The notes under the pieces were generated by a model. It saw nothing but the letters and a program-made list of their open reading frames with translations, was not told the origin of the DNA and did not search any database. From NCBI GenBank assembly GCA_017437005.1, contig JAFSBZ010000047.1, forward strand, positions 1-61,035: a stretch of DNA of 61,035 bases, read 5' to 3'. The position numbers were made by a program, and so were the translations under genes. Every line of letters starts with the position of its first letter. Position 1 is the first letter of the stretch. This DNA comes from Clostridia bacterium (lineage in GTDB: Bacteria; Bacillota; Clostridia; Oscillospirales; Acutalibacteraceae). Positions 1 through 61,035 of this stretch are shown one piece after another.

Positions 1-2
1 AA

Positions 3-3000
3 AACACAGAAGACTATAAAAAATATGCTATACCTACAGAAAAATTAATAAATGATGTATCTGATGAAATTGATATTTCCGATTATGTGCATGCATTGCG
101 CGATAATGATATTAGGCATATTAAAAATTCGCACGGTGAAGAAACAAATGAAAAATATCCTGTTACGAGTGATGATATAAAACTAATTCCTTGGATAGTT
201 CAAAACTATGATAAGGTTTTTGTTATTAGAAGAGTAAAAGGTAAAACAGGAATTATATATGTAAAAGTTAATGAAGATGGGTTAATATACTTTCTTGAAC
301 AAGTTACCACCATATATGGTAATGAGCCATTATTAGTAAATAAACAGATGATAAAAACAGGAATAGAGGATATTCCAAATCTAAAAGGTTTTGTTGACGC
401 TATTAATAAAAAAGAAAGTGAAGCTGAATTTCTCGCTGACTTAAAAAAAGTCCACGAGGTATACGCCCAAAGCGTGTATCAGCCTCACTACAATATTAAT
501 ATATCCAATCATAAAGAAAATGTCAAGAGAAATAATGCAATAAATAAAAAAATGAGTAGTTCTCAATATCTCGCTGATTTAAATGAAATCCGCAAGGCGT
601 ACGTCCAAGACGTTAAAGAGAACTACTCTAGTTTTATTATACCCAATTCTTTCGGAAATGTCAATATTGAAGGTAATAATGGGGCGTCTTTGGATCAATA
701 TTCTTTAAGTTCACCATTACAGGAATTTAAAAATAATAATGAGTTTGAACTAAGTGAGCCTGATATAGAAAACATAGAAATATCTGACGAAGTAGAGTTT
801 TTAGTTGGTTTAAATGGATTTAAGTTAAATAAGGTACAAAAGCATATAGTAGATATTTGTAAAAAGTTGAATTCTAACGTTACGGTAGAATTTGTAAATA
901 AGCTTGAAGGTAACGGTAAGTTTATACGAAGTCAAAATAAAATACTTATTCGTTCGGACCTTAGTGCTGCGCATATGTATGTAGAAGTGTTTAAGTATGA
1001 TTTTATTCATAATGTAAAATACGATATTACCGGTGATAAAATTTCTAAAAATAATATAAACATTGACAAATATGGCTTTGCACAGGATAATATAAGCAGG
1101 GCAAATCAACAAGGCGATTTTTTGAATGATTTTTATGCGGCTTTGAATAAAAACGAATGGGCACAATTTTACCATGCATTATCAAAAGAGGGGTATCTTA
1201 CTAATGCAAAAATTAATACAGTTGCACCAATTATTATCAACGATAAACTTGTAATCGCCGAGAGAAAACACACCTCAAAAAATAAACACGATTATATTGT
1301 TAGTGATGTTTTTAAAATTGCTGATTTTAATAACGACAATTACTCTTTAATACTTATAAAAGAATCAATTGAAAGAGGAGAAATACATTATGACGAAAGA
1401 ACAATTTATCAAACATTATATAGATTTCTTGAAAGAACTTTCTCATCAGAAATATTCGCAAGATATGATGGAGATAGCAAGCAATTTGTTATTGGTGCTA
1501 CCAAAAGAAGAAATATATCCAACAATGACGATATTTACGGAGATAGCCAAGAAAGGTTTGCCGGAGATGGATTATCATTACGAGATCAGTCAAGTATTCA
1601 AGAAAATAATGAATTATTAAACACACGTATACAAATACATAGCAAGTTACTTGATTACTGTTTTAATAATAGTAAGGCGTTTGAGCAGTATGTACGGGCA
1701 AAAATTAAGCATCTGAATACTGATATTAATATAGATGTTATGGCACGCGAAAGCGTGCTTAATTTATATACTGAATACAAATATAACCAGCATATAAATG
1801 ACGAAATCATACCACAAGAAGACCGAGATGCATTTACAATGGATAATGCAAGAGAAGAAATAATAGCAGATTTCTTTGCTTTAGTTTTATTCCAAGGTAA
1901 GCAGTACCGCGCGAGAATAATCGAGGCGCTCGAGAGTGCTGACGGGGAAGCACTTATTGGTATAGGTGATGAAATAAGTAGTGAAGCGGCATTACTCGAA
2001 CTACAACAAAAAGAACCCTCTTTATTTGAGCAGGTTGTGCGGTGGATTAGAGATATTATAGATAAATTACGGGGTATGTCACAGGCGAAGAATGTAGTAA
2101 ACGACCTTGAGTATATAGAAGGTACGCTTATAAGTGTTTATAACTTGAAAACAGCATTACAAAAATCCAACTATAATTTAGAAGAATATGCCAAGCGACT
2201 GATTGATAAATACGGTTCCCAGACCGCGAGTGATAAGATTGTTGAAATGTTGAATGAAATTTTAATTTTAGAAAACGAATCGTTGGAAGAGCAAGAAGAT
2301 ACTCTTCAGGATGTTTATGATCAAAATGGGGATTTTGTAGGTGAATTAACAAGTAAGGAGCGACTGATTAACGAGGTTGCGGTTTGGATCTCAGAGGGTA
2401 TAGTACCCCCAAGAGATGAATATGCCGAAGAAGTAATATCGTTTATTGTTGAGGATAAATTATATATAAACAACAAGCAACGTAATAAAATCAGGAAAAT
2501 GTATGGTACACTTACAAATTACTATAATAATGTTGGTATTAAGCTTAGTACACACAAAAATCCGGATGTTGATGAAGATTGGGTTGCCTTGGATGATGCG
2601 TGGGAGTATTGGATTGATGCGTATCCGGAACTATTTAATAACATTATCAGTAGTGAGGATATGCCTGCGCGACTTGCTGAGATAATGGAGTATATTAATA
2701 GTTTAACTGAGGATGTTGATTATGATGGTATAGCGGCGCAGATAACTGATGATTTATACTCTGAGTTAGGAAATATTGATATCGATGAGGAGAAAAAAGA
2801 GTCTAACGCTGCATATCGAGCAAGCTTTGCGGAAATGTATCGTGAAAATATGAAATATTCTGTTGACGATAATGTAGAACCGGACGATGAGTATGATTTC
2901 GATTTGGAATCACAGGATGCAAATAAAACGTATACGCAATCTCAATATAATGGATTTGGCTGGGTGATATTCAACGATATTTTGACAATGCAAGAATTTG

Positions 3001-6000
3001 AAACCATGCTTGCGGAGTATGGAAAATATAAGCAGGATAACGCTATTTATCCAACCACCAAGTTTGATGAAGCTGTGATATATTCAAATACTTTTCCAGG
3101 CATTTTGATGTATGTAAAAGGTACAATAAATAATCCTATAATTACTAAAATAGTTAAAATTGATCATAACTCTGCAGAAGAAATTGCTAATGATATACTA
3201 CTTGCTGAATATGATCAGGATTTATTTGCTCTATCATCAGCCGAAGAGATATACGGTAATGCTGTCAATGTATATAAATCGATCGACGAAGCATCGTATT
3301 GGGATTATCAAAGGATGTTAACAAAAAAGAAAAACTCAAAAGCGGACGCTATTATTAAGAAGGCTAAGGAGGCGATAAGTGAAGCGGATAAAGCTGACAA
3401 TAATGAAAATACATTAGAAATTGATGAGGCACAGGACGATACAAAAGAATACAAAGTATGGTGCTGCTTTGTTAAATGCAATAACCCAGAAAAAATACAA
3501 GCTGCTGAGAAAATGGAAGCCCAAGGAAGAAGTAATATTTCAATTTGGGATGAATTAAGGATTATGAGAGGTATATTTGGTGACTGGGTTAAAATGATAG
3601 GCGCGGATAAAATGCGTTTTTACGCTAAAGGAAATGCAAGAAAAGCGAAGGTTGCATTAAAAGAGGTATTTATTAATTCAAATGGAAATTTAGAGGGAAA
3701 GCTATATAACTTTTTGAAATGGGATGAACTTTTTAAAATATATCCCAAATTTAGGGATATAAGAGTTTTGGTTGTGAATTCTCCGTATGAAAAAGACACT
3801 GTAAAATATTCGCCCTCCGGAAAGGTATTAATTATCAATAAAAAATATTGTGACGAATTGGCTAAAAATGATAATCAAACTGTTAGAATTCACCTTGTTC
3901 GTGAAATACAAAGGATTATTCAGGTCGATGAAGGAAAGTATGTTGGAAAAAGTTATGAATATTGGCATAATTTAGAACAAAATGGGGAATTGCCGTTTTT
4001 TGATAAACTTAACCGTACACTTACTGCCGATGATATGATGAAATATTTTATTGATAATTATGAAGCTGATTTGGCGGCTAGAATGGTAATAATGAGTTCA
4101 GTGGTGCATCGTAGAACAAGTGAAACAGTTAAAGCAGTGGATGAACTTTTATTATCAAAACCTAATATTAAACCTGATATAGCGCTGATGTTTGATAACG
4201 AAGGAAAATTGGTAACGGTAAGAGAAAACGATTATAAAACCGGAAAAAATGTTTTTAAGAATTTTTCTAATAATGATGTTTATTGGAGATTGCAACGAAA
4301 AGATGATACTGACGAAGAAAGTGTGCGAAAAGCAAACTTAAAAGATTTTTATGGTATAAATTACGATGAAGATTTGTTTGATAAGGCCTATAATTTGATG
4401 CCCGACTATGGAAACATTGAAGAATATGGCGAAAATTCCTCTGCTATTAAGGATTATCTTGCTGCCGGTAAAAAAAGTCGCCGCGAGCAGCAAGCGCTAA
4501 GACTCCGTGATGATATTAGGGGTGGTAATAGTGGTTTTTTGAAAAACAAAGGTCAATTATTATATAGTCAAGATGTTAAAGATTCGGAAAACAAAATTTA
4601 TCATACGTCAGACATTACAAGTGATTATTTTAAAAGGCTTTTATATAGCAGGAGCGTAGTTCCAATTACAAATAATGATACAATAGGAAGAAATATTGAC
4701 GTGAATACACAGGCAGCGCTAAAGGATACAATTTTAAAGAATAACAGCGGTGAACCTGTATCCCTTTATTTAATTAATAAACACGGGAAATATATATTCA
4801 AGCATCAACAGCTTGGTATTACATTGGGAACATTTGATATGGCTGTTGAGAAATTTGATGCTGAAGAAAAAGATAAGGTGCGTAACAGTAAAATAATTTG
4901 CGAAGAATATTATGTAAATATTAAAAGACCGCTTATTTTGCCGTTTGAACCCTATGAGCAATCTGTAGAGGAAATAGGATTCTGGATGACGCAAAAATAT
5001 CTTATGTCACGCGAAGAATATTTTGATGCTGTTGATAAAAAGCCGCCAATATCAAGTCCTAAATATTATAACTTTGTTTATAAAAAGCTTCGTGAACGAT
5101 TAAAAGCGTTTGGTTATGATAGTATTATATATGTTAATCAAAAGTACGACCCCGGCAGTCTGGCGGTTGTTGTATTCGATAATGAGCAACTGATTCAGGT
5201 TTCGCAAGATGGTATCGTGGCTGGAAATGTTGGAATTAGCGACGCGCGTTATAGTATGAATAAATCACATCAAAGTAGTGCTATAGCTAATACGCGAATA
5301 ATGCGCGATTTTGTTATGGATGGAATGTACGCAAGGCGAAAATACAGGAAAAAAGCTGATGATAGAATAGCTGCAGGGAATAGCGATTGGTTTGAAAAGG
5401 AAGAGTTTGATACGCAAGATACAGCGTACAGTAAGGTTATAAATAATATTATTGAAAAATCAAAGTTGGAATATAATAAATATAGTTCCTCTTTAAACCG
5501 TGAATTTGATGAGCTTACTGTAAAACAAATGGAAAATACGGTCTTTAAAACAAGTGATGGAGATTTTATATCGTTTTATGTATGGTCCATAAAAGAAATA
5601 TCAGATTCGGACGTAGTAAGAAAGGGTATAGAACTAAAAGGCTTTAATGACGCATTTGGTGATTTTATTAACAAAAAGCGAGAGAGTAAGAGTTCGTATA
5701 ACGGTACATTTAACGAGTATATACTAAATTCTGTGAACCCCTTTGTTGTACGGCAAGATGGGTGGAACACATTGGATATTTTGAATTTATTGTATGCCGA
5801 TGAAAAAATAACACAAAATTTTTATGAAGAGATAATGAATCATTCGCATCTTCACAATCCTAAATATACAAACCATGCTGCCAAGAAGGTGCGAGCAAAA
5901 ATAGAAATGTTGGGTTATGACAGCATTGTATTTGTAAAGAAAAACGGTGAATGCGCAGTATTGGCATTGGATGAAAAACAATTGCTTCTGGTGGCAAAAA

Positions 6001-7211
6001 ACGGAATACTTGATGAAGATAACGGTATAAAATATAAGCAAATTTTAGAAGAGAATAAAGTGATTTTTGATGAGTTTAATGTTGAAAGCGTTGTTATGAA
6101 TAGAGAGGATAGATCGTCTCGTGATGTTGAAAAAATGGAAAATACAGTATTATCTTTACAAGATAACACAAAAAAGATGGTATGGCTTACGGAATATCTT
6201 TCATGTACTAATGAACCAGTTTTAGAAGATTCCGAAGATATAAACGTAGGACATAGTGGATTGTTAGAAAGCAGAACAAAAAATATATGGTTGGCAAGAA
6301 GTATGATTGATGAGCTTATCGATGATGCAATACATAAAACCGTATCACCGATTGATACGGGTGGCAGAAAAATACCTGATGAAATAAGGCATAAATACAA
6401 AGAGACAATTTTTAAGGACAGCGCCGGAAGGCTGCTGTCCTTATTCGTTTGGAATAAATACGGTGAAAACAGATATGCGCATAGTGTCTTTCCGTATAAT
6501 ATGGGTAGCTTGACATTTGCAAGAAGTAATTACATTGCAGAAAAAGAAAAACATCCTAATCTTACTAAGGGTGTGTATGAGGAATATTATGCAAATGTTA
6601 AAAATCCGTATTTTATGATGAGCCTGCCAAAGGAAATAAGTGTACGTGTAGTTGCTGACGATATGTATACAAACGGTATATTAAGTAAAAGTGAATATCG
6701 TATAATAACCTCACGCGAAGGTGCGGATTGGACAATACGCAATAACAATTCGGCAAAAAAATTGAAGGAAATCCTTAATGAAAAAGGAATAGATGCAATT
6801 ATTTATCTTGACGGTCACGGCAATTTAGGTGTGATTGTTTTTGATGAAAGCAATTTGCATCCTGTGACGAGAAATGGGCGTTTTGTTAGCAAAAAATATA
6901 TTGAAAAAAACTACAATAATAATATAATAATATTAGAAAAACAATTTGGTAAAAAAATTGGTAAACACGCTATTGATTTTGGATTTGATGCAAGTTCAGA
7001 AATTGATAGAAAAAATTTTTATGAACTTATAGTTGACATTGTGCGTGATTGTGATGAAATAAGAGTTGGCAGTTGGCGTGGTCAAAACCATGAAGTAACT
7101 TTTTATATCAAAGGTGACGATGTAGTAATAGTTTCTTCTGAAACAAATCAGTTTATCAGTATATTAAAAGGAGGAATTGATAATGATAGGATTAAGAACT
7201 CAAGAAGATAA
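3..7211 (+). CDS. Giant phage polyvalent protein, 5' end outside window
   Basis: The reading frame is open to the left window edge, so the GTG at 87 is probably not the true start; at least 2,400 codons are present. The first ~370 bases encode a segment with an HIKNSHG motif resembling the barnase/EndoU/colicin/RelE-like nuclease domains (PBECR) of phage polyvalent proteins. Two zincin-like metallopeptidase domains follow, each with a broken HExxH (YDFIH at 996-1010; REIQR at 3900-3914); an EEIIAD motif near 1854 fits the third-ligand segment of the first. From about 4714 there are three diverged ADP-ribosyltransferase-like units (4714-5225, 5529-6013, 6394-6880). The last ~70 residues (GSWRGQNHEV) resemble colicin/CDI-type nuclease tails. 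Such proteins are packaged by phages and delivered with the DNA. A duplicated ~24-residue motif (about 406-475 and 547-620) sits near the N-terminus. Domain names are from memory of the family; activity is doubtful. Confidence 0.8.
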   Translation, partial: NTEDYKKYAIPTEKLINDVSDEIDISDYVHALRDNDIRHIKNSHGEETNEKYPVTSDDIKLIPWIVQNYDKVFVIRRVKGKTGIIYVKVNEDGLIYFLEQVTTIYGNEPLLVNKQMIKTGIEDIPNLKGFVDAINKKESEAEFLADLKKVHEVYAQSVYQPHYNINISNHKENVKRNNAINKKMSSSQYLADLNEIRKAYVQDVKENYSSFIIPNSFGNVNIEGNNGASLDQYSLSSPLQEFKNNNEFELSEPDIENIEISDEVEFLVGLNGFKLNKVQKHIVDICKKLNSNVTVEFVNKLEGNGKFIRSQNKILIRSDLSAAHMYVEVFKYDFIHNVKYDITGDKISKNNINIDKYGFAQDNISRANQQGDFLNDFYAALNKNEWAQFYHALSKEGYLTNAKINTVAPIIINDKLVIAERKHTSKNKHDYIVSDVFKIADFNNDNYSLILIKESIERGEIHYDERTIYQTLYRFLERTFSSEIFARYDGDSKQFVIGATKRRNISNNDDIYGDSQERFAGDGLSLRDQSSIQENNELLNTRIQIHSKLLDYCFNNSKAFEQYVRAKIKHLNTDINIDVMARESVLNLYTEYKYNQHINDEIIPQEDRDAFTMDNAREEIIADFFALVLFQGKQYRARIIEALESADGEALIGIGDEISSEAALLELQQKEPSLFEQVVRWIRDIIDKLRGMSQAKNVVNDLEYIEGTLISVYNLKTALQKSNYNLEEYAKRLIDKYGSQTASDKIVEMLNEILILENESLEEQEDTLQDVYDQNGDFVGELTSKERLINEVAVWISEGIVPPRDEYAEEVISFIVEDKLYINNKQRNKIRKMYGTLTNYYNNVGIKLSTHKNPDVDEDWVALDDAWEYWIDAYPELFNNIISSEDMPARLAEIMEYINSLTEDVDYDGIAAQITDDLYSELGNIDIDEEKKESNAAYRASFAEMYRENMKYSVDDNVEPDDEYDFDLESQDANKTYTQSQYNGFGWVIFNDILTMQEFETMLAEYGKYKQDNAIYPTTKFDEAVIYSNTFPGILMYVKGTINNPIITKIVKIDHNSAEEIANDILLAEYDQDLFALSSAEEIYGNAVNVYKSIDEASYWDYQRMLTKKKNSKADAIIKKAKEAISEADKADNNENTLEIDEAQDDTKEYKVWCCFVKCNNPEKIQAAEKMEAQGRSNISIWDELRIMRGIFGDWVKMIGADKMRFYAKGNARKAKVALKEVFINSNGNLEGKLYNFLKWDELFKIYPKFRDIRVLVVNSPYEKDTVKYSPSGKVLIINKKYCDELAKNDNQTVRIHLVREIQRIIQVDEGKYVGKSYEYWHNLEQNGELPFFDKLNRTLTADDMMKYFIDNYEADLAARMVIMSSVVHRRTSETVKAVDELLLSKPNIKPDIALMFDNEGKLVTVRENDYKTGKNVFKNFSNNDVYWRLQRKDDTDEESVRKANLKDFYGINYDEDLFDKAYNLMPDYGNIEEYGENSSAIKDYLAAGKKSRREQQALRLRDDIRGGNSGFLKNKGQLLYSQDVKDSENKIYHTSDITSDYFKRLLYSRSVVPITNNDTIGRNIDVNTQAALKDTILKNNSGEPVSLYLINKHGKYIFKHQQLGITLGTFDMAVEKFDAEEKDKVRNSKIICEEYYVNIKRPLILPFEPYEQSVEEIGFWMTQKYLMSREEYFDAVDKKPPISSPKYYNFVYKKLRERLKAFGYDSIIYVNQKYDPGSLAVVVFDNEQLIQVSQDGIVAGNVGISDARYSMNKSHQSSAIANTRIMRDFVMDGMYARRKYRKKADDRIAAGNSDWFEKEEFDTQDTAYSKVINNIIEKSKLEYNKYSSSLNREFDELTVKQMENTVFKTSDGDFISFYVWSIKEISDSDVVRKGIELKGFNDAFGDFINKKRESKSSYNGTFNEYILNSVNPFVVRQDGWNTLDILNLLYADEKITQNFYEEIMNHSHLHNPKYTNHAAKKVRAKIEMLGYDSIVFVKKNGECAVLALDEKQLLLVAKNGILDEDNGIKYKQILEENKVIFDEFNVESVVMNREDRSSRDVEKMENTVLSLQDNTKKMVWLTEYLSCTNEPVLEDSEDINVGHSGLLESRTKNIWLARSMIDELIDDAIHKTVSPIDTGGRKIPDEIRHKYKETIFKDSAGRLLSLFVWNKYGENRYAHSVFPYNMGSLTFARSNYIAEKEKHPNLTKGVYEEYYANVKNPYFMMSLPKEISVRVVADDMYTNGILSKSEYRIITSREGADWTIRNNNSAKKLKEILNEKGIDAIIYLDGHGNLGVIVFDESNLHPVTRNGRFVSKKYIEKNYNNNIIILEKQFGKKIGKHAIDFGFDASSEIDRKNFYELIVDIVRDCDEIRVGSWRGQNHEVTFYIKGDDVVIVSSETNQFISILKGGIDNDRIKNSRR

Positions 7212-7479
7212 TAATTTTATTACCTTTTTTCAATTAGTTCAAAAAGAAGCTGCAAAAATGGGCTCTGCATTTTTTTTGGATTGCGGCTTAGGAAAAATAT
7301 TTAAAAATGCGCAAATAGAATGTGAAGATATGTGCGGGTGGTTAATTCCTATGGAACACACTAAGGAATTTGAAAAAATATTTTTAAATAATTCGGAAGA
7401 TGTCCATAATTTTGATGATTGTTACGTAAGGGTTGATTACAGTATAGAAGACGATACTGTAAAAATATTTATTAATTGA
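7183..7479 (+). CDS. Small acidic phage protein, possible immunity-type partner
   Basis: This 98-residue protein starts inside the end of the giant polyvalent gene (29-base overlap). It has a strong GGAGG ribosome site at 7170-7174, 8 bases before the ATG; an in-frame TTG six bases upstream is less likely. The product is acidic, soluble and has no signal peptide or membrane segment; a CGLGKIF...CEDMCGWLIP stretch is its most distinctive part. I do not recognise a named domain. The overlap and tight coupling to a gene whose C-terminus looks like a toxin nuclease make an immunity or chaperone role possible, but that is inference from position only. A hairpin lies directly downstream. Confidence 0.75.
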   Translation: MIGLRTQEDNNFITFFQLVQKEAAKMGSAFFLDCGLGKIFKNAQIECEDMCGWLIPMEHTKEFEKIFLNNSEDVHNFDDCYVRVDYSIEDDTVKIFIN

Positions 7480-7542
7480 GTAAAAATAGTAAATCATAAT
7501 TTAAAAATAGATATTAAGAAACAGAAATTAAATAAAAATATT

Positions 7543-7573
7543 AAAGCGACCGTCTGAGTAAGATGGTCGCTTT
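7543..7573 (+). terminator. Intercistronic hairpin before tail-fibre gene
   Basis: A 13-base stem (AAAGCGACCGTCT with AGATGGTCGCTTT) closes over a 5-base loop and has one G-T type mismatch. Only three T follow, so it may be a weak terminator or an mRNA processing/stability hairpin separating the polyvalent-protein pair from the tail-fibre gene, whose ribosome site starts at about 7581. Confidence 0.6.
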
Positions 7574-7596
7574 GATATTAGAAAGGTGGAATAAAT

Positions 7597-9579
7597 ATGG
7601 CTTTAAGAAATTTTAATTTTGATGTAAGCATTAATGGTATTATACCCAATATTGTAACCGATGCAGGTACACAAGGTGACCATGGTGTAACACGACTTAA
7701 TTTTATGCTGACAGAGGAAATTTATCAGGAAATTGTTAATTCTGTAGTAGATGGAAGGGTGGTGTATAGGTTTGATTTATACAATGGCGAAGGTGGAATT
7801 TGGCAAAGCGAGGCACTAGCACTCGTGAGTCGAGAGGTAGGTATAACCCTCGAGGAAAAGCATACACGTTTTGGAGGTAAGCTTATTGTTTATTTGATTA
7901 TAACATCGCTTACATCAAACAATGAGACTGATATAGAATTGTATAATTACCCAATTATGTTGAAACTTAAAAATCGCCCGAATGGTGTTTTTCAAGAAGG
8001 CGAAAATTATCAAAGTGTTGTTTCTTTAGCAGAAAACGTTAAGCAACAAGTTTTGCTTGCTGAAGGACTTGCAGAAACCACAAAAGAATATAACGAGCAA
8101 GCGCGTGAATTTGCTGCGCTTGTTGAAGAAAAATTAAAAAATGGTGAATTCGATGGCGTTGGAGTAAAGACAGCTGAAATTGTTGATGGAGAGCTTGTTA
8201 TTACTTATAGCAATGGTAATTCGCAAAATTTGGGTAATATTATCGGTCAAAAAGGTGATAAGGGCGATAAAGGAGATACACCTGAACTTACAAATTATTA
8301 TACCAAAGACGAGGTTGATAACTTTGACTATGCAGATAAAAAATACGTTGATGCTGCTGTTGACAACGTAAATTCAAATGGCATAGTTGATTTAACTAAT
8401 TATTATACAAAACCAGAGGTGGATCTTTATCACAACAGAGTAACATTGCAACAGCAAGCTATAATTAAAAATTTTGACAACTATTACAATAAAACCGATG
8501 TCGATAATGCCATTGACGAGAAACAGGATGTCCTTGTAAGTGGTACAAATGTTAAAACCATAAATGGTGAGAGTATTCTTGGTAGTGGCGATATGGTAAT
8601 TGAAGGTATTACGGTAGACCAAACCTATAATGCTAAAAGCGAGAATGCACAATCAGGTGTAGCAGTATTACAAGCAACCAGTACTAAAGCAGATGTAGAC
8701 TGGATTGAGTTATCAAATCCTTTTACAGTGGAACAGTATCTTTTTGATAATGGAACGTACACAGGTGTAATACGCGGGATCTACAGTACGGGAGATGGTG
8801 TTAGAGTGCATTTTTACCCGAATGACCAATTGGGAATGCAGGTATTGGAAGAATGGTATGACTCATCAAAGACACCACCTACTGTTGAAGACTTTTATAA
8901 TATAGGTATTGAGGTAGGTAAAGCTTATCGATTTGTTATGCAAGACAACTATGTTACATCTATAAAACGTTGTTCTACATTGAGTGATTACTACACCAAA
9001 ACAGATGTTGATGCAAAACTTGAAGATATTGAAGCTGGTACAGTTGATTTAAGTGATTACTATACCAAAACCGAAGTCGATAATGCTATCGCTCAAATAA
9101 GTGGTAGTGAAGGCGGAAGCATAGCAGTAGACCAATCGTTTAGTGCTACAAGCGAAAATGCACAATCGGGTAAGGCAGTAGCAAATGCGCTTAAAGATTA
9201 CTATACTAAAACTGAAATTGATGAAGCAATACGAACAAAAGCGGATGCTGATGTAACAGCGATAGATATGGCGCATTTTGCGGCTACCGTTGGAATTATG
9301 CTCGATGACGGAATATATATTAAACAACTTAACTCAATAACACTTATGACAGATGGTACTATGTATTTATCATTTGGTTCTTTTGGTTTGTATTCAGATA
9401 CTCTCACGCCGGAAACGGCAGGAGATGCGGGTCTTGAAATTGGTAAACGATATCGTATTGTATTGGCAAGTGAAAAGCTTGTAAGTGTAGAACGATACGC
9501 AACGATGTCGGATAAAGCAGACATAACATATGTCGACTCTCTTATCGGTGACATTGAAACTTTGTTAGGGGGTATCTAA
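7597..9579 (+). CDS. BppU-type baseplate / tail fibre protein
   Basis: This 660-residue protein begins with a ~130-residue domain typical of phage baseplate upper protein (BppU) N-termini (start MALRNFNFDVSINGIIPNIV), followed by a helical segment (about 145-190). Next come a short collagen-like stretch (GQKGDKGDKGDTP, about 220-232) and a fibre shaft with six copies of a (N/D)YYTKxEVD-like unit. Two VDQ(T/S)(Y/F)...SENAQSG(V/K)AV units and two related ~90-residue knob-like modules (about 365-470 and 545-660) follow. It should form a trimeric receptor-binding fibre or baseplate adaptor. Its start has a GAAAGGTGG ribosome site. The next gene begins directly after its stop codon, as expected in a tail operon. 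Confidence 0.85.
   Translation: MALRNFNFDVSINGIIPNIVTDAGTQGDHGVTRLNFMLTEEIYQEIVNSVVDGRVVYRFDLYNGEGGIWQSEALALVSREVGITLEEKHTRFGGKLIVYLIITSLTSNNETDIELYNYPIMLKLKNRPNGVFQEGENYQSVVSLAENVKQQVLLAEGLAETTKEYNEQAREFAALVEEKLKNGEFDGVGVKTAEIVDGELVITYSNGNSQNLGNIIGQKGDKGDKGDTPELTNYYTKDEVDNFDYADKKYVDAAVDNVNSNGIVDLTNYYTKPEVDLYHNRVTLQQQAIIKNFDNYYNKTDVDNAIDEKQDVLVSGTNVKTINGESILGSGDMVIEGITVDQTYNAKSENAQSGVAVLQATSTKADVDWIELSNPFTVEQYLFDNGTYTGVIRGIYSTGDGVRVHFYPNDQLGMQVLEEWYDSSKTPPTVEDFYNIGIEVGKAYRFVMQDNYVTSIKRCSTLSDYYTKTDVDAKLEDIEAGTVDLSDYYTKTEVDNAIAQISGSEGGSIAVDQSFSATSENAQSGKAVANALKDYYTKTEIDEAIRTKADADVTAIDMAHFAATVGIMLDDGIYIKQLNSITLMTDGTMYLSFGSFGLYSDTLTPETAGDAGLEIGKRYRIVLASEKLVSVERYATMSDKADITYVDSLIGDIETLLGGI
8293..9225 (+). 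repeat. YYTK-type fibre shaft repeats
   Basis: Six in-frame units encoding (N/D)YYxKx(E/D)(V/I)D begin near 8293, 8398, 8482, 8986, 9055 and 9199. Units of this kind recur in trimeric phage fibres and are natural sites for recombination between phages. Confidence 0.75.
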
Positions 9580-10350
9580 ATGAGTATAGCAAATGAGATA
9601 CAACGAATTCAAGGTGCAAAGGCGAATATTAAAGCAGCAATAGAAAATAAAGGTGTGACTGTTGGTGACGGAACAATAGATACCTATGCCGAAAAGATAG
9701 GTGAAATATCGAGCGATAGTAGCGGTGGATATGACCAAGGTTACGAGGATGGCAAAAATTCGGTTGTAAGAATAGATAAGTTTGCAACAACCTTTGGTAA
9801 TTTGTTTTACCAAACAACATATCCGCAAGATACGGAATTTGTGCTTGAATATGGTGAGTATTTTAAAGGTAGTTTACAAACGCTTTGCAGATATTCAAAA
9901 GGTATTAAATCTATAAAGATAATTGGCAAATATGGGTTAGCCTTAAATGTAAGTGGTGCATTTGCGAACTGTGCTGATTTGGAAACAGTAGACTTGTCGG
10001 AGTGTGATACTTTATTGACTAACATTCAAAATACCTTTAATGGCTCACAAAAACTAAAAACAATAAAGGGCGAGTTAAATTTCCAATCGGGTGCAACCGT
10101 TGTAACACCTTTTTCAAATTGTATTGCTTTGGAAGATGTATGTTTTGCCCAAGAGTGCATTGAAAAAAGTATAACGTTTTCAAGTAGCAGTAAGTTAAGT
10201 GATTTATCTATTCAAAGCATTATAGACGGACTTGTGGACTTGACTGGCGGTACAGCGCAAACGCTAACATTACACGCTGGCGTTGGTGCAAAACTTACTG
10301 ATGAACAAAAGGCAACTATCACTACAAAAAATTGGGAATTGGTTTATTAA
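9580..10350 (+). CDS. Phage leucine-rich-repeat (BspA-like) tail protein
   Basis: This 256-residue protein starts immediately after the stop of the fibre gene, using a TTAGGGGG ribosome site inside that gene. Residues 1-45 form a small N-terminal module (IQRIQGAKANIKAAIENKGV) common in phage tail accessory proteins, followed by a glycine-rich linker (SSGGYDQGYEDGK). Residues ~70-215 contain irregular leucine-rich repeats of the BspA/TpLRR kind (for example LETVDLSECDTL, LKTIKGELNF, CIALEDVCF). A C-terminal cap ending in LTDEQKATITTKNWELVY is characteristic of these proteins. It probably sits on the fibre or baseplate and binds the host surface. No signal peptide. Confidence 0.75.
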   Translation: MSIANEIQRIQGAKANIKAAIENKGVTVGDGTIDTYAEKIGEISSDSSGGYDQGYEDGKNSVVRIDKFATTFGNLFYQTTYPQDTEFVLEYGEYFKGSLQTLCRYSKGIKSIKIIGKYGLALNVSGAFANCADLETVDLSECDTLLTNIQNTFNGSQKLKTIKGELNFQSGATVVTPFSNCIALEDVCFAQECIEKSITFSSSSKLSDLSIQSIIDGLVDLTGGTAQTLTLHAGVGAKLTDEQKATITTKNWELVY

Positions 10351-10362
10351 GGAGGCAATTGA

Positions 10363-10533
10363 ATGAAAAAGGAAACAATTAAGCAAATTATATTAACTGC
10401 CGACGAGGGTATGTATCTTACCAACGGCGAAGCATACGGTAAAACGGTTGTATTGCCCGAAGGCGCTGATGTAACAGTATGGTACGAAATAACCGAGCAA
10501 GCTTATGATGAAATTGACAAGGCGGTGAGTTAG
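10363..10533 (+). CDS. Small phage protein, 56 residues
   Basis: This short gene begins with an AGGAGG ribosome site (10350-10355) 7 bases before its ATG and ends exactly where the next gene's GTG starts (TAG then GTG). The product begins MKKETIKQIILTADEGMYLT and ends with TEQAYDEIDKAVS. Similar tiny proteins are common between tail-fibre and lysis genes in Clostridia phages, where XkdX-like proteins also sit; I cannot name a function. Its tight packing in the operon supports it as real. Confidence 0.7.
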   Translation: MKKETIKQIILTADEGMYLTNGEAYGKTVVLPEGADVTVWYEITEQAYDEIDKAVS

Positions 10534-10842
10534 GTGAGTAGTTTAACCGAGCAAATAATAGCATCAGCAGCGGTGTTGTCCGCTTTAGGTGTGATTATAA
10601 CCGCCATTGTTACAGCATATAAATTTATACGCAAGTGGGATAAATGGCGTGAAGAAAAGGATGCGCACGATAAAGAGAATTATAAAGCAATACTACGCCT
10701 TGTTATTATGACACCCGAAATGCCTTTATCTGAACGCATTGAAGCAGGCGATACATACGTTAATAAGCTGGGTGGAAACGGTGGAGTAAAACAAAAATAT
10801 AAAGAGCTTCTTGCAAGATTTGCAGAAGAGTATAGAGAGTAG
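10534..10842 (+). CDS. Phage lysis-region single-TM protein
   Basis: This 102-residue protein starts at a GTG immediately following the previous stop codon, with AAGGCGG just upstream as ribosome site. Residues ~8-30 form one hydrophobic membrane segment (IIASAAVLSALGVIITAIVT), followed by a charged helix (KFIRKWDKWREEKDAHDKEN) and a soluble tail ending in KQKYKELLARFAEEYRE. This layout, just before the endolysin, fits an accessory holin or pinholin/spanin-like role, but a true r1t-like holin candidate lies downstream of the endolysin, so its role is uncertain. Confidence 0.7.
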   Translation: MSSLTEQIIASAAVLSALGVIITAIVTAYKFIRKWDKWREEKDAHDKENYKAILRLVIMTPEMPLSERIEAGDTYVNKLGGNGGVKQKYKELLARFAEEYRE

Positions 10843-10854
10843 GGGGAGTTTTTT

Positions 10855-11691
10855 ATGAAAAAATTATTTGTTATTCCGGGTCACGGCGCAGGTGATAGCG
10901 GCGCCATTGGTAACGGCTTTGAAGAAGCGGAGCGCGTGCGCGCGTTGGCGACTAAAATCAAAGAATACGGCGGCGACAATGTTATACTTAGTGACTTTAA
11001 TTTAAACTCATACAAGAGCAATATTATAGGAGAAGGCAAGGTGCCGCAGGACTGTATAATTCTTGAATTGCATTTAGATAGTAGCACAAGCCAAACAGCC
11101 AAAGGCGGTCATATTATCATACACGGTGACTATAAAGCTGATAAATACGATAATTCGCTTGCGACAATGATATCTACAATGTTTCCGGGTAGAAGTCAAA
11201 TTATTGTTGGCCGAACCGACCTTGCCAATATTAAACGCGCGGCTCTTAAGGGTTATAATTATAGACTTATGGAATGTTGCTTTATTTCTAATGCGCAGGA
11301 TATGGCAAAGTTTAACTCTAACCTTGACGAGCTGGCGCAAAAAATATTGCAGTGTGTTGAGATTCCACAGGTTCCTAAAGAGCCAAAATGGATAAAAGAC
11401 GATATAGGTTGGTGGTACCGTCACGCTGATGGAAGTTACACCACAAACGGTTGGGAACAAATAGGTGAAGAGTGGTTTTATTTTAATGACAAAGGCTATG
11501 CCGCAAAGGAAAACAGTTGGCTTAAAGTAAATAACCGCTGGTATTACTTTAACGAAAGAAATGCTGCCGTAACAGGTTATCATAGTATAAACAATAAGTT
11601 ATATTATTTTGTTGAAAAGTCTGGCAACGGTTTAGACAAATGCCAGCTTTTAATGACCGATAATGACGGTGCGATATTACCGACTATTTAA
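10855..11691 (+). CDS. N-acetylmuramoyl-L-alanine amidase endolysin
   Basis: This 278-residue phage lysin has a zinc amidase of the Amidase_3 type at residues 1-170. Zinc ligands are visible as H10 (in PGHGAGD), E24 (in GFEEAE) and H73 (in LELHLD), with the catalytic glutamate at E140 (in LMECCFISN). Residues ~180-260 carry choline-binding-like cell-wall repeats (GWWYRHADGSYTTNGWEQIG, EWFYFNDKGYAA, RWYYFNERNAA) that anchor it to the wall. It cuts the bond between muramic acid and the peptide stem, releasing phage. There is no signal peptide, so export depends on the holin gene just downstream. The ribosome site is AGGGGGAG. Confidence 0.9.
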   Translation: MKKLFVIPGHGAGDSGAIGNGFEEAERVRALATKIKEYGGDNVILSDFNLNSYKSNIIGEGKVPQDCIILELHLDSSTSQTAKGGHIIIHGDYKADKYDNSLATMISTMFPGRSQIIVGRTDLANIKRAALKGYNYRLMECCFISNAQDMAKFNSNLDELAQKILQCVEIPQVPKEPKWIKDDIGWWYRHADGSYTTNGWEQIGEEWFYFNDKGYAAKENSWLKVNNRWYYFNERNAAVTGYHSINNKLYYFVEKSGNGLDKCQLLMTDNDGAILPTI

Positions 11692-11713
11692 AAAATAAAG
11701 GAAGGACGATATT

Positions 11714-11911
11714 ATGAAAAACAAGATTTTAAATTGGCTAAAGAACGTAGGCATTAGGGCTGCAAAAACTATGGCCGAAACAGCGCTTGCAGTAATAGGT
11801 ACCAATACAATTGGTATTACCGAAGTTGATTGGTTAGGGCTACTTAGCGCATGCGCGCTCTCGGGTGTGGTGACAATATTGTTTAATATTAAGAGCTTGC
11901 CGGAAAATTAA
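11714..11911 (+). CDS. Phage holin, r1t-like
   Basis: This 65-residue protein has an amphipathic start, then two hydrophobic stretches (residues ~20-36 and ~39-58, the second WLGLLSACALSGVVTILFNI). The pattern RAAKTMAETALAVIG...VDWLGLLSA is typical of r1t-type phage holins. It follows the endolysin by 22 bases with an AAGGAAGG ribosome site and is the last gene of the phage operon. It would form membrane lesions that let the amidase reach the wall. Confidence 0.75.
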   Translation: MKNKILNWLKNVGIRAAKTMAETALAVIGTNTIGITEVDWLGLLSACALSGVVTILFNIKSLPEN

Positions 11912-11934
11912 AAAATATATAACTGTCATAAAAT

Positions 11935-11970
11935 GCCCCGTGATAACATAAATTGTTATGGGGTGTTTTT
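11935..11970 (+). terminator. Terminator at the end of the phage operon
   Basis: The arms GCCCCGTGATAAC and GTTATGGGG pair through a GGGG:CCCC and ATAAC:GTTAT stem with a three-base bulge, followed by GTTTTT. It closes the phage late operon. The ATG of tspO follows directly, so the right-hand arm also supplies that gene's GGGG ribosome site. Confidence 0.65.
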
Positions 11971-12447
11971 ATGGTGATTAAATTTAATATAAAAAGATTT
12001 TTAATAAGCATTGCCATTCCGTTAAGTGTTGGTGGACTGTCGGCTTTATTAACTAAAGATAATATGAATTTTTATTCTAAAATAGTAACACCAACATTTG
12101 TGCCACCGGGATGGCTTTTTCCTGTTGTATGGACAATATTATACTTATTGATGGGGGTATCACTGTATTTGGTATGGAGTAGCGAAGCAGGCATATATGA
12201 GAAAAGAAGGGCATTGGTGATATTTGCGTTGCAACTTCTTTTGAATTTTATTTGGTCACCGATATTCTTTAATATGCAATGGTTTTTGATGGCATTTATA
12301 GTTCTTGTGCTTTTATGGCTTTTTACATTTGGTATGATACTTTCATTTTATAATATATCGAAAATAGCCGGTATTTTACAAATACCGTATCTTTTATGGC
12401 TTACGTTTGCGGGATATTTGAATTTAGCAATATATATATTAAACTAA
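11971..12447 (+). CDS. tspO: TspO/MBR family membrane protein
   Basis: This 158-residue protein has the five membrane helices of the TspO/peripheral benzodiazepine receptor family and its signature TPTFVPPGWLFPVVWTILYL, with later family elements (LNFIWSPIFF, LLWLTFAGYLNLAIYILN). The family binds and helps degrade porphyrins and acts in stress signalling. I chose the ATG at 11971; an in-frame TTG at 11953 lies inside the terminator hairpin and would add six unlikely residues. It is the first bacterial-type gene after the phage module, so the prophage boundary should lie near here. Confidence 0.85.
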   Translation: MVIKFNIKRFLISIAIPLSVGGLSALLTKDNMNFYSKIVTPTFVPPGWLFPVVWTILYLLMGVSLYLVWSSEAGIYEKRRALVIFALQLLLNFIWSPIFFNMQWFLMAFIVLVLLWLFTFGMILSFYNISKIAGILQIPYLLWLTFAGYLNLAIYILN

Positions 12448-12449
12448 AA

Positions 12450-12488
12450 AAATCCGAGGTAATTCCTGCTTTGAATTACCTCGGATTT
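12450..12488. terminator. Bidirectional terminator between tspO and mscL
   Basis: A perfect 16-base stem (AAATCCGAGGTAATTC with its complement) closes over a 7-base loop. A-rich and T-rich flanks serve both converging genes. Confidence 0.85.
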
Positions 12489-12500
12489 AATATGTAATAA

Positions 12501-12914
12501 TTATTCGTCAAGCTTTGATGTGCAGTGTGCACAGCGTACGGCCTCAATAGCGATTTCACTTTTGCAGAAAGGACAAATCTTTGTTGTGGGCTCTGTTGTT
12601 GCTTCTTCGGTTTTCTTTTTACCTATAGACATAAGGGTATTAATACCTTTAATAAGAAGGAACAAGACAAAAGCAATAATTATAAAGTTTATTATTGCTG
12701 AAATAAATGCTGAAAGATAACCCAAAAGAACCTCTTTTGTGTAATAATCAGCCGTGTGTGTATGGGTAACGAAATCAAGAATGGGCTGGATAAAATTATC
12801 CTTAAGAGCGGTGACTATAGCTGTAAAAGCGCTACCTATAATCATACCGACAGCCAAATCCATTACGTTGCCGCGAAGAGCAAAGGTTTTAAACTCGTTT
12901 AAAAATTTTTTCAT
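12501..12914 (-). CDS. mscL: Large-conductance mechanosensitive channel with zinc ribbon
   Basis: This 137-residue protein opens with the MscL signature (FKTFALRGNVMDLAVGMIIG, then AFTAIVTALKDNFIQPIL) and has the two membrane helices (about 17-45 and 66-92), with a periplasmic-side loop between. The channel opens under osmotic downshock to release solutes. After a short linker, the C-terminus carries CPFCKSEIAIEAVRCAHC, a four-cysteine zinc ribbon absent from E. coli MscL but common in Clostridia versions. A GAGGTG ribosome site precedes the ATG, and a promoter is visible upstream. Confidence 0.92.
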   Translation of the reverse strand: MKKFLNEFKTFALRGNVMDLAVGMIIGSAFTAIVTALKDNFIQPILDFVTHTHTADYYTKEVLLGYLSAFISAIINFIIIAFVLFLLIKGINTLMSIGKKKTEEATTEPTTKICPFCKSEIAIEAVRCAHCTSKLDE

Positions 12915-12951
12915 AGAAACACCTCATATAATGTAAAATATTAGCATTTAT

Positions 12952-12979
12952 ATTATAACACAAATATAAATATAAACAA
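12952..12979 (-). promoter_or_regulatory. Promoter for mscL
   Basis: On the minus strand TTGTTT and TATAAT are separated by 16 bases, placing transcription start about 30 bases before the mscL start codon. Confidence 0.5.
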
Positions 12980-13170
12980 GTGTTATTTTTGCAAAAGATG
13001 TAAAAATGTCAGTGAATGATAAAAAATGGAACAACGACGAAAGAAATGATTTTAAAAACGACTCTCAAGTTAAAAATCATTATATTTATGATAAAAATTT
13101 TTTTAAATGATTTTTGGAAAAATATAGTAAAATTTTATCGCAATCTCAAAAAACGAAAGGAAAAAACAAA

Positions 13171-13950
13171 ATGAACACAAAATTAAAGGTTATTATAGCC
13201 GATAATTCTGTAGATTTTGGGCAAAATTGCGCTAAAATTTTGCAAAGCTACGGAATGGATGTAATGCTATGTGAAAAGGACGGCAGAAAACTAATTGAGG
13301 CGACTCAAAAACAAAAGGCAGACGTAATTATTGCGGATGTTTTTATGCCTAATATGGATATTTTGGGTGTGCTTAATTTGCTTAAGGACATAGATTTAAA
13401 AGAAAAACCGCTCGTTATGGCAATGTCTAATGTTGACAATCAAAGACTTGAAAAAGAAACCTTAGATTCAGGCGCGGCATATTACTTTTTAAAACCTATC
13501 GATATTAACACAATGGCACAGCGTATAATAAGGCTGTCGGGATGGCGGAATGAAGAGTCACCGCTCATTGTAAATAAAGGTGGTATAACTACCGATATTC
13601 AGCTTGAAATGCTTATAACCGATATTATACATCAAATCGGAGTGCCGGCGCATATAAAGGGATATAATTATTTGCGAGATGCAATAATGATGTCGGTAAA
13701 AAATACCGATATGATAAGTTCTATAACCAAGATTTTATATCCGACGGTAGCTAAGCGGCATCAAACAACTTCTTCAAGGGTAGAAAGAGCTATACGCCAT
13801 GCTATCGAAGTTGCGTGGGATAGAGGTGACATTGATACACTTGATTCTTATTTTGGCTATACAATTCAAAACAATCGCGGTAAGCCAACCAATTCTGAAT
13901 TCATTGCCATGATTAGTGATAAAATACGTTTGAGTTTGAAAGCCGGATAA
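13171..13950 (+). CDS. spo0A: Stage 0 sporulation response regulator Spo0A
   Basis: This 259-residue protein has a receiver domain (about 5-122) with acidic pocket D11 and phospho-acceptor D56 (in IIADVFMP), plus the conserved FLKP lysine. The C-terminal Spo0A DNA-binding domain (about 145-259) includes [45 protein letters not shown] and [12 protein letters not shown]. It is the master switch for entry into sporulation. I chose the ATG at 13171, preceded by AAAGG; the frame extends upstream to a TTG at 13114, but that extension is lysine/serine-rich and not family-like. The usual upstream spoIVB is absent, with mscL there instead. It has its own terminator. Confidence 0.95.
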
Positions 13951-13961
13951 TACATATAATT

Positions 13962-13995
13962 AGCCACAAGAATTTAAAAATTCTTGTGGCTTTTT
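13962..13995 (+). terminator. Terminator after spo0A
   Basis: AGCCACAAGAATTT and its complement form a stem with a very short loop, followed by a T-rich run (TTTTTGTTT). Confidence 0.85.
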
Positions 13996-14017
13996 GTTTA
14001 AAAAGTATCTGGTTGTC

Positions 14018-14046
14018 TTGAATTTTGAAGTTGAATAGTGTAAAAT
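14018..14046 (+). promoter_or_regulatory. Promoter for the oxidoreductase pair
   Basis: TTGAAT and TAAAAT are separated by 17 bases, about 30 bases upstream of the first oxidoreductase ATG. Confidence 0.5.
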
Positions 14047-14076
14047 AGAAAAAAATCTAAAATTTGTGAGGTTGTT

Positions 14077-15093
14077 ATGGAAAAATTAAGAGTTGCGGTT
14101 ATAGGCTGCGGTAATATTTCGGTTATGCATCTTGATAGCATTAAGGGTTTTGATGATGTGAAATTGGTTGCTGTTTGTGACATTAAAGAGGATAGAGCAA
14201 TAGCAGCTTCACAAAAATATGGCGGTAAGATTTATACTGATTATAAAGAAATGTTTAAAAATGAAAATTTAGACGCGGTTCATATTTGTCTTCCACATTA
14301 TTTGCATGTGCCGGTATCAATAGATGCTTTCAACTGTGGAATAAATGTTATATCTGAAAAGCCGATGAGTATAAAATATGAAGATGCGGTAAGGGCTGTT
14401 GAAGTTGCTGAGGAGTGTGGCGTACAATATGGTGTTATTTTTCAGTGTCGCTATAATGCACCGTCTCGATTGGTAAAACAGAGAATTCTTGATGGAAAAT
14501 TGGGTGCTGTAAAATGCGGAAGGACTACACTTACTTGGTATCGTCCTGACCATTATTACAATCATTCTGATTGGAAAGGTACCTGGGATAAAGAGGGCGG
14601 TGGCGTTATTATAGACCAAGCTATTCACTCAATCGATCTTGCTAACTGGATGATAGACAGCAAACCTGTTGAAATTCAGTCAACATTACACAATCGTAAC
14701 CACGAAATTATGGTAGTAGAAGATACGGGCGAGGGCATTATCAAATATGAGAATGGCGCATTGTTATCGTTTTACGCAATGAACAACTATTTGTGTGACG
14801 AACCTATTGAAGTTAGGCTGCTTTGCGAAAACGGAAAGGCAATCTTTTCATATGATAAAGCAACTGTTTTTTATAAAGATGGAACTGTAGAAACGGCCGA
14901 AAATAATCCTGACGATATGTTTAAATATACCGGTGGTAAGGATTATTGGGGTTTTCAGCACGCTGTACAAATAAGACAGTTTTATAATGCGGTGCAGGGA
15001 AAAGAAACACTTGAAATTTCAGGCAGAGAAGCTCTTAAAATACAGAATATTATTTGCCAAATTTACAAAAACAACGATAACCCGTTTAAATAA
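14077..15093 (+). CDS. Gfo/Idh/MocA family oxidoreductase
   Basis: This 338-residue protein has an N-terminal Rossmann NAD(P)-binding domain with GCGNIS (about 9-14) and the family EKP motif (SEKPMSIKYEDAV). The C-terminal alpha/beta domain holds GGGVIIDQAIHSIDLANWMI, whose lysine-less D..H..D pattern is where the catalytic site of this family lies. Members oxidise or reduce sugars, inositols or other polyols; the substrate cannot be told from sequence alone. It is the first gene of a two-gene unit with a second member of the same superfamily three bases downstream, and has its own promoter. Confidence 0.88.
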   Translation: MEKLRVAVIGCGNISVMHLDSIKGFDDVKLVAVCDIKEDRAIAASQKYGGKIYTDYKEMFKNENLDAVHICLPHYLHVPVSIDAFNCGINVISEKPMSIKYEDAVRAVEVAEECGVQYGVIFQCRYNAPSRLVKQRILDGKLGAVKCGRTTLTWYRPDHYYNHSDWKGTWDKEGGGVIIDQAIHSIDLANWMIDSKPVEIQSTLHNRNHEIMVVEDTGEGIIKYENGALLSFYAMNNYLCDEPIEVRLLCENGKAIFSYDKATVFYKDGTVETAENNPDDMFKYTGGKDYWGFQHAVQIRQFYNAVQGKETLEISGREALKIQNIICQIYKNNDNPFK

Positions 15094-15096
15094 ACT

Positions 15097-16071
15097 ATGA
15101 TTAGATATGCAACAATTGGTACAAGCCTTATAGCTGAACAGTTTGTAACAGGCGCTAATGCTACAGGAAAGCTACAACTTTCTGCGGTGTATTCCAGAAG
15201 ATGTGAAACTGGCTTAGCTTTTGCACAGAAATTTGGATGCAAAAAAGTATATACATCATTGGAAAATTTGGCTTTAGATGATAATATAGACGCTGTTTAC
15301 GTAGCATCCCCTAATGCTTTTCACGCAGAACAATGTGAACTTTTGCTTAATTTTGGAAAACACATTATTTGCGAAAAGCCGATAACTATATCGGCTGATG
15401 AATATAAACGGTTAAAGATGCTTGCCGACAAAAATAATTTGGTTTATATCGAAGCAATTATACCGATTTACAACACAAGTCGTCCACGTATCAAAGAGGC
15501 CTTGAGTAAAATAGGTAATATTTCTATGGCGAGGATTGACTATTGCCAGCGTTCGTCACGTTATGATTGTTTTATTAAGGGTGAACACGTAAATATTTTT
15601 GATATGTCACTATACGCAGGTACTCTTATGGATTTGGGCGTGTACTGTGTTTATACTGCGATAGACTTGTTTGGTATGCCCAAAAATATTAAAGCATCGG
15701 CAAATTTTTTAAAAAATGGTGCTGATGGTAGCGGTATTGCTATTTTTGAATATGATAATTTTTCTGCCTGTCTTACCTATAGTAAAACAGGACAAAGTAT
15801 AGCACCTACAGAAATAGTAGGCGATGAGGGTTCTGTTATAATGGAAAAGGCGGTTTACTATCAGGATGCGTATCTTGTGAAAGCAGGTAAAAAGATACCG
15901 CTTTTTGACGATGTTTCAAAGGAAACACTTATGGGGTATGAGGCTTTGGCGTTTTATAATTTTATAAACAAAATTGGTCTTGAGATTTATAAACAAAATA
16001 GCGAAATTTGTTTGAAGGTTCATACCTGTATGGACAAAATTAAACAAGAGTCAAAAATAGCTTACAAATAA
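15097..16071 (+). CDS. Gfo/Idh/MocA family oxidoreductase, second member
   Basis: This 324-residue protein starts three bases after the previous stop with no obvious ribosome site, so translation is probably coupled. It keeps the Rossmann start (YATIGTSLIAEQF), the EKP motif (CEKPITISADEY) and the C-terminal substrate segment (GTLMDLGVYCVYTAIDLFG). This last pattern, with LGVY, is like the dihydrodiol/D-xylose dehydrogenase branch. The pair may work sequentially on one sugar or polyol. A strong terminator follows. Confidence 0.85.
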   Translation: MIRYATIGTSLIAEQFVTGANATGKLQLSAVYSRRCETGLAFAQKFGCKKVYTSLENLALDDNIDAVYVASPNAFHAEQCELLLNFGKHIICEKPITISADEYKRLKMLADKNNLVYIEAIIPIYNTSRPRIKEALSKIGNISMARIDYCQRSSRYDCFIKGEHVNIFDMSLYAGTLMDLGVYCVYTAIDLFGMPKNIKASANFLKNGADGSGIAIFEYDNFSACLTYSKTGQSIAPTEIVGDEGSVIMEKAVYYQDAYLVKAGKKIPLFDDVSKETLMGYEALAFYNFINKIGLEIYKQNSEICLKVHTCMDKIKQESKIAYK

Positions 16072-16077
16072 TTTATT

Positions 16078-16108
16078 AAGGGGTGAGAGATTTCTCTCAC
16101 CCCTTTTA
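16078..16108 (+). terminator. Terminator after the oxidoreductase pair
   Basis: AAGGGGTGAGAG and CTCTCACCCCTT form a near-perfect stem with a short loop and a T-run. Confidence 0.85.
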
Positions 16109-16196
16109 TGTGCATTAAAAAGCCCGTAAATACTGCGTTTCCACTATGGGTAGAGTTGCAAGAATTTTGGGTAGAGTAGCCTTTTGGCTTAATAGA

Positions 16197-16225
16197 TTGC
16201 TTTTTATAGATGCTTTTTTTATAAT
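16197..16225 (+). promoter_or_regulatory. Promoter for degV
   Basis: TTGCTT and TATAAT are separated by 17 bases, about 55 bases upstream of the degV ATG. The preceding stretch (16,109-16,196) contains no gene; it has two copies of TGGGTAGAGT 21 bases apart. Confidence 0.5.
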
Positions 16226-16278
16226 TTTAATGTTGAAAAATCAACGACAAAATTAATTAGGAGAACAGAGAAAATACT

Positions 16279-17145
16279 ATGAAAGATTATGTAATATTTG
16301 TTGATTCTGCGTGTGATATACCGCAAAATTTATTAAACGATTGGGAATTAAAATACTGCAGTCTAAGTCTTGTGTTCAGCGATGATGAAAAAGAGTATCA
16401 TGATCACGAAATACAAGCTCATGAATTTTATAACAAAATGCGCGGCGGCGCATTGCCAAAAACATCGGCTGCTAATATGGGTAAGTTTTGCGATGCTTTT
16501 GAAGAGATTGTAAGAGAGGGTAAAGATATTATATACATTGGTTTTTCGTCTGGTCTTTCCGCGACTTGCAATTTTGCTCGTGAAGCGGCAGTGGAAATAA
16601 TGAGCCGATATGATGAAAGTAAAATCGTCGTTGTCGATTCATTATGCGCGTCGGCAGGATATGGTTTGCTTGTGAAACTTTTGGTAGATAAAAAAAATAA
16701 CGGCGCTTCAATCGACGAACTTGCCGATTTTGCTGAAAATACTAAAATGAATATAATGCATTGGTTTACAGTTGATGACCTTAAGTATTTAAAGGCCGGC
16801 GGCCGAATTAGTGCAACTACGGCTTTAGTTGGCGGTATGCTTAATATTAAACCGATTATGAAGGTTGATGATAACGGCAAGCTTGTAAGTGTTTCTAAAG
16901 TGCGTGGAAGACGTGCTGCTTTAAAAGCAATAGCCGATATGTATGATCAAACCGCCATTGACAAAGAAAATGGAGTTGTCTTCATATCGCATGGTGACTG
17001 TGTTGAAGACGCAAACGCTCTTGCTCAAATGATAAAAGAAAAAAACGGTGTTGATGTGCAGCTTATTACAAATGTTGGTCCGGTAATTGGTTCACATTCA
17101 GGTCCCGGCACACTTGCGTTATTTTTCTTGGTTAATAATAGGTAA
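16279..17145 (+). CDS. degV: DegV family fatty-acid-binding protein
   Basis: This 288-residue protein matches DegV/FakB proteins. It has the N-terminal VDSACDIP motif, an internal FSSGLSATCNFAREAA segment, YLKAGGRISATTALVGGMLNIKPIM, and a C-terminal VGPVIGSHSGPGTLALFF. These bind a fatty acid in a deep pocket; in the FakA/FakB system they present it for phosphorylation. No fakA is adjacent. The ribosome site is TAGGAGAA, and a bidirectional terminator follows. Confidence 0.9.
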   Translation: MKDYVIFVDSACDIPQNLLNDWELKYCSLSLVFSDDEKEYHDHEIQAHEFYNKMRGGALPKTSAANMGKFCDAFEEIVREGKDIIYIGFSSGLSATCNFAREAAVEIMSRYDESKIVVVDSLCASAGYGLLVKLLVDKKNNGASIDELADFAENTKMNIMHWFTVDDLKYLKAGGRISATTALVGGMLNIKPIMKVDDNGKLVSVSKVRGRRAALKAIADMYDQTAIDKENGVVFISHGDCVEDANALAQMIKEKNGVDVQLITNVGPVIGSHSGPGTLALFFLVNNR

Positions 17146-17176
17146 GGTAACATTTAATTTTATAACTTTATTAGTT

Positions 17177-17223
17177 AAAAGCGCACCTCAAAGATTTTAT
17201 TCTTTGGGGTGCGCTTTTTTTGT
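17177..17223. terminator. Bidirectional terminator between degV and trx
   Basis: AAAAGCGCACCTCAAAGA pairs with TCTTTGGGGTGCGCTTTT across a six-base loop (one mismatch), flanked by A and T runs. The genes on either side converge. Confidence 0.85.
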
Positions 17224-17251
17224 TTTATAAGGGTTGTTAATTGAATAAATT

Positions 17252-17548
17252 TTAAAGTGCAGAAAGTATATTTTCTTTCGTTGTATAACCGACAATACGT
17301 TTGATTTCTTGTCCGTTTTTAAATACGATAAGCGTGGGTATACTGATAACATTATATTTTATTGCAATTGGAGTGTCATCATCAACGTTAATTTTGCCAA
17401 CGATAATGTCATCACGTTCATTGGCGATTTCTTCAATAATAGGGGCAATCATTTTGCAGGGGCCACACCAATCGGCATAAAAATCTACAAGCACAGTTCC
17501 ATTAGATATTTCACTTTCAAAGTTTTTAGCATTTAGTTTTTTTAACAT
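17252..17548 (-). CDS. trxA: Thioredoxin
   Basis: This 98-residue protein has the active site DWCGPCK (C28 and C31), the upstream VLVDFYA strand, the conserved cis-proline segment (ISIPTLIVFKNG) and the terminal VGYTTKENI helix. It is a cytoplasmic dithiol reductant. Ten bases separate it from the upstream FTR-like gene, so the two are co-transcribed and probably form a reductase/thioredoxin pair. Confidence 0.95.
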   Translation of the reverse strand: MLKKLNAKNFESEISNGTVLVDFYADWCGPCKMIAPIIEEIANERDDIIVGKINVDDDTPIAIKYNVISIPTLIVFKNGQEIKRIVGYTTKENILSAL

Positions 17549-17558
17549 TTTTTACCAC

Positions 17559-17759
17559 CTATTCCTTAGTTTTGTAATAAAGCATACAATGACAAAAACC
17601 TTCAAATTCAGGATCGGCTATCTGAGCCTTAAATTCTTCGCAAATACATTTGTATTCCGGTAGCTTACCTACTCTACACGGGCAAAAGCCATCCTTTTCT
17701 TTAAGTCCTTGCTTTATCCTGCTAACGACTTCTTTATCGGGATTAAGACTGACTGACAC
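17559..17759 (-). CDS. Ferredoxin-thioredoxin-reductase-like small protein
   Basis: This 66-residue protein has three CxC pairs: C26-P-C28, C38-I-C40 and C56-H-C58. This is the cysteine pattern of the catalytic subunit of ferredoxin:thioredoxin reductase, which holds a 4Fe-4S cluster next to a redox disulfide. Spacing between the pairs differs from plant/cyanobacterial FTR. The start is GTG with AAGGA upstream; a promoter (TTGATT-N17-TATACT) lies at 17788-17816. As the first gene before thioredoxin it probably reduces it with ferredoxin electrons, a sensible design in an anaerobe. No separate variable subunit is seen. Confidence 0.8.
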   Translation of the reverse strand: MSVSLNPDKEVVSRIKQGLKEKDGFCPCRVGKLPEYKCICEEFKAQIADPEFEGFCHCMLYYKTKE

Positions 17760-17787
17760 ATTATCACATCCTTTAAAAACTATGGTT

Positions 17788-17816
17788 AGTATATACTATA
17801 TTTGAGCATAAATCAA
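17788..17816 (-). promoter_or_regulatory. Promoter for the FTR-like/trx pair
   Basis: On the minus strand TTGATT and TATACT are separated by 17 bases, about 30 bases before the GTG start. Confidence 0.5.
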
Positions 17817-17824
17817 TAAAATTG

Positions 17825-17842
17825 TGACATTTTGAAATGTCA
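17825..17842. repeat. Short perfect palindrome
   Basis: TGACATTT and AAATGTCA flank two bases. It lies just after the isomerase stop codon and just upstream of the -35 of the FTR/trx promoter, so it may be a weak terminator for the former or an operator for the latter. Confidence 0.4.
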
Positions 17843-17846
17843 ACAC

Positions 17847-18692
17847 TTAATTACCTACCATATGATCAACAATTTTGGCAAGAGCAATACATAGCTCTTC
17901 GTAAATATCGGTTGGTAAATTATGCGGTGGTGCGGTTTCAAGACACAACCCACCGGTGTAATTAATTTCTTTTAGCGCAGCAGAAAAATCACTCCAATCA
18001 ATTCTTCCAAAGTATGGCAAAAGATGTAAATCCCTATCAGGAAAACTGTCATGAAGATGAAAGGCGTGAATCTCATTGCCTAAATCACGTATTACCGATG
18101 TTACGGACAATTCAGGAAAAGTTGCCACATGTCCTGTGTCAAGACAGATTTTAAAATGCTGGTCATTAATAATTTTTACAAAATCGAGTATCTCGTAAGG
18201 AGTGGCAAGCGAAAAATCACGCATAGGCATATTTTCTAAGCAAACGGTAATATCGTATGGTTTTGCAATCTCCAATACTTTGTCCATAAACGAAAAATTA
18301 ACATCAAAGGTTATTTTTTGTTCTTCAGTTCCTTTTTCACTAATACCGCAGGGCATAATAGGGTGCAATACCCATTTTTTACATCCAAGTACAGATGTTG
18401 CCCACAATGATCGTTTTATGTGCTCTAATTTTGCATCACGAAGTTCTTGAGTAGAATCATTTGGTGGCCAATGCCAAGGACCGTGAACCTGATATATTTG
18501 TATATTTGATTCGTCTGCGAGCCTTTTTTCAAAATCAAGTTTTTCCTGTGTTTGTATAATTGAATCATCATACGGAAAATGTTTAGTATCCATCATATTA
18601 AAGTCGACACATGAAAAACCGTGTTGATTAATTTTTTTGTACCGTTCGTTTCCCCAACGCTGATAACTGCCAACGCCAATTCCTATTTTCAT
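17847..18692 (-). CDS. Sugar phosphate isomerase/epimerase (TIM barrel)
   Basis: This 281-residue protein is a xylose-isomerase-like TIM barrel of the AP-endonuclease-2/IolE-type superfamily. Metal-site elements are visible: VHGPWHW, LHP, CLENMP, CLDTGHV, AFHLHDS and CLETAPP, giving the usual Glu/His/Asp/Glu metal ligands. It probably isomerises or epimerises a keto-sugar or inositol derivative. I chose the ATG at 18692 with GGGTGA upstream; an ATG at 18704 and a more distant GTG are possible alternatives. It diverges from the glycan operon, whose promoter lies on the other side of the shared gap. Confidence 0.8.
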   Translation of the reverse strand: MKIGIGVGSYQRWGNERYKKINQHGFSCVDFNMMDTKHFPYDDSIIQTQEKLDFEKRLADESNIQIYQVHGPWHWPPNDSTQELRDAKLEHIKRSLWATSVLGCKKWVLHPIMPCGISEKGTEEQKITFDVNFSFMDKVLEIAKPYDITVCLENMPMRDFSLATPYEILDFVKIINDQHFKICLDTGHVATFPELSVTSVIRDLGNEIHAFHLHDSFPDRDLHLLPYFGRIDWSDFSAALKEINYTGGLCLETAPPHNLPTDIYEELCIALAKIVDHMVGN

Positions 18693-18709
18693 TTTATCAC
18701 CCATAGATA

Positions 18710-18738
18710 ATTTTAACAGTACCAAATATTTAAGTCAA
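18710..18738 (-). promoter_or_regulatory. Promoter for the isomerase gene
   Basis: On the minus strand TTGACT and TAAAAT are separated by 17 bases, placing transcription start close to the chosen ATG. Confidence 0.5.
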
Positions 18739-18759
18739 GTCAAGAGAATGGCACAAAGT

Positions 18760-18828
18760 AAAAAGACAAAAAAGTACACTAAAGCAAAAAACTTGTTTAT
18801 TGAATGCGACAAAAAAAAGCATTATAAT
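18760..18828 (+). promoter_or_regulatory. Glycan-locus promoter with shared 21-bp box
   Basis: TTGAAT (18800) and TATAAT (18823) are separated by 17 bases. Upstream at 18760-18780 lies a 21-bp box containing ACAAAAAAGTACACT. The box differs by one base from that at 57795-57815, and in both places its end is exactly 42 bases before TATAAT. Within the box an A5-G-A-C-A / A6-G-T-A-C-A direct repeat has a roughly 10-base period, as expected for an AraC-type activator site. The sequence TTGTTTATTG at 18793 also recurs (one change) at the same distance in the other promoter. Confidence 0.65.
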
Positions 18829-18901
18829 TTAATAAATTATATACAAAATGATAAAATTACTATAATTTTACAACTACAAAAATCAGAAGAGGGGAATAAC
18901 T

Positions 18902-21796
18902 TTGAAAAAAATATTATCTTTTGTGATTGCCTTGTCTATATTGCTTGTGTCATCGTTTGTGTGTTTTGCTGACACTCAAAATGTCATTGCGGAAAATACG
19001 GATAGCAACAAAAACGATAACAAAGTAGAGCTATATTCTGATGCACAGGATGATTATAGTGCTTATTTGGAAAACAATAAAGATTTGAACAAAGACGTTC
19101 AGGAAATAAATGCTGATATAAAGTCGGTTGTTACTACCGATGATGCAATCATCGAGACGGTTGTTGAGTTTGAAGGAAAGTCGGATGTTCTTAAATGGAA
19201 TAACGGTGAAGGAAGTATTACCTTTTCTTTCAACGTTTTGGAAGAAGGGCTATATAATATTGCCTTAGACTACTATATGCTTGAAGCAGGCACCAAGTCT
19301 ATGGATTTTAGTATTTTGATTGATGGTAACCAACCTTTTGATGGTGTTGACAATATATCCGTTCCAAGAATTTTTGTTGATGCCGGTGAGGTTCGTAAAG
19401 ATGGTATAGGTAATGAATTTGCTCCCGAACAAAAAGAGGTTTTTGCTTGGCAGAATAAACGTATTACCGACGCAGAAGGATTAAATGCAAAGCCATATTT
19501 GTTTGCTTTTACTAAGGGTGAGCATACCTTGACAATATATGATTGCTCTTGCCCTGTTGCAATCGCTGCGATTATGCTTTGCGCGGAGGAAAAAATTTCT
19601 TCTTATCAAGATGTACTTAAAACGTACAAAGAGCTTGGTTATACAAACTATAAAGGCAATCAAATTGATATTCAAGGTGAAAAGGCTTATCTCAAGTCTT
19701 CAAATAACCTTATTTCTCAATCTGACGCAACAAGCGCTAACGTAACTCCATACGATTCTTTACGTAGTAAGGTTAATTACATAGGCGGTAACAATTGGAG
19801 TGGCTCAGGCGACACAATAAGTTGGGAGGTAGTCGTTCCCGAGGATGGTCTTTACAGTATAACGTTTGCTTATCAGCAAAGCTATATCGTAAACGGAAGC
19901 TCATACCGTGTATTGCGTGTTGACGGTGAAATTCCATTTGCTGAAGCGGCAGAAATAAATTTTGATTATTGCAATAAGTGGGATATTAAAGAATTTGCCG
20001 ATAAATCGGGCACTCCATACCTTATATATCTAAAAGAGGGTAGACGTGTTTTATCTTTAGAGGTAAATCTTGGTTGTCTTTCGGAGTTTGCGACGGAACT
20101 TAAAAATCAAATTTACGAACTTGGCGCAATATATCGTGAAATAGTTATGATAACAGGTGAAACTCCTGATTCAAATCGTGATTATTCGCTTTTTACTCAG
20201 ATTCCCGATTTAGAGGAACGACTTAAAAAATGTTATAACGCATTGAATTCTTTAATTGCAGAAGCAGATTCATTAAGTGAAAAGGGAAGTTCGGGTAATA
20301 CAGCGACACTAAAAAATATGTCGGCAGTTATTAAAAGAATGCTCGACTATAAATATCAGGCACAAATTTACAAATCCAGTTTTTATGATAATTATTCAAG
20401 CATAAGCGCTTGGTTATACGAAATTATCAATATGCCTCTTGATATAGATGCGATTTATATTACTTCACCAGAAAAGAAGGCAAAGCATTTAGGCGCTGAT
20501 TTTTGGGAAAGGTTAACATTTGGATTAAAAAGATTTTTACTGTCATGGTCGGCGGATTACAATAGCATTTCGGGCGATGTAGGCGAAGATAGTATATCTC
20601 TTTGGGTAAACTGGGGTCGTGATCAGGTTCAGGTTTTAAACTATTTGGCGCAGAGTGATTTTACCACAAGTACGGGCATAGGTGTTGATATAAAAATGAC
20701 TAACGCTACGCTCATACAAGGTATACTTTCGGGTAATGGACCTGATTGTTACTTGCACATGTCAAGAACCGAGCCTGTTAACCTTGCAATGCGAGGCGGG
20801 CTTTATGATTTATCACAGTTTAAGGATTTTGATGAAGTTTCATCACGCTTTATGCCAACGGCAACAACACCTTATAAATATAAAGACGGTGTATATGCGT
20901 TACCCGACACTCAGACATTTTCGGTAATGTTTTATAGACAGGATATATTAGATGAATTAGGTGTTGAAGTGCCTGAAACATGGGACGATTTTATTGCTGC
21001 ATCGGCCATAATAATGAGAAATAATATGCAGGTCGGCTTACCATATACTCAGATTACCGATATGAATCAGGTAAATCTTGGTTTAGGCGCGCTCAACATT
21101 TATCCTACATTGCTTATGCAACGTGGCGTGAATCTTTATGACGATAAATTCTCGAGCGTGGATATGACATCTGAAGAAGCGGTTAACACCTTTACAATGT
21201 GGACTGATTTTTATAATAAATACAGCTTCCCAAAAACTTATGATTTTTATAACCGTTTCCGTACAGGCACTATGCCTTTGGCGATACAGTCTTGTACACA
21301 ATATAATACAATCAGCGCGGCAGCTTCTGAAATTAGGGGACTGTGGGGTATCACACTTATACCCGGTACTATGGATGAGAATGGTAATGTAAATCATTCA
21401 CAAGCAGGTGCCGGTACAGGTTGCGCAATACTTAAAAGCAGCGATAATATTGACGGAGCATGGGAATTCCTTAAATGGTGGACTCGCGATGATATTCAGT
21501 TAAAATACTCACAAAATGTTGAGTCAATATTGGGCATTACAGGCCGTAATATGACATCAAATGTCGAAGCGCTTTCAGGCCTTTCTTGGAACAATGATGA
21601 TTTTGAGATTTTGAAAGAGCAGTGGGCATTGGTTGATGAAATGCCCGAGGTTCCTGGTGGATATTACGTTCCACGTGTTGTGGATCAGGCATTTTGGAAC
21701 GTTGTTGGTAACGGCAAAGGAATAGAAGAAACACTACTTAAGTGGGACAAAGTTGCCGACAACGAAATTGCTGAAAAGCAGTCACAATATGATTAA
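18902..21796 (+). CDS. Multi-domain extracellular solute-binding protein
   Basis: This 964-residue exported protein starts at TTG with GAAGAGGGG seven bases upstream. A signal peptide (1-~23, ending VCFADTQ) lacks a good lipobox, so it is probably cut by signal peptidase I rather than lipid-anchored. Residues ~80-225 and ~260-395 look like two beta-sandwich carbohydrate-binding modules (GSITFSFNVLEEGLYNIALD; DTISWEVVVPEDGLYSITFA). Residues ~400-510 are helical. From ~563 to the end is a family-1 sugar-binding fold (ISLWVNWGRDQ, GPDCYLHMSRTEPVNLAMRG, PYKYKDGVYALPDTQTFSVM). It is first in an operon with two permeases and should deliver oligosaccharides to them. Confidence 0.85.
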   Translation: MKKILSFVIALSILLVSSFVCFADTQNVIAENTDSNKNDNKVELYSDAQDDYSAYLENNKDLNKDVQEINADIKSVVTTDDAIIETVVEFEGKSDVLKWNNGEGSITFSFNVLEEGLYNIALDYYMLEAGTKSMDFSILIDGNQPFDGVDNISVPRIFVDAGEVRKDGIGNEFAPEQKEVFAWQNKRITDAEGLNAKPYLFAFTKGEHTLTIYDCSCPVAIAAIMLCAEEKISSYQDVLKTYKELGYTNYKGNQIDIQGEKAYLKSSNNLISQSDATSANVTPYDSLRSKVNYIGGNNWSGSGDTISWEVVVPEDGLYSITFAYQQSYIVNGSSYRVLRVDGEIPFAEAAEINFDYCNKWDIKEFADKSGTPYLIYLKEGRRVLSLEVNLGCLSEFATELKNQIYELGAIYREIVMITGETPDSNRDYSLFTQIPDLEERLKKCYNALNSLIAEADSLSEKGSSGNTATLKNMSAVIKRMLDYKYQAQIYKSSFYDNYSSISAWLYEIINMPLDIDAIYITSPEKKAKHLGADFWERLTFGLKRFLLSWSADYNSISGDVGEDSISLWVNWGRDQVQVLNYLAQSDFTTSTGIGVDIKMTNATLIQGILSGNGPDCYLHMSRTEPVNLAMRGGLYDLSQFKDFDEVSSRFMPTATTPYKYKDGVYALPDTQTFSVMFYRQDILDELGVEVPETWDDFIAASAIIMRNNMQVGLPYTQITDMNQVNLGLGALNIYPTLLMQRGVNLYDDKFSSVDMTSEEAVNTFTMWTDFYNKYSFPKTYDFYNRFRTGTMPLAIQSCTQYNTISAAASEIRGLWGITLIPGTMDENGNVNHSQAGAGTGCAILKSSDNIDGAWEFLKWWTRDDIQLKYSQNVESILGITGRNMTSNVEALSGLSWNNDDFEILKEQWALVDEMPEVPGGYYVPRVVDQAFWNVVGNGKGIEETLLKWDKVADNEIAEKQSQYD

Positions 21797-21815
21797 TTTG
21801 GAAGGGAAAATTATC

Positions 21816-22718
21816 GTGAAATTAAAGCGTTCTAAATTTGGCGGAAATAGTGAAATTCGTACAGGTATGATTATGCTATCGCCGTTTTTGATTTTGTTTT
21901 TTGTTTTTACAATTCTTCCTATTTTATCGTCGATTGTGCTAAGCTTTACAACGTACGATATGATAGCCGCACCAAAATTTAATGGGTTTGCTAACTATAT
22001 AAAAATGTTTTCGGCAGATGATATGTTTCCAAAGGTATTACGTAACACCTTGGTTTTGGCAATAATTACCGGACCGATTGGTTACATACTTTCGTTTTTG
22101 CTTGCGTGGATGATTAATGAGTTAAATCGCGGTATGCGAACCGTACTTTCATTTCTCTTTTACGCGCCGGCCCTTTCCACAAATGTATATTTTATATGGC
22201 AGGTCCTTTTTAGCGGAGACAGTTATGGTTATATAAACAGCGCGTTGCTTTCGTTAGGTTTTATATCCGAGCCTATACAGTGGTTTAAAGATGCCAATTA
22301 TGTAATGGTAATTGTTATAGTGGTTCAGCTATGGATGAGTATGGGTATATCTTTCCTTGCTAATATATCAGGCTTGCAAAACGTAAATCCTGAAATGTAT
22401 GAAGCAGGTTGTATCGATGGTATCAGAAACAGATGGGCAGAACTGTGGTACATAACTTTGCCATCAATGAAATCAATACTTTTATTTGGTGCCGTAATGC
22501 AGATACAAAGCTCATTTTCTATTGGTTCGGTTGTAACAGCTCTTGCAGGTTTCCCAAGTGTAAACTATTCCGTAGACACATTGGTTACTATGCTAATGGA
22601 TGTTGGTACCAGTCGTTACGAAATGGGTTATGCCTCGGCTATGTCTGTTTTCTTGTTTGCGTTAATGGCAGTTACACGTGTCGTTGTTGGCAAATTAGTT
22701 GATTCCATAGGTAAATAG
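21816..22718 (+). CDS. Sugar ABC transporter permease, first pair, subunit 1
   Basis: This 300-residue protein has six predicted membrane helices and the MalF/UgpA-type EAA loop (EAGCIDGIRNRWAELWYITL) that docks the ATPase. I chose the GTG at 21816 with GAAGGGA upstream; the frame also runs back into the preceding gene. It pairs with the next gene to form the channel for the 964-residue binding protein. No ATPase gene is nearby, so a shared MsmX-type ATPase elsewhere is expected. Confidence 0.9.
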   Translation: MKLKRSKFGGNSEIRTGMIMLSPFLILFFVFTILPILSSIVLSFTTYDMIAAPKFNGFANYIKMFSADDMFPKVLRNTLVLAIITGPIGYILSFLLAWMINELNRGMRTVLSFLFYAPALSTNVYFIWQVLFSGDSYGYINSALLSLGFISEPIQWFKDANYVMVIVIVVQLWMSMGISFLANISGLQNVNPEMYEAGCIDGIRNRWAELWYITLPSMKSILLFGAVMQIQSSFSIGSVVTALAGFPSVNYSVDTLVTMLMDVGTSRYEMGYASAMSVFLFALMAVTRVVVGKLVDSIGK

Positions 22719-22730
22719 CGGAGGTTTGCA

Positions 22731-23597
22731 ATGAAAAGTAATAAAGCACAATATAGAAGATATACAAGATCTGGTTGGGGTAATTTTTTCTATTTCTTCT
22801 TTTTGATAATTTTTGGATTATTTTCGGTTTTACCTATAATTTATACTATATGTACCTCATTAAAACCTTTAGAGGAAATATTAATATTTCCACCTCGATT
22901 CTTTGTAACAAGACCAACCTTTGAGAATTACGCGGCATTGCCTAAGCTTTTATCAAATTTAAAAGTTCCGCTTTCTCGATATGTTTTTAATAGCTTTTTT
23001 GTTAGTATAATTACAACTGTTTTACATTTGTTTATTGCTTCAATGGCGGCATTTGTTTTAGCAAAGTTAAAATTTAAAGGCAGTAAAGCACTCTTTATGA
23101 TTATTCAGTTTGCTTTGCTTTACAACACGTATACTTTAGCAATTCCACAATATGTAATTTTTTCGGAAACAAGAATTATAGATACATATTGGGTTTATAT
23201 TTTGCCGTATTTGCCGTCTACGTTGGGTGTATTCCTTATGAAGCAGTTTATAGACAGCAGTATACCTGATGCTTTGCTTGAAGCCGGGCGAATAGACGGC
23301 GCAGGATTTTTTAGAATTTATTGGCAGATTGCCTTTCCTATTATGAGACCTGCATGGCTTACACTTACACTATTTGCGTTTAGAGATTTGTGGTCAATGC
23401 AGCCTCAAGGTACCATATTTAGCGAAGAATTAAAAATGTTGCCTAATATTATGTCTACTATATCCTCGGGTGGTATTGCCCGCTCAGGTAGCGCGATGGC
23501 GGCAACTGTAATTCTGCTTATTCCGCCGATTACGATATATATGCTTACACAAGGCAGTGTAATGCAAACAATGGGTAGTGCCGGAATTAAAGAGTAA
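22731..23597 (+). CDS. Carbohydrate ABC transporter permease, first pair, subunit 2
   Basis: This 288-residue protein has six predicted membrane helices and the MalG-type EAA loop (EAGRIDGAGFFRIYWQIAFP). The N-terminal segment with ICTSLKPLEEIL is typical of the MalG/AraQ/YtcP branch. It starts 12 bases after subunit 1 with a GGAGG site. Confidence 0.9.
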   Translation: MKSNKAQYRRYTRSGWGNFFYFFFLIIFGLFSVLPIIYTICTSLKPLEEILIFPPRFFVTRPTFENYAALPKLLSNLKVPLSRYVFNSFFVSIITTVLHLFIASMAAFVLAKLKFKGSKALFMIIQFALLYNTYTLAIPQYVIFSETRIIDTYWVYILPYLPSTLGVFLMKQFIDSSIPDALLEAGRIDGAGFFRIYWQIAFPIMRPAWLTLTLFAFRDLWSMQPQGTIFSEELKMLPNIMSTISSGGIARSGSAMAATVILLIPPITIYMLTQGSVMQTMGSAGIKE

Positions 23598-23626
23598 ATT
23601 TTTAAAACTCCAAAGGGGGTAAAAAT

Positions 23627-25750
23627 GTGAAGAAACGCATAGCACTTTTGATAGTTGCTTTAATATTGATGTTTTCTGTATGTCCGGCGGTTTCGGCACA
23701 ATCATCCGCCAACGTTCCCTACAACACGTATGCTTATTGGGAAAAAGATAGTGAGCGTGAGCCCGTAGAAATACGTAGCGTGTACGATGTTTACGGAAAG
23801 ATCGACGGCTATTCTTTGGGTATTGAGAATTTTGAAATGCCCACGGACATCGCTTGTGATAATAATGGTAATCTATATATACTTGATGGTGACAATAGCC
23901 GTATTGTTGTTGTCGATAATAATATGTCACTAATAAAAATAATAGAGGCACCTCAATATAATAATGAAACTTTAAGCTTTTCGGGCGCAAAGGGTATTTA
24001 TTTAAAAGATGACGGAAGTATATATCTTGCTGATACCAATGGTCAAAGAGTATTAGTTTTTAACCCTGATGGTACTTTAAAGCGGGTAATAGGTTTGCCT
24101 GATGCATCGGTTATTCCCGAAGACTTTAACTATGCGCCAATAAAGGTACTTACCGATTCAAGAGATTATATTTACGTGCTTAGTAGCGGCTCTTATTATG
24201 GAGCGCTTGTATATTCTGATTCTGGTGAGCTTTTAGGCTTTTATGGCGCTAATACCGTAAAATCTGATGTTTTGGATGCCCTTGGAAAGCTATGGGATCG
24301 TTTAACTCAAACGGATGCAAAACGAGCAAGCAGCATACAAAAATTACCATATCAGTTTATCAGTATGGATATTGATGATAGTGATTTTATTTATACACTT
24401 ACAGGACTTACTGATAGCATATGGGATGCCGGTACCGGTCAAATCAGACGACTTAATCCTGCGGGAAATAACATTCTTAAAGATAAAAACGGATTAAGCT
24501 CAGACTCATTAAATTTTGCCGATGAATCCGACCTTTTAAATGATTCGGGGCATCCTGTTCTTACAAGTTTTAGTAAGCTTTGTGTTGACTCAGATGGTTT
24601 TATTTATGCAGTAGACACCACATATGGCCATATATTTATTTATGACAATATGTGTAATTCATTTGCCGTTTTTGGCGGTGGCTTTGGCTCCGGAAATCAA
24701 GATGGTACATTTACTAGACCCGAATCTATAGCTGTATATGGTGATATGCTATATGTTCTTGATTCTCTTGATGCAAGCGTTACTGTATTTCGTCTTACCG
24801 AATATGGTAAGCTATACAAGCAAGCTCAATCATTAACCTTAAACGGAAAATATAACGATTCGTCAGAATTGTGGAAAAAGATTTTAGCTCAAGACAAAAA
24901 CAATCTTCTTGCATATCGAGGACTTTCAAAAGCGGCATTGCTTAGCGAAGATTACGATAGTGCGCTTAAATATTCAAAATTAGGCTTTGACCAAGCAGAT
25001 TATGCTGTTGCTTTTGAGCAAAAAAGAAGCGAATTTATTTCAAAGAATATTTGGTGGATGTTGATAGTTGCAGTAGCAATTATTGCGGTTGCTGTTTGGC
25101 TTATGCTTAGTCGTAAGGAAAAAGTCAAAAATGTTAATAAGGGTAATATATCGTTTGCATTATCTACCGTAGTACATCCATTTGAGACTTTCTATCGATT
25201 AAAATCTAAAAATGAAGGTTCTGTTGTTACAGCGCTTATAGTTTTAGCTTTATTTTATGTTTCAACAGTTCTTTGTGATATATATAGTGGCTTCTGTTTC
25301 AAAATTTTTGAAGCGTCTACATACAATTCATTCGAGACTTTATTGGGTAGCGTTGGTGTCGCATTGCTTTTTGTTATTGTTAACTGGGGCGTATGTGTAT
25401 TAGCGCAGGGTAAGGGTAAACTTAAAGAAATATTTATGGTTACCTGTTTTGCCCTTATTCCTGAAATATTGAATTCGATTTTGCAGCTTATTTTTACTAA
25501 CATACTTATTCCTGAAGAAGCGGCAATACTTACAGTGATAACCGTTGTATGTCACATAATTGCGGCAGTTGTTCTTTGTGTGGGTATTATGACAATTCAC
25601 GAATATGATTTCTTTAAATTCCTTGGAACAACGGTTCTTACGGTACTGGGTATGTTCTTAGTTGTGTTTATTATATTTATGTTGTTTATATTGTTCCAAG
25701 AATTATTTGAATTTATAGGTTCTTTATTTACAGAAATTTTCTATCGTTAG
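23627..25750 (+). CDS. NHL/TPR/Yip1 membrane protein
   Basis: This 707-residue protein has a signal peptide (1-~25, ending VSAQSS). Residues ~45-400 form an NHL-type beta-propeller (repeats such as IACDNNGNLYILDGDNSRIV, IYLADTNGQRVLVFNPDGTL, SDGFIYAVDTTYGHIFIYD). A TPR-like helical pair follows at ~405-465 (SLTLNGKYNDSSELWKKILA, LLAYRGLSKAALLSEDYDSA), then one membrane helix at ~473-495. A Yip1-like multi-pass domain fills ~515-700. The outside propeller probably binds protein or glycan and the Yip1 part anchors it. It starts at GTG with AAAGGGGG. It sits between two permease sets and next to DUF5696; its job is unknown, but the context suggests helping uptake. Confidence 0.8.
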   Translation: MKKRIALLIVALILMFSVCPAVSAQSSANVPYNTYAYWEKDSEREPVEIRSVYDVYGKIDGYSLGIENFEMPTDIACDNNGNLYILDGDNSRIVVVDNNMSLIKIIEAPQYNNETLSFSGAKGIYLKDDGSIYLADTNGQRVLVFNPDGTLKRVIGLPDASVIPEDFNYAPIKVLTDSRDYIYVLSSGSYYGALVYSDSGELLGFYGANTVKSDVLDALGKLWDRLTQTDAKRASSIQKLPYQFISMDIDDSDFIYTLTGLTDSIWDAGTGQIRRLNPAGNNILKDKNGLSSDSLNFADESDLLNDSGHPVLTSFSKLCVDSDGFIYAVDTTYGHIFIYDNMCNSFAVFGGGFGSGNQDGTFTRPESIAVYGDMLYVLDSLDASVTVFRLTEYGKLYKQAQSLTLNGKYNDSSELWKKILAQDKNNLLAYRGLSKAALLSEDYDSALKYSKLGFDQADYAVAFEQKRSEFISKNIWWMLIVAVAIIAVAVWLMLSRKEKVKNVNKGNISFALSTVVHPFETFYRLKSKNEGSVVTALIVLALFYVSTVLCDIYSGFCFKIFEASTYNSFETLLGSVGVALLFVIVNWGVCVLAQGKGKLKEIFMVTCFALIPEILNSILQLIFTNILIPEEAAILTVITVVCHIIAAVVLCVGIMTIHEYDFFKFLGTTVLTVLGMFLVVFIIFMLFILFQELFEFIGSLFTEIFYR

Positions 25751-25762
25751 GAGGCAGTAGTT

Positions 25763-27967
25763 GTGTTTAATATTAAACGATTTTTATCAGGTTTACTTGT
25801 TTTATCTATTGTGTTGAGCCTTACTGCCTGCTCTAGCGAAAAACCGAGAAAGGTTGGAAAATACACCTCAAAAATTGTTGTTAATTCGGTTGAATCTTCA
25901 ATAGTTGCCGAAAATGATAATTATGCTATGCATTGGGATAGTGAAAAAGCGTGCATTCTTATTGAAGATAAAAATAGCGGATATATTTGGTCAACCATAC
26001 CAAATGATTTTTATAACGGCAAAGAGGCCGGACCCCGTGCCAATGTGCTTTTAAATTCGCCTATAATTGTTACCTATGCTACGTCACCAAACAATACTTT
26101 AAAAACATTAAATGGCTCAAATGTGTTTGATGACGGTATGATAACCGTTAAAAAAGTAAAAAACGGCTTACAAGTTGGATACTTTTTCAATAACGTAGAA
26201 ATTTCAATACCGGTTATATACAAATTATATGATGATCATTTTACAGTTACCGTTGATCCAATGGGTATATTGGAAAATGAAAACAAGGTATATCAGGTTG
26301 AGATTGCTCCGTTTTTGACGGCAATTCCCTCTGCTTCTGAAAAAGACAGTTATTTATTTGTACCATCCGGTAGCGGTGCTTTGATGTATACCGACGAGCG
26401 TGACGGAAAAGAAAGATTGTATGAGGAAGCGGTTTACGGTAATGACCTTTCGGTATTTGATGATCATATAACCGAAAATACATATAACGCATCACTTCCG
26501 GTATACGGTGTAAACAGAGGTGAAAATTCTTTGTTTGCAATTATTGAAGAGGGAGCAGCATCGTGCGAGATTATTGCTTCTGCAGGTAGTGGCGCTGTTG
26601 GATATTCAAACGTATGCGCAGCATTTTGCGTAAGAGGACATAATACCGAGGTTGTAAAAATGGCGGCCAGCGGTTCGGGTTCATCACGTATTAATACATA
26701 CAGTGATGGATTGGTTAATGAGAAATGCACAGTAGCATTTTATCCGTTATCAAATGAAAATTCCGGTTATTCAGGTATGGCTGAATGTTACCGAAATTAT
26801 TTAACCAAAAAATACAATATTAAAAAGAATGCTGCCGATACAGCTTTATATTTACAACTTTTAGGCGGCGCAATGGTTGATGAATCATTTATAGGTGTGC
26901 CTTATAAAAAAATAGAGGTTGCAACATCGGTTTTGGATGCAAAACAAATTGTTTCGGAGATTTCTGAGGCAACGGGTGTTAAGCCAACTGTTCAACTTAA
27001 AGGTTTTGGTATGACCGGTGTTGACATATCAAAAGTAGGCGGCGCATTTAAGTTAAATTCCAAGCTTGGTAATTGGAATGATATTAAATCATTAAATTCA
27101 ATTTGCGATATATATTTTGATTTTGACATAGTTAGATTTGATAAATCCGGTAACGGATTTAAAACATACTCCGATTCTGCAAAAGCAGAAAACGAAGGAA
27201 CTGCTTACCAATATTTTTATGACACCGCCTCAGGTGGTCGCGTAGCAGAAAAGGGACGTTATCGTTTACTTGCGAGAAATAAATTATCAAGTGCTTTAAC
27301 AAAAGCGACTAAAGCATTAGACGGTAAAGATGTTTCGGGTATTTCTTTATCTACATTTGGTGAACTTGCATATTCAGACTATAGAAGCCCCAGTTATTAT
27401 TCAAAAGGAAATACGGATTCCGATTGTTCAGATATGCTTGCAGGTGTAAAAAAACAGACAAGTATAATGACTTCTAATGCAAATGCTTATGCTGCTGCAA
27501 ACTCAAATCACGTAATTTCAACCCCGTCATATACTTCAGGCTTTAGCAGCATTGACGTCGAGATTCCATTTTACCGTATGGTATTTAAGGGAATTGTTTC
27601 AATGTCATCAGAGGCTATTAATCTTTCTCCGGATTCTAAAAAAGAAATTTTAAAAGCGGCAGAAACCGGATGCGGTTTATTGTATACCTTAACAAATGAG
27701 TATAGTAGTAAATTCCGTTTATCTGACAGCTCATTTGCAAGAAGTGTATATTCAGACAATAAAGAAAAAATTATTTCCGAATATAATGAGTTTGGTAAAT
27801 ATTTTTCTAAAGTATCTGATACTTGTGTAAAGCAGCACACAATTCTTTATAACGGCGTAAATCAAACTGTGTTTGAAAACGGTGTAACTGTTATTGTTAA
27901 TTATACAGATAAAGCAGTCGAAACACCGTTAGGCGTTGTTGAAGCAAATAGTTTCATATATCAATAA
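25763..27967 (+). CDS. DUF5696-type lipoprotein
   Basis: This 734-residue lipoprotein has a clear lipobox (LTAC, C23) and starts at GTG with GGAGG. Its body matches my recollection of DUF5696 proteins of Clostridia and Bacilli, which occur in sugar ABC loci. The N-terminal half is beta-rich, with DKNSGYIWSTIPNDFYNG and FLFVPSGSGALMY-like elements. The C-terminal half may be a TIM barrel (LYLQLLGGAMVDESFIGVPY, VQLKGFGMTGVD, DIYFDFDIVRFDKSG). A glycosidase-like fold is thus possible, but I cannot name catalytic residues. It is outside the cell and anchored, so it may trim or present sugars to the transporters. Confidence 0.75.
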   Translation: MFNIKRFLSGLLVLSIVLSLTACSSEKPRKVGKYTSKIVVNSVESSIVAENDNYAMHWDSEKACILIEDKNSGYIWSTIPNDFYNGKEAGPRANVLLNSPIIVTYATSPNNTLKTLNGSNVFDDGMITVKKVKNGLQVGYFFNNVEISIPVIYKLYDDHFTVTVDPMGILENENKVYQVEIAPFLTAIPSASEKDSYLFVPSGSGALMYTDERDGKERLYEEAVYGNDLSVFDDHITENTYNASLPVYGVNRGENSLFAIIEEGAASCEIIASAGSGAVGYSNVCAAFCVRGHNTEVVKMAASGSGSSRINTYSDGLVNEKCTVAFYPLSNENSGYSGMAECYRNYLTKKYNIKKNAADTALYLQLLGGAMVDESFIGVPYKKIEVATSVLDAKQIVSEISEATGVKPTVQLKGFGMTGVDISKVGGAFKLNSKLGNWNDIKSLNSICDIYFDFDIVRFDKSGNGFKTYSDSAKAENEGTAYQYFYDTASGGRVAEKGRYRLLARNKLSSALTKATKALDGKDVSGISLSTFGELAYSDYRSPSYYSKGNTDSDCSDMLAGVKKQTSIMTSNANAYAAANSNHVISTPSYTSGFSSIDVEIPFYRMVFKGIVSMSSEAINLSPDSKKEILKAAETGCGLLYTLTNEYSSKFRLSDSSFARSVYSDNKEKIISEYNEFGKYFSKVSDTCVKQHTILYNGVNQTVFENGVTVIVNYTDKAVETPLGVVEANSFIYQ

Positions 27968-28010
27968 ACAAAGTTTTGATGTTACATTACGCTAAGAAAG
28001 GATGAAGAAT

Positions 28011-28913
28011 ATGCGCAATAAAAAAGTGACCGGAATAGAACGGCTAAAAGTGCGTTACGGACGAATGTTTGCATTGCCGTGGACTATTGGTTTACTGTTA
28101 TTCTTTTTGGTTCCGCTTGTTGAGTCTATAGCATATGCCTTTTCAGATGTATCGCTTGTAAACGATGATATGCTATCTTTTGCGGGATTAAAACATTTTA
28201 AATATCTTTTACAAGAGGACCCAAATTTTTTGGATAATATGGCAGAGGCTGTTACATCATTTGTTTTTTCTTTGCCTATAATTGTGGCGCTTAGTTTAAT
28301 TTTTGCTCTTATTTTAAATCAAAAATTCAGAGGTAGACTTTTCGCTCGTGCGGTATTTTTTCTACCGGTTATTATTGCAACAGGTGTTGTAATGAAGTTT
28401 GTAACGGGCGAAGCACTTAATAGCGGAGCGGCATTAAGTACAGCTATGGGTGAGACTGAATCTTATTCCGGTATTAGCTTTGACCAATTGCTGATTAACC
28501 TTGGTCTTCCTCAATCGGTTACCGAGCTGCTTGCCGATTACATAGCGAGAATTTTTAACCTTGTATGGAGCTGCGGAATACAAATTCTTTTATTTGTTGC
28601 AGGTATGCAATCAATTCCTGACCAATTGTATGAGGTTTCAAAAATTGAGGGCGCAACAGCATGGGAAGAGTTTTGGTTTGTTACCTTCCCAATGCTTGGA
28701 AACGTAATCTTTTTAGTACTTATTTATACAACGGTAGATCTGTTTACAGCATTTGACAATCCAATTATGACGCAGGCTTACGACCTTGTTAGCAAGAACA
28801 GCGTCTACGATAGAAGTTCGGCTATTCTATGGGGATATTTTGTGATTGTTGGCATTATTGGCAGTTTGATTTTATTTGTATATAACAGACTGCTAATGAA
28901 GAAATGGAATTAG
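28011..28913 (+). CDS. Sugar ABC transporter permease, second pair, subunit 1
   Basis: This 300-residue protein has six predicted membrane helices with EAA-type loop EVSKIEGATAWEEFWFVTFP. It starts at the ATG at 28011, with GAAAGGA nine bases before it; another ATG at 28002 in frame is too close to that site. It is MalF/UgpA-like and probably partners the next permease and the 473-residue binding protein. Confidence 0.88.
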   Translation: MRNKKVTGIERLKVRYGRMFALPWTIGLLLFFLVPLVESIAYAFSDVSLVNDDMLSFAGLKHFKYLLQEDPNFLDNMAEAVTSFVFSLPIIVALSLIFALILNQKFRGRLFARAVFFLPVIIATGVVMKFVTGEALNSGAALSTAMGETESYSGISFDQLLINLGLPQSVTELLADYIARIFNLVWSCGIQILLFVAGMQSIPDQLYEVSKIEGATAWEEFWFVTFPMLGNVIFLVLIYTTVDLFTAFDNPIMTQAYDLVSKNSVYDRSSAILWGYFVIVGIIGSLILFVYNRLLMKKWN

Positions 28914-28927
28914 GAGGTGTATGTTAA

Positions 28928-29905
28928 TTGAAATTATTGGCATTTAAAAATAACGTTACCTCAAATTTCAAAAATGCAGACTACAAAAAAATTGCTTCAA
29001 AAGTTGCTGTTTCAATTTTTAGATATGCAATGCTTATTGCTGTTGGTTATACAGTTTTATCTCCGCTATTTCAAATTATCAGTAACTCTTTAAAGAGTGA
29101 TGCTGATTTTATGAATACCAGCGTTACTTGGATACCAACTGCGGCTTTTTGGCAAAATTACGCCGATGCATTGTTTGTAATGGATTATTGGAAAGCACTT
29201 TTAAACACATTGATTGTTCCTGTGCTAAGTGGTTTGATCGAGGTAGTATCGTGCGGTGTTGTAGCATACGCATTTGCAAGATTTAAATTTCCTGAAAGAA
29301 AAATATTATACCCATTATTACTACTTACAATTTTAGTACCTGTAAGAATGACTTTCTTACCTTCGTTTGTAAACTATCGTAATTTTGATTTCTTTGGTAT
29401 TACAAAAGTGATAGGTGATTTAATAGGTAAGGATTTGACGATTAATCTTATAAATACGCCATTTACCTTTTATTTACCTTCAATCTTTGGTGTTGGTTTT
29501 CAGTCCGGACTGTTTATTATGATATATATTCAGTTCCTTAAAGGTATTCCAAAAGAATTGGAAGAAGCTGCATGGATAGACGGCGCAGGTCCAATAAAAA
29601 CATTTATAAGAATAATCGTACCGTCATCGAGTGTAGCAATACTTACAGTTAGCATTCTTTCGGTAATATGGCATTGGAACGAGTATTATCTTATGGGTCT
29701 GTACTTTAATGAAAATCAGCCCTTGGCAGTTTCGTTATCAAACATAATGAATTTAATTTCTTTAAAGGGTGGAGATACAATTAACTCACATACAGGTGTT
29801 GCAATGGCAAGTTGTATGCTGTTTATTTTACCTGTTTTAGTATTCTATCTCATATTGCAAAAGAAATTTATTAAAAGTATTGATAGCGTGGGTATTGTTG
29901 GTTAA
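28928..29905 (+). CDS. Carbohydrate ABC transporter permease, second pair, subunit 2
   Basis: This 325-residue protein has six predicted membrane helices and EAA loop EAAWIDGAGPIKTFIRIIVP. The start is TTG at 28928, with GGAGG eleven bases upstream; the ATG at 28921 is in another frame. It belongs to the MalG-like branch. Confidence 0.88.
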   Translation: MKLLAFKNNVTSNFKNADYKKIASKVAVSIFRYAMLIAVGYTVLSPLFQIISNSLKSDADFMNTSVTWIPTAAFWQNYADALFVMDYWKALLNTLIVPVLSGLIEVVSCGVVAYAFARFKFPERKILYPLLLLTILVPVRMTFLPSFVNYRNFDFFGITKVIGDLIGKDLTINLINTPFTFYLPSIFGVGFQSGLFIMIYIQFLKGIPKELEEAAWIDGAGPIKTFIRIIVPSSSVAILTVSILSVIWHWNEYYLMGLYFNENQPLAVSLSNIMNLISLKGGDTINSHTGVAMASCMLFILPVLVFYLILQKKFIKSIDSVGIVG

Positions 29906-29954
29906 TTATTCCGCTTGCGGATTAATATATAAAAAATGAAAGGATTTTGTTACT

Positions 29955-31376
29955 ATGACACATTCAATTAATTTTAAAAAGTTGTTGGCGCTTCTTATGA
30001 CGCTTGTAATGGTTATGTGCGTTTTTGCTGGTTGCGGCAACAAGGAAGAAGAGTATTATTCTTACTACGAGTATTACGAAGAGGATGATACCGCATCAGA
30101 TGATACACAGTCAGATGACGGTTCAACTGATTCTAATGACGATGGCAACACCACAACATCAAGTAAGGATGAGGGTGGCAGCACTACTGAAGTGCCCAAG
30201 AATCTTAGAGGTACAACAGTTAAGATGTTGTTCTGGAGACCTTTGATGGATGCAGAGCAAAAAGCAATTGACAAGTTTGAAAAAGAAACCGGCATAAAGG
30301 TTGAAGTTAAAAATACACCTAATGCAGGCACATACGGTGAGTTGATTTCATCATCTCTTGCTGCCAAAGAAGGCTATGATATTGCAATGTTTAACAACAC
30401 CGATTTCCCCGGTCGTCCTGTTCAGTATTTCCAGCCGCTTAATGATATTAAAGGCTTTGACTTTAAAGATTCCGCTTGGGATATAAGCGTTATGGATACC
30501 CAGAAGATAAACGGAAAATACTACGGTGTAAGCGTTAACGGTAGTCTTAATAGTGAATATATCTGTATGTTCTTTAATGAAACAAAATTTAAAGATCGTG
30601 GCGTTAAAACTCCACGTGAATATTGGGAAGAGGGCAACTGGAACTGGGATACATTCTTAGAATGCGCTAAGGCAATGACATACGAAGATAACGGTGTACA
30701 GGTTTACGGTTACCTAAACCGTGGATCTTCTTATATTACTTATTGGACACAGGCAGCAGGTACTGATTTCATTAACTATGACGGCAGCAAGTTTACTGCT
30801 AATCTTTCTGATACCAAGCTTATAGATACTCTCAAATTCTATAACGACCTTGGACATAAATACAAGGTAGGCGATCCTGAAAACACCTATGGTGTGCCTG
30901 ATTTCCGTACAGGTAATGCAGCAATGTTCTCTTGTATTACATATCCAATGCGTAAAGACTCTGATACCAAGTTTAATCAAATGACTGACACAATCGATGC
31001 AGTACCATTCCCAATGCCTAAGGGTGAAAAAGAGGTTGCTTTGATTGACTCAACCTTGTTTGGTATTCTTAAGGGCGCAAAGAATGAAGAAGGCGCTGCT
31101 GTGTTCCTACGTTATTTCCTTGACCCTGCAAATTATGATATGTCTTCATACTTTATAAATAAAAATCTTGAAAGCACATTTAATGCACTTTCAAAAATGG
31201 AAAAGCGCGTGTCTATTACTCAGGGTGTTGTAAACTATGCTGCACAGGTTGACTTTGGTAATGTTTGCCACAACATTGCACTTACAACTGCTGACCAAAC
31301 AAGCGCAAAATTGCAGTCATACAAATCAAACTTTGAAGTTGCTGTTCAAAAAGCAAACAAGGCTATTGAAGACTAA
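29955..31376 (+). CDS. Sugar-binding lipoprotein, second ABC importer
   Basis: This 473-residue protein has a signal peptide with lipobox VFAGC (C27), then an acidic, tyrosine/serine/aspartate-rich spacer (~31-80) that lifts it off the membrane. The solute-binding fold occupies ~88-473 (TVKMLFWRPLMDAEQKAID, GYDIAMFNNTDFPGRPVQYF, TFLECAKAMTYEDNGVQVYG). It is the lipid-anchored partner of the second permease pair. A hairpin just after it may protect its message and give high output, as binding proteins are needed in excess. Confidence 0.9.
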   Translation: MTHSINFKKLLALLMTLVMVMCVFAGCGNKEEEYYSYYEYYEEDDTASDDTQSDDGSTDSNDDGNTTTSSKDEGGSTTEVPKNLRGTTVKMLFWRPLMDAEQKAIDKFEKETGIKVEVKNTPNAGTYGELISSSLAAKEGYDIAMFNNTDFPGRPVQYFQPLNDIKGFDFKDSAWDISVMDTQKINGKYYGVSVNGSLNSEYICMFFNETKFKDRGVKTPREYWEEGNWNWDTFLECAKAMTYEDNGVQVYGYLNRGSSYITYWTQAAGTDFINYDGSKFTANLSDTKLIDTLKFYNDLGHKYKVGDPENTYGVPDFRTGNAAMFSCITYPMRKDSDTKFNQMTDTIDAVPFPMPKGEKEVALIDSTLFGILKGAKNEEGAAVFLRYFLDPANYDMSSYFINKNLESTFNALSKMEKRVSITQGVVNYAAQVDFGNVCHNIALTTADQTSAKLQSYKSNFEVAVQKANKAIED

Positions 31377-31387
31377 AAATTATAATT

Positions 31388-31413
31388 GCTGTGCCATATT
31401 AATGTGGCACAGC
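31388..31413 (+). terminator. Hairpin after the binding-protein gene
   Basis: GCTGTGCCA and TGGCACAGC form a 9-bp stem over an 8-base loop with no T-run. This suggests an mRNA-stabilising or partial-attenuation hairpin rather than a full stop, with the giant surface-protein gene following 30 bases later. Confidence 0.6.
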
Positions 31414-31443
31414 AAAGCATCTATAAATTTATGAGGTGTTACA

Positions 31444-34400
31444 ATGAAATTAAAATTTAATAAATTTTTTACAAAAAAATTTATTAGTGTTTTTGCGGCT
31501 ATTGCAATTTTGATGACCTCACTTCCTTTAAGTGCTCTATTTACAACCGTTGGTGCTGTAAGTAGCGGTGACATAATCGATTTTGAGGGGTCAGATGCAG
31601 CTGGTATTGTTGAAGGTAATGATGACTTCTCAATAACAGGTCAAGATAGTCAGGATAAATATTATTTTTATGCTAAAAATAAAACGGCTGATGTATTGAC
31701 AATTACATTTGACAACATACAACTTCAAAGCGGCAAGCAATACACCTTGGATTTTGACGTATATACGTTGCGTGTTTCTAAGGATGCAAACGATGTTTTG
31801 CTTGGCCTTAAAATGTATGGCGAAAGTGAATGTGTGTTTGAAAAGCAAATTAAAAACACTGATATTTGTGAAGAAGATTGGGCAAACTATCATACCTCGT
31901 TTACCGCTATAGATGATGTAAATAAGCTTGATTTCTCTATTTACACAATTGGTAAAGTGTTTATTGATAATTTTGTTCTTATAGATGAAAATGGTAAAGA
32001 AACCGCTATTGACGTGGCTGCAGCTTGTGACTCTACCGAGCTAAAAGACCATTTCTCGATGGCAACACTTTATGACATTGCTTATGAAGAACCTGATATT
32101 ATTGACGGTTACTTAAAGGCGGCCGTTCCGGTAAATAGCACTATCACGCATAACGAGGGCGTAGATATTCCTATGAACCTTAACAAGCCTCTTGATAAAG
32201 GTCGTTATACCGTAACTGTTGACCTTAAGTTTACCTCTGTTGGTAGCTGTCGCGATGCGTTTTGCGCATCAGTAGCAGGCGCCGATTACGGTATTATTCA
32301 GCAAAAATGGCTCAATGCAGTTGATATTACTTTAAACAAGTATAATACATATACTTTTGAGTTAGATCTTACCCCAGATCATACATATTTTAGATTAAAT
32401 GTATATCAGGGCTGTACCGCATACATTGATAATCTTGCGCTTATTGATGCTGCAGGTATTGAGGTAGTAAGATTCGATTTTGACGAGCCGGTTAACTTTA
32501 AAGGCTCGGCTTATGAGCAAAAGGGTATTGCCAAGACTCAGGCTGCATCTGCGGCTTTTTATTCAAGATTGGTGACAGCCACTGCCGCTAAAGGTTCTGA
32601 TAACTACGCAGTACTTGTAGATAACTCGGCAGGTACAGGTTATGATTCTTTTTGGATGACAGCATTAGGCTATGAAAGTCCAAATTTGCCTTCAGGCGAA
32701 AAATACACCATATCTTTTGACTGGTACGCTGAAAAGGTAGGTAGCACTAACAACGGTAGTCTAAGAGTTGGAAAAGCACATTGGAATACAAGTACCGTAA
32801 TCCAAGAAAAAGACACAGTTTGGTTTGACCTTCCTACCGAAACAGGTAGTTGGGTTACAATAACAAAAGAGGTTACCGCAACTGATATTATAGGCGCACC
32901 ATATATTTATGTTGGTGCAGGCGTTAAGGGTTATTTAGATAACTTTAAGATTACTGATAGTGATGGCACTGTGCATTCTAATGTGGAGTTTACTGCAAAC
33001 GATTTAAGCAAAAACAGCAACTGTGCTACGGTTGTTGCTTTGCCGAAAGAAGAGGAAACTACCGACGATTATGCAATTCTTATCGACAATTCCGCAAACA
33101 CAGGCTTTGGACAGTTGTATTTACACGAGGTAGGTATGCCCTATGACAATACCTATGCTGCAGGTGATTACACAATTAAATTTGATTTCTATGCTTTGGA
33201 AATTGGATCAAGTAAGAACATAGTTGCCCAGCTTACAAAACCCGACTGGAGCGGTGATGCGTTCCCAGGTAACGGACAAAAATGGCTTGAAGTTTCTGAA
33301 ACTATAGGTGAGTGGCAAACAATTTCGTTTGATATTACAACAGTTGCAGACGGCAAATTCCCATGGTTCTATATTGGCGCGGGAATGAAGGGCTATTTCG
33401 ATAATTACCAGATTATCGACAAGAGCACAGGTAAAACAGTACTTGATTTCAGCCCGGTAGCCGCTGACCTTGGTAAAACAAGCAAAGAAATTTGCACTGT
33501 TGTTGCTTTGCCAAAAGACGATGATACAGAATCATCCACCAACGACGTATTGCTTATAGATACAACCGCTGTAGATAATAATACACCAAATAGTTTTTGG
33601 TTTAACGAGCTTGGTATGGCAGGCTATGGCGCATTGCCAAATGGCACATACACAATACAGTTTGATGTATATCCGTTTACAATGCCCACAGGCGGTAATT
33701 TGTTCCATTATAGAACGGGTAGCGGTAATGGTCCGTCGAGTGATACAGGCTGGTGGAAACCAAACTTTGCAACAGAGCAATGGGCCACCACAAGAAGCAC
33801 ATTTACGGTAACTAATGCAACTACAAGCGGTAACCATATACTCTATGTATATGGTGGCTTCAAGGGTTATATTGATAATCTTGTTGTTTTTGACTCAAAT
33901 GGTAACGAGGTAGCAGGTACACGTACCGATATGAGCGGTCTTGCTGTGCCTGACAAGTATAAGGATTATCTTAAGCTTGAGACCCTTACTACCCAAAATG
34001 ATGAGGTAGAAACAAACGACGTATTACTCGTAGATACAACAACAGTAGCTGACGATGGCCTTGCAAACAAGAGCTTTTGGTTTAACGAGCTTGGCATGAC
34101 AGGCTACGGTGATTTACCAAACGGAACATATACAATTCAGTTTGATGTATGCGCACTCAAAATGCCAGAAAGTAAAAACCTTTTCCACTTCAGAACTTCA
34201 AAAGGAAGTGGTTCAAGCAAATCAGGTTTCTGGAAACCTGACCTTACAATAGGCGAATGGGCTACAACAAGTAGCACATTTACAGTTACAGACGACACAA
34301 CAAGCGGCAACCATATACTTTATGTATACGGCGGCTTTAAGGGCTATGTAGATAACCTTGTTATACTTGATGCAAGCGGCAAAGAGGTTGCAGGCACACG

Positions 34401-37400
34401 AACCGGTATAACAGGTCTTAACGTTCCTGCTAACGATAGGGTTGATTATTCTCCATATCTCGAAATAGTAACACTTACTTCTTCAAGCGAAGAGGTAGAA
34501 ACCAACGAAGTATTGCTTGTGGATACAACAACAGTTGCTGATGACGGTAGTGCTAACAAGAGTTTCTGGTTCAATGAACTCAAAATGGCAGGCTACGGTG
34601 CTTTAGCAAATGGTACATACACAATTCAGTTTGATGTATGCGCACTTAAAATGCCAACAAGCAAAAATCTTTTCCACTTTAGAACAGGTAGCGGTAACGG
34701 TGCGTCAAGCGATGCAGGCTTCTGGAAGCCAAACCTTACCATAGGTGAGTGGACTACCACAAGTAGCACGTTTACAGTTACAGACCAAACCACAAGCGGT
34801 AACCATATACTGTTTGTATATGGCGGATTCAAGGGTTATATAGATAACATTGTTATTCTTGACGCAAGCGGTAAAGAGGTTAAAGGTACACGTACCGATA
34901 TTACCGGTCTTACAGTTCCGGACAAACATAAGGATTACCTTAAGATAGAGACAATTGTCATTTCAGACGGTTCAGACGATTCTGACGATAATGATGATGT
35001 ATTATCAAGCGGTATGAATATTGCTGTTTTAAGAGGTCGTGCAGGCAAAAATGGTGCTTCCATTAAGCTTGGTGGCGCAAAGAGTCCTCTTACCATAAAG
35101 AGTAATACAACATATAAGTTGTCATTTAATTATTATCAGGCTAATCCTACCAATGCGGGTGTTCTTAATCTCTTTGGTATAGACACAGGCTTTGATAATG
35201 AAATCACATACTTCAAAAAGAATAATACTACAGGCTGGGCTACGGGTACTGTTTACTTTATAACAGGCGACGTTACCGATGCTGCGGCTGATTGGTTTGA
35301 GATTGTTCTTAATCCAAATGCTTGGGTATACTTTGACAACTTTAAGCTTCAAGAGCAGGAAATTGACAATAACAAGGCAGTTAGTGTTATCGATTTTGAA
35401 GAAAAAGATGACTCCATTTATCCTGACCTTGTTGCCGATAACTGTACATTTGGTCAGACAACCGACTTTAACGGTACATCAAATGGCGGTAACGGATATT
35501 TCTGTGCAAGCAATGCAAGAGAATACACTAACGATGATAAAAACTCAAATCAGCAGTATCAATTTGGTGGCATTAAATTAAAGTCTAATACCACATATAG
35601 AGTATCAATCGACTATTATGTTGCAAAGCCAATTAACGATTATGCTTTTGCAGTTGGTTACAGTCAGACAAACGTGGGCTCTGGCTCTGGCGATTCATGG
35701 CAAATTTGGGGTAATAACAAAAAGGTAATCGGTTGGAATACAGAATCCTTTGTGTTTACAACAGGTGAAGTAGTTCCAAACGCAGAGTATATTAAGCTTG
35801 TTATATATGATACTCCTGATAGTTCTAATCCAAGAGTTATGTATTTTGACAATATCACCTTTACAGAGCTTTATAGAATTGATTCTTTGTCAAACAATTC
35901 AGAGCTTGGTACCGTTTCATCAACCAAAACTGTAGAAGCGGGTTCTGATAGCAAGGTAGTTGCTAACCCATACGCAGGCGTTACCTTTGAAGGCTGGTAT
36001 GAATATGGTGATCTTGTATCAACCGATGAAACCTATCGTATAAAAGATGTTCGTGATAATCATAAGCTTGTAGCTCATTTCAGCGGTACACCTGTTAAAT
36101 CCAACCGTATCGTTCAGGGCTTTGAGGATTATGATTTGGGTGATATCTTATACGAATACTATGAAATCGTTGATGATCCCAATAATGTATTAGAGGGCAA
36201 GCAGTCACTTCACGTTAAGGGAGATAAAATTGAGGTTAATGCTGACCATAGTGTGTTCTTCCCATTAGTTTCTAATGTTGAGGCACAGCTTAAGGAAGAT
36301 ACTGAATATGACGTATACGTATGGATTAAACCTACCGAAGAACCTGAATCAACAACATATTTCCAAATAGTTGAGGGTTCCGGTATTGTAGATATGTCCG
36401 ATCTTCTTACAAGTCCTGGCGGCACAGGTATGCAAAGAGGTATTAAACCTGTAAAGGCTGCTGCAGACGGCGAAGAAAACGGTTGGTATAAGTTCCTTAT
36501 TGGTACTGTTACCAAATCTATGGCAACACGTCAAGGCTATGGTATTCAGGTATGTAAGTTCCATGCGTTCCGTCAAGAAGGCGCATCAGTCGATGATATG
36601 TACATCGATATGGTAGAGCTTGTTGAGCGCGTACCTGACTATGCAAACCTTAAGTTTACAGAGAGCTTCTTTACCGAAATCTCTAATTCAAATTTTGAAT
36701 ATGAGATAACCGATAAAGATTGGGCTCCACTTACTGCTGGTGTATCTGTAGAAAAGATTGCCGATAAGCAGTATGATTGGCAGGGCGACTACAACTTGAA
36801 GTTTGATGCTGCCAAGTCTAACGGCGAGGAGTACGTAAGAGTTATTCCAATTTCAAAAGCCAGTAAAAACTACACATTTGCTGCTTGGACTAAGTTGTCT
36901 GAAGGCAGCGACATAAGTGTTGGCCTTTACAAAAACGGAAAGTATGAAACATTTGAGAATGTTGTCAACGGTGAAAAGGGTACACTTGGTCTTATTGATG
37001 ACGGCAAGTGGAATCGTGTAAGCTTTACATTTAACTCAGGTGACAATGAAAACGCATATCTTGTAATCAAGGGTACTAAGGGTATACTTGAGCTTGATAT
37101 GGTAGATTTGTTTATCGCTACACGCGCTTATGCGACAGATCCTAACTCATACGGTACTAATAATACAGTTTTACAAATGACTAATCCTATAGCATTCCCC
37201 GATATTATCAAAACCGAGACTACATATATCGAAAACGATGATGCATCTATCGATGATAACGAAGATGAAGATACCGACGACGAAAAGACCGAAAACAACA
37301 AGAAGAAAAAGAAAAAACGCGTTGTTAAGGTTTTAAAAAATGACGGTACATCACCTTGGGTATGGGTAGGTATTGGCGCAGGAGCACTTGTTGTTGCAGC

Positions 37401-37464
37401 TGCGGCTACAATATTTGTAATACTATTCAAAAAGCGCAAGCAAATTAATAAGGGGGCTAAATAA
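31444..37464 (+). CDS. Giant modular carbohydrate-binding surface protein
   Basis: This 2006-residue protein has a signal peptide (1-~40), then about ten beta-sandwich modules that look like carbohydrate-binding domains. Two open the protein (about 45-360); a YDSFW-type (386-541) and a FGQLYLHE-type (543-701) follow. Three tandem SFWFNEL-type modules (699-~1172) and two KSNTTYK/R-type modules (~1185-1480) come next. An InlB-like repeat (~1480-1550, FEGWYEYGDLVSTDETYRIK) and two larger modules (~1555-1900) complete the set. The C-terminus has an acidic linker, a run of lysines, one membrane helix (WVWVGIGAGALVVAAAATIF) and KKRK. No LPXTG was seen. It probably captures polysaccharide at the surface for the importers and lipoprotein glycosidase. 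Confidence 0.85.
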   Translation: MKLKFNKFFTKKFISVFAAIAILMTSLPLSALFTTVGAVSSGDIIDFEGSDAAGIVEGNDDFSITGQDSQDKYYFYAKNKTADVLTITFDNIQLQSGKQYTLDFDVYTLRVSKDANDVLLGLKMYGESECVFEKQIKNTDICEEDWANYHTSFTAIDDVNKLDFSIYTIGKVFIDNFVLIDENGKETAIDVAAACDSTELKDHFSMATLYDIAYEEPDIIDGYLKAAVPVNSTITHNEGVDIPMNLNKPLDKGRYTVTVDLKFTSVGSCRDAFCASVAGADYGIIQQKWLNAVDITLNKYNTYTFELDLTPDHTYFRLNVYQGCTAYIDNLALIDAAGIEVVRFDFDEPVNFKGSAYEQKGIAKTQAASAAFYSRLVTATAAKGSDNYAVLVDNSAGTGYDSFWMTALGYESPNLPSGEKYTISFDWYAEKVGSTNNGSLRVGKAHWNTSTVIQEKDTVWFDLPTETGSWVTITKEVTATDIIGAPYIYVGAGVKGYLDNFKITDSDGTVHSNVEFTANDLSKNSNCATVVALPKEEETTDDYAILIDNSANTGFGQLYLHEVGMPYDNTYAAGDYTIKFDFYALEIGSSKNIVAQLTKPDWSGDAFPGNGQKWLEVSETIGEWQTISFDITTVADGKFPWFYIGAGMKGYFDNYQIIDKSTGKTVLDFSPVAADLGKTSKEICTVVALPKDDDTESSTNDVLLIDTTAVDNNTPNSFWFNELGMAGYGALPNGTYTIQFDVYPFTMPTGGNLFHYRTGSGNGPSSDTGWWKPNFATEQWATTRSTFTVTNATTSGNHILYVYGGFKGYIDNLVVFDSNGNEVAGTRTDMSGLAVPDKYKDYLKLETLTTQNDEVETNDVLLVDTTTVADDGLANKSFWFNELGMTGYGDLPNGTYTIQFDVCALKMPESKNLFHFRTSKGSGSSKSGFWKPDLTIGEWATTSSTFTVTDDTTSGNHILYVYGGFKGYVDNLVILDASGKEVAGTRTGITGLNVPANDRVDYSPYLEIVTLTSSSEEVETNEVLLVDTTTVADDGSANKSFWFNELKMAGYGALANGTYTIQFDVCALKMPTSKNLFHFRTGSGNGASSDAGFWKPNLTIGEWTTTSSTFTVTDQTTSGNHILFVYGGFKGYIDNIVILDASGKEVKGTRTDITGLTVPDKHKDYLKIETIVISDGSDDSDDNDDVLSSGMNIAVLRGRAGKNGASIKLGGAKSPLTIKSNTTYKLSFNYYQANPTNAGVLNLFGIDTGFDNEITYFKKNNTTGWATGTVYFITGDVTDAAADWFEIVLNPNAWVYFDNFKLQEQEIDNNKAVSVIDFEEKDDSIYPDLVADNCTFGQTTDFNGTSNGGNGYFCASNAREYTNDDKNSNQQYQFGGIKLKSNTTYRVSIDYYVAKPINDYAFAVGYSQTNVGSGSGDSWQIWGNNKKVIGWNTESFVFTTGEVVPNAEYIKLVIYDTPDSSNPRVMYFDNITFTELYRIDSLSNNSELGTVSSTKTVEAGSDSKVVANPYAGVTFEGWYEYGDLVSTDETYRIKDVRDNHKLVAHFSGTPVKSNRIVQGFEDYDLGDILYEYYEIVDDPNNVLEGKQSLHVKGDKIEVNADHSVFFPLVSNVEAQLKEDTEYDVYVWIKPTEEPESTTYFQIVEGSGIVDMSDLLTSPGGTGMQRGIKPVKAAADGEENGWYKFLIGTVTKSMATRQGYGIQVCKFHAFRQEGASVDDMYIDMVELVERVPDYANLKFTESFFTEISNSNFEYEITDKDWAPLTAGVSVEKIADKQYDWQGDYNLKFDAAKSNGEEYVRVIPISKASKNYTFAAWTKLSEGSDISVGLYKNGKYETFENVVNGEKGTLGLIDDGKWNRVSFTFNSGDNENAYLVIKGTKGILELDMVDLFIATRAYATDPNSYGTNNTVLQMTNPIAFPDIIKTETTYIENDDASIDDNEDEDTDDEKTENNKKKKKKRVVKVLKNDGTSPWVWVGIGAGALVVAAAATIFVILFKKRKQINKGAK
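33541..34960 (+). repeat. Three tandem SFWFNEL modules
   Basis: Module starts at 33541, 34015 and 34504 (periods 474 and 489 bases, both in frame). Each encodes D(V)LL(I/V)DTT...SFWFNEL...NGTYTIQFDV...GNHIL(Y/F)VYGGFKGY(I/V)DN. Near-identical stretches such as TTSGNHIL suggest recent duplication. The same module occurs twice in the second giant surface protein (from about 58918 and 60948). Confidence 0.8.
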
Positions 37465-37466
37465 TA

Positions 37467-39230
37467 ATGTTTAAGAGAATTATTGCTTTACTTTTAGTGC
37501 TTATTATGCTGCTTGGTACAGTTGCTTGCAACGATAAAGACGTTACTTCAAAAAATGATGGAACTTCATCTGTCGGCAGTGAGGTGTCAGACGACACCTC
37601 ATCCGACAAGGATGCAACAGACAGTTCAGATGATATAACTTCATCAGACACTAATTCAGATAATAAGACAAACAATAACAGTTCTAAAAAGGAACCTACA
37701 ATGGTAACATCAACATATACCGAAAAGGTAGAGGATGTTATTAATCTTGATGTTGATAACTCTAAGGTTGTTAATTCCAATTGGGGCGGCGTAAATGCTA
37801 TACATCAAGGCTTTATGTATTTGCCTGATGAGTACGGTCGTGATTATAATGATGCTCAAATAGCTGAAGAACTCAAGCGTATGGACGAAATGGACATTAA
37901 TATGGTTCGTTCTTATATGGATGCCGGCTATGCTTTTCAATACCGTAACGGTAAGGAAATTACATACGATTGGAACAGCGAAAGAATGCAGGCCTTTTAT
38001 AAATGGCTTGATGCTATGGAAGAGCGTGATATAGAAGTAGCTGTTCAAATGGGTTGGAACGTTGGTTCTGTTGCAAATGCTACAACCAAGGATGCATTGG
38101 GATATACTATTCCGTGGTATGTTAGCGGCCAGTTAAATATATACGGCGAAATGATCGATATGTATACCGACTGGGTAGAGTTATTTATTAAAGAGGTTAT
38201 TATCAAGCGCGGTTATGATATCGAATATCTGGTAATGTTTACCGAGCCATATCACTTTAATGAATATACCTTCTATGTGGATTATGATTACAACAAAGAG
38301 ACCAAGAACGGTTGGGAGGTTTCGGTTGACCTTATACGTGCTACTGATAAGGCTTTAAAAGAAGCCGGACTTCGCGATATGGTTAAGCTTACCGGTCCAC
38401 AATACGGTTTATCATCAAAGTTCTATGAAGGTGAAACATTAGAGGAAGAGCTTGATTGGTGGATATCAAGAATAGACGAATGTATAGATGTTTATACATT
38501 CCATTGGTATGTTCCTACCTGGCCTGGTGAGGGTAGTAGCTCAAACGCATCTGTTTTTGACGATAACTACGACTTGTGGCTTTACTATCTTGGCGAAGTT
38601 AAGAGGATAGTTGGCAAAACTGGTAAGCCATTCTGGTTTGATGAATGGAACTACGGCGGTCAAGCAATGGAAAATCAAAAAACTGATTTTTACGGACAGC
38701 AGATTGCTCAAACTGTAATAGCCGGTATGAACGCAGGTATTGACAGTATGCTTTACTGGCAGTTATTTGAAACTGTATGGCCTACAAGATTTGACACCGG
38801 CGGCGAGTTTGAAAAGGGTATTCACATCTTAGGAACAGCACCGTCACTTTATGAAAGCGCTATTCCTTACAAATTGTATTACGGATTTTCACTGCTTGCT
38901 AAATATGCCGGTGAAAAAGGCAGTACCATATATTCAGGTTCAAATAAAAAGGGTATTTGCTGCTCAATGGTTGAGTACGAAAAAGACGGAAAGAAATATC
39001 AAAACGTAATTGTCGTAAATACAACCTCATTAGAGCAAAAAATAAGCCTTAATTTTGAAAAGGGTATAGGAAAAGATATGTACAGATATTTGTTTGATCC
39101 TATAACCACAGTGCCAAATACAGGTGCGGAGATGATATCTGCTGATAAAGGCTTTACAAATGTTAACGATATTTTGCAGGATACTATTCCTGCCGGTTCA
39201 ATAGTTGTTTATTCTACTGTAAAAGACTAA
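37467..39230 (+). CDS. Lipoprotein glycosidase, clan GH-A-like TIM barrel
   Basis: This 587-residue lipoprotein has lipobox GTVAC (C21), then an acidic S/T/D-rich spacer (~25-80). The TIM barrel has the acid/base glutamate candidate E260 (MFTEPYHF) and nucleophile candidate E393 (FWFDEWNYGG), plus substrate aromatics around YTFHWYVPTWPG. The TEP and DEWN signatures fit clan GH-A (GH5/GH39/GH51 relatives), but I cannot assign the family. It starts 2 bases after the surface-protein stop, with AAGGGGG upstream. Outside the membrane it would make the first cut, giving oligomers small enough to import. The 633-residue gene at 40320 is a paralogue. Confidence 0.8.
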   Translation: MFKRIIALLLVLIMLLGTVACNDKDVTSKNDGTSSVGSEVSDDTSSDKDATDSSDDITSSDTNSDNKTNNNSSKKEPTMVTSTYTEKVEDVINLDVDNSKVVNSNWGGVNAIHQGFMYLPDEYGRDYNDAQIAEELKRMDEMDINMVRSYMDAGYAFQYRNGKEITYDWNSERMQAFYKWLDAMEERDIEVAVQMGWNVGSVANATTKDALGYTIPWYVSGQLNIYGEMIDMYTDWVELFIKEVIIKRGYDIEYLVMFTEPYHFNEYTFYVDYDYNKETKNGWEVSVDLIRATDKALKEAGLRDMVKLTGPQYGLSSKFYEGETLEEELDWWISRIDECIDVYTFHWYVPTWPGEGSSSNASVFDDNYDLWLYYLGEVKRIVGKTGKPFWFDEWNYGGQAMENQKTDFYGQQIAQTVIAGMNAGIDSMLYWQLFETVWPTRFDTGGEFEKGIHILGTAPSLYESAIPYKLYYGFSLLAKYAGEKGSTIYSGSNKKGICCSMVEYEKDGKKYQNVIVVNTTSLEQKISLNFEKGIGKDMYRYLFDPITTVPNTGAEMISADKGFTNVNDILQDTIPAGSIVVYSTVKD

Positions 39231-39238
39231 ATAAATTA

Positions 39239-39265
39239 GGCTATCCCGTGTAATGCGGGATAGCC
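39239..39265 (+). terminator. Intercistronic hairpin before fucosidase
   Basis: GGCTATCCCG and CGGGATAGCC form a perfect 10-bp stem with a 7-base loop and no T-run. It could reduce or stabilise message at the boundary between exported and cytoplasmic enzymes. Confidence 0.6.
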
Positions 39266-39294
39266 ATTGCACGATAAAAAGGAGATATTTTACT

Positions 39295-40290
39295 ATGACA
39301 AACAAAGAATGGTTTAAAGAGGCTAAATTTGGAATGATGATCCATTGGGGATTGTATTCCTTACTTGCAGGTGAATATAAAGGAAAACGTTATGATTATA
39401 ACGATGAACTTGTAAAGGGTTGGGATCCGGTTGGCGAATGGATTATGCCACGTTATCAAATTCCGATCGCTGAATATGAAAAGCTTGCGCAGGCTTTTAA
39501 TCCTGTGTTTTTCGACGCTGACGAGTGGGTTGCTTTGGCAAAAGAAGCTGGTATGAAATATATTGTAATTACCAGTAAACACCATGAAGGATTTGCACTC
39601 TTTAAATCTGAAGCCGATTCATTTAATGTAGTAGATGCAACTCCTTTTAAGCGTGACATTATTAAAGAACTTGCCGATGCGTGTAAGCGTGCTGATATGA
39701 AATTTGGTCTTTACTATTCTCAGGAATTAGACTGGCATGAAGAACACGGCGGCGGTTATAACATAACCGAGCCCGACCTTAAGGGCTGCAGATGGTCAAA
39801 TCATTGGGATTTCCCGGAAGGTGAAAAGGACTATTCCATCTGCTTTGAAAAGAAAATTAAACCACAGGTAAAAGAAATTTTGACTAAATATGGTGATTTA
39901 GCGCTTATTTGGTTTGATACTCCTGGTGTAATTACAACCGAACAAAGTATGGAGCTTTATGATATGGTTAAAAAATATCAACCTAACTGTCTTGTAAACT
40001 CCCGTATTGGCAATGGCGTTGGCGATTATTTCTCTTGTGGAGATAACGAAATTCCCGACGATTATAAAACAACCCTTTATGAATCGGCTTGTACTTTGAA
40101 CGACACTTGGGGTTATAAGAGCTTTGACAATAACTGGAAATCTGCCGAACAGGTTTTCAAAATCAAAGAACATCTTAATGAACGCGGAATTAACTATTTG
40201 TTAAACGTAGGACCGGACGGTCTTGGCAGAATACCCGCTCCAACAATTGATATTTTCAAAAAAATCGGAGAGCTTTCTAAAAACAAGTAA
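39295..40290 (+). CDS. Alpha-L-fucosidase, GH29
   Basis: This 331-residue enzyme has GH29 hallmarks: KFGMMIHWGLYSLLAGEYKG at the start, VITSKHHEGFALFKS, FGLYYSQELDWHEEHGGG, and the nucleophile-region aspartate in ALIWFDTPG. The end has NYLLNVGPDGLGRIP. It removes terminal alpha-L-fucose. Family members are often 450-600 residues; this has only the catalytic domain. No signal peptide is present, so it acts in the cytoplasm on imported oligosaccharides. I chose the ATG at 39295 with AGGAG upstream; the frame extends upstream through the hairpin, which is unlikely to be coding. Confidence 0.9.
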   Translation: MTNKEWFKEAKFGMMIHWGLYSLLAGEYKGKRYDYNDELVKGWDPVGEWIMPRYQIPIAEYEKLAQAFNPVFFDADEWVALAKEAGMKYIVITSKHHEGFALFKSEADSFNVVDATPFKRDIIKELADACKRADMKFGLYYSQELDWHEEHGGGYNITEPDLKGCRWSNHWDFPEGEKDYSICFEKKIKPQVKEILTKYGDLALIWFDTPGVITTEQSMELYDMVKKYQPNCLVNSRIGNGVGDYFSCGDNEIPDDYKTTLYESACTLNDTWGYKSFDNNWKSAEQVFKIKEHLNERGINYLLNVGPDGLGRIPAPTIDIFKKIGELSKNK

Positions 40291-40319
40291 CGTATGTTGT
40301 GCATTAAGGAGACAGTTTT

Positions 40320-42221
40320 ATGTCAGAAATTAATAAGGTATCGTTAAATATAAATAATGATAATTGTATTCAAGAGCATTTCCACGGTGTAGGCGGTGTA
40401 TATCACGCCTATACCTTTAGGGATGATTTCCCTGATAAGCAGTACACCGAAAAAGAACGCAACATTGAGCTTGAAAGAGTTAAAAAAATGGAGCTTAAGG
40501 TAGCCAGAACATATTTTGATTTGGTTGCATATAAAGACGGTAAGTGGGATTGGGAATGCAGCGAAATGCAGGCGCTTTATAAATGGCTTGAAAGAATGAA
40601 GGAGTTTGGTGTTGAGGTAGCTCTTAATGCTGCTTGGTGGCTATCAGGTCATATTATGAGAAACGAAGAATCACCGCTTTATGACAAGGACCATAAAATT
40701 GCTGCGCATAAATACGGTGACTGGGTAAGCGAGGTTGTGCATCAGCTTATTGAGGTGCGCGGTTTTACAAACATAAAATATCTTATTATGCTTACCGAAC
40801 CAAATGACGGTTCTTGGCAAATAACATGTGAAGAGGGCGGAGAATCGGGTTATAGAGCTTATGCGATGTGCGTTAGGGCGGCCGATCGTCAGCTTCGTGC
40901 TGACGGTAGACGTCAGCTTGTGAAGCTTGTAGGACCTAATGCCGGTGTTCTTGGTGACGGCGATCCCAAAATGCTTGAATGGGCTGTAAATAATTTGGAT
41001 GACAGCATTGATATATATTCATCACATACATATATGGATTATTATGAGCCTTATGATTTAATTCGTGAGACATATAGCGGAAAAGGTTCACTTGCTTTAA
41101 GCACACCGGGATTTAGAGCGCAGCAATATGTCAAACTCGAGCCACATACCGACTACGAATTGTCATTGTATGCAAAAGCAGCTAATGGAAGCGATATGAC
41201 TGAGTGGAAAAGAGGATTCCTTTTTGGCGCATTTGAAACAACCGAATTTGAAGGTACCTTGATCGCGGCAGGTCTTGAAGGAATCAGTTATCTTACCGAA
41301 AACAGTGTTGTTTCAATTGATGTTGCTGATATTTCAGACAAATGGCAAAAATATACTATGTGCTTTAATACCGGAGAAAAGGATTATGCATATATTGGTA
41401 TTTATCACGATGTTCTTCCCTTTGAGGCAATGATGTTTTATGATGATGTGTCATTACATAAGGTGGGTGACACACAAGAGCTTTTGGAAAACGGTAATTT
41501 TGATGATACTGAAAGTACAGCTTGGCTTGCTTTTAAGGGTGGTATTGGCAGTAATGATGATAAATTGCCATTATATACAAGCATCAGGTTGATTTTAAAA
41601 AGATATCTTAAATGCGTTCCAAAGGGCAAGGAATTTTGGTTTGATGAATACAATGTTCGTTTTTATGATATGTATAATGATCCAAAACAGGGTGTCGCCT
41701 TGGCGGAGGTTCAGTCTGCTTTCTTAAATTCGGGTGTTAACTGTAATTTGATTTGGTCTTTGTTTGATCAAAGATGGCCCTTCTGCAGATGGGATAATTT
41801 TGACAATTTTGTTGATGGCGACCATAGATTTGGTGTTATGCCTAATCTCAAAAGAAGCTTAAAGCCGTACCCCGCATACTATGCGTTTACACTTATGGCT
41901 AAGTATTTAGGTGATCATCATTCACGCATTTTTGAGGGCGATACGAATGATACTGTTTGTACTTCGTGTGTGGTTGGCAGTGACGGTAATTACAGCATTT
42001 TGGTTGTAAATTCAGGAAATAGTGACCGTGAAGTAGCAATAAATCTTTCAAACGATTTAAACCGAACTTTTTATCGTCATATGTATGATTCTAAAAAAAT
42101 CGCACCTGAAGAAAATGCTGAAATTATTGACGTAGATAAAAAATTTGAAAATGTGAATAGGACAATAATTGATGTAATGCCTGCAAATTCTATGGCTATT
42201 TATACAACGAGAACGGATTGA
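40320..42221 (+). CDS. Cytoplasmic TIM-barrel glycosidase with inserted CBM-like domain
   Basis: This 633-residue paralogue of the lipoprotein glycosidase lacks a signal peptide. It keeps the acid/base candidate E160 (MLTEPNDG) and the nucleophile candidate E443 (FWFDEYN). Between those two, residues ~254-400 insert a beta-sandwich domain resembling a carbohydrate-binding module (AQQYVKLEPHTDYELSLYAK, MMFYDDVSLHKVG). The lipoprotein has only a short loop there. It starts with AAGGAGAC and follows the fucosidase by 29 bases. It probably finishes degradation of imported oligosaccharides made by the external paralogue. Confidence 0.8.
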   Translation: MSEINKVSLNINNDNCIQEHFHGVGGVYHAYTFRDDFPDKQYTEKERNIELERVKKMELKVARTYFDLVAYKDGKWDWECSEMQALYKWLERMKEFGVEVALNAAWWLSGHIMRNEESPLYDKDHKIAAHKYGDWVSEVVHQLIEVRGFTNIKYLIMLTEPNDGSWQITCEEGGESGYRAYAMCVRAADRQLRADGRRQLVKLVGPNAGVLGDGDPKMLEWAVNNLDDSIDIYSSHTYMDYYEPYDLIRETYSGKGSLALSTPGFRAQQYVKLEPHTDYELSLYAKAANGSDMTEWKRGFLFGAFETTEFEGTLIAAGLEGISYLTENSVVSIDVADISDKWQKYTMCFNTGEKDYAYIGIYHDVLPFEAMMFYDDVSLHKVGDTQELLENGNFDDTESTAWLAFKGGIGSNDDKLPLYTSIRLILKRYLKCVPKGKEFWFDEYNVRFYDMYNDPKQGVALAEVQSAFLNSGVNCNLIWSLFDQRWPFCRWDNFDNFVDGDHRFGVMPNLKRSLKPYPAYYAFTLMAKYLGDHHSRIFEGDTNDTVCTSCVVGSDGNYSILVVNSGNSDREVAINLSNDLNRTFYRHMYDSKKIAPEENAEIIDVDKKFENVNRTIIDVMPANSMAIYTTRTD

Positions 42222-42227
42222 TTAGAT

Positions 42228-44342
42228 ATGAAATTTTTATATAATAATGCACTTTGTCTTGCTAAAGACGATAAAACTATTTTTGAAGGAATAAAATTTT
42301 GGATAAAAGGTCAAGGTGGCGAAAAAATATATCTTGACACTACATCTGTAAGTGAAACCGAGGTATTGTTTTCAAACAAATCGCAAGATATTACAGCAAA
42401 ACTCGGCTTAACCTGTGACGGCGACACAGCATCACTTGCTATAGATGTTGATTACAGTCCCGCTTTAGGTGATATATTCGGTCAAAATCATCTTGATACC
42501 GATGCCGCTGCAGGCATTGACATTTCGGCTATGCCAGAAGGCGAGTCGTATATGGCAAACTTTATGCGTTGCAGTTATTGGTGCGGAACAAAAATATTTG
42601 GCGATTTAAAAGAAATGCCCGAAAGAACTCAGGCTTTGCTTGCAAGGATGAATAACGGTGAATATGCCTATCTTTTGACAACCTGTGATAAGTATTTTAA
42701 AAGCAATATCATCGCAGGTGATAAATGTGGTTGCACGGTTTATATTTATAGCCGTTTTCCGCAAAGCAAATGTTCGGAATGTGTGCTTATATTGGGCTTC
42801 AATGCCGATCCGTACGTTTTGCCTAACATTACCGCCGAATATGGTATCAAGATAATGGGAAAACCAATAAAAATTCGAAAAGAAAGAAGATATCCTGAAG
42901 TATTCGAGTATTTGGGTTGGTGCAGCTGGGATGCATTCCATATGGATGTTACCCACGACGACTTGCTTAAAAAAGCCGATGAATTTAAACAAAAGGATAT
43001 TCCTGTTCGTTGGGTGATAATCGATGATATGTGGGCAGAGTGCCACAACAATAACCGTCCGACTATGCATTCGCGTGAAATGTATAATTTCGAGGCAGAT
43101 CCACAAAGATTTCCTAACGGACTTGCAGCAGCGGTTACCGACCTTAAACAAGATTACGGTATGAAGGTGGGTATCTGGTATCCTACAACAGGCTATTGGA
43201 ACGGTATAGATCCCGAAGGTCCGATTGCAAAAGAGCATAGTGATTTATTAACCGTTGGATTAAACGGTAGACTTTTACCTTCACCAGATCAAAACAAGTT
43301 GTTCCAGTATTTTTATATGTTTAACAGCTTCTTCCGTGGTTGCGGTGCAGATTTTGTTAAGGTGGATTATCAATCCTGCATATTAGACAACTACAACCGT
43401 TTGGTGCCAATTGGATTAATGGCTAACAACCTTCAAACTGCCATTGAAGCTACCGTTGGTGTATGCTTTGATGGAAATCTTATTAACTGTATGGGTATGG
43501 CAAACGAAAATTTCTGGAATAGACCTAACAGCATTATAAACCGTATTAGCGGCGACTTTATGCCAGAGGATAGAAAATGGTTTGTTCAGCATCTTATCCA
43601 GTGCAGTTTTAACGCCTTTGCACAAGGCAGCATATATACGGGTGACTGGGATATGTGGTGGTCCGATGATGCTCAGGGTACTAAAAATGCAGTGCTTCGT
43701 GCAATGAGTGGCGGACCTGTATATGTAAGCGACGAGCTTGGCAGAAGTGTAAAGGAAAAAATAATGCCAATTGTTTACAGTGACGGTAAAATAATAAGAC
43801 TTAAAGAGTCGGCACGTCCTGCTCCCGAATGTCTTATTGAAGACTGTGAGCACAACGGAAAAATCTATAAGGTGTTTAACAGAACAGAAAACGGCGGAAT
43901 TCTTGCAGCATTTAATATTGATGAAGACGAAAATAGTGTTTGCGGCAGCATTTCTACAAAAGATGTATATGGTATGACTGATTGCCGTTGCGCAGTTGTA
44001 GATTATTTTGCAAAAACAGTCACCATTTTAGAAAAAGGCGAAAGCTTAGACCTAACCCTTAAAAATTATGATGATTTCAGACTTTATTACATTATAGAGC
44101 TTAAATCTGATATAACACCTATAGGCGTAATGGATAAATATATGGCTCCCGCTACATTTGAAATGATTGCTGTTAATAAGTGTATAGTGGTAGAAGGCGG
44201 AGAATTTTATTTCACAGCCGATAAAGCTCCTGAAAATGTAACAACAAACGGTGTTGAGGTTGATGTTATTTCTGTTGGTGAAAAATTATTTGCCGTTAAA
44301 TTGTCAAAAGACGATAATAATGTATTACTTGAATGGAAGTAG
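42228..44342 (+). CDS. Sip1-related alpha-galactosidase / raffinose-synthase-like (GH36-type)
   Basis: This 704-residue protein has N-terminal beta-sandwich elements and a GH36/raffinose-synthase type barrel: LGWCSWDAFHMDV, VIIDDMWAECHNN, GIWYPTTGYWNGID, DFVKVDYQSC (nucleophile candidate D380) and NRISGDFMPED (acid/base candidate D443). A C-terminal beta-domain ends the protein. It has no signal peptide. Such enzymes release terminal alpha-galactose from oligosaccharides. The start lies 6 bases after the previous stop with a weak ribosome site, so translation is probably coupled. Confidence 0.82.
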   Translation: MKFLYNNALCLAKDDKTIFEGIKFWIKGQGGEKIYLDTTSVSETEVLFSNKSQDITAKLGLTCDGDTASLAIDVDYSPALGDIFGQNHLDTDAAAGIDISAMPEGESYMANFMRCSYWCGTKIFGDLKEMPERTQALLARMNNGEYAYLLTTCDKYFKSNIIAGDKCGCTVYIYSRFPQSKCSECVLILGFNADPYVLPNITAEYGIKIMGKPIKIRKERRYPEVFEYLGWCSWDAFHMDVTHDDLLKKADEFKQKDIPVRWVIIDDMWAECHNNNRPTMHSREMYNFEADPQRFPNGLAAAVTDLKQDYGMKVGIWYPTTGYWNGIDPEGPIAKEHSDLLTVGLNGRLLPSPDQNKLFQYFYMFNSFFRGCGADFVKVDYQSCILDNYNRLVPIGLMANNLQTAIEATVGVCFDGNLINCMGMANENFWNRPNSIINRISGDFMPEDRKWFVQHLIQCSFNAFAQGSIYTGDWDMWWSDDAQGTKNAVLRAMSGGPVYVSDELGRSVKEKIMPIVYSDGKIIRLKESARPAPECLIEDCEHNGKIYKVFNRTENGGILAAFNIDEDENSVCGSISTKDVYGMTDCRCAVVDYFAKTVTILEKGESLDLTLKNYDDFRLYYIIELKSDITPIGVMDKYMAPATFEMIAVNKCIVVEGGEFYFTADKAPENVTTNGVEVDVISVGEKLFAVKLSKDDNNVLLEWK

Positions 44343-44350
44343 GGTTTAAG

Positions 44351-45127
44351 ATGATTAAAATATTCGGTGTGGGTAACAGCTTTACTGAGGACGCATTTAC
44401 CTGGCTTAGTGAAATTGCTGCCGCTGACGGCATCGAGATTATGACGGTTGTACCATTCGTCGGCGGTTGCACCTTCAAGCGTCATTTAGATAAAATTAAA
44501 AGTGACTCTAATGAATATGACCTTATCGTTAATGGGAAAAACACGGGCAAAAAGCTTACATTTGACGAGGCGCTTGCAATGGAAGATTGGGACTTTGTTA
44601 CCTTTAATCAAGGAAGTGTTCAGTCTGGAAGACCAATTTCATATTTTCCGTATCTTAATGAACTTAAAGAGCACATCCTCAAGCATTCGCCAAATGTAAA
44701 GCCATACATTTATCAAACTTGGGCCTATGAAACAGATGCTACGCATCCGTATTATTATGTTTATAATAACAGCCAAAAAGAAATGTGGATTCGCGCTCGC
44801 GATTGCTATCATTTTGCTTCAAGATTGATTGATGCACCGATAATTCCTGTTGGCGAGGTTATTCAGTATCTGCGTGAAAATGTTGCTGAGTTTGATTATC
44901 AAAACGGTGGTATGAGCTTAAATCGCGACGGATATCATCTTACTGAAATTTATGGCAGATATGTCGCAGGGTTAACCTTTTATTTTTCGCTTTTTAAAAA
45001 TGATATACTTAAAAACAGCTTTATACCAGAGCATAATGGCGTTAAAGCTGATCCCATTATTATAGAAAAAATAAAAAATGCAGTTTATGAGGTTGTAAAC
45101 AACCGATTAGATGACGATGACGATTAA
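44351..45127 (+). CDS. DUF4886 SGNH-fold hydrolase
   Basis: This 258-residue protein has an SGNH-like block at its start (GVGNSFT, Ser10 candidate) and a C-terminal NRDGYHLT block with D193 and H196 as catalytic dyad candidates. It also has FNQGSVQSG in the middle. This is the DUF4886 pattern, probably an acyl or acetyl esterase. No signal peptide is seen, so it may deacetylate imported sugars in the cytoplasm. I chose the ATG at 44351; an ATG at 44333 overlaps the previous gene and adds residues before the conserved MIKIFGVGN. Confidence 0.78.
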   Translation: MIKIFGVGNSFTEDAFTWLSEIAAADGIEIMTVVPFVGGCTFKRHLDKIKSDSNEYDLIVNGKNTGKKLTFDEALAMEDWDFVTFNQGSVQSGRPISYFPYLNELKEHILKHSPNVKPYIYQTWAYETDATHPYYYVYNNSQKEMWIRARDCYHFASRLIDAPIIPVGEVIQYLRENVAEFDYQNGGMSLNRDGYHLTEIYGRYVAGLTFYFSLFKNDILKNSFIPEHNGVKADPIIIEKIKNAVYEVVNNRLDDDDD

Positions 45128-45153
45128 ACTTATATGTTTAGGAGTGAATAACA

Positions 45154-45972
45154 GTGCTTTGCAGATGGCCGGTACCATATATAGAAAAAGGTAAAAATAT
45201 ATCCCTTAGCAGATATAAAACTATGTACGGAATAAATGTTCATACCCATTTGTATTTTGAGATTGAATATGTTTTAAGCGGGAACTGCTTTCAGAATTTT
45301 CAAAACACCTCTTACGAGTTCGCGCGAGGCGATATAGCACTATTTAAACCCGATTCAAGACACAAATATCAAACCTCTGGTGAGCTTGAGGTGTTAAGAT
45401 TAAAAATTAATCCTGAATTTCTTCCTCAAATATATAAATTACACGAACATGAATTTAGCACAGCAAACATTATTCATCTTCCGCCTAATGAGGTAAAAAG
45501 TGTAGAAAATATTTTGCTAACCATAGAAAAAGAGTTTAATGATAAAAATAAATTCTATTCTGAGGCAATATCGGGATATTTAGAGGTTTTATTTACATTA
45601 TTGATTCGTTTTCACACTACAAGTAAAAATGGAGAAGTTAAGGCATCGAATGTAGATTTCAAATCAATTATAGCTTATATTGAAAAAAATCTAAAAACAG
45701 TAACACCAAGTGCAGTTGCTTCATATTCGGGCTACAATTTTCCATATTTTTCAAAGCTGTTTAAAAAGCATACAGGTCGTAATTTGAGTGAATATATTAA
45801 TTTATTAAAGCTTGATGTAGCCTCTAAAATGTTAAGCGAAAGCAACAAGCGAATAGAAGCCATCGGTTATGAGGTTGGTTTTAATAACAAAAGTTATTTT
45901 TATCGCGTGTTCAAAAGATACTATGGTGTTACACCCGAAGAATATCGTAGATCGAGCAGAAAAAGAAATTAG
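45154..45972 (+). CDS. AraC family transcriptional regulator
   Basis: This 272-residue protein has an N-terminal cupin-like ligand domain (HTHLYFEIEYVLSGNCFQNF; FARGDIALFKPDSRHKYQTS) and a C-terminal two-helix-turn-helix AraC domain at ~170-268 (ASYSGYNFPYFSKLFKKHTG; IGYEVGFNNKSYFYRVFKRY; GVTPEEYRRS). It starts at GTG with TTAGGAGTG upstream. It lies inside the operon it most likely controls, sensing an imported sugar. The direct-repeat box at the two locus promoters is an obvious candidate site for it, which is inference. Confidence 0.92.
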   Translation: MLCRWPVPYIEKGKNISLSRYKTMYGINVHTHLYFEIEYVLSGNCFQNFQNTSYEFARGDIALFKPDSRHKYQTSGELEVLRLKINPEFLPQIYKLHEHEFSTANIIHLPPNEVKSVENILLTIEKEFNDKNKFYSEAISGYLEVLFTLLIRFHTTSKNGEVKASNVDFKSIIAYIEKNLKTVTPSAVASYSGYNFPYFSKLFKKHTGRNLSEYINLLKLDVASKMLSESNKRIEAIGYEVGFNNKSYFYRVFKRYYGVTPEEYRRSSRKRN

Positions 45973-46019
45973 TTAGTATTATGTATTATGTATCAGATTG
46001 TTTTGATCAAGGAGAAGGT

Positions 46020-47963
46020 ATGAACGATTTTAAAATTATATTAGATAACAGTGCAAATGTTGCTGCAAGCATAATTAAAAATGTTCCTGAAAAGAACGAT
46101 GTAAAGCTTTATGAGTTATTAAAGTATAAGGTGGATAAAAACACTTTTTATGATAATTGCTCCGGAGTAACGGTTCGTAGTAACACAGTTTGTAATATTA
46201 CAAAAAAACCGATAAGGCTTTCACATTTTAGTTCACTTTTTGTTGAAAATATTGCTCCTGATTTTCATAACAAGGATATACTTATACATATTTGTAATTT
46301 TGCTTGGCAAGGCGAGGCACAATGGGTGAGTATAACACCTTATGAGATGGGCTTATATCCTGTTTCAAAGCACTTTTTCTCTCATACCGACAAAACTATT
46401 TCAAACATCGGTAGTTGGTCTACTCACAAGTACTATCCTATTGTTCTTATAGAGGATAAAACCGGTAAAAAGGTTTGGTATTTTGAACTTGAATCAGCAA
46501 ACAATTGGTCATTTGAATTTGGAACCTTTACTGATGAAAAAACTGATATTACTTATCTAACCCTTGATTGTTCTGCTTGTAGTGAGAATAACAACGGATT
46601 TTACAAGGTATTAAAGCCGAACGAAAAATACCGTACACCCTCTGTTTTATACGGAATATCGGACAGTTTTGATAATGCAATTATTTCGCTCTTAAAGTAT
46701 AAGCGCAACCACGGGCTAAAACTTAACAAACTACCTGTATGTTTTAATGATTATATGAATTGCCTTTGGGCAATGCCAAGTCGCGACAAACTTTTACCGC
46801 TTATAGATACGGCTGCAAAAATAGGGGTTGAAACCTTTTGTATTGATGATGGCTGGTTTATAAGAGATGAAAACGGTACTGATTTTGGTGACTGGATTGA
46901 GAATGATGCGATTTTCGGTGACCAAGGATTTAAGGGTATTGTGGAATATATTAAAGCTAAGGGTATGACGCCTGGTATATGGCTTGAGCTTGAAACCGCA
47001 TTTTGCTTTGCTTCTATCTCAAAAATTGCTCCTAATGCCATACTTACTCGTTGTGGTATTCCGATAGGTGATGAAAGACAATTTCTTAATTTTGGTTGTA
47101 AAGAGGTAACCGATTATTTATATAGCAGGGTAAAACATTTATACGACCTTGGAATTCGTTATATAAAAAATGATTATAACCATAGTACAGGTATTGGTTG
47201 TGACGACGGCGACCTGTCATTTGCTGCAGCATTAATTGAAAATAATGAAAAGTTCTATCAGTTTATTGACAAAATAATTGCTGATATGCCAGACCTTACG
47301 ATAGAAAATTGCGGAAGTGGTGCTATGCGATGTGATAACAGCACTCTCAAGCATTTCCATTTGCAAAGTGTCAGCGATCAAGAAATATTTACAAACAATC
47401 CCTCTATAATCAGGGGTATGCAGTGCTGTATGCCACCTGAAAAAATGGGAATATGGAGTTTTCCATTCCCACTTTTATACGAACACCGTCTTGATACAAA
47501 GTCAGCATTTACTGAAGAATATATGCAACAAATGTCAGACGGCAACCAAACGATCTATAATATGGCTTGCGCATTTTTTGGAATTATGACATTATCCGGT
47601 CATATAGAAAAATGTGATGAGTATAATCTTTCACTTATAAAAAAAGCAATAGAAATATATAAGCAAGATAGCGATTTCATTTTAAATGCTACACCTGTGT
47701 TTATAGGCGAACAACAAAAAATATATACCAAAGGGTATAGTATTTTAGCTTTAAAAAATGAACAAAAAATAAGAATTGGCATATTCCGAAATGGTGGTGT
47801 TAATTCAATAGATTTTGAAATTCCACGTGAATTTTCAAACGGTAAATTTACCGAAATATATCCTTGTAATGAGGACAATAAAACAGCAACGTTAAAAGAC
47901 GGAATAATACACTTTGAACCTCAAAGTGAGATTACGGCTGCAGTGTATGAAATATTATTGTAA
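46020..47963 (+). CDS. Alpha-galactosidase, GH36
   Basis: This 647-residue protein has GH36 motifs: FCIDDGWFIRDENGTDFGDW, GMTPGIWLELETA, YIKNDYNHSTG (nucleophile candidate D385), ENCGSGAMRCD and SVSDQEIF (acid/base candidate D453). It has no signal peptide. The product should release alpha-galactose residues. It is distinct from the Sip1-related enzyme two genes upstream, so the substrate probably contains more than one alpha-galactosyl linkage or chain size. I chose the ATG at 46020 with AAGGAG five bases upstream; an upstream ATG at 45981 lacks a ribosome site. Confidence 0.88.
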   Translation: MNDFKIILDNSANVAASIIKNVPEKNDVKLYELLKYKVDKNTFYDNCSGVTVRSNTVCNITKKPIRLSHFSSLFVENIAPDFHNKDILIHICNFAWQGEAQWVSITPYEMGLYPVSKHFFSHTDKTISNIGSWSTHKYYPIVLIEDKTGKKVWYFELESANNWSFEFGTFTDEKTDITYLTLDCSACSENNNGFYKVLKPNEKYRTPSVLYGISDSFDNAIISLLKYKRNHGLKLNKLPVCFNDYMNCLWAMPSRDKLLPLIDTAAKIGVETFCIDDGWFIRDENGTDFGDWIENDAIFGDQGFKGIVEYIKAKGMTPGIWLELETAFCFASISKIAPNAILTRCGIPIGDERQFLNFGCKEVTDYLYSRVKHLYDLGIRYIKNDYNHSTGIGCDDGDLSFAAALIENNEKFYQFIDKIIADMPDLTIENCGSGAMRCDNSTLKHFHLQSVSDQEIFTNNPSIIRGMQCCMPPEKMGIWSFPFPLLYEHRLDTKSAFTEEYMQQMSDGNQTIYNMACAFFGIMTLSGHIEKCDEYNLSLIKKAIEIYKQDSDFILNATPVFIGEQQKIYTKGYSILALKNEQKIRIGIFRNGGVNSIDFEIPREFSNGKFTEIYPCNEDNKTATLKDGIIHFEPQSEITAAVYEILL

Positions 47964-47992
47964 TGATACTATAAAAGTAAATAGGTGATTTT

Positions 47993-49978
47993 ATGAATCA
48001 AACATTATACAACTACATACTAAATAAAAAGCATCATTCACATCGTCATAGTGTTGATTGGGATTTAGCTACCGAGTATTCGTCTAAAAATTTAAGTCCT
48101 ATAGAGCGTATGTCAGATCGTTTCACAAGACTTTGTGAAGAAGAAAAGGCTGTTATATTAGAAGGTGAACAAATAGTTTTTTTGCGCACAGTATCTAATC
48201 TTCCTGCTATTTTTACCGATGCTGAATGGAAAGAAATAAACAATAAACACTACATTCACGAGCTTGGCTTTATGTCAAACCTTTCTCCAAATTATTATGA
48301 TACTATCGCTACAGGTCTTTTAAGCAAACGAGAAACAGCCGATGAATACGGTAAAAAGGCCATAGATAATATAATTAAACTTTCAGATAAATATTTAGAA
48401 GAAGCTAAAAAACAGGGAAGAGACGACCTCGTCCAAGTGCTTAGTCAGGTGCCACGTTATCCTGCGCGTAATTTTCGTGAGGCATTGCAGTTTTTTAGAA
48501 TTTTGCACTTTGCTCTTTGGCTTGAAGGTAACTATCACAATACTATAGGTCGTTTTGACAAGTATATGTTTCCATACCTTAAAGCCGATATGGAAAAGGG
48601 CGTTTATACACAGGAGACAGCACTTGAGCTATTAGAGGATTTCTTCCTCTCGTTTAATAAAGATAGCGATATCTACGTTGGTGTGCAACAAGGTGATAAC
48701 GGACAAAGTATGATGTTAGGCGGTGTTGATGAAGACGGTAACGACGTTTACAATCTTTTGTCAGAGCTTTGTCTTAAAGCTTCGTGCAATAACAAAATGA
48801 TAGACCCTAAAATTAATTTAAGGGTTTCTAAAAACACACCTGCAGACCGATATACCGAGGCCACAAAGTTAACGCGTGCAGGTCTTGGTTTTCCGCAGTA
48901 TTCAAATGATGACGTTGTAATTCCTGCTCTTGAGGCTATGGGCTACAGTCATAACGATGCAGTGAATTACACCGTTGCGGCTTGTTGGGAATTTATTATT
49001 CCAAACGTTGGTGCCGATGTTGCAAATATTGCGGCGCTTTCATATCCAAAGGCTGTGGATACTGCATTACACAACAGTCTTAATAAAGCCAACACATATG
49101 AAGAATTTTTTGGTTTTGTAAAGACAGAAATTGAGAAAGAATGTAACACAATTTGTGAAAATATAAATAATCTTTGGTTTATACCGTCACCGTTTATGAA
49201 TGTACTTATGGACTGCGATATATACACCGGTGGTAAGTATAACAACTTTGGTATTCACGGTACGGGTATTGCCACAGCGGCAGATAGTCTTGCGGCAATT
49301 AAAAAATACGTTTTTGAAGAAAAGTCTATCAGTAAGGATGAACTTATAGCTGCAGTAGACAATAACTTTGAAAACACGCCCGAACTATTACATAAACTTC
49401 GTTATGAATCACCAAAGCTTGGTAACAACGACGATTTTGTTGATAGCATTGCAACCGAACTTTTAGATACATTTGGTAATGCGCTAAAGGGTAAAACCAA
49501 CTGCCGTGGAGGTATATATCGCGCAGGTACGGGTAGCGCTATGTATTATCTGTGGCACGCTAACGAAATAGGTGCTTCAGCCGACGGCAGACGCGAAAAA
49601 GAACCCTTTGGTACTAACTATTCGGTATCGCTATTTGCTAATGTTAAGGGTCCGGTATCGGTAATAGCATCTATGACAAAGCAGCATTTTGAAAATGCTA
49701 TGAACGGTGGACCGCTAACACTCGAATTTCATCAAAGCATTTTTGCCGATGATGATGGAATCCAAAAGGTAGGTCTTTTGGTTAAAAACTTTATAGACCG
49801 AGGCGGTCATCAGCTACAGCTTAATACCGTAAATCTTGACCGTATGCTCGATGCCCAAAAGCACCCCGAAAATCACAGACAGTTGGTAGTGCGTATTTGG
49901 GGTTGGAGCGCATACTTTGTAGAGCTTGATAAAGAGTATCAAGACCACGTTATTGCAAGACAGGCATACACAGTATGA
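47993..49978 (+). CDS. Glycyl radical enzyme, divergent, unknown substrate
   Basis: This 661-residue protein belongs to the pyruvate-formate-lyase/glycyl-radical superfamily. The radical loop near the C-terminus reads VVRIWGWSAYF, with radical glycine candidate G637, 25 residues before the end. The thiyl cysteine candidate is C331 in AACWEFIIP, with E333 two residues on; this CxE form is the one used by dehydratase/lyase members, not the CC of pyruvate formate-lyase. It is shorter than most members (750-850). The W flanking the glycine on both sides departs from the usual R-[IV]-[CSA]-G-[YF]. Its stop codon overlaps the activase start. It sits between an alpha-galactosidase and a six-hairpin glycosidase, suggesting a sugar-derived substrate. 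Confidence 0.85.
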   Translation: MNQTLYNYILNKKHHSHRHSVDWDLATEYSSKNLSPIERMSDRFTRLCEEEKAVILEGEQIVFLRTVSNLPAIFTDAEWKEINNKHYIHELGFMSNLSPNYYDTIATGLLSKRETADEYGKKAIDNIIKLSDKYLEEAKKQGRDDLVQVLSQVPRYPARNFREALQFFRILHFALWLEGNYHNTIGRFDKYMFPYLKADMEKGVYTQETALELLEDFFLSFNKDSDIYVGVQQGDNGQSMMLGGVDEDGNDVYNLLSELCLKASCNNKMIDPKINLRVSKNTPADRYTEATKLTRAGLGFPQYSNDDVVIPALEAMGYSHNDAVNYTVAACWEFIIPNVGADVANIAALSYPKAVDTALHNSLNKANTYEEFFGFVKTEIEKECNTICENINNLWFIPSPFMNVLMDCDIYTGGKYNNFGIHGTGIATAADSLAAIKKYVFEEKSISKDELIAAVDNNFENTPELLHKLRYESPKLGNNDDFVDSIATELLDTFGNALKGKTNCRGGIYRAGTGSAMYYLWHANEIGASADGRREKEPFGTNYSVSLFANVKGPVSVIASMTKQHFENAMNGGPLTLEFHQSIFADDDGIQKVGLLVKNFIDRGGHQLQLNTVNLDRMLDAQKHPENHRQLVVRIWGWSAYFVELDKEYQDHVIARQAYTV

Positions 49979-50730
49979 CAGGAATAATTTTTGATGTAAA
50001 AGAAATGGCGGTACATGACGGCCCCGGTATTAGAACAACTGTCTTTTTAAAGGGCTGTCCGCTAAGCTGTGCTTGGTGTCATAATCCCGAAGGTTTATCC
50101 TTTGAGCCACAGCTTATGTATAAAGCCGTAAGATGTATTGACTGCAAAAGCTGTCAAAGAGAGTGCAATCATCCCGAATGTCAAGCTTTTGGAAGATGTA
50201 TTCATTCGTGTCCCGAAAACTGCCTTGAAATCGCCGGCAGAGAAATAACGCCACAAGAATTGGCAAACGACCTCAAAAAATCTGCCGATGTTTTAGGTGA
50301 CAGCTTTGGCGGCTTTACTTTTTCGGGCGGCGAGCCGTTAGCACAACCCGAGTTTCTTTTACAACTTATTAAAGAGCTAAATAACTATAATTTGTGTATA
50401 GAAACAAGCGGTTTTGCCGAAAGCGACGTTTTTAAAGAAGTAATAGACAAGCTTGATTTTGTTATTATGGATATTAAATTAGCCGACACCGAAATTCACA
50501 AAAAATATACGGGCGTTGACAATGATTTAATACTTAATAACTTTAAATATTTAAAACAAAGCGGAAAACCGTATGTTATTCGCACGCCGCTAATTCCAAA
50601 TATCACCGATACAAAAGAAAATCTTACAGCAATTAAAAACATAATCGGTGACAGCAATTGGGAGCAGTTGCCTTACAACGCTGCTGCAGGCGCAAAATAC
50701 AAAATGCTTGGCATGAATTATAAACTGTGA
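49975..50730 (+). CDS. Glycyl radical enzyme activase (radical SAM)
   Basis: This 251-residue protein has the radical SAM cysteine motif C28-x3-C32-x2-C35 in KGCPLSCAWCHNPE. A second cysteine-rich segment (CIDCKSCQRECNHPECQAFG and CIHSCPENC) would bind auxiliary iron-sulfur clusters. FTFSGGEPLAQ is the SAM-binding GGE motif. It abstracts hydrogen from G637 of the preceding enzyme using SAM and ferredoxin-type electrons. It overlaps the enzyme gene by four bases (ATGA), giving coupled translation and balanced amounts. Confidence 0.93.
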   Translation: MTGIIFDVKEMAVHDGPGIRTTVFLKGCPLSCAWCHNPEGLSFEPQLMYKAVRCIDCKSCQRECNHPECQAFGRCIHSCPENCLEIAGREITPQELANDLKKSADVLGDSFGGFTFSGGEPLAQPEFLLQLIKELNNYNLCIETSGFAESDVFKEVIDKLDFVIMDIKLADTEIHKKYTGVDNDLILNNFKYLKQSGKPYVIRTPLIPNITDTKENLTAIKNIIGDSNWEQLPYNAAAGAKYKMLGMNYKL

Positions 50731-50760
50731 TCCATAAGGCGAATACAAGGAGATATAAAT

Positions 50761-52350
50761 ATGTCATTTAAATACAAATGGGATATAAATGATTATAATT
50801 TTTACGATTCATATGTAAAATTCACAGCCGATGATAAGGCACTACAGGGTGTTTTTGACGATTGCGAAGCGCTATGTAAACAAAATATAAAAAATTTTGG
50901 CGACTATGATGTTTTGATAGAAGGTGCAAAATACAGTGGCGTTTGGTTAGAAACTCAACCAATGGGTGGCGAAATGTATGCCAAGCGCAGTATAAAAACA
51001 GCACTTTCAAATATACTTATATTCTTGCGATATCAACGTCGCGACGGCAAGATGCCGGGTATGATATCATACCGTGATCCTTGGTCAGGACTTGTTGCGC
51101 ATTATGATTGGATGCAGGGCTGTTTTTTGCCGTATCCTGCGCTTAAGCTATATTATCTTATAGGTGAAGATAAAGATTATTTAAAAATGCTTTATAAAGC
51201 GCTTGAGGATTTTGATACTTATTTATGGAGTTATCGCGATAGCACAGGTGACGGATGTTTAGAAAACTGGTGTATTTGGGATGTTGGCGAGGACAATGCC
51301 ACACCTTATATGCTTAACGGTCTTACTATGCCGGAGCACGGCCCTTGGGGCAAATCAACCCCTCCTGACAATTATATGAATATGCCCTACAAATCCCCAC
51401 AATATATGGGTTATTCGTATTCTTGCAGAATGGTTTTATCTCATATTTCAAAAATTTTAGATAACGGATTGGCTGAAAAATGGGAATCAGATGCAAAAGC
51501 TGTACAGCAAAGGGCAAAAGAATGCTTGTGGGACGAACATCGTCACGCATTTTTCCTTAAGGATAAAAACGGACAGGTAATACCGGCCCTTACACAAGAG
51601 AATATAAAGTGTATGTACTGTGGACTAATGACACAAGAAATGGCTGATGCGTTTGTTAGCGAGCATCTTTTAAACGAGGACGAATTTTGGACTCCATATC
51701 CTTTGCCTGCAATTGCAGCAAATGATCCGTACTTCCATGTTAATAAACAGTATTCTAATTGTGCGGACAAGCTTAAACAGCTTGGCACTGCCGCACACGA
51801 TATAGACGATAATTCTTGGTCTGGTCCACTGCACGGTCTTGTTTGGCAAAGAAGTATTGATGCGCTTATAAATTACGGTTATCATAACGAAACCATAATG
51901 ATTGGTAAAAAACTACTTTCCATACTTAAAGAGCATCGTAAATACGTGCAAAATTACAATCCGTTTACAGGTGTTCCGTCTAAAGGTATGGACGGTTACG
52001 GTCCAACTATGCTTTCAGCACTTGAATATATAAGTATGCTTTGCGGAATTAACGTAAGCTATAAAAAGATTTATTGGACTGCCGCAACCGAAATAGGTGG
52101 CTTCACCTATGTTCAAAATATTTACGGTAGGGAATATAAGCTTATGTCAAACGGTGACAAAATGAGTACATATATTGATGGCGAAAAAGTTTTCACAGCA
52201 TCCACAGGCGCAAGAATACAAACCGATTTAGACGGAAATATTTTATGCGTTTACGGCGTATCGCAAAATGAGATTGATTTTAGCTTGAATTATAATAATA
52301 AATATTTAAAGCAAAAGCTCTGTGCAAATGATTGTATAGACGAATTCTAA
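50761..52350 (+). CDS. Six-hairpin (alpha/alpha)6 glycosidase
   Basis: This 529-residue protein has an (alpha/alpha)6-toroid pattern, with QPMGGEMYAKRSIKTALSNI, DPWSGLVAHYDWMQGC, CLENWCIWDVGEDNATPYML and NSWSGPLHGLVWQRSIDALI. The WSGP segment and helical repeats resemble GH63/GH37/GH78-like enzymes and mannosylglycerate hydrolase relatives, without a firm family. A short beta-rich tail ends it. There is no signal peptide, so it acts on imported oligosaccharides. AAGGAGA precedes its ATG. Confidence 0.75.
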   Translation: MSFKYKWDINDYNFYDSYVKFTADDKALQGVFDDCEALCKQNIKNFGDYDVLIEGAKYSGVWLETQPMGGEMYAKRSIKTALSNILIFLRYQRRDGKMPGMISYRDPWSGLVAHYDWMQGCFLPYPALKLYYLIGEDKDYLKMLYKALEDFDTYLWSYRDSTGDGCLENWCIWDVGEDNATPYMLNGLTMPEHGPWGKSTPPDNYMNMPYKSPQYMGYSYSCRMVLSHISKILDNGLAEKWESDAKAVQQRAKECLWDEHRHAFFLKDKNGQVIPALTQENIKCMYCGLMTQEMADAFVSEHLLNEDEFWTPYPLPAIAANDPYFHVNKQYSNCADKLKQLGTAAHDIDDNSWSGPLHGLVWQRSIDALINYGYHNETIMIGKKLLSILKEHRKYVQNYNPFTGVPSKGMDGYGPTMLSALEYISMLCGINVSYKKIYWTAATEIGGFTYVQNIYGREYKLMSNGDKMSTYIDGEKVFTASTGARIQTDLDGNILCVYGVSQNEIDFSLNYNNKYLKQKLCANDCIDEF

Positions 52351-52368
52351 TAAATTAGAGGTTTTAAT

Positions 52369-54633
52369 ATGTCAAATTTAGGTTTTTTTTATAACGATAA
52401 AAAAGAGTATACAATTACCAATATGCGTCCGCGCAGACCACTTAAAAACTTTCTTTGGAATGAACAGTTTATTATGATACTTGACCATTTTGGTTTTGGT
52501 GAAAGCTTTAGATACATTAACCCCGAAGAACGCAGGTTTGTGGTTAATGATGGTGAGGCAGGTCGATTGATATATATCAAAGACCGCGAGACCGGCGAGT
52601 TTTATGACGCAAACCGTAATTATGCAAATAAATCTTTTGATAAATACGAGTGTAATGTTGGTATTGGATATCAGCAAATAGTAAGTGAGTACAAGGGAAT
52701 AGAAACAAAGTTTACTCTCGCTGCACCAACCGAAGGCTTTGCAGAGCTTTGGAAAATTGAAGTAAAAAACAATTCTGACACAACTCGAAAAATTGACTTA
52801 ATACCATACTGCCGTCCGTCTGTTAATGTTACAAGTCATTTAGCTTATGGACACGCCGATTACGAGAAAAAGCTTGATGGCTTATATTTTAGTCACGATG
52901 CGTATAACATTAGCCATAATTGTGTTGGTGTTTATATGAAGGCATCAATGTCTCCTGCTTCATACGACATTACCGACATTAATTTTAAAGGTATTTATAA
53001 TAGTTGGGCAGAACCTCAAGCACTTTATAATGAGAGCTTGTCAAATAAGGGTTCTTCGTTTGATAGCACCTATTGCGGCGCAATGCAGTTTGCACTTGAT
53101 ATATTATCGGGTGAGCAAAAAACTATATATGTAGTTTTAGGTATGTGTACCGATTTGGATGATGCTGTTAATTTAAGTGATATGTATTTGTCTGACGGAT
53201 TTTTTGAACAGTCTATTGCTGCAGTTAAAAATGATGCTGATGCTATGGACAATCTTTTTGTTCTTGAATCACCCGATGAATATATCAATATAATGACTAA
53301 TATTTGGCTCAAAAGACAAATTTCGTTGGGTAAGACATGGGGACGTGTATATAACAAGGGTTTCCGTGATATTATGCAGGACACAGCAGGTCTTGCAGCA
53401 TTTGACGGTAAAATGGCAAGAGAAAAAATCAAGGTTTGCCTTGCAACACAGCGTCCAAACGGTAATCCAATGCGTTCCTTTGCGCCTATTGACCGTGACC
53501 CTTATTACGATGGTGCTGTTTGGACTCCTGAAACAGTGCTTGCATATATTAATGAAACCGGCGATTTAACGGTTCTTGATGATGATGTTCCGTATTTTGA
53601 GTCTGATGAACACGATAGCGTTTTTGAACATATGTATCGTGGATTAAGATTTTTACTTGATAATCGTGGCGAGCACAATATGGTGTTATGGGGCGGCGGC
53701 GATTGGAATGATTCAATCAATAATGCGGGTAACCAGCTTAAAGGTGAGAGCGCTTGGTTAAGCATTGCAACCGTTAAGGCTATAAAAGAATTTTGCCGCA
53801 TTTGCGAAATAATCGGCGGCAAGGACGAACTTATTAATAAGCTTACCAAAGAAAGAGAAATATTAAAATCTGCCGTTTTAGAACACGCTTTCGAGGGTGA
53901 TCAGTTTACTTATGGTATAAATGACTGGGGTGAAAAGGTAGGCTCACACGAAAGTTATCAGGCAAAAACATATCTAAATTCTCAAACATGGGCTGTTTTG
54001 GCAGAAATGCTTGATAATGACGGTCTTAACAAAATAATGCAAACCGTAGAGGATAAGCTTAAATGCGATTTTGGATATGTTCAGTGCGCTCCTGCCTATA
54101 GTGAAAAGGATTTACACATTGGTCGAATGGCATATTTTATCCCAGGTGGTTATGAAAACGGCTCGGTATACAATCATGGTGTAGCGTTTAAAATTGCAGC
54201 AGATTGTATGCTCGGTAAAGCTGACACAGCTTACGAAAGCCTAAAAATGATTTGTTATGACAACCCCAAAAATCTTAACTCGGGTGTAGAACCATACGTT
54301 GTTACCAATATGTTCTTTGGTCCGCAAGAAAAATATCGTCCGGGATTTTCTTTCTATGCATGGTTTACAGGCGCTGCGGGCTGGGTATATCGTGATATTA
54401 CCGAGTTTATACTTGGTGTAAAAGGTGAGTATACCGGGCTTAAGATTAATCCGTGTATGCCGTCTGCTTGGAATAATATTTTCGTTTCACGCGTATACAG
54501 AGGCGCTACATACAATATTACTTATAAGCGCACAGGCAGTTATAAGCTTACCGTTGACGGAAAAGTAATAAGCGGTAATATAGCACCGATTTTTCCTGAA
54601 GGCAGTAATCATACTGTTGTTTGTGAATTTTAA
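52369..54633 (+). CDS. GH94-type disaccharide phosphorylase
   Basis: This 754-residue protein has an N-terminal beta-sandwich (NMRPRRPLKNFLWNEQFIMI, GVGYQQIVSEYKG-like elements) and an (alpha/alpha)6 barrel. The barrel has GHxD-like WGRVYNKGFRDIMQD, TQRPNGNPMRSFAPIDRDPY and the GGGDWNDSIN motif holding the general-acid aspartate region (D445-D448). FIPGGYENGSVYNHG and the phosphate-binding HESYQAKTYLNSQ-like part also fit GH94. Such enzymes split a disaccharide with phosphate to a sugar 1-phosphate, saving ATP. No signal peptide. The acceptor and donor sugar are unknown. Confidence 0.85.
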   Translation: MSNLGFFYNDKKEYTITNMRPRRPLKNFLWNEQFIMILDHFGFGESFRYINPEERRFVVNDGEAGRLIYIKDRETGEFYDANRNYANKSFDKYECNVGIGYQQIVSEYKGIETKFTLAAPTEGFAELWKIEVKNNSDTTRKIDLIPYCRPSVNVTSHLAYGHADYEKKLDGLYFSHDAYNISHNCVGVYMKASMSPASYDITDINFKGIYNSWAEPQALYNESLSNKGSSFDSTYCGAMQFALDILSGEQKTIYVVLGMCTDLDDAVNLSDMYLSDGFFEQSIAAVKNDADAMDNLFVLESPDEYINIMTNIWLKRQISLGKTWGRVYNKGFRDIMQDTAGLAAFDGKMAREKIKVCLATQRPNGNPMRSFAPIDRDPYYDGAVWTPETVLAYINETGDLTVLDDDVPYFESDEHDSVFEHMYRGLRFLLDNRGEHNMVLWGGGDWNDSINNAGNQLKGESAWLSIATVKAIKEFCRICEIIGGKDELINKLTKEREILKSAVLEHAFEGDQFTYGINDWGEKVGSHESYQAKTYLNSQTWAVLAEMLDNDGLNKIMQTVEDKLKCDFGYVQCAPAYSEKDLHIGRMAYFIPGGYENGSVYNHGVAFKIAADCMLGKADTAYESLKMICYDNPKNLNSGVEPYVVTNMFFGPQEKYRPGFSFYAWFTGAAGWVYRDITEFILGVKGEYTGLKINPCMPSAWNNIFVSRVYRGATYNITYKRTGSYKLTVDGKVISGNIAPIFPEGSNHTVVCEF

Positions 54634-54650
54634 ATATAGAGTTGATTTTT

Positions 54651-55790
54651 ATGTTTGAAAAAACCAAAGCTTTTTGCGATTCTCTTTTAAATATGGGTGT
54701 GCCTGGTTTTGACCTTGCAGTTTTTAAAAGCGGTAAACCAATATTACGATATATGAATGGGTACAACGATATTGAAAAAAAGATAAAAATAAATGGCAAA
54801 GAAAGATATAATATATATTCTTGCTCAAAGCCAATCACCTGTACGGCTGCTTTACAGTTGTGGGAAAAAGGTTTGTTTTCACTCGACGATAAGCTTTCAG
54901 ACTATATGCCTGAATTTGAAAATATGAATGTAATAACAAATTCAGGTATAAAAAAAGCCAATAATCCCATTTTAATAAAGCATTTATTTGAAATGACGGC
55001 AGGCTTTTCGTATAATCTTGAATCTGAAAGTCTTATAAAATGTCGTAAAGATACAAATGGCAAATGTCCTACGCGAGAAGCAATGAAATATCTTGCAAAC
55101 GAGCCGCTTTTATTTGAACCTGGTGAGCGTTGGGAATACAGCCTATGTCACGATGTATTGGCGGCATTGGTAGAAGTAATATCAGGCGAAAAATTTGAAG
55201 CTTATGTCAAAAAGAATATTTTTGATGTAGTTGGAATGTCAGATTCTACGTTTATGCTTCCGCAAAATGAACTTGAAACTATTGCCGAACAATATAAATT
55301 TGAAAACGAAACAGCAATAAACATAGGTAAAGATATCACCTATTTTAAAATGGGCTCTGAATATGCTTCGGGTGGTGCAGGCGCAATCTCTACTGTGGAC
55401 GATTATATAAAGTTTTTAGAGGGCCTGCGTTGCGGATTGTTACTAAAACCTGAGACATTGTGTTTAATGATTACCGACCGTCTTACCGATAAACAAAAAA
55501 CTACATATTGGACAAGGGACACTCACGGATATGGTCTTGGTGTGCGTTGTCACAGCGGTGGTGATATAAATACCGACTTTGGTTGGGGCGGTGCTGCAGG
55601 CGCATATCTTGCCGTTGATATAAAAAACGAAATATCGTTATATTTTGCTTGTCATTTACATTCCTCACCCGGTCAGGGTGTTCGTTCATTGCTTTATAGA
55701 TTTATAAGGGCAGAACTTTTCGATAGCGGCGATTTTGTAAACATTCAAAAAGAAATTTCAGGTCTTTATGACTATAATTTAACTTATTGA
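54651..55790 (+). CDS. Beta-lactamase-fold serine hydrolase
   Basis: This 379-residue protein is a class C beta-lactamase/esterase-like enzyme. The SxxK motif is S57-C-S-K60 in NIYSCSKPIT. A YSLCHD segment replaces the usual YxN and matches the esterase-like branch. The segment GWGGAAGAYLAVD near the end stands for the KTG-like strand. With no signal peptide and a glycan context it is more likely a deacylase than a penicillin enzyme. I chose the ATG at 54651; the TTG at 54642 has no support. Confidence 0.82.
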   Translation: MFEKTKAFCDSLLNMGVPGFDLAVFKSGKPILRYMNGYNDIEKKIKINGKERYNIYSCSKPITCTAALQLWEKGLFSLDDKLSDYMPEFENMNVITNSGIKKANNPILIKHLFEMTAGFSYNLESESLIKCRKDTNGKCPTREAMKYLANEPLLFEPGERWEYSLCHDVLAALVEVISGEKFEAYVKKNIFDVVGMSDSTFMLPQNELETIAEQYKFENETAINIGKDITYFKMGSEYASGGAGAISTVDDYIKFLEGLRCGLLLKPETLCLMITDRLTDKQKTTYWTRDTHGYGLGVRCHSGGDINTDFGWGGAAGAYLAVDIKNEISLYFACHLHSSPGQGVRSLLYRFIRAELFDSGDFVNIQKEISGLYDYNLTY

Positions 55791-55814
55791 TTTTTGTAAT
55801 TAAGGATTTTATAT

Positions 55815-57116
55815 ATGTATTTAGCAGAAATTTTTACTGACCATATGGTTTTACAACGTGATAAAGATATTTGCGTTTTTGGTTATGGTAAAGGTAGTGG
55901 CGAAATTGAGTTTTGTGGAAAAACATATACGTTTACTTCAACTACCGAGAAATTTTATGTATATCTTGCTCCGCAAAGCGTAGGTGGACCATATGAAATG
56001 ATGGTTACACTTAACGGTAGTACAAGAGTAATAAAAGATATTTTGATTGGTGACGTTTATATAGCGGCAGGGCAATCTAATATGGAACTACCGCTATGCG
56101 CAACACATAATATTGAATATTTTGAAAATGAAAATATCCGCTTTTTTACCGAGCCTCATACTGCTGATGAAGACGGTAACCTACTATATAAACCAACCGA
56201 ATGGTTTTTGTGTGATAAATCTGTTGGAGATTTTTCGGCAATTGGTTATTATTTTGCAGTGGGGTTACAAAAAAGCACAAACGTACCAATAGGTGTAATA
56301 TGTTGCTCAAAAGGCGCATCGCGTGTAGATGCTTGGACAGCATCTCAATACGTTCAACACGAAGATTATCAAAAAATGCAATCGGTAAAACACAACGATT
56401 ATTACGTGTATAAATTTAATCACGATTCGTGGCTTTATAATAACAAGCTTTTAAGTATTGTTCCGTTTGCAAATTCAGGTGTTTTGTGGTATCAGGGTGA
56501 AAGCAACCGTTGTCACGACGAGGGTGTGCATTATGCAAAGTTACTCGAAATTATGATAAAAAATTGGCGAGAGCTTTGGCAGTGTAATTTACCTTTTTAT
56601 TGTGTACAGCTTATGCCATACGATGAAGCGCCAGACGTTGCCGATTGGGCTGTTATTCGCAGTCAGCAGCAACTGGCGGCACAAACAGTTGATAATGTTT
56701 ATCTTGTTACACTTGTTAATACGGGTGAAAAGAACGAGATACATCCTACAAAAAAGAAAGACATTGCATATGCATTGTCAAACGCTGTACGTGCTGTTCA
56801 ACATAATGAAAGTGTCGAATATAGCGGACCTGTTTTACAAACATACAAGCATATAAAAAATGGGGTAGAGCTTGTTTTTTCTCATGCCGAGGGTTTACAT
56901 CTTAAGGGCAATGAGTTGCAAGATACGTATGTTTATGATGAAGAAGACCGATTACTTCAAGTCGATTTTCTGTTAGAGAAAAGCTCGTTAATAATTATTT
57001 GCAAATGTGGCGTGGCACCCAAAACAATTACAATGGGTTATAACAACGCGCCCGAGCATAATCTTTATAATAATTCGGGTTATTTGGCTTCACCGTTTAA
57101 ATTAATGCTTAATTAA
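55815..57116 (+). CDS. Sialate O-acetylesterase-like SASA esterase
   Basis: This 433-residue protein has the SASA-type motifs GQSNME (S88 nucleophile candidate), LWYQGESN and EIHPTKK near the end, which supplies the Asp/Glu-His pair. The N-terminus (FTDHMVLQRDKDICVFGYGK) is the jelly-roll typical of these esterases. No signal peptide. It should remove acetyl groups from sugars, either sialic acids or acetylated plant glycans, after import. Confidence 0.87.
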   Translation: MYLAEIFTDHMVLQRDKDICVFGYGKGSGEIEFCGKTYTFTSTTEKFYVYLAPQSVGGPYEMMVTLNGSTRVIKDILIGDVYIAAGQSNMELPLCATHNIEYFENENIRFFTEPHTADEDGNLLYKPTEWFLCDKSVGDFSAIGYYFAVGLQKSTNVPIGVICCSKGASRVDAWTASQYVQHEDYQKMQSVKHNDYYVYKFNHDSWLYNNKLLSIVPFANSGVLWYQGESNRCHDEGVHYAKLLEIMIKNWRELWQCNLPFYCVQLMPYDEAPDVADWAVIRSQQQLAAQTVDNVYLVTLVNTGEKNEIHPTKKKDIAYALSNAVRAVQHNESVEYSGPVLQTYKHIKNGVELVFSHAEGLHLKGNELQDTYVYDEEDRLLQVDFLLEKSSLIIICKCGVAPKTITMGYNNAPEHNLYNNSGYLASPFKLMLN

Positions 57117-57131
57117 AAAGGAGAGATAATT

Positions 57132-57782
57132 ATGTTAGAGAATTTAAGACAAAAAAATTCCGATATTGAAATTTTTTCAGTCGAGAGTGAAGAATTTAAG
57201 AAATTTGGTCGTATAATCAATGATATTTCCACCGACGAGATTATCAATGTTGCCAAAAGTGTTGAGCCTGTGGGTAGTGGAAGCTCTTATGTTCCGTCAT
57301 ACAGTGATTTTGAAAAATTAGATATAGCTACCGAAATTAAAAACAAGCTTTTTGGTATAATGCCTACTCAAATTGGATACTGTTGGGGATATAACAGCTT
57401 AATGAACGCAACCGAATGGCATACCTCAAGTGAAATTAATATTGCCGTAACTCCTTTAGTTCTTATTTTAGGTTATATTTGGGATATAGAAGACGGAAAA
57501 ATCGATTCATCAAAATTTAAGGCGTTTTATTTGCCACAAGGAACAATTGTTGAGGTGTATGCAACTTCGCTACACTACTGCCCTTGTCAAGTAAGTGATA
57601 GCGGCTTCGGCTGTGTGGTCGGACTTCCTGCTGAAACAAATACCCAATTAGAAATAAAAAGTGACGATAAACTGCTTTTATGCAAAAACAAATGGCTTAT
57701 TTCTCATAAAGAAAATGCCGAACTTGAAGGCACTGATATGTATGTTGGACTTACAGGTAAAAACATTAAAATTAGTTATTAA
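57132..57782 (+). CDS. DUF4867 family protein
   Basis: This 216-residue protein matches my memory of DUF4867, a cupin-like family found beside sugar-use genes in Clostridia. Visible features are GYCWGYNSLMNATEWHTSSE, ATSLHYCPCQVSDSGFGCVV and VLPQGT-like FYLPQGTIVEVYA. Its reaction is not known to me; a sugar isomerase or epimerase would fit the cupin barrel. It starts with AAGGAGAG and is the last gene before the next promoter. Confidence 0.75.
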   Translation: MLENLRQKNSDIEIFSVESEEFKKFGRIINDISTDEIINVAKSVEPVGSGSSYVPSYSDFEKLDIATEIKNKLFGIMPTQIGYCWGYNSLMNATEWHTSSEINIAVTPLVLILGYIWDIEDGKIDSSKFKAFYLPQGTIVEVYATSLHYCPCQVSDSGFGCVVGLPAETNTQLEIKSDDKLLLCKNKWLISHKENAELEGTDMYVGLTGKNIKISY

Positions 57783-57794
57783 ACACATTTTTAC

Positions 57795-57863
57795 AAAAAC
57801 ACAAAAAAGTACACTCTTAAATCTTGATTGTTCATTGTTTGAACAAAAAATACAATTTATAAT
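57795..57863 (+). promoter_or_regulatory. Promoter of second surface protein, with shared 21-bp box
   Basis: TTGTTT (57835) and TATAAT (57858) are separated by 17 bases. The 21-bp box (57795-57815) is 20/21 identical to that at 18760-18780, with the same 42-base gap to TATAAT, and TTGTTCATTG (57828) recurs in step. The 114-base leader to the ATG has a strong AAGGAGGG (about 57907) with no start codon in position, and a second GGAG 8 bases before the real ATG. Confidence 0.65.
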
Positions 57864-57977
57864 TAATAATAACTATGTAAATTAGTGGTTTTAACTATAT
57901 TTACTGTAAGGAGGGTATCGTTAACTATTGTAATTTTACCTTTAGCAAACAAAAAATATTTAATTGGAGTTGAAAAA

Positions 57978-60900
57978 ATGAAAAATTTAGCAAAAAAGAC
58001 TTTAGCAGTTTTGTTAACACTTTGCGTTTTAATGTCATGTGTTATAACTGCGTCTGCTACAGATGCCACATCGGATGACTACGGAGTACTCGTAGATAAT
58101 TCAGCAGGTGCAGGTTATGATTCCTTCTGGATGACGTCATTAGGTCTTCCGGTCCAAAACTTACCTGCAGGCGAAAAATATACCATAGAGTTTGATTGGT
58201 ATGCAGAAAACGTAGGTAGCACAAATAACGGCAGCATACGAGTATGGGAAGGCCATATGTCAGGCAGTAATGCTATTGAAGAAAACGACAACATATGGTT
58301 TGACCTTCCTTCTGAGACTGGCAGTTGGACTACCGTAAGCAAAGAGGTTACAGCCAGCAGCACTATAGGCGCAGTCTATATTTATGTTGGCGCAGGCGTT
58401 AAAGGTTATTTAGATAACTTTAAGATTATTGGCAGTGACGGCACAGTTCATGTAAATGTTGAGTTTACTGCAGACGATTTAAATAAAGCTATAAATTGTG
58501 CTACTGTTGTTGCATTACCTCAGAATATTGCTAACGCAAAAGTTCCTGCATACAAAATGTTGTTTGATAAGGGCGAAATATTCAGAACAACAAATATAAG
58601 CACATCACAAGCAGTTACGCTTAGCTTTGACTATTATCTTGCAGATGGTGGCGTTACAGTAGAGGATGTAAAAGTTGCTGGATATACAACGCCTCTTAAA
58701 GCAGGTTCGGTAAGTTCTTTTTCTCTTACAATACCTAGCAGCAGTGAACATTCATTTGTTCTAACAGCTAAAACTGCAACAGCAGAGCTTTATATCTGGA
58801 ATGTTAAAATAACTAAAAGTGATTCAAGTGAGATAACTTTTGAAAACTACACCGATCGTACCACATGCGAATTTTCAAAAACAACATATTATGACCTTCC
58901 TGAATTAGTTGAAAAGAATTTTGTATTACTTGTAGATACAACTTCTAGAGCAGATGACGGTGTTGATAACAAAAGTTTTTGGTTTAACAATCTTGGTATG
59001 TTAAGCTATGGTGATTTGCCAAACGGTACATACACAGTTCAGTTCGACGTATGTCCTATTACATTGGCTCAAAGCGGCAGTAAATTCCACTTTAGAACCG
59101 GTAACGGCAGTGGCGCATCAAGTGATGCGGGATTTTGGCAGCCAGAACTTACCGTAGGCGAGTGGACTACAACAAGTAGTACGTTCACAGTAACTGATGA
59201 TACTACAACCGGTAACCATATACTTTTTGTATACGGTGGCTTTAAGGGCTATATAGATAATCTTGTTATTCTTGATTCAGCGGGCAATGAGGTTGCAGCT
59301 ACATATACCGATATGGGTGGTCTTAGCGTTCCGAGTGACTATGCTGATTACCTTACCGTAGATTATTTTGTTGTTGAGGATGAACCTGAAGTAGAGCTTT
59401 CTGACGACTATGCTATATATCAAGACAGTTCTAAGGCTACAACAAACTATGATACATATTTCCATACTTATGATTATTCAACATACAACGATGCTGCAAA
59501 AGAGGTACCTGCCGGTGAATATACCGTTACAATGAACGTATATGCTCAGTCAATTGGTACTATAGCATACAAGCCAATTAATGGTAGCTGGGGCAATGCA
59601 GGCGAGCAGTTGTATTGGACACCTACGGAAGATGACCTTAACAAGTGGGTAACTGTTACTTATACAGGTACAACAACCGATATTGCAAAGCTTCACACAT
59701 TGATTTATGTTGCAGGCTTTAAGGGTTATGTTGATGATATTGCTGTATATAGCGGTGATACCAAGCTTTATACACTTTCCTTTACTGAATCTGACAACGG
59801 CAAAGCCGGTCACGATAGTAACGGCGCTGGTGTGGTTACAGCAATACCAAAGGATATTGCCGATGCAAAGCCAATTGAAGACGATGCACCTACAGGTGAC
59901 TATGTAGTTCTTTTAGACAATTCAGCAAACACAGGTTTTGGTCAGTTCTATTTACACGAAGTAGGTATGCCACACGATAAAACATATCCAATCGGCGACT
60001 ACACCGTTAAGTTTGATTATTATCCGTTAGTAAACGGTTCAAGCAAAAACATTGTTGCGCACCTTACAGCTACCGGTTGGAGTGGTGACGCATTCCCAGG
60101 CACCAATGGACAAAAGTGGGTAGAGGTTACTGAAACACTTGGCGAGTGGCAAACAATTTCGTTTGATATTACCACAATTGCCGAAGGTCAGTTCCCATGG
60201 TTCTATGTTGGTGCAGGTATGAAGGGCTACTTCGATAATTATCAAATTATCGACAAGTCAACAGGCGAAACAGTACTTGACTTTAGTCCAGTAGCTGCTG
60301 ACCTTGGTAAAACAAGTACAGATACTGCTACCGTTGTTGAGTTTGAAGAGTTTGTTGAGCCTGATTGCGTGGTTCTTTTAGACAATTCAGCAAACACAGG
60401 TTTTGGTCAGTTCTATTTACACGAAGTTGGTATGCCGCACGATAAAACATATCCAATCGGCGACTACACCGTTAAGTTTGATTATTATCCAATAGTAAAC
60501 GGTTCAAGCAAGAACATAGTTGCACATCTTACTGCTACCGGTTGGAGCGGAGACGCATTCCCCGGTACCAATGGACAAAAGTGGGTTGAGGTTACTGAAA
60601 CACTTGGCGAGTGGCAAACAATTTCATTTGATATTACCACAATTGCCGAAGGTCAGTTCCCATGGTTCTATGTTGGTGCAGGTATGAAGGGCTATTTCGA
60701 TAATTATCAAATTATCGACAAGTCCACAGGCGAAACAGTACTTGACTTTAGTCCAGTAGCTGCTGACCTTGGTAAAACAAGTACAGATACTGCTACCGTT
60801 GTTGTGTTTGAAGAAGTTCATATTCACAAAGCGGGCGCTGTAGTACTTGAAAACGTGGTAGATGCTACTTCCACAACTGCAGGTACTTATGATGAGGTTG

Positions 60901-61035
60901 TTTATTGTACAGAATGTAATGAAGAGATTTCACGCACAACAGTAGTTGACGACATATTGCTTGTAGATACAACAACTATTGATAATGGTACACCAACAAG
61001 CTTCTGGTTTAACGAACTTGAAATGGACGGCTTCG
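57978..61035 (+). CDS. Second giant modular surface protein, 3' end outside window
   Basis: The frame stays open to the right window edge (1,019 codons). It begins with a signal peptide (MKNLAKKTLAVLLTLCVLMS, then CVITASATD). Modules in order are: YDSFW-type (58075-58525, close to 32600-33066 in the first surface protein), a unique beta-domain (58525-58915), SFWFNNL-type (58918-59380) and a YDTYFH domain (59390-59870). Two near-identical FGQFYLHE-type modules follow (59898-60345, 60363-60810), then a short HKAGAVVLENVVDATSTTAG repeat (60812-60945) and another SFWFNEL-type module cut by the edge. It should bind carbohydrate outside the cell, complementing the first surface protein. Confidence 0.85.
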   Translation, partial: MKNLAKKTLAVLLTLCVLMSCVITASATDATSDDYGVLVDNSAGAGYDSFWMTSLGLPVQNLPAGEKYTIEFDWYAENVGSTNNGSIRVWEGHMSGSNAIEENDNIWFDLPSETGSWTTVSKEVTASSTIGAVYIYVGAGVKGYLDNFKIIGSDGTVHVNVEFTADDLNKAINCATVVALPQNIANAKVPAYKMLFDKGEIFRTTNISTSQAVTLSFDYYLADGGVTVEDVKVAGYTTPLKAGSVSSFSLTIPSSSEHSFVLTAKTATAELYIWNVKITKSDSSEITFENYTDRTTCEFSKTTYYDLPELVEKNFVLLVDTTSRADDGVDNKSFWFNNLGMLSYGDLPNGTYTVQFDVCPITLAQSGSKFHFRTGNGSGASSDAGFWQPELTVGEWTTTSSTFTVTDDTTTGNHILFVYGGFKGYIDNLVILDSAGNEVAATYTDMGGLSVPSDYADYLTVDYFVVEDEPEVELSDDYAIYQDSSKATTNYDTYFHTYDYSTYNDAAKEVPAGEYTVTMNVYAQSIGTIAYKPINGSWGNAGEQLYWTPTEDDLNKWVTVTYTGTTTDIAKLHTLIYVAGFKGYVDDIAVYSGDTKLYTLSFTESDNGKAGHDSNGAGVVTAIPKDIADAKPIEDDAPTGDYVVLLDNSANTGFGQFYLHEVGMPHDKTYPIGDYTVKFDYYPLVNGSSKNIVAHLTATGWSGDAFPGTNGQKWVEVTETLGEWQTISFDITTIAEGQFPWFYVGAGMKGYFDNYQIIDKSTGETVLDFSPVAADLGKTSTDTATVVEFEEFVEPDCVVLLDNSANTGFGQFYLHEVGMPHDKTYPIGDYTVKFDYYPIVNGSSKNIVAHLTATGWSGDAFPGTNGQKWVEVTETLGEWQTISFDITTIAEGQFPWFYVGAGMKGYFDNYQIIDKSTGETVLDFSPVAADLGKTSTDTATVVVFEEVHIHKAGAVVLENVVDATSTTAGTYDEVVYCTECNEEISRTTVVDDILLVDTTTIDNGTPTSFWFNELEMDGF
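59907..60807 (+). repeat. Tandem duplication of a binding module
   Basis: Bases 59907-60342 and 60372-60807 are nearly identical, period 465 bases (155 codons). The translated GEWQTISFDITTIAEGQFPW and FDNYQIIDKSTGETVLDFSP are the same in both. This is recent duplication of one module, and it is also related to 33070-33510 in the first surface protein. Confidence 0.9.

Follow-up and report, generated by a model that had tools for sequence, protein, structure and literature searches.

A putative eliminase-type glycyl radical enzyme family with a W-G-W radical loop, frequently located beside carbohydrate genes in gut bacteria

Glycyl radical enzymes (GREs) determine the use of choline, hydroxyproline, isethionate, and propanediol by anaerobes. 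What, then, is the substrate of a GRE encoded within a glycan-degradation operon of a Clostridia bacterium (Acutalibacteraceae)? The gene and that of its activase were found in a stretch of 61,035 nucleotides of contig JAFSBZ010000047.1 (termed the window), whose features are listed in Table 1. As the initial annotation proposed, the pair lies between an alpha-galactosidase and a six-hairpin glycosidase, which were assigned by Pfam and NCBIfam as a Melibiase-type GH36 and an MGH1-like protein, and no microcompartment gene was found among the 20 window proteins scanned with Pfam. The nearest NCBIfam equivalog of the upstream GH36 was beta-L-arabinopyranosidase (199 of 1100 bits).

Table 1 Features of the window around the enzyme–activase pair.
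Feature	Position	Strand	Evidence
Raffinose-synthase-like GH36 protein	42228..44342	+	Pfam; its cluster in 11/75 distinct family loci
AraC-type regulator	45154..45972	+	Pfam
GH36 (Melibiase), directly upstream of enzyme	45981..47963	+	Pfam, NCBIfam
GRE, W-G-W family, 661 aa	47993..49978	+	ORF, Pfam, NCBIfam, AlphaFold model
N96, aligned with HypD H160	48278..48280	+	Alignment
C331-W332-E333 (C-x-E), with the presumed thiyl Cys and eliminase Glu	48983..48991	+	Sequence
Radical loop R634-I-W-G637-W-S639	49892..49909	+	Sequence; wider context V-V-R-I-W-G637-W-S-A
Radical SAM activase, 251 aa, C-x3-C-x2-C and further Cys-rich stretch	49975..50730	+	ORF, Pfam, NCBIfam
MGH1-like six-hairpin glycosidase	50761..52350	+	Pfam
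GH94 family (phosphorylase-type) protein	52369..54633	+	Pfam
SASA-type carbohydrate esterase	55815..57116	+	Pfam
DUF4867 cupin-type protein	57132..57782	+	Pfam; nearest solved structure 9gyy

The enzyme matched PF02901 (3.5e-86, profile positions 211-637 of 647) and PF01228 (1.8e-19), both above the cut-off, and thus belongs to the GRE superfamily by its domains. It is indeed shorter than usual: the reference GREs (PflB, PflD, HypD, YbiW, HpsG/IslA-type, and CutC) have 760-867 residues, some of these lengths being those of open frames and hence slightly over-long. C331-x-E333 and a loop with Trp on both sides of G637 were present exactly as first described, and both motifs were invariant in the family, which comprised 79 distinct loci, including the window, as counted by tblastn. 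C-W-E and R[IV]WGWS were each conserved in 73/73 distinct covering loci, the remaining six lacking coverage of the site, and N96 was an invariant Asn in 69 of the 69 distinct loci that covered it (10 had no coverage of the position). Residues 222-239 formed a loop with many invariant polar and acidic positions. The dN/dS of the window enzyme was approximately 0.04 against its two nearest full-length relatives (0.040 with L034 and 0.041 with L078). Given the invariance across the family and these dN/dS values, the W-G-W and C-W-E motifs are far beyond chance. According to PMC7077986, GRE eliminases carry C-x-E in the Cys loop; the W-G-W family has it as C-W-E in all of the covering loci. Since the Gly was likewise kept in all of them, a non-glycine aminoacyl radical enzyme, in which another residue replaces the radical Gly (PMC11528403), was ruled out.

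The activase gene overlaps that of the enzyme by four bases (ATGA), as had been noted. Its product matched Pfam Radical_SAM and scored 255 bits against a cut-off of 174 with the subfamily model TIGR02494. In the same tblastn set, an activase gene was located on the same strand within 1.5 kb of the enzyme gene in 70 of the 74 distinct loci with room for one.

Family members came from Clostridia of the gut, from Planctomycetes, and from a single Spirochaetaceae record; two cultured strains, Acetatifactor muris DSM 23669 and Ructibacterium gallinarum DSM 107454, carry the enzyme. All 140 matches in plasmid records were less than 60 percent identical, and those among the 25 listed that were annotated were labeled as other GREs. 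The W-G-W family was not described in the literature covered, namely titles and the openings of abstracts, with subscription journals mostly outside the scope.

The position of the enzyme in the superfamily was analyzed with two trees, containing the window enzyme with 27 (tree 1) or 25 (tree 2) of the 61 family references; 14 truncated or broken loci were excluded from the reference list, and L021 was left out of both trees. 4-Hydroxyphenylacetate decarboxylase-type (HPAD) references were included in tree 2 only, and benzylsuccinate synthases in neither. In both trees, the W-G-W family was monophyletic with a long stem and fell outside the clade of the sampled characterized eliminases (support of the family node, 98.9/100 and 99.1/100). 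Since the support labels beyond this node were possibly displaced by rerooting, we relied on the family node and AU tests. Joining the family to CutC (p 0.005), HpsG/IslA (p 0.006), YbiW (p 0.026), glycerol and propanediol dehydratases (GDH/PD; p 0.035), HypD (p 0.036), or PflD (p 0.044) was rejected, modestly so for YbiW and PflD; joining to HPAD (p 0.062) was not rejected at 5 percent, nor was joining to the outgroup pyruvate formate-lyase (PFL; p 0.27). The initial annotation had called the enzyme a divergent GRE, possibly a dehydratase or lyase, and had regarded a well-supported place inside a characterized clade as evidence to the contrary; no such placement was found, and a divergent eliminase-type GRE was supported. 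The NCBIfam equivalogs also scored far below their cut-offs: HypD, the best by bits, gave 288 against 1100, CutC 228 against 1050, and HPAD 172 against 1150. The hallmark of PFL is a Cys-Cys pair. PflB showed A-C-C in the alignment, whereas the window enzyme has A330-C331 without the pair and gave 85 of 994 bits with TIGR01255; a spare PFL was rejected.

We then compared the gene context across the family, in which operon, AraC, and cluster counts refer to an earlier locus set without L018, L089, L091, and L095. GH36-like proteins, SGNH esterases, MFS sugar transporters, GH127, and DUF4867 were recurrent neighbors. Within two genes of the pair (102 of 103 proteins; first 25 of 141 families listed), we found GDSL (7), raffinose-synthase-like (6), Sugar_tr (4), GFO/IDH/MocA (4), FGGY kinase (3), GH127 (2), and DUF4867 (2), while among distant proteins of the same loci (103 sampled of 139; first 25 of 156 families listed) no listed family exceeded two. 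AraC cluster proteins were divergent from and adjoining the pair in 17/68 distinct loci. A DUF4867 gene lay between the enzyme and activase genes in L034 and L078, and a Sugar_tr-type MFS gene, profile-scanned in L080, lay directly upstream in five Planctomycete loci. R. gallinarum has a DeoC-FGGY operon. In L051, a ketose-type operon encoding a class II aldolase, PfkB, IolB, a GalM-like protein, DUF4867, FGGY, and ETF closes with enzyme, GDSL, and activase genes; the first gene of this IolB cluster was considered as a fucose-isomerase type, and a PF02952 search gave no match.

At the genome level, the enzyme was associated with DUF4867 (9/18 vs 29/182, p 0.002) and IolB (5/18 vs 8/182, p 0.003), both p values being uncorrected for relatedness and test number, and not with AraA (5/18 vs 38/182, p 0.55). 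Because FucI_C, UxaC, and GH127 showed similar associations, DUF4867 and IolB may only be markers of glycan-feeding genomes; among genomes with FucI_C, UxaC, and GH127, the association with DUF4867 persisted (7/11 vs 12/49, p 0.027). The link to IolB comes from one operon (L051) and a weak genome association.

On the other hand, the operon consisted of the enzyme and activase genes alone in 18 of the 75 distinct loci, and several pairs adjoined housekeeping genes (RadA-type, ClpX, IF-3, MetRS/TatD, or PurH). Linkage to glycosidases is therefore frequent but not conserved, and the context fixes no single substrate. Thus, of the sugar-linked role proposed initially, the frequent carbohydrate context was retained, while a conserved glycosidase linkage, the lack of which had been named as counting against that role, had to be rejected, and this objection therefore applies in part.

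The analysis itself shows the enzyme and activase genes, conservation of Gly, Cys, and Glu, a predicted GRE fold, purifying selection, and a clade of its own for the family. The enzyme is almost certainly functional, and eliminase chemistry is probable. It is also reasonable to suppose, with somewhat less assurance, that enzyme and activase are a working pair forming a new eliminase-type GRE family, and a sugar or alditol is favored, with similar caution, as the substrate. Most likely, the enzyme is a dehydratase acting on such a compound; inositol, arabinose, a uronate, and an anhydro-sugar were considered as candidate substrates. By analogy with established GRE chemistry, the activase would place a radical on G637 using SAM and a [4Fe-4S] cluster, and the radical would move to C331, whose thiyl radical would abstract a hydrogen atom from one of the substrate's CHOH carbons. 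E333 would accept the hydroxyl proton, the adjacent OH (or ring or glycosidic O) would depart, and C331 would give the hydrogen back to yield a deoxy-ketose or deoxy-aldose. As the context suggests, degradation of plant or host glycans may release the substrate, and isomerase, kinase, and aldolase steps may take up the product.

A bolder proposal, which we advance only tentatively, is that this is the first GRE family that dehydrates a monosaccharide or alditol in free, unphosphorylated form (or cleaves a glycoside by radical elimination), giving gut bacteria of herbivores a route of sugar catabolism that is sensitive to oxygen. In such a route, a transporter or glycosidase would supply the sugar, the GRE would dehydrate it to a deoxy-ketose or 2-deoxy-aldose, and DUF4867 and an isomerase, FGGY/PfkB kinase, and class II aldolase or DeoC would follow; the MFS-adjoining pairs of Planctomycetes, the IolB-FGGY-aldolase operon of L051, and the DeoC-FGGY operon of R. 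gallinarum may represent three versions of it.

Among the alternatives, the substrate could be a small fermentation intermediate shared by many diets, such as a diol or hydroxy acid of three or four carbons, in the manner of glycerol or propanediol dehydratase, with the glycan genes reflecting lifestyle only. The stand-alone pairs beside housekeeping genes, a glycerate kinase as the upstream neighbor in L059, and a B12-independent glycerol dehydratase as the nearest solved relative by phmmer agree with this. We nevertheless consider it unlikely, given that grouping with GDH/PD was rejected, that the home genome already encodes a GrpM/GDH-like enzyme (contig C40), that no alcohol/aldehyde dehydrogenase or shell family appeared among the 25 near families listed of 141, and that Sugar_tr and raffinose-synthase-like neighbors recur. 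Rather less probable is a lyase opening the ring of a sugar phosphate or anhydro-sugar, converged from another branch on the activity of YbiW and PflD. These GREs act on 1,5-anhydroglucitol 6-phosphate and 1,5-anhydromannitol 6-phosphate (PMC12441222, section 5.1; titles of PDB 8id7 and 8id0), yielding 1-deoxyfructose 6-phosphate (Ma et al., as cited in PMC12441222), so that the initial claim of a previously undescribed role was too strong. They share their fold with our model, and FGGY and PfkB kinases occur in some operons; however, joining the W-G-W family to either was rejected, if modestly, no PTS gene was recognized among the 20 Pfam-scanned window proteins, and the pocket positions mapped from HypD differ. 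A decarboxylase or other relative of the arylacetate decarboxylases is very improbable despite the AU result for HPAD, considering the low equivalog score, the three HPAD references falling in the clade of other characterized types in tree 2, and the gaps beside the window pair (47963/47993 and 50730/50761), which leave no space for a small-subunit gene.

Dehydration of a sugar or alditol remains our preferred reading. A sharply defined new GRE family of rumen and hindgut bacteria, linked to sugar genes in many genomes, is a concrete target, and its carriage by the cultured A. muris and R. gallinarum makes the substrate testable.

Finally, the enzyme was compared with known systems. Its AlphaFold model (pLDDT 90.4, pTM 0.90) had the expected GRE fold and matched CutC, GDH, PD, HypD, PflD, and YbiW. 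Glycerol dehydratase (1r8w) and 1,2-propanediol dehydratase (5i2a and 9rco) share the Gly, Cys, and C-x-E with it and gave Foldseek TM values of 0.82-0.85 (normalized by query), with 23-26 percent of the structurally aligned residues identical. In contrast to these dehydratases, which have G-C-V-E and A-G-Y, the W-G-W enzyme has A-A-C-W-E and W-G-W, is more than 100 residues shorter, and forms a separate clade. YbiW and PflD are also GREs with C-x-E, and their substrates are sugar derivatives, but they belong to another clade and pflD sits among PTS genes. HypD is likewise a C-x-E eliminase, but none of its H160, D278, S334, D339, F340, Y450, and T645 is retained in the alignment. DUF4867 proteins (SftX/SqvD) are partners by gene only, in the window, L034, L051, and L078. 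PMC11968277 places them in sulfoglycolysis and FucI/FGGY clusters and proposes a ketose mutarotase or ring isomerase, an activity that is only predicted; the W-G-W family might help account for these proteins.

The reading frames of the enzyme and the activase overlap at ATGA in the window. The Cys loop of the enzyme reads A-A-C331-W-E333 and its glycyl loop R-I-W-G637-W-S-A-Y-F. In the profile search, the enzyme reached no NCBIfam cut-off: its scores were 288 bits for the HypD model (cut-off 1100), 270 and 260 for the sulfopropanediol dehydratase models (1000), 228 for CutC (1050), 172 for 4-hydroxyphenylacetate decarboxylase (HPAD; 1150), 85 for pyruvate formate-lyase (PFL; 994), and 306 for the general model TIGR01774 (678).

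Coordinates of the gene pair in the window and of other features in its own genome (contigs C24, C40) and in stretches from other genomes (L handles)
Feature	Location	Match or remark
Glycyl radical enzyme, 661 aa	47993-49978	PF02901 and PF01228
Radical SAM activase, 251 aa	49975-50730	Radical_SAM; TIGR02494 (glycyl-radical activase subfamily) above cut-off
Very large window ORF, 2374 aa	87-7211	
Very large window ORF, 2006 aa	31444-37464	
Other glycyl radical enzyme, own genome	C40:33175-35655	groups with GrpM/glycerol dehydratase
Other glycyl radical enzyme, own genome	C24:42008-44179	groups with PflB
Family gene	L077:9980-11982	split over two frames in the record
Operon, Ructibacterium gallinarum DSM 107454	L071:2-9014	two divergent glycyl radical enzymes beside the family member
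Different glycyl radical enzyme with its own activase upstream of the family member, Acetatifactor muris	L068:7592-9889	G-C-Q-E, R-I-G-G-F-S; enzyme below every NCBIfam cut-off
Likewise, Lachnospiraceae bin	L070:4947-7355	G-C-Q-E, R-I-G-G-F-S
IolB cluster	L051:229-9916	
Other short glycyl radical enzyme	L036:6310-8556	
Other short glycyl radical enzyme	L037:17313-19295	

Of the 64 loci that a pattern-based scan of one genome per species (84,980 species) picked out, 63 were members of the W-G-W family; the one outsider was L094 (31 percent). The distinct family loci numbered 79 in total. Within the taxonomic family of the window's genome, 200 genomes were searched: 95 contained a glycyl radical enzyme match of some kind at 1e-20, and the W-G-W family was present at 44 percent identity or above in at least 18, in 4 of them as partial genes. 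Candidate glycyl radical enzymes were unusually many in two genomes of this taxonomic family, G132 and G198 (16 and 11 at first look; 6 each scored). The named family records were chiefly Clostridia-type bins, with deer, goat, sheep, buffalo, horse, and rumen as hosts or sources, and also included A. muris and R. gallinarum. Records with non-clostridial titles were six Thermoguttaceae, one Planctomycetia, two Erysipelotrichaceae bins, and one Spirochaetaceae (L089, 55 percent).

The divergent radical loop and the C-x-E motif noted in the initial annotation were invariant: R-[IV]-W-G-W-S and C-W-E were each kept in all 73 family loci covering the site, as was G-D-N-G (73/73), and N96 was kept in 69 of 69. 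The enzyme had also been described as shorter than usual, which is confirmed by the family lengths of 634-709 aa (61 listed references) compared with 760 (PflB), 765 (PflD), 798-803 (HypD), 810 (YbiW), 832-857 (HpsG/IslA), and 853-867 aa (CutC), those of HypD, HpsG, and CutC being measured as open frames. The dN/dS of the window enzyme was 0.040 against L034 and 0.041 against L078, and was saturated for three remoter pairs. The window enzyme is a member of a true family and no one-off oddity.

In tree 1 (65 tips, 553 columns; support as SH-aLRT/UFBoot), the family was monophyletic (98.9/100), and the samples of glycerol/propanediol dehydratase (GDH/PD), PflD, YbiW, HypD, CutC, and HpsG/IslA grouped apart from it (91.4/85). 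With HPAD added (tree 2; 66 tips, 560 columns), the family node obtained 99.1/100, and a 24-tip clade with all these types and HPAD, free of any family member, obtained 89.5/95. AU tests, based on fast constrained searches, rejected the joining of the family to CutC (p 0.005), HpsG/IslA (p 0.006), the second A. muris glycyl radical enzyme (p 0.009), YbiW (p 0.026), HypD (p 0.036), and, at modest values, GDH/PD (p 0.035) and PflD (p 0.044). They did not reject joining it to HPAD (p 0.062), to the PFL outgroup (p 0.27), or to the R. gallinarum companion enzymes (p 0.60). The proposed position outside the characterised clades thus held for all six types in tree 1, the value for HPAD lying just above the 5 percent level. 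Other short glycyl radical enzymes (661-749 aa) with C-G-W-N or S-G-W-S loops, found in L026, L030, L036, and L037, likewise fell outside the characterised types in the tree.

A same-strand activase lay within 1.5 kb of the enzyme in 70 of the 74 loci with room, and an AraC regulator of one cluster was located divergently and directly upstream of the pair in 17/68 loci. With operons defined by the same strand and gaps below 300 bases, 18/75 consisted of enzyme and activase only and four more added only a GDSL gene between the two, several loci of either kind having short flanks. A raffinose-synthase-like GH36 cluster was present in 11/75 loci and adjoined the pair in six (L064, L066, L068, L070, L071, and L075); GH127 was upstream of the pair in L037 and L054, and a Sugar_tr-type MFS gene was directly upstream in five Planctomycete loci. 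We compared 102 proteins at most two genes from the pair (44 loci) with 103 whose genes were six or more places distant. Among the best 25 of 141 Pfam families, the near set contained GDSL (7), Raffinose_syn (6), Sugar_tr and GFO_IDH_MocA (4 each), FGGY, TatD, AAA_2 (ClpX-type), and beta-helix (3 each), and GH127, DUF4867, and Aldo_ket_red (2 each), whereas no family exceeded two members among the best 25 of 156 in the far set. The neighbourhood of the pair is therefore enriched in carbohydrate genes. The suggested glycosidase linkage stands to this extent and is not conserved, in view of the pair-only operons and the housekeeping-type neighbours of some pairs (RadA-type, ClpX, H+-pyrophosphatase, IF-3, MetRS/TatD, and PurH).

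DUF4867 closes the operon in the window; in L034 and L078 it separates the enzyme gene from that of the activase, a position held by a GDSL-type protein in seven loci, one of which was scanned with Pfam. PMC11968277 proposes DUF4867 proteins as mutarotases or ring isomerases of ketoses and reports mutarotation as absent in its assay. The gene order in L051 was GlcD-like, Fe-S, class II aldolase, PfkB, IolB (219.6 bits; cut-off 205), a putative GalM-like gene as read from its sequence, DUF4867, xylulokinase-like FGGY, ETF, enzyme, GDSL, and activase. IolB exceeded the cut-off in 13/200 genomes. At the nine IolB loci examined of these 13, Fe-S protein, aldolase, FGGY, and ETF were present in 9/9 and GlcD-like was called in 8, DUF4867 or GalM was missing or exchanged in some, and a radical enzyme was found in 0/9. 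A cluster of GlcD-like oxidase, Fe-S, class II aldolase, PfkB, IolB, DUF4867 and/or GalM-like, FGGY, and ETF was conserved in L051 and nine stretches, L146-L154, whose GlcD-like oxidases were 84-95 percent identical to that of L051; a 466-480 aa protein often precedes it. We read this cluster as a sugar pathway that may end in hydroxy-acid oxidation. Besides the family member and its two companion glycyl radical enzymes, the R. gallinarum operon encodes DeoC (229 bits against a cut-off of 117), an FGGY kinase above the xylulokinase cut-off, and a protein of the zinc alcohol dehydrogenase type; the first companion enzyme, cut by the locus edge, aligned with C-M-G in place of C-x-E.

Among the 200 genomes, 18 with the family were compared with 182 without it, the p values ignoring kinship and the number of tests. 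DUF4867 was found in 9/18 versus 29/182 (p 0.0018), FucI_C in 15/18 versus 81/182 (p 0.0022), IolB over its cut-off in 5/18 versus 8/182 (p 0.0027), UxaC in 16/18 versus 97/182 (p 0.0048), and GH127 in 12/18 versus 59/182 (p 0.0079); AraA had no association (5/18 versus 38/182, p 0.55). Several of these co-occurrences point to glycan-feeding genomes generally. Within the 60 genomes having FucI_C, UxaC, and GH127, DUF4867 was present in 7/11 versus 12/49 (p 0.027). In the genome that the window comes from, which is 85 percent complete, DUF4867 occurred at the window locus only, and neither IolB nor AraA had a match.

An AlphaFold2 model from 47 family sequences (mean pLDDT 90.4, pTM 0.90) matched CutC, glycerol dehydratase, propanediol dehydratase, HypD, PflD, and YbiW in the PDB by Foldseek, with query-normalised TM mostly 0.82-0.86 and 0.73 for one CutC chain. 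The fold and the conserved Gly, Cys, and Glu predict standard eliminase chemistry: the radical would pass from glycyl to thiyl, hydrogen would be abstracted at a CHOH carbon of the substrate, E333 would deprotonate, the neighbouring O-substituent would leave, and hydrogen would be returned to the substrate at the end of the cycle. Because of the polar loop 222-239 and the gene context, we infer as our best guess a sugar or alditol substrate, and from it a deoxy-ketose or deoxy-aldose product, which would suit the DUF4867, FGGY, aldolase, and DeoC partners.

We found no description of the W-G-W family in the titles and abstract openings listed by searches of an open-access library; a published one may nevertheless exist. 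Such a role in sugar metabolism had been considered undescribed; this does not hold, as YbiW and PflD convert 1,5-anhydroglucitol and 1,5-anhydromannitol 6-phosphates to 1-deoxyfructose 6-phosphate, according to PMC12441222 (section 5.1) and the titles of 8id7 and 8id0. Sugar derivatives are therefore already known as substrates of glycyl radical enzymes. Sequence alignment indicated that the window enzyme shares Cys, Glu, and Gly with HypD. The HypD substrate residues, with roles as described in PMC7077986, are all replaced (H160 by N96, D278 by Y181, S334 by Y228, D339 by N236, F340 by G237, Y450 by A348, and T645 by A516), the mapping being uncertain near gaps for D278, S334, D339, and F340. 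Since H160 of HypD is proposed in the same source to tune the catalytic Glu, the invariant Asn of the family at this position is a real difference from HypD.
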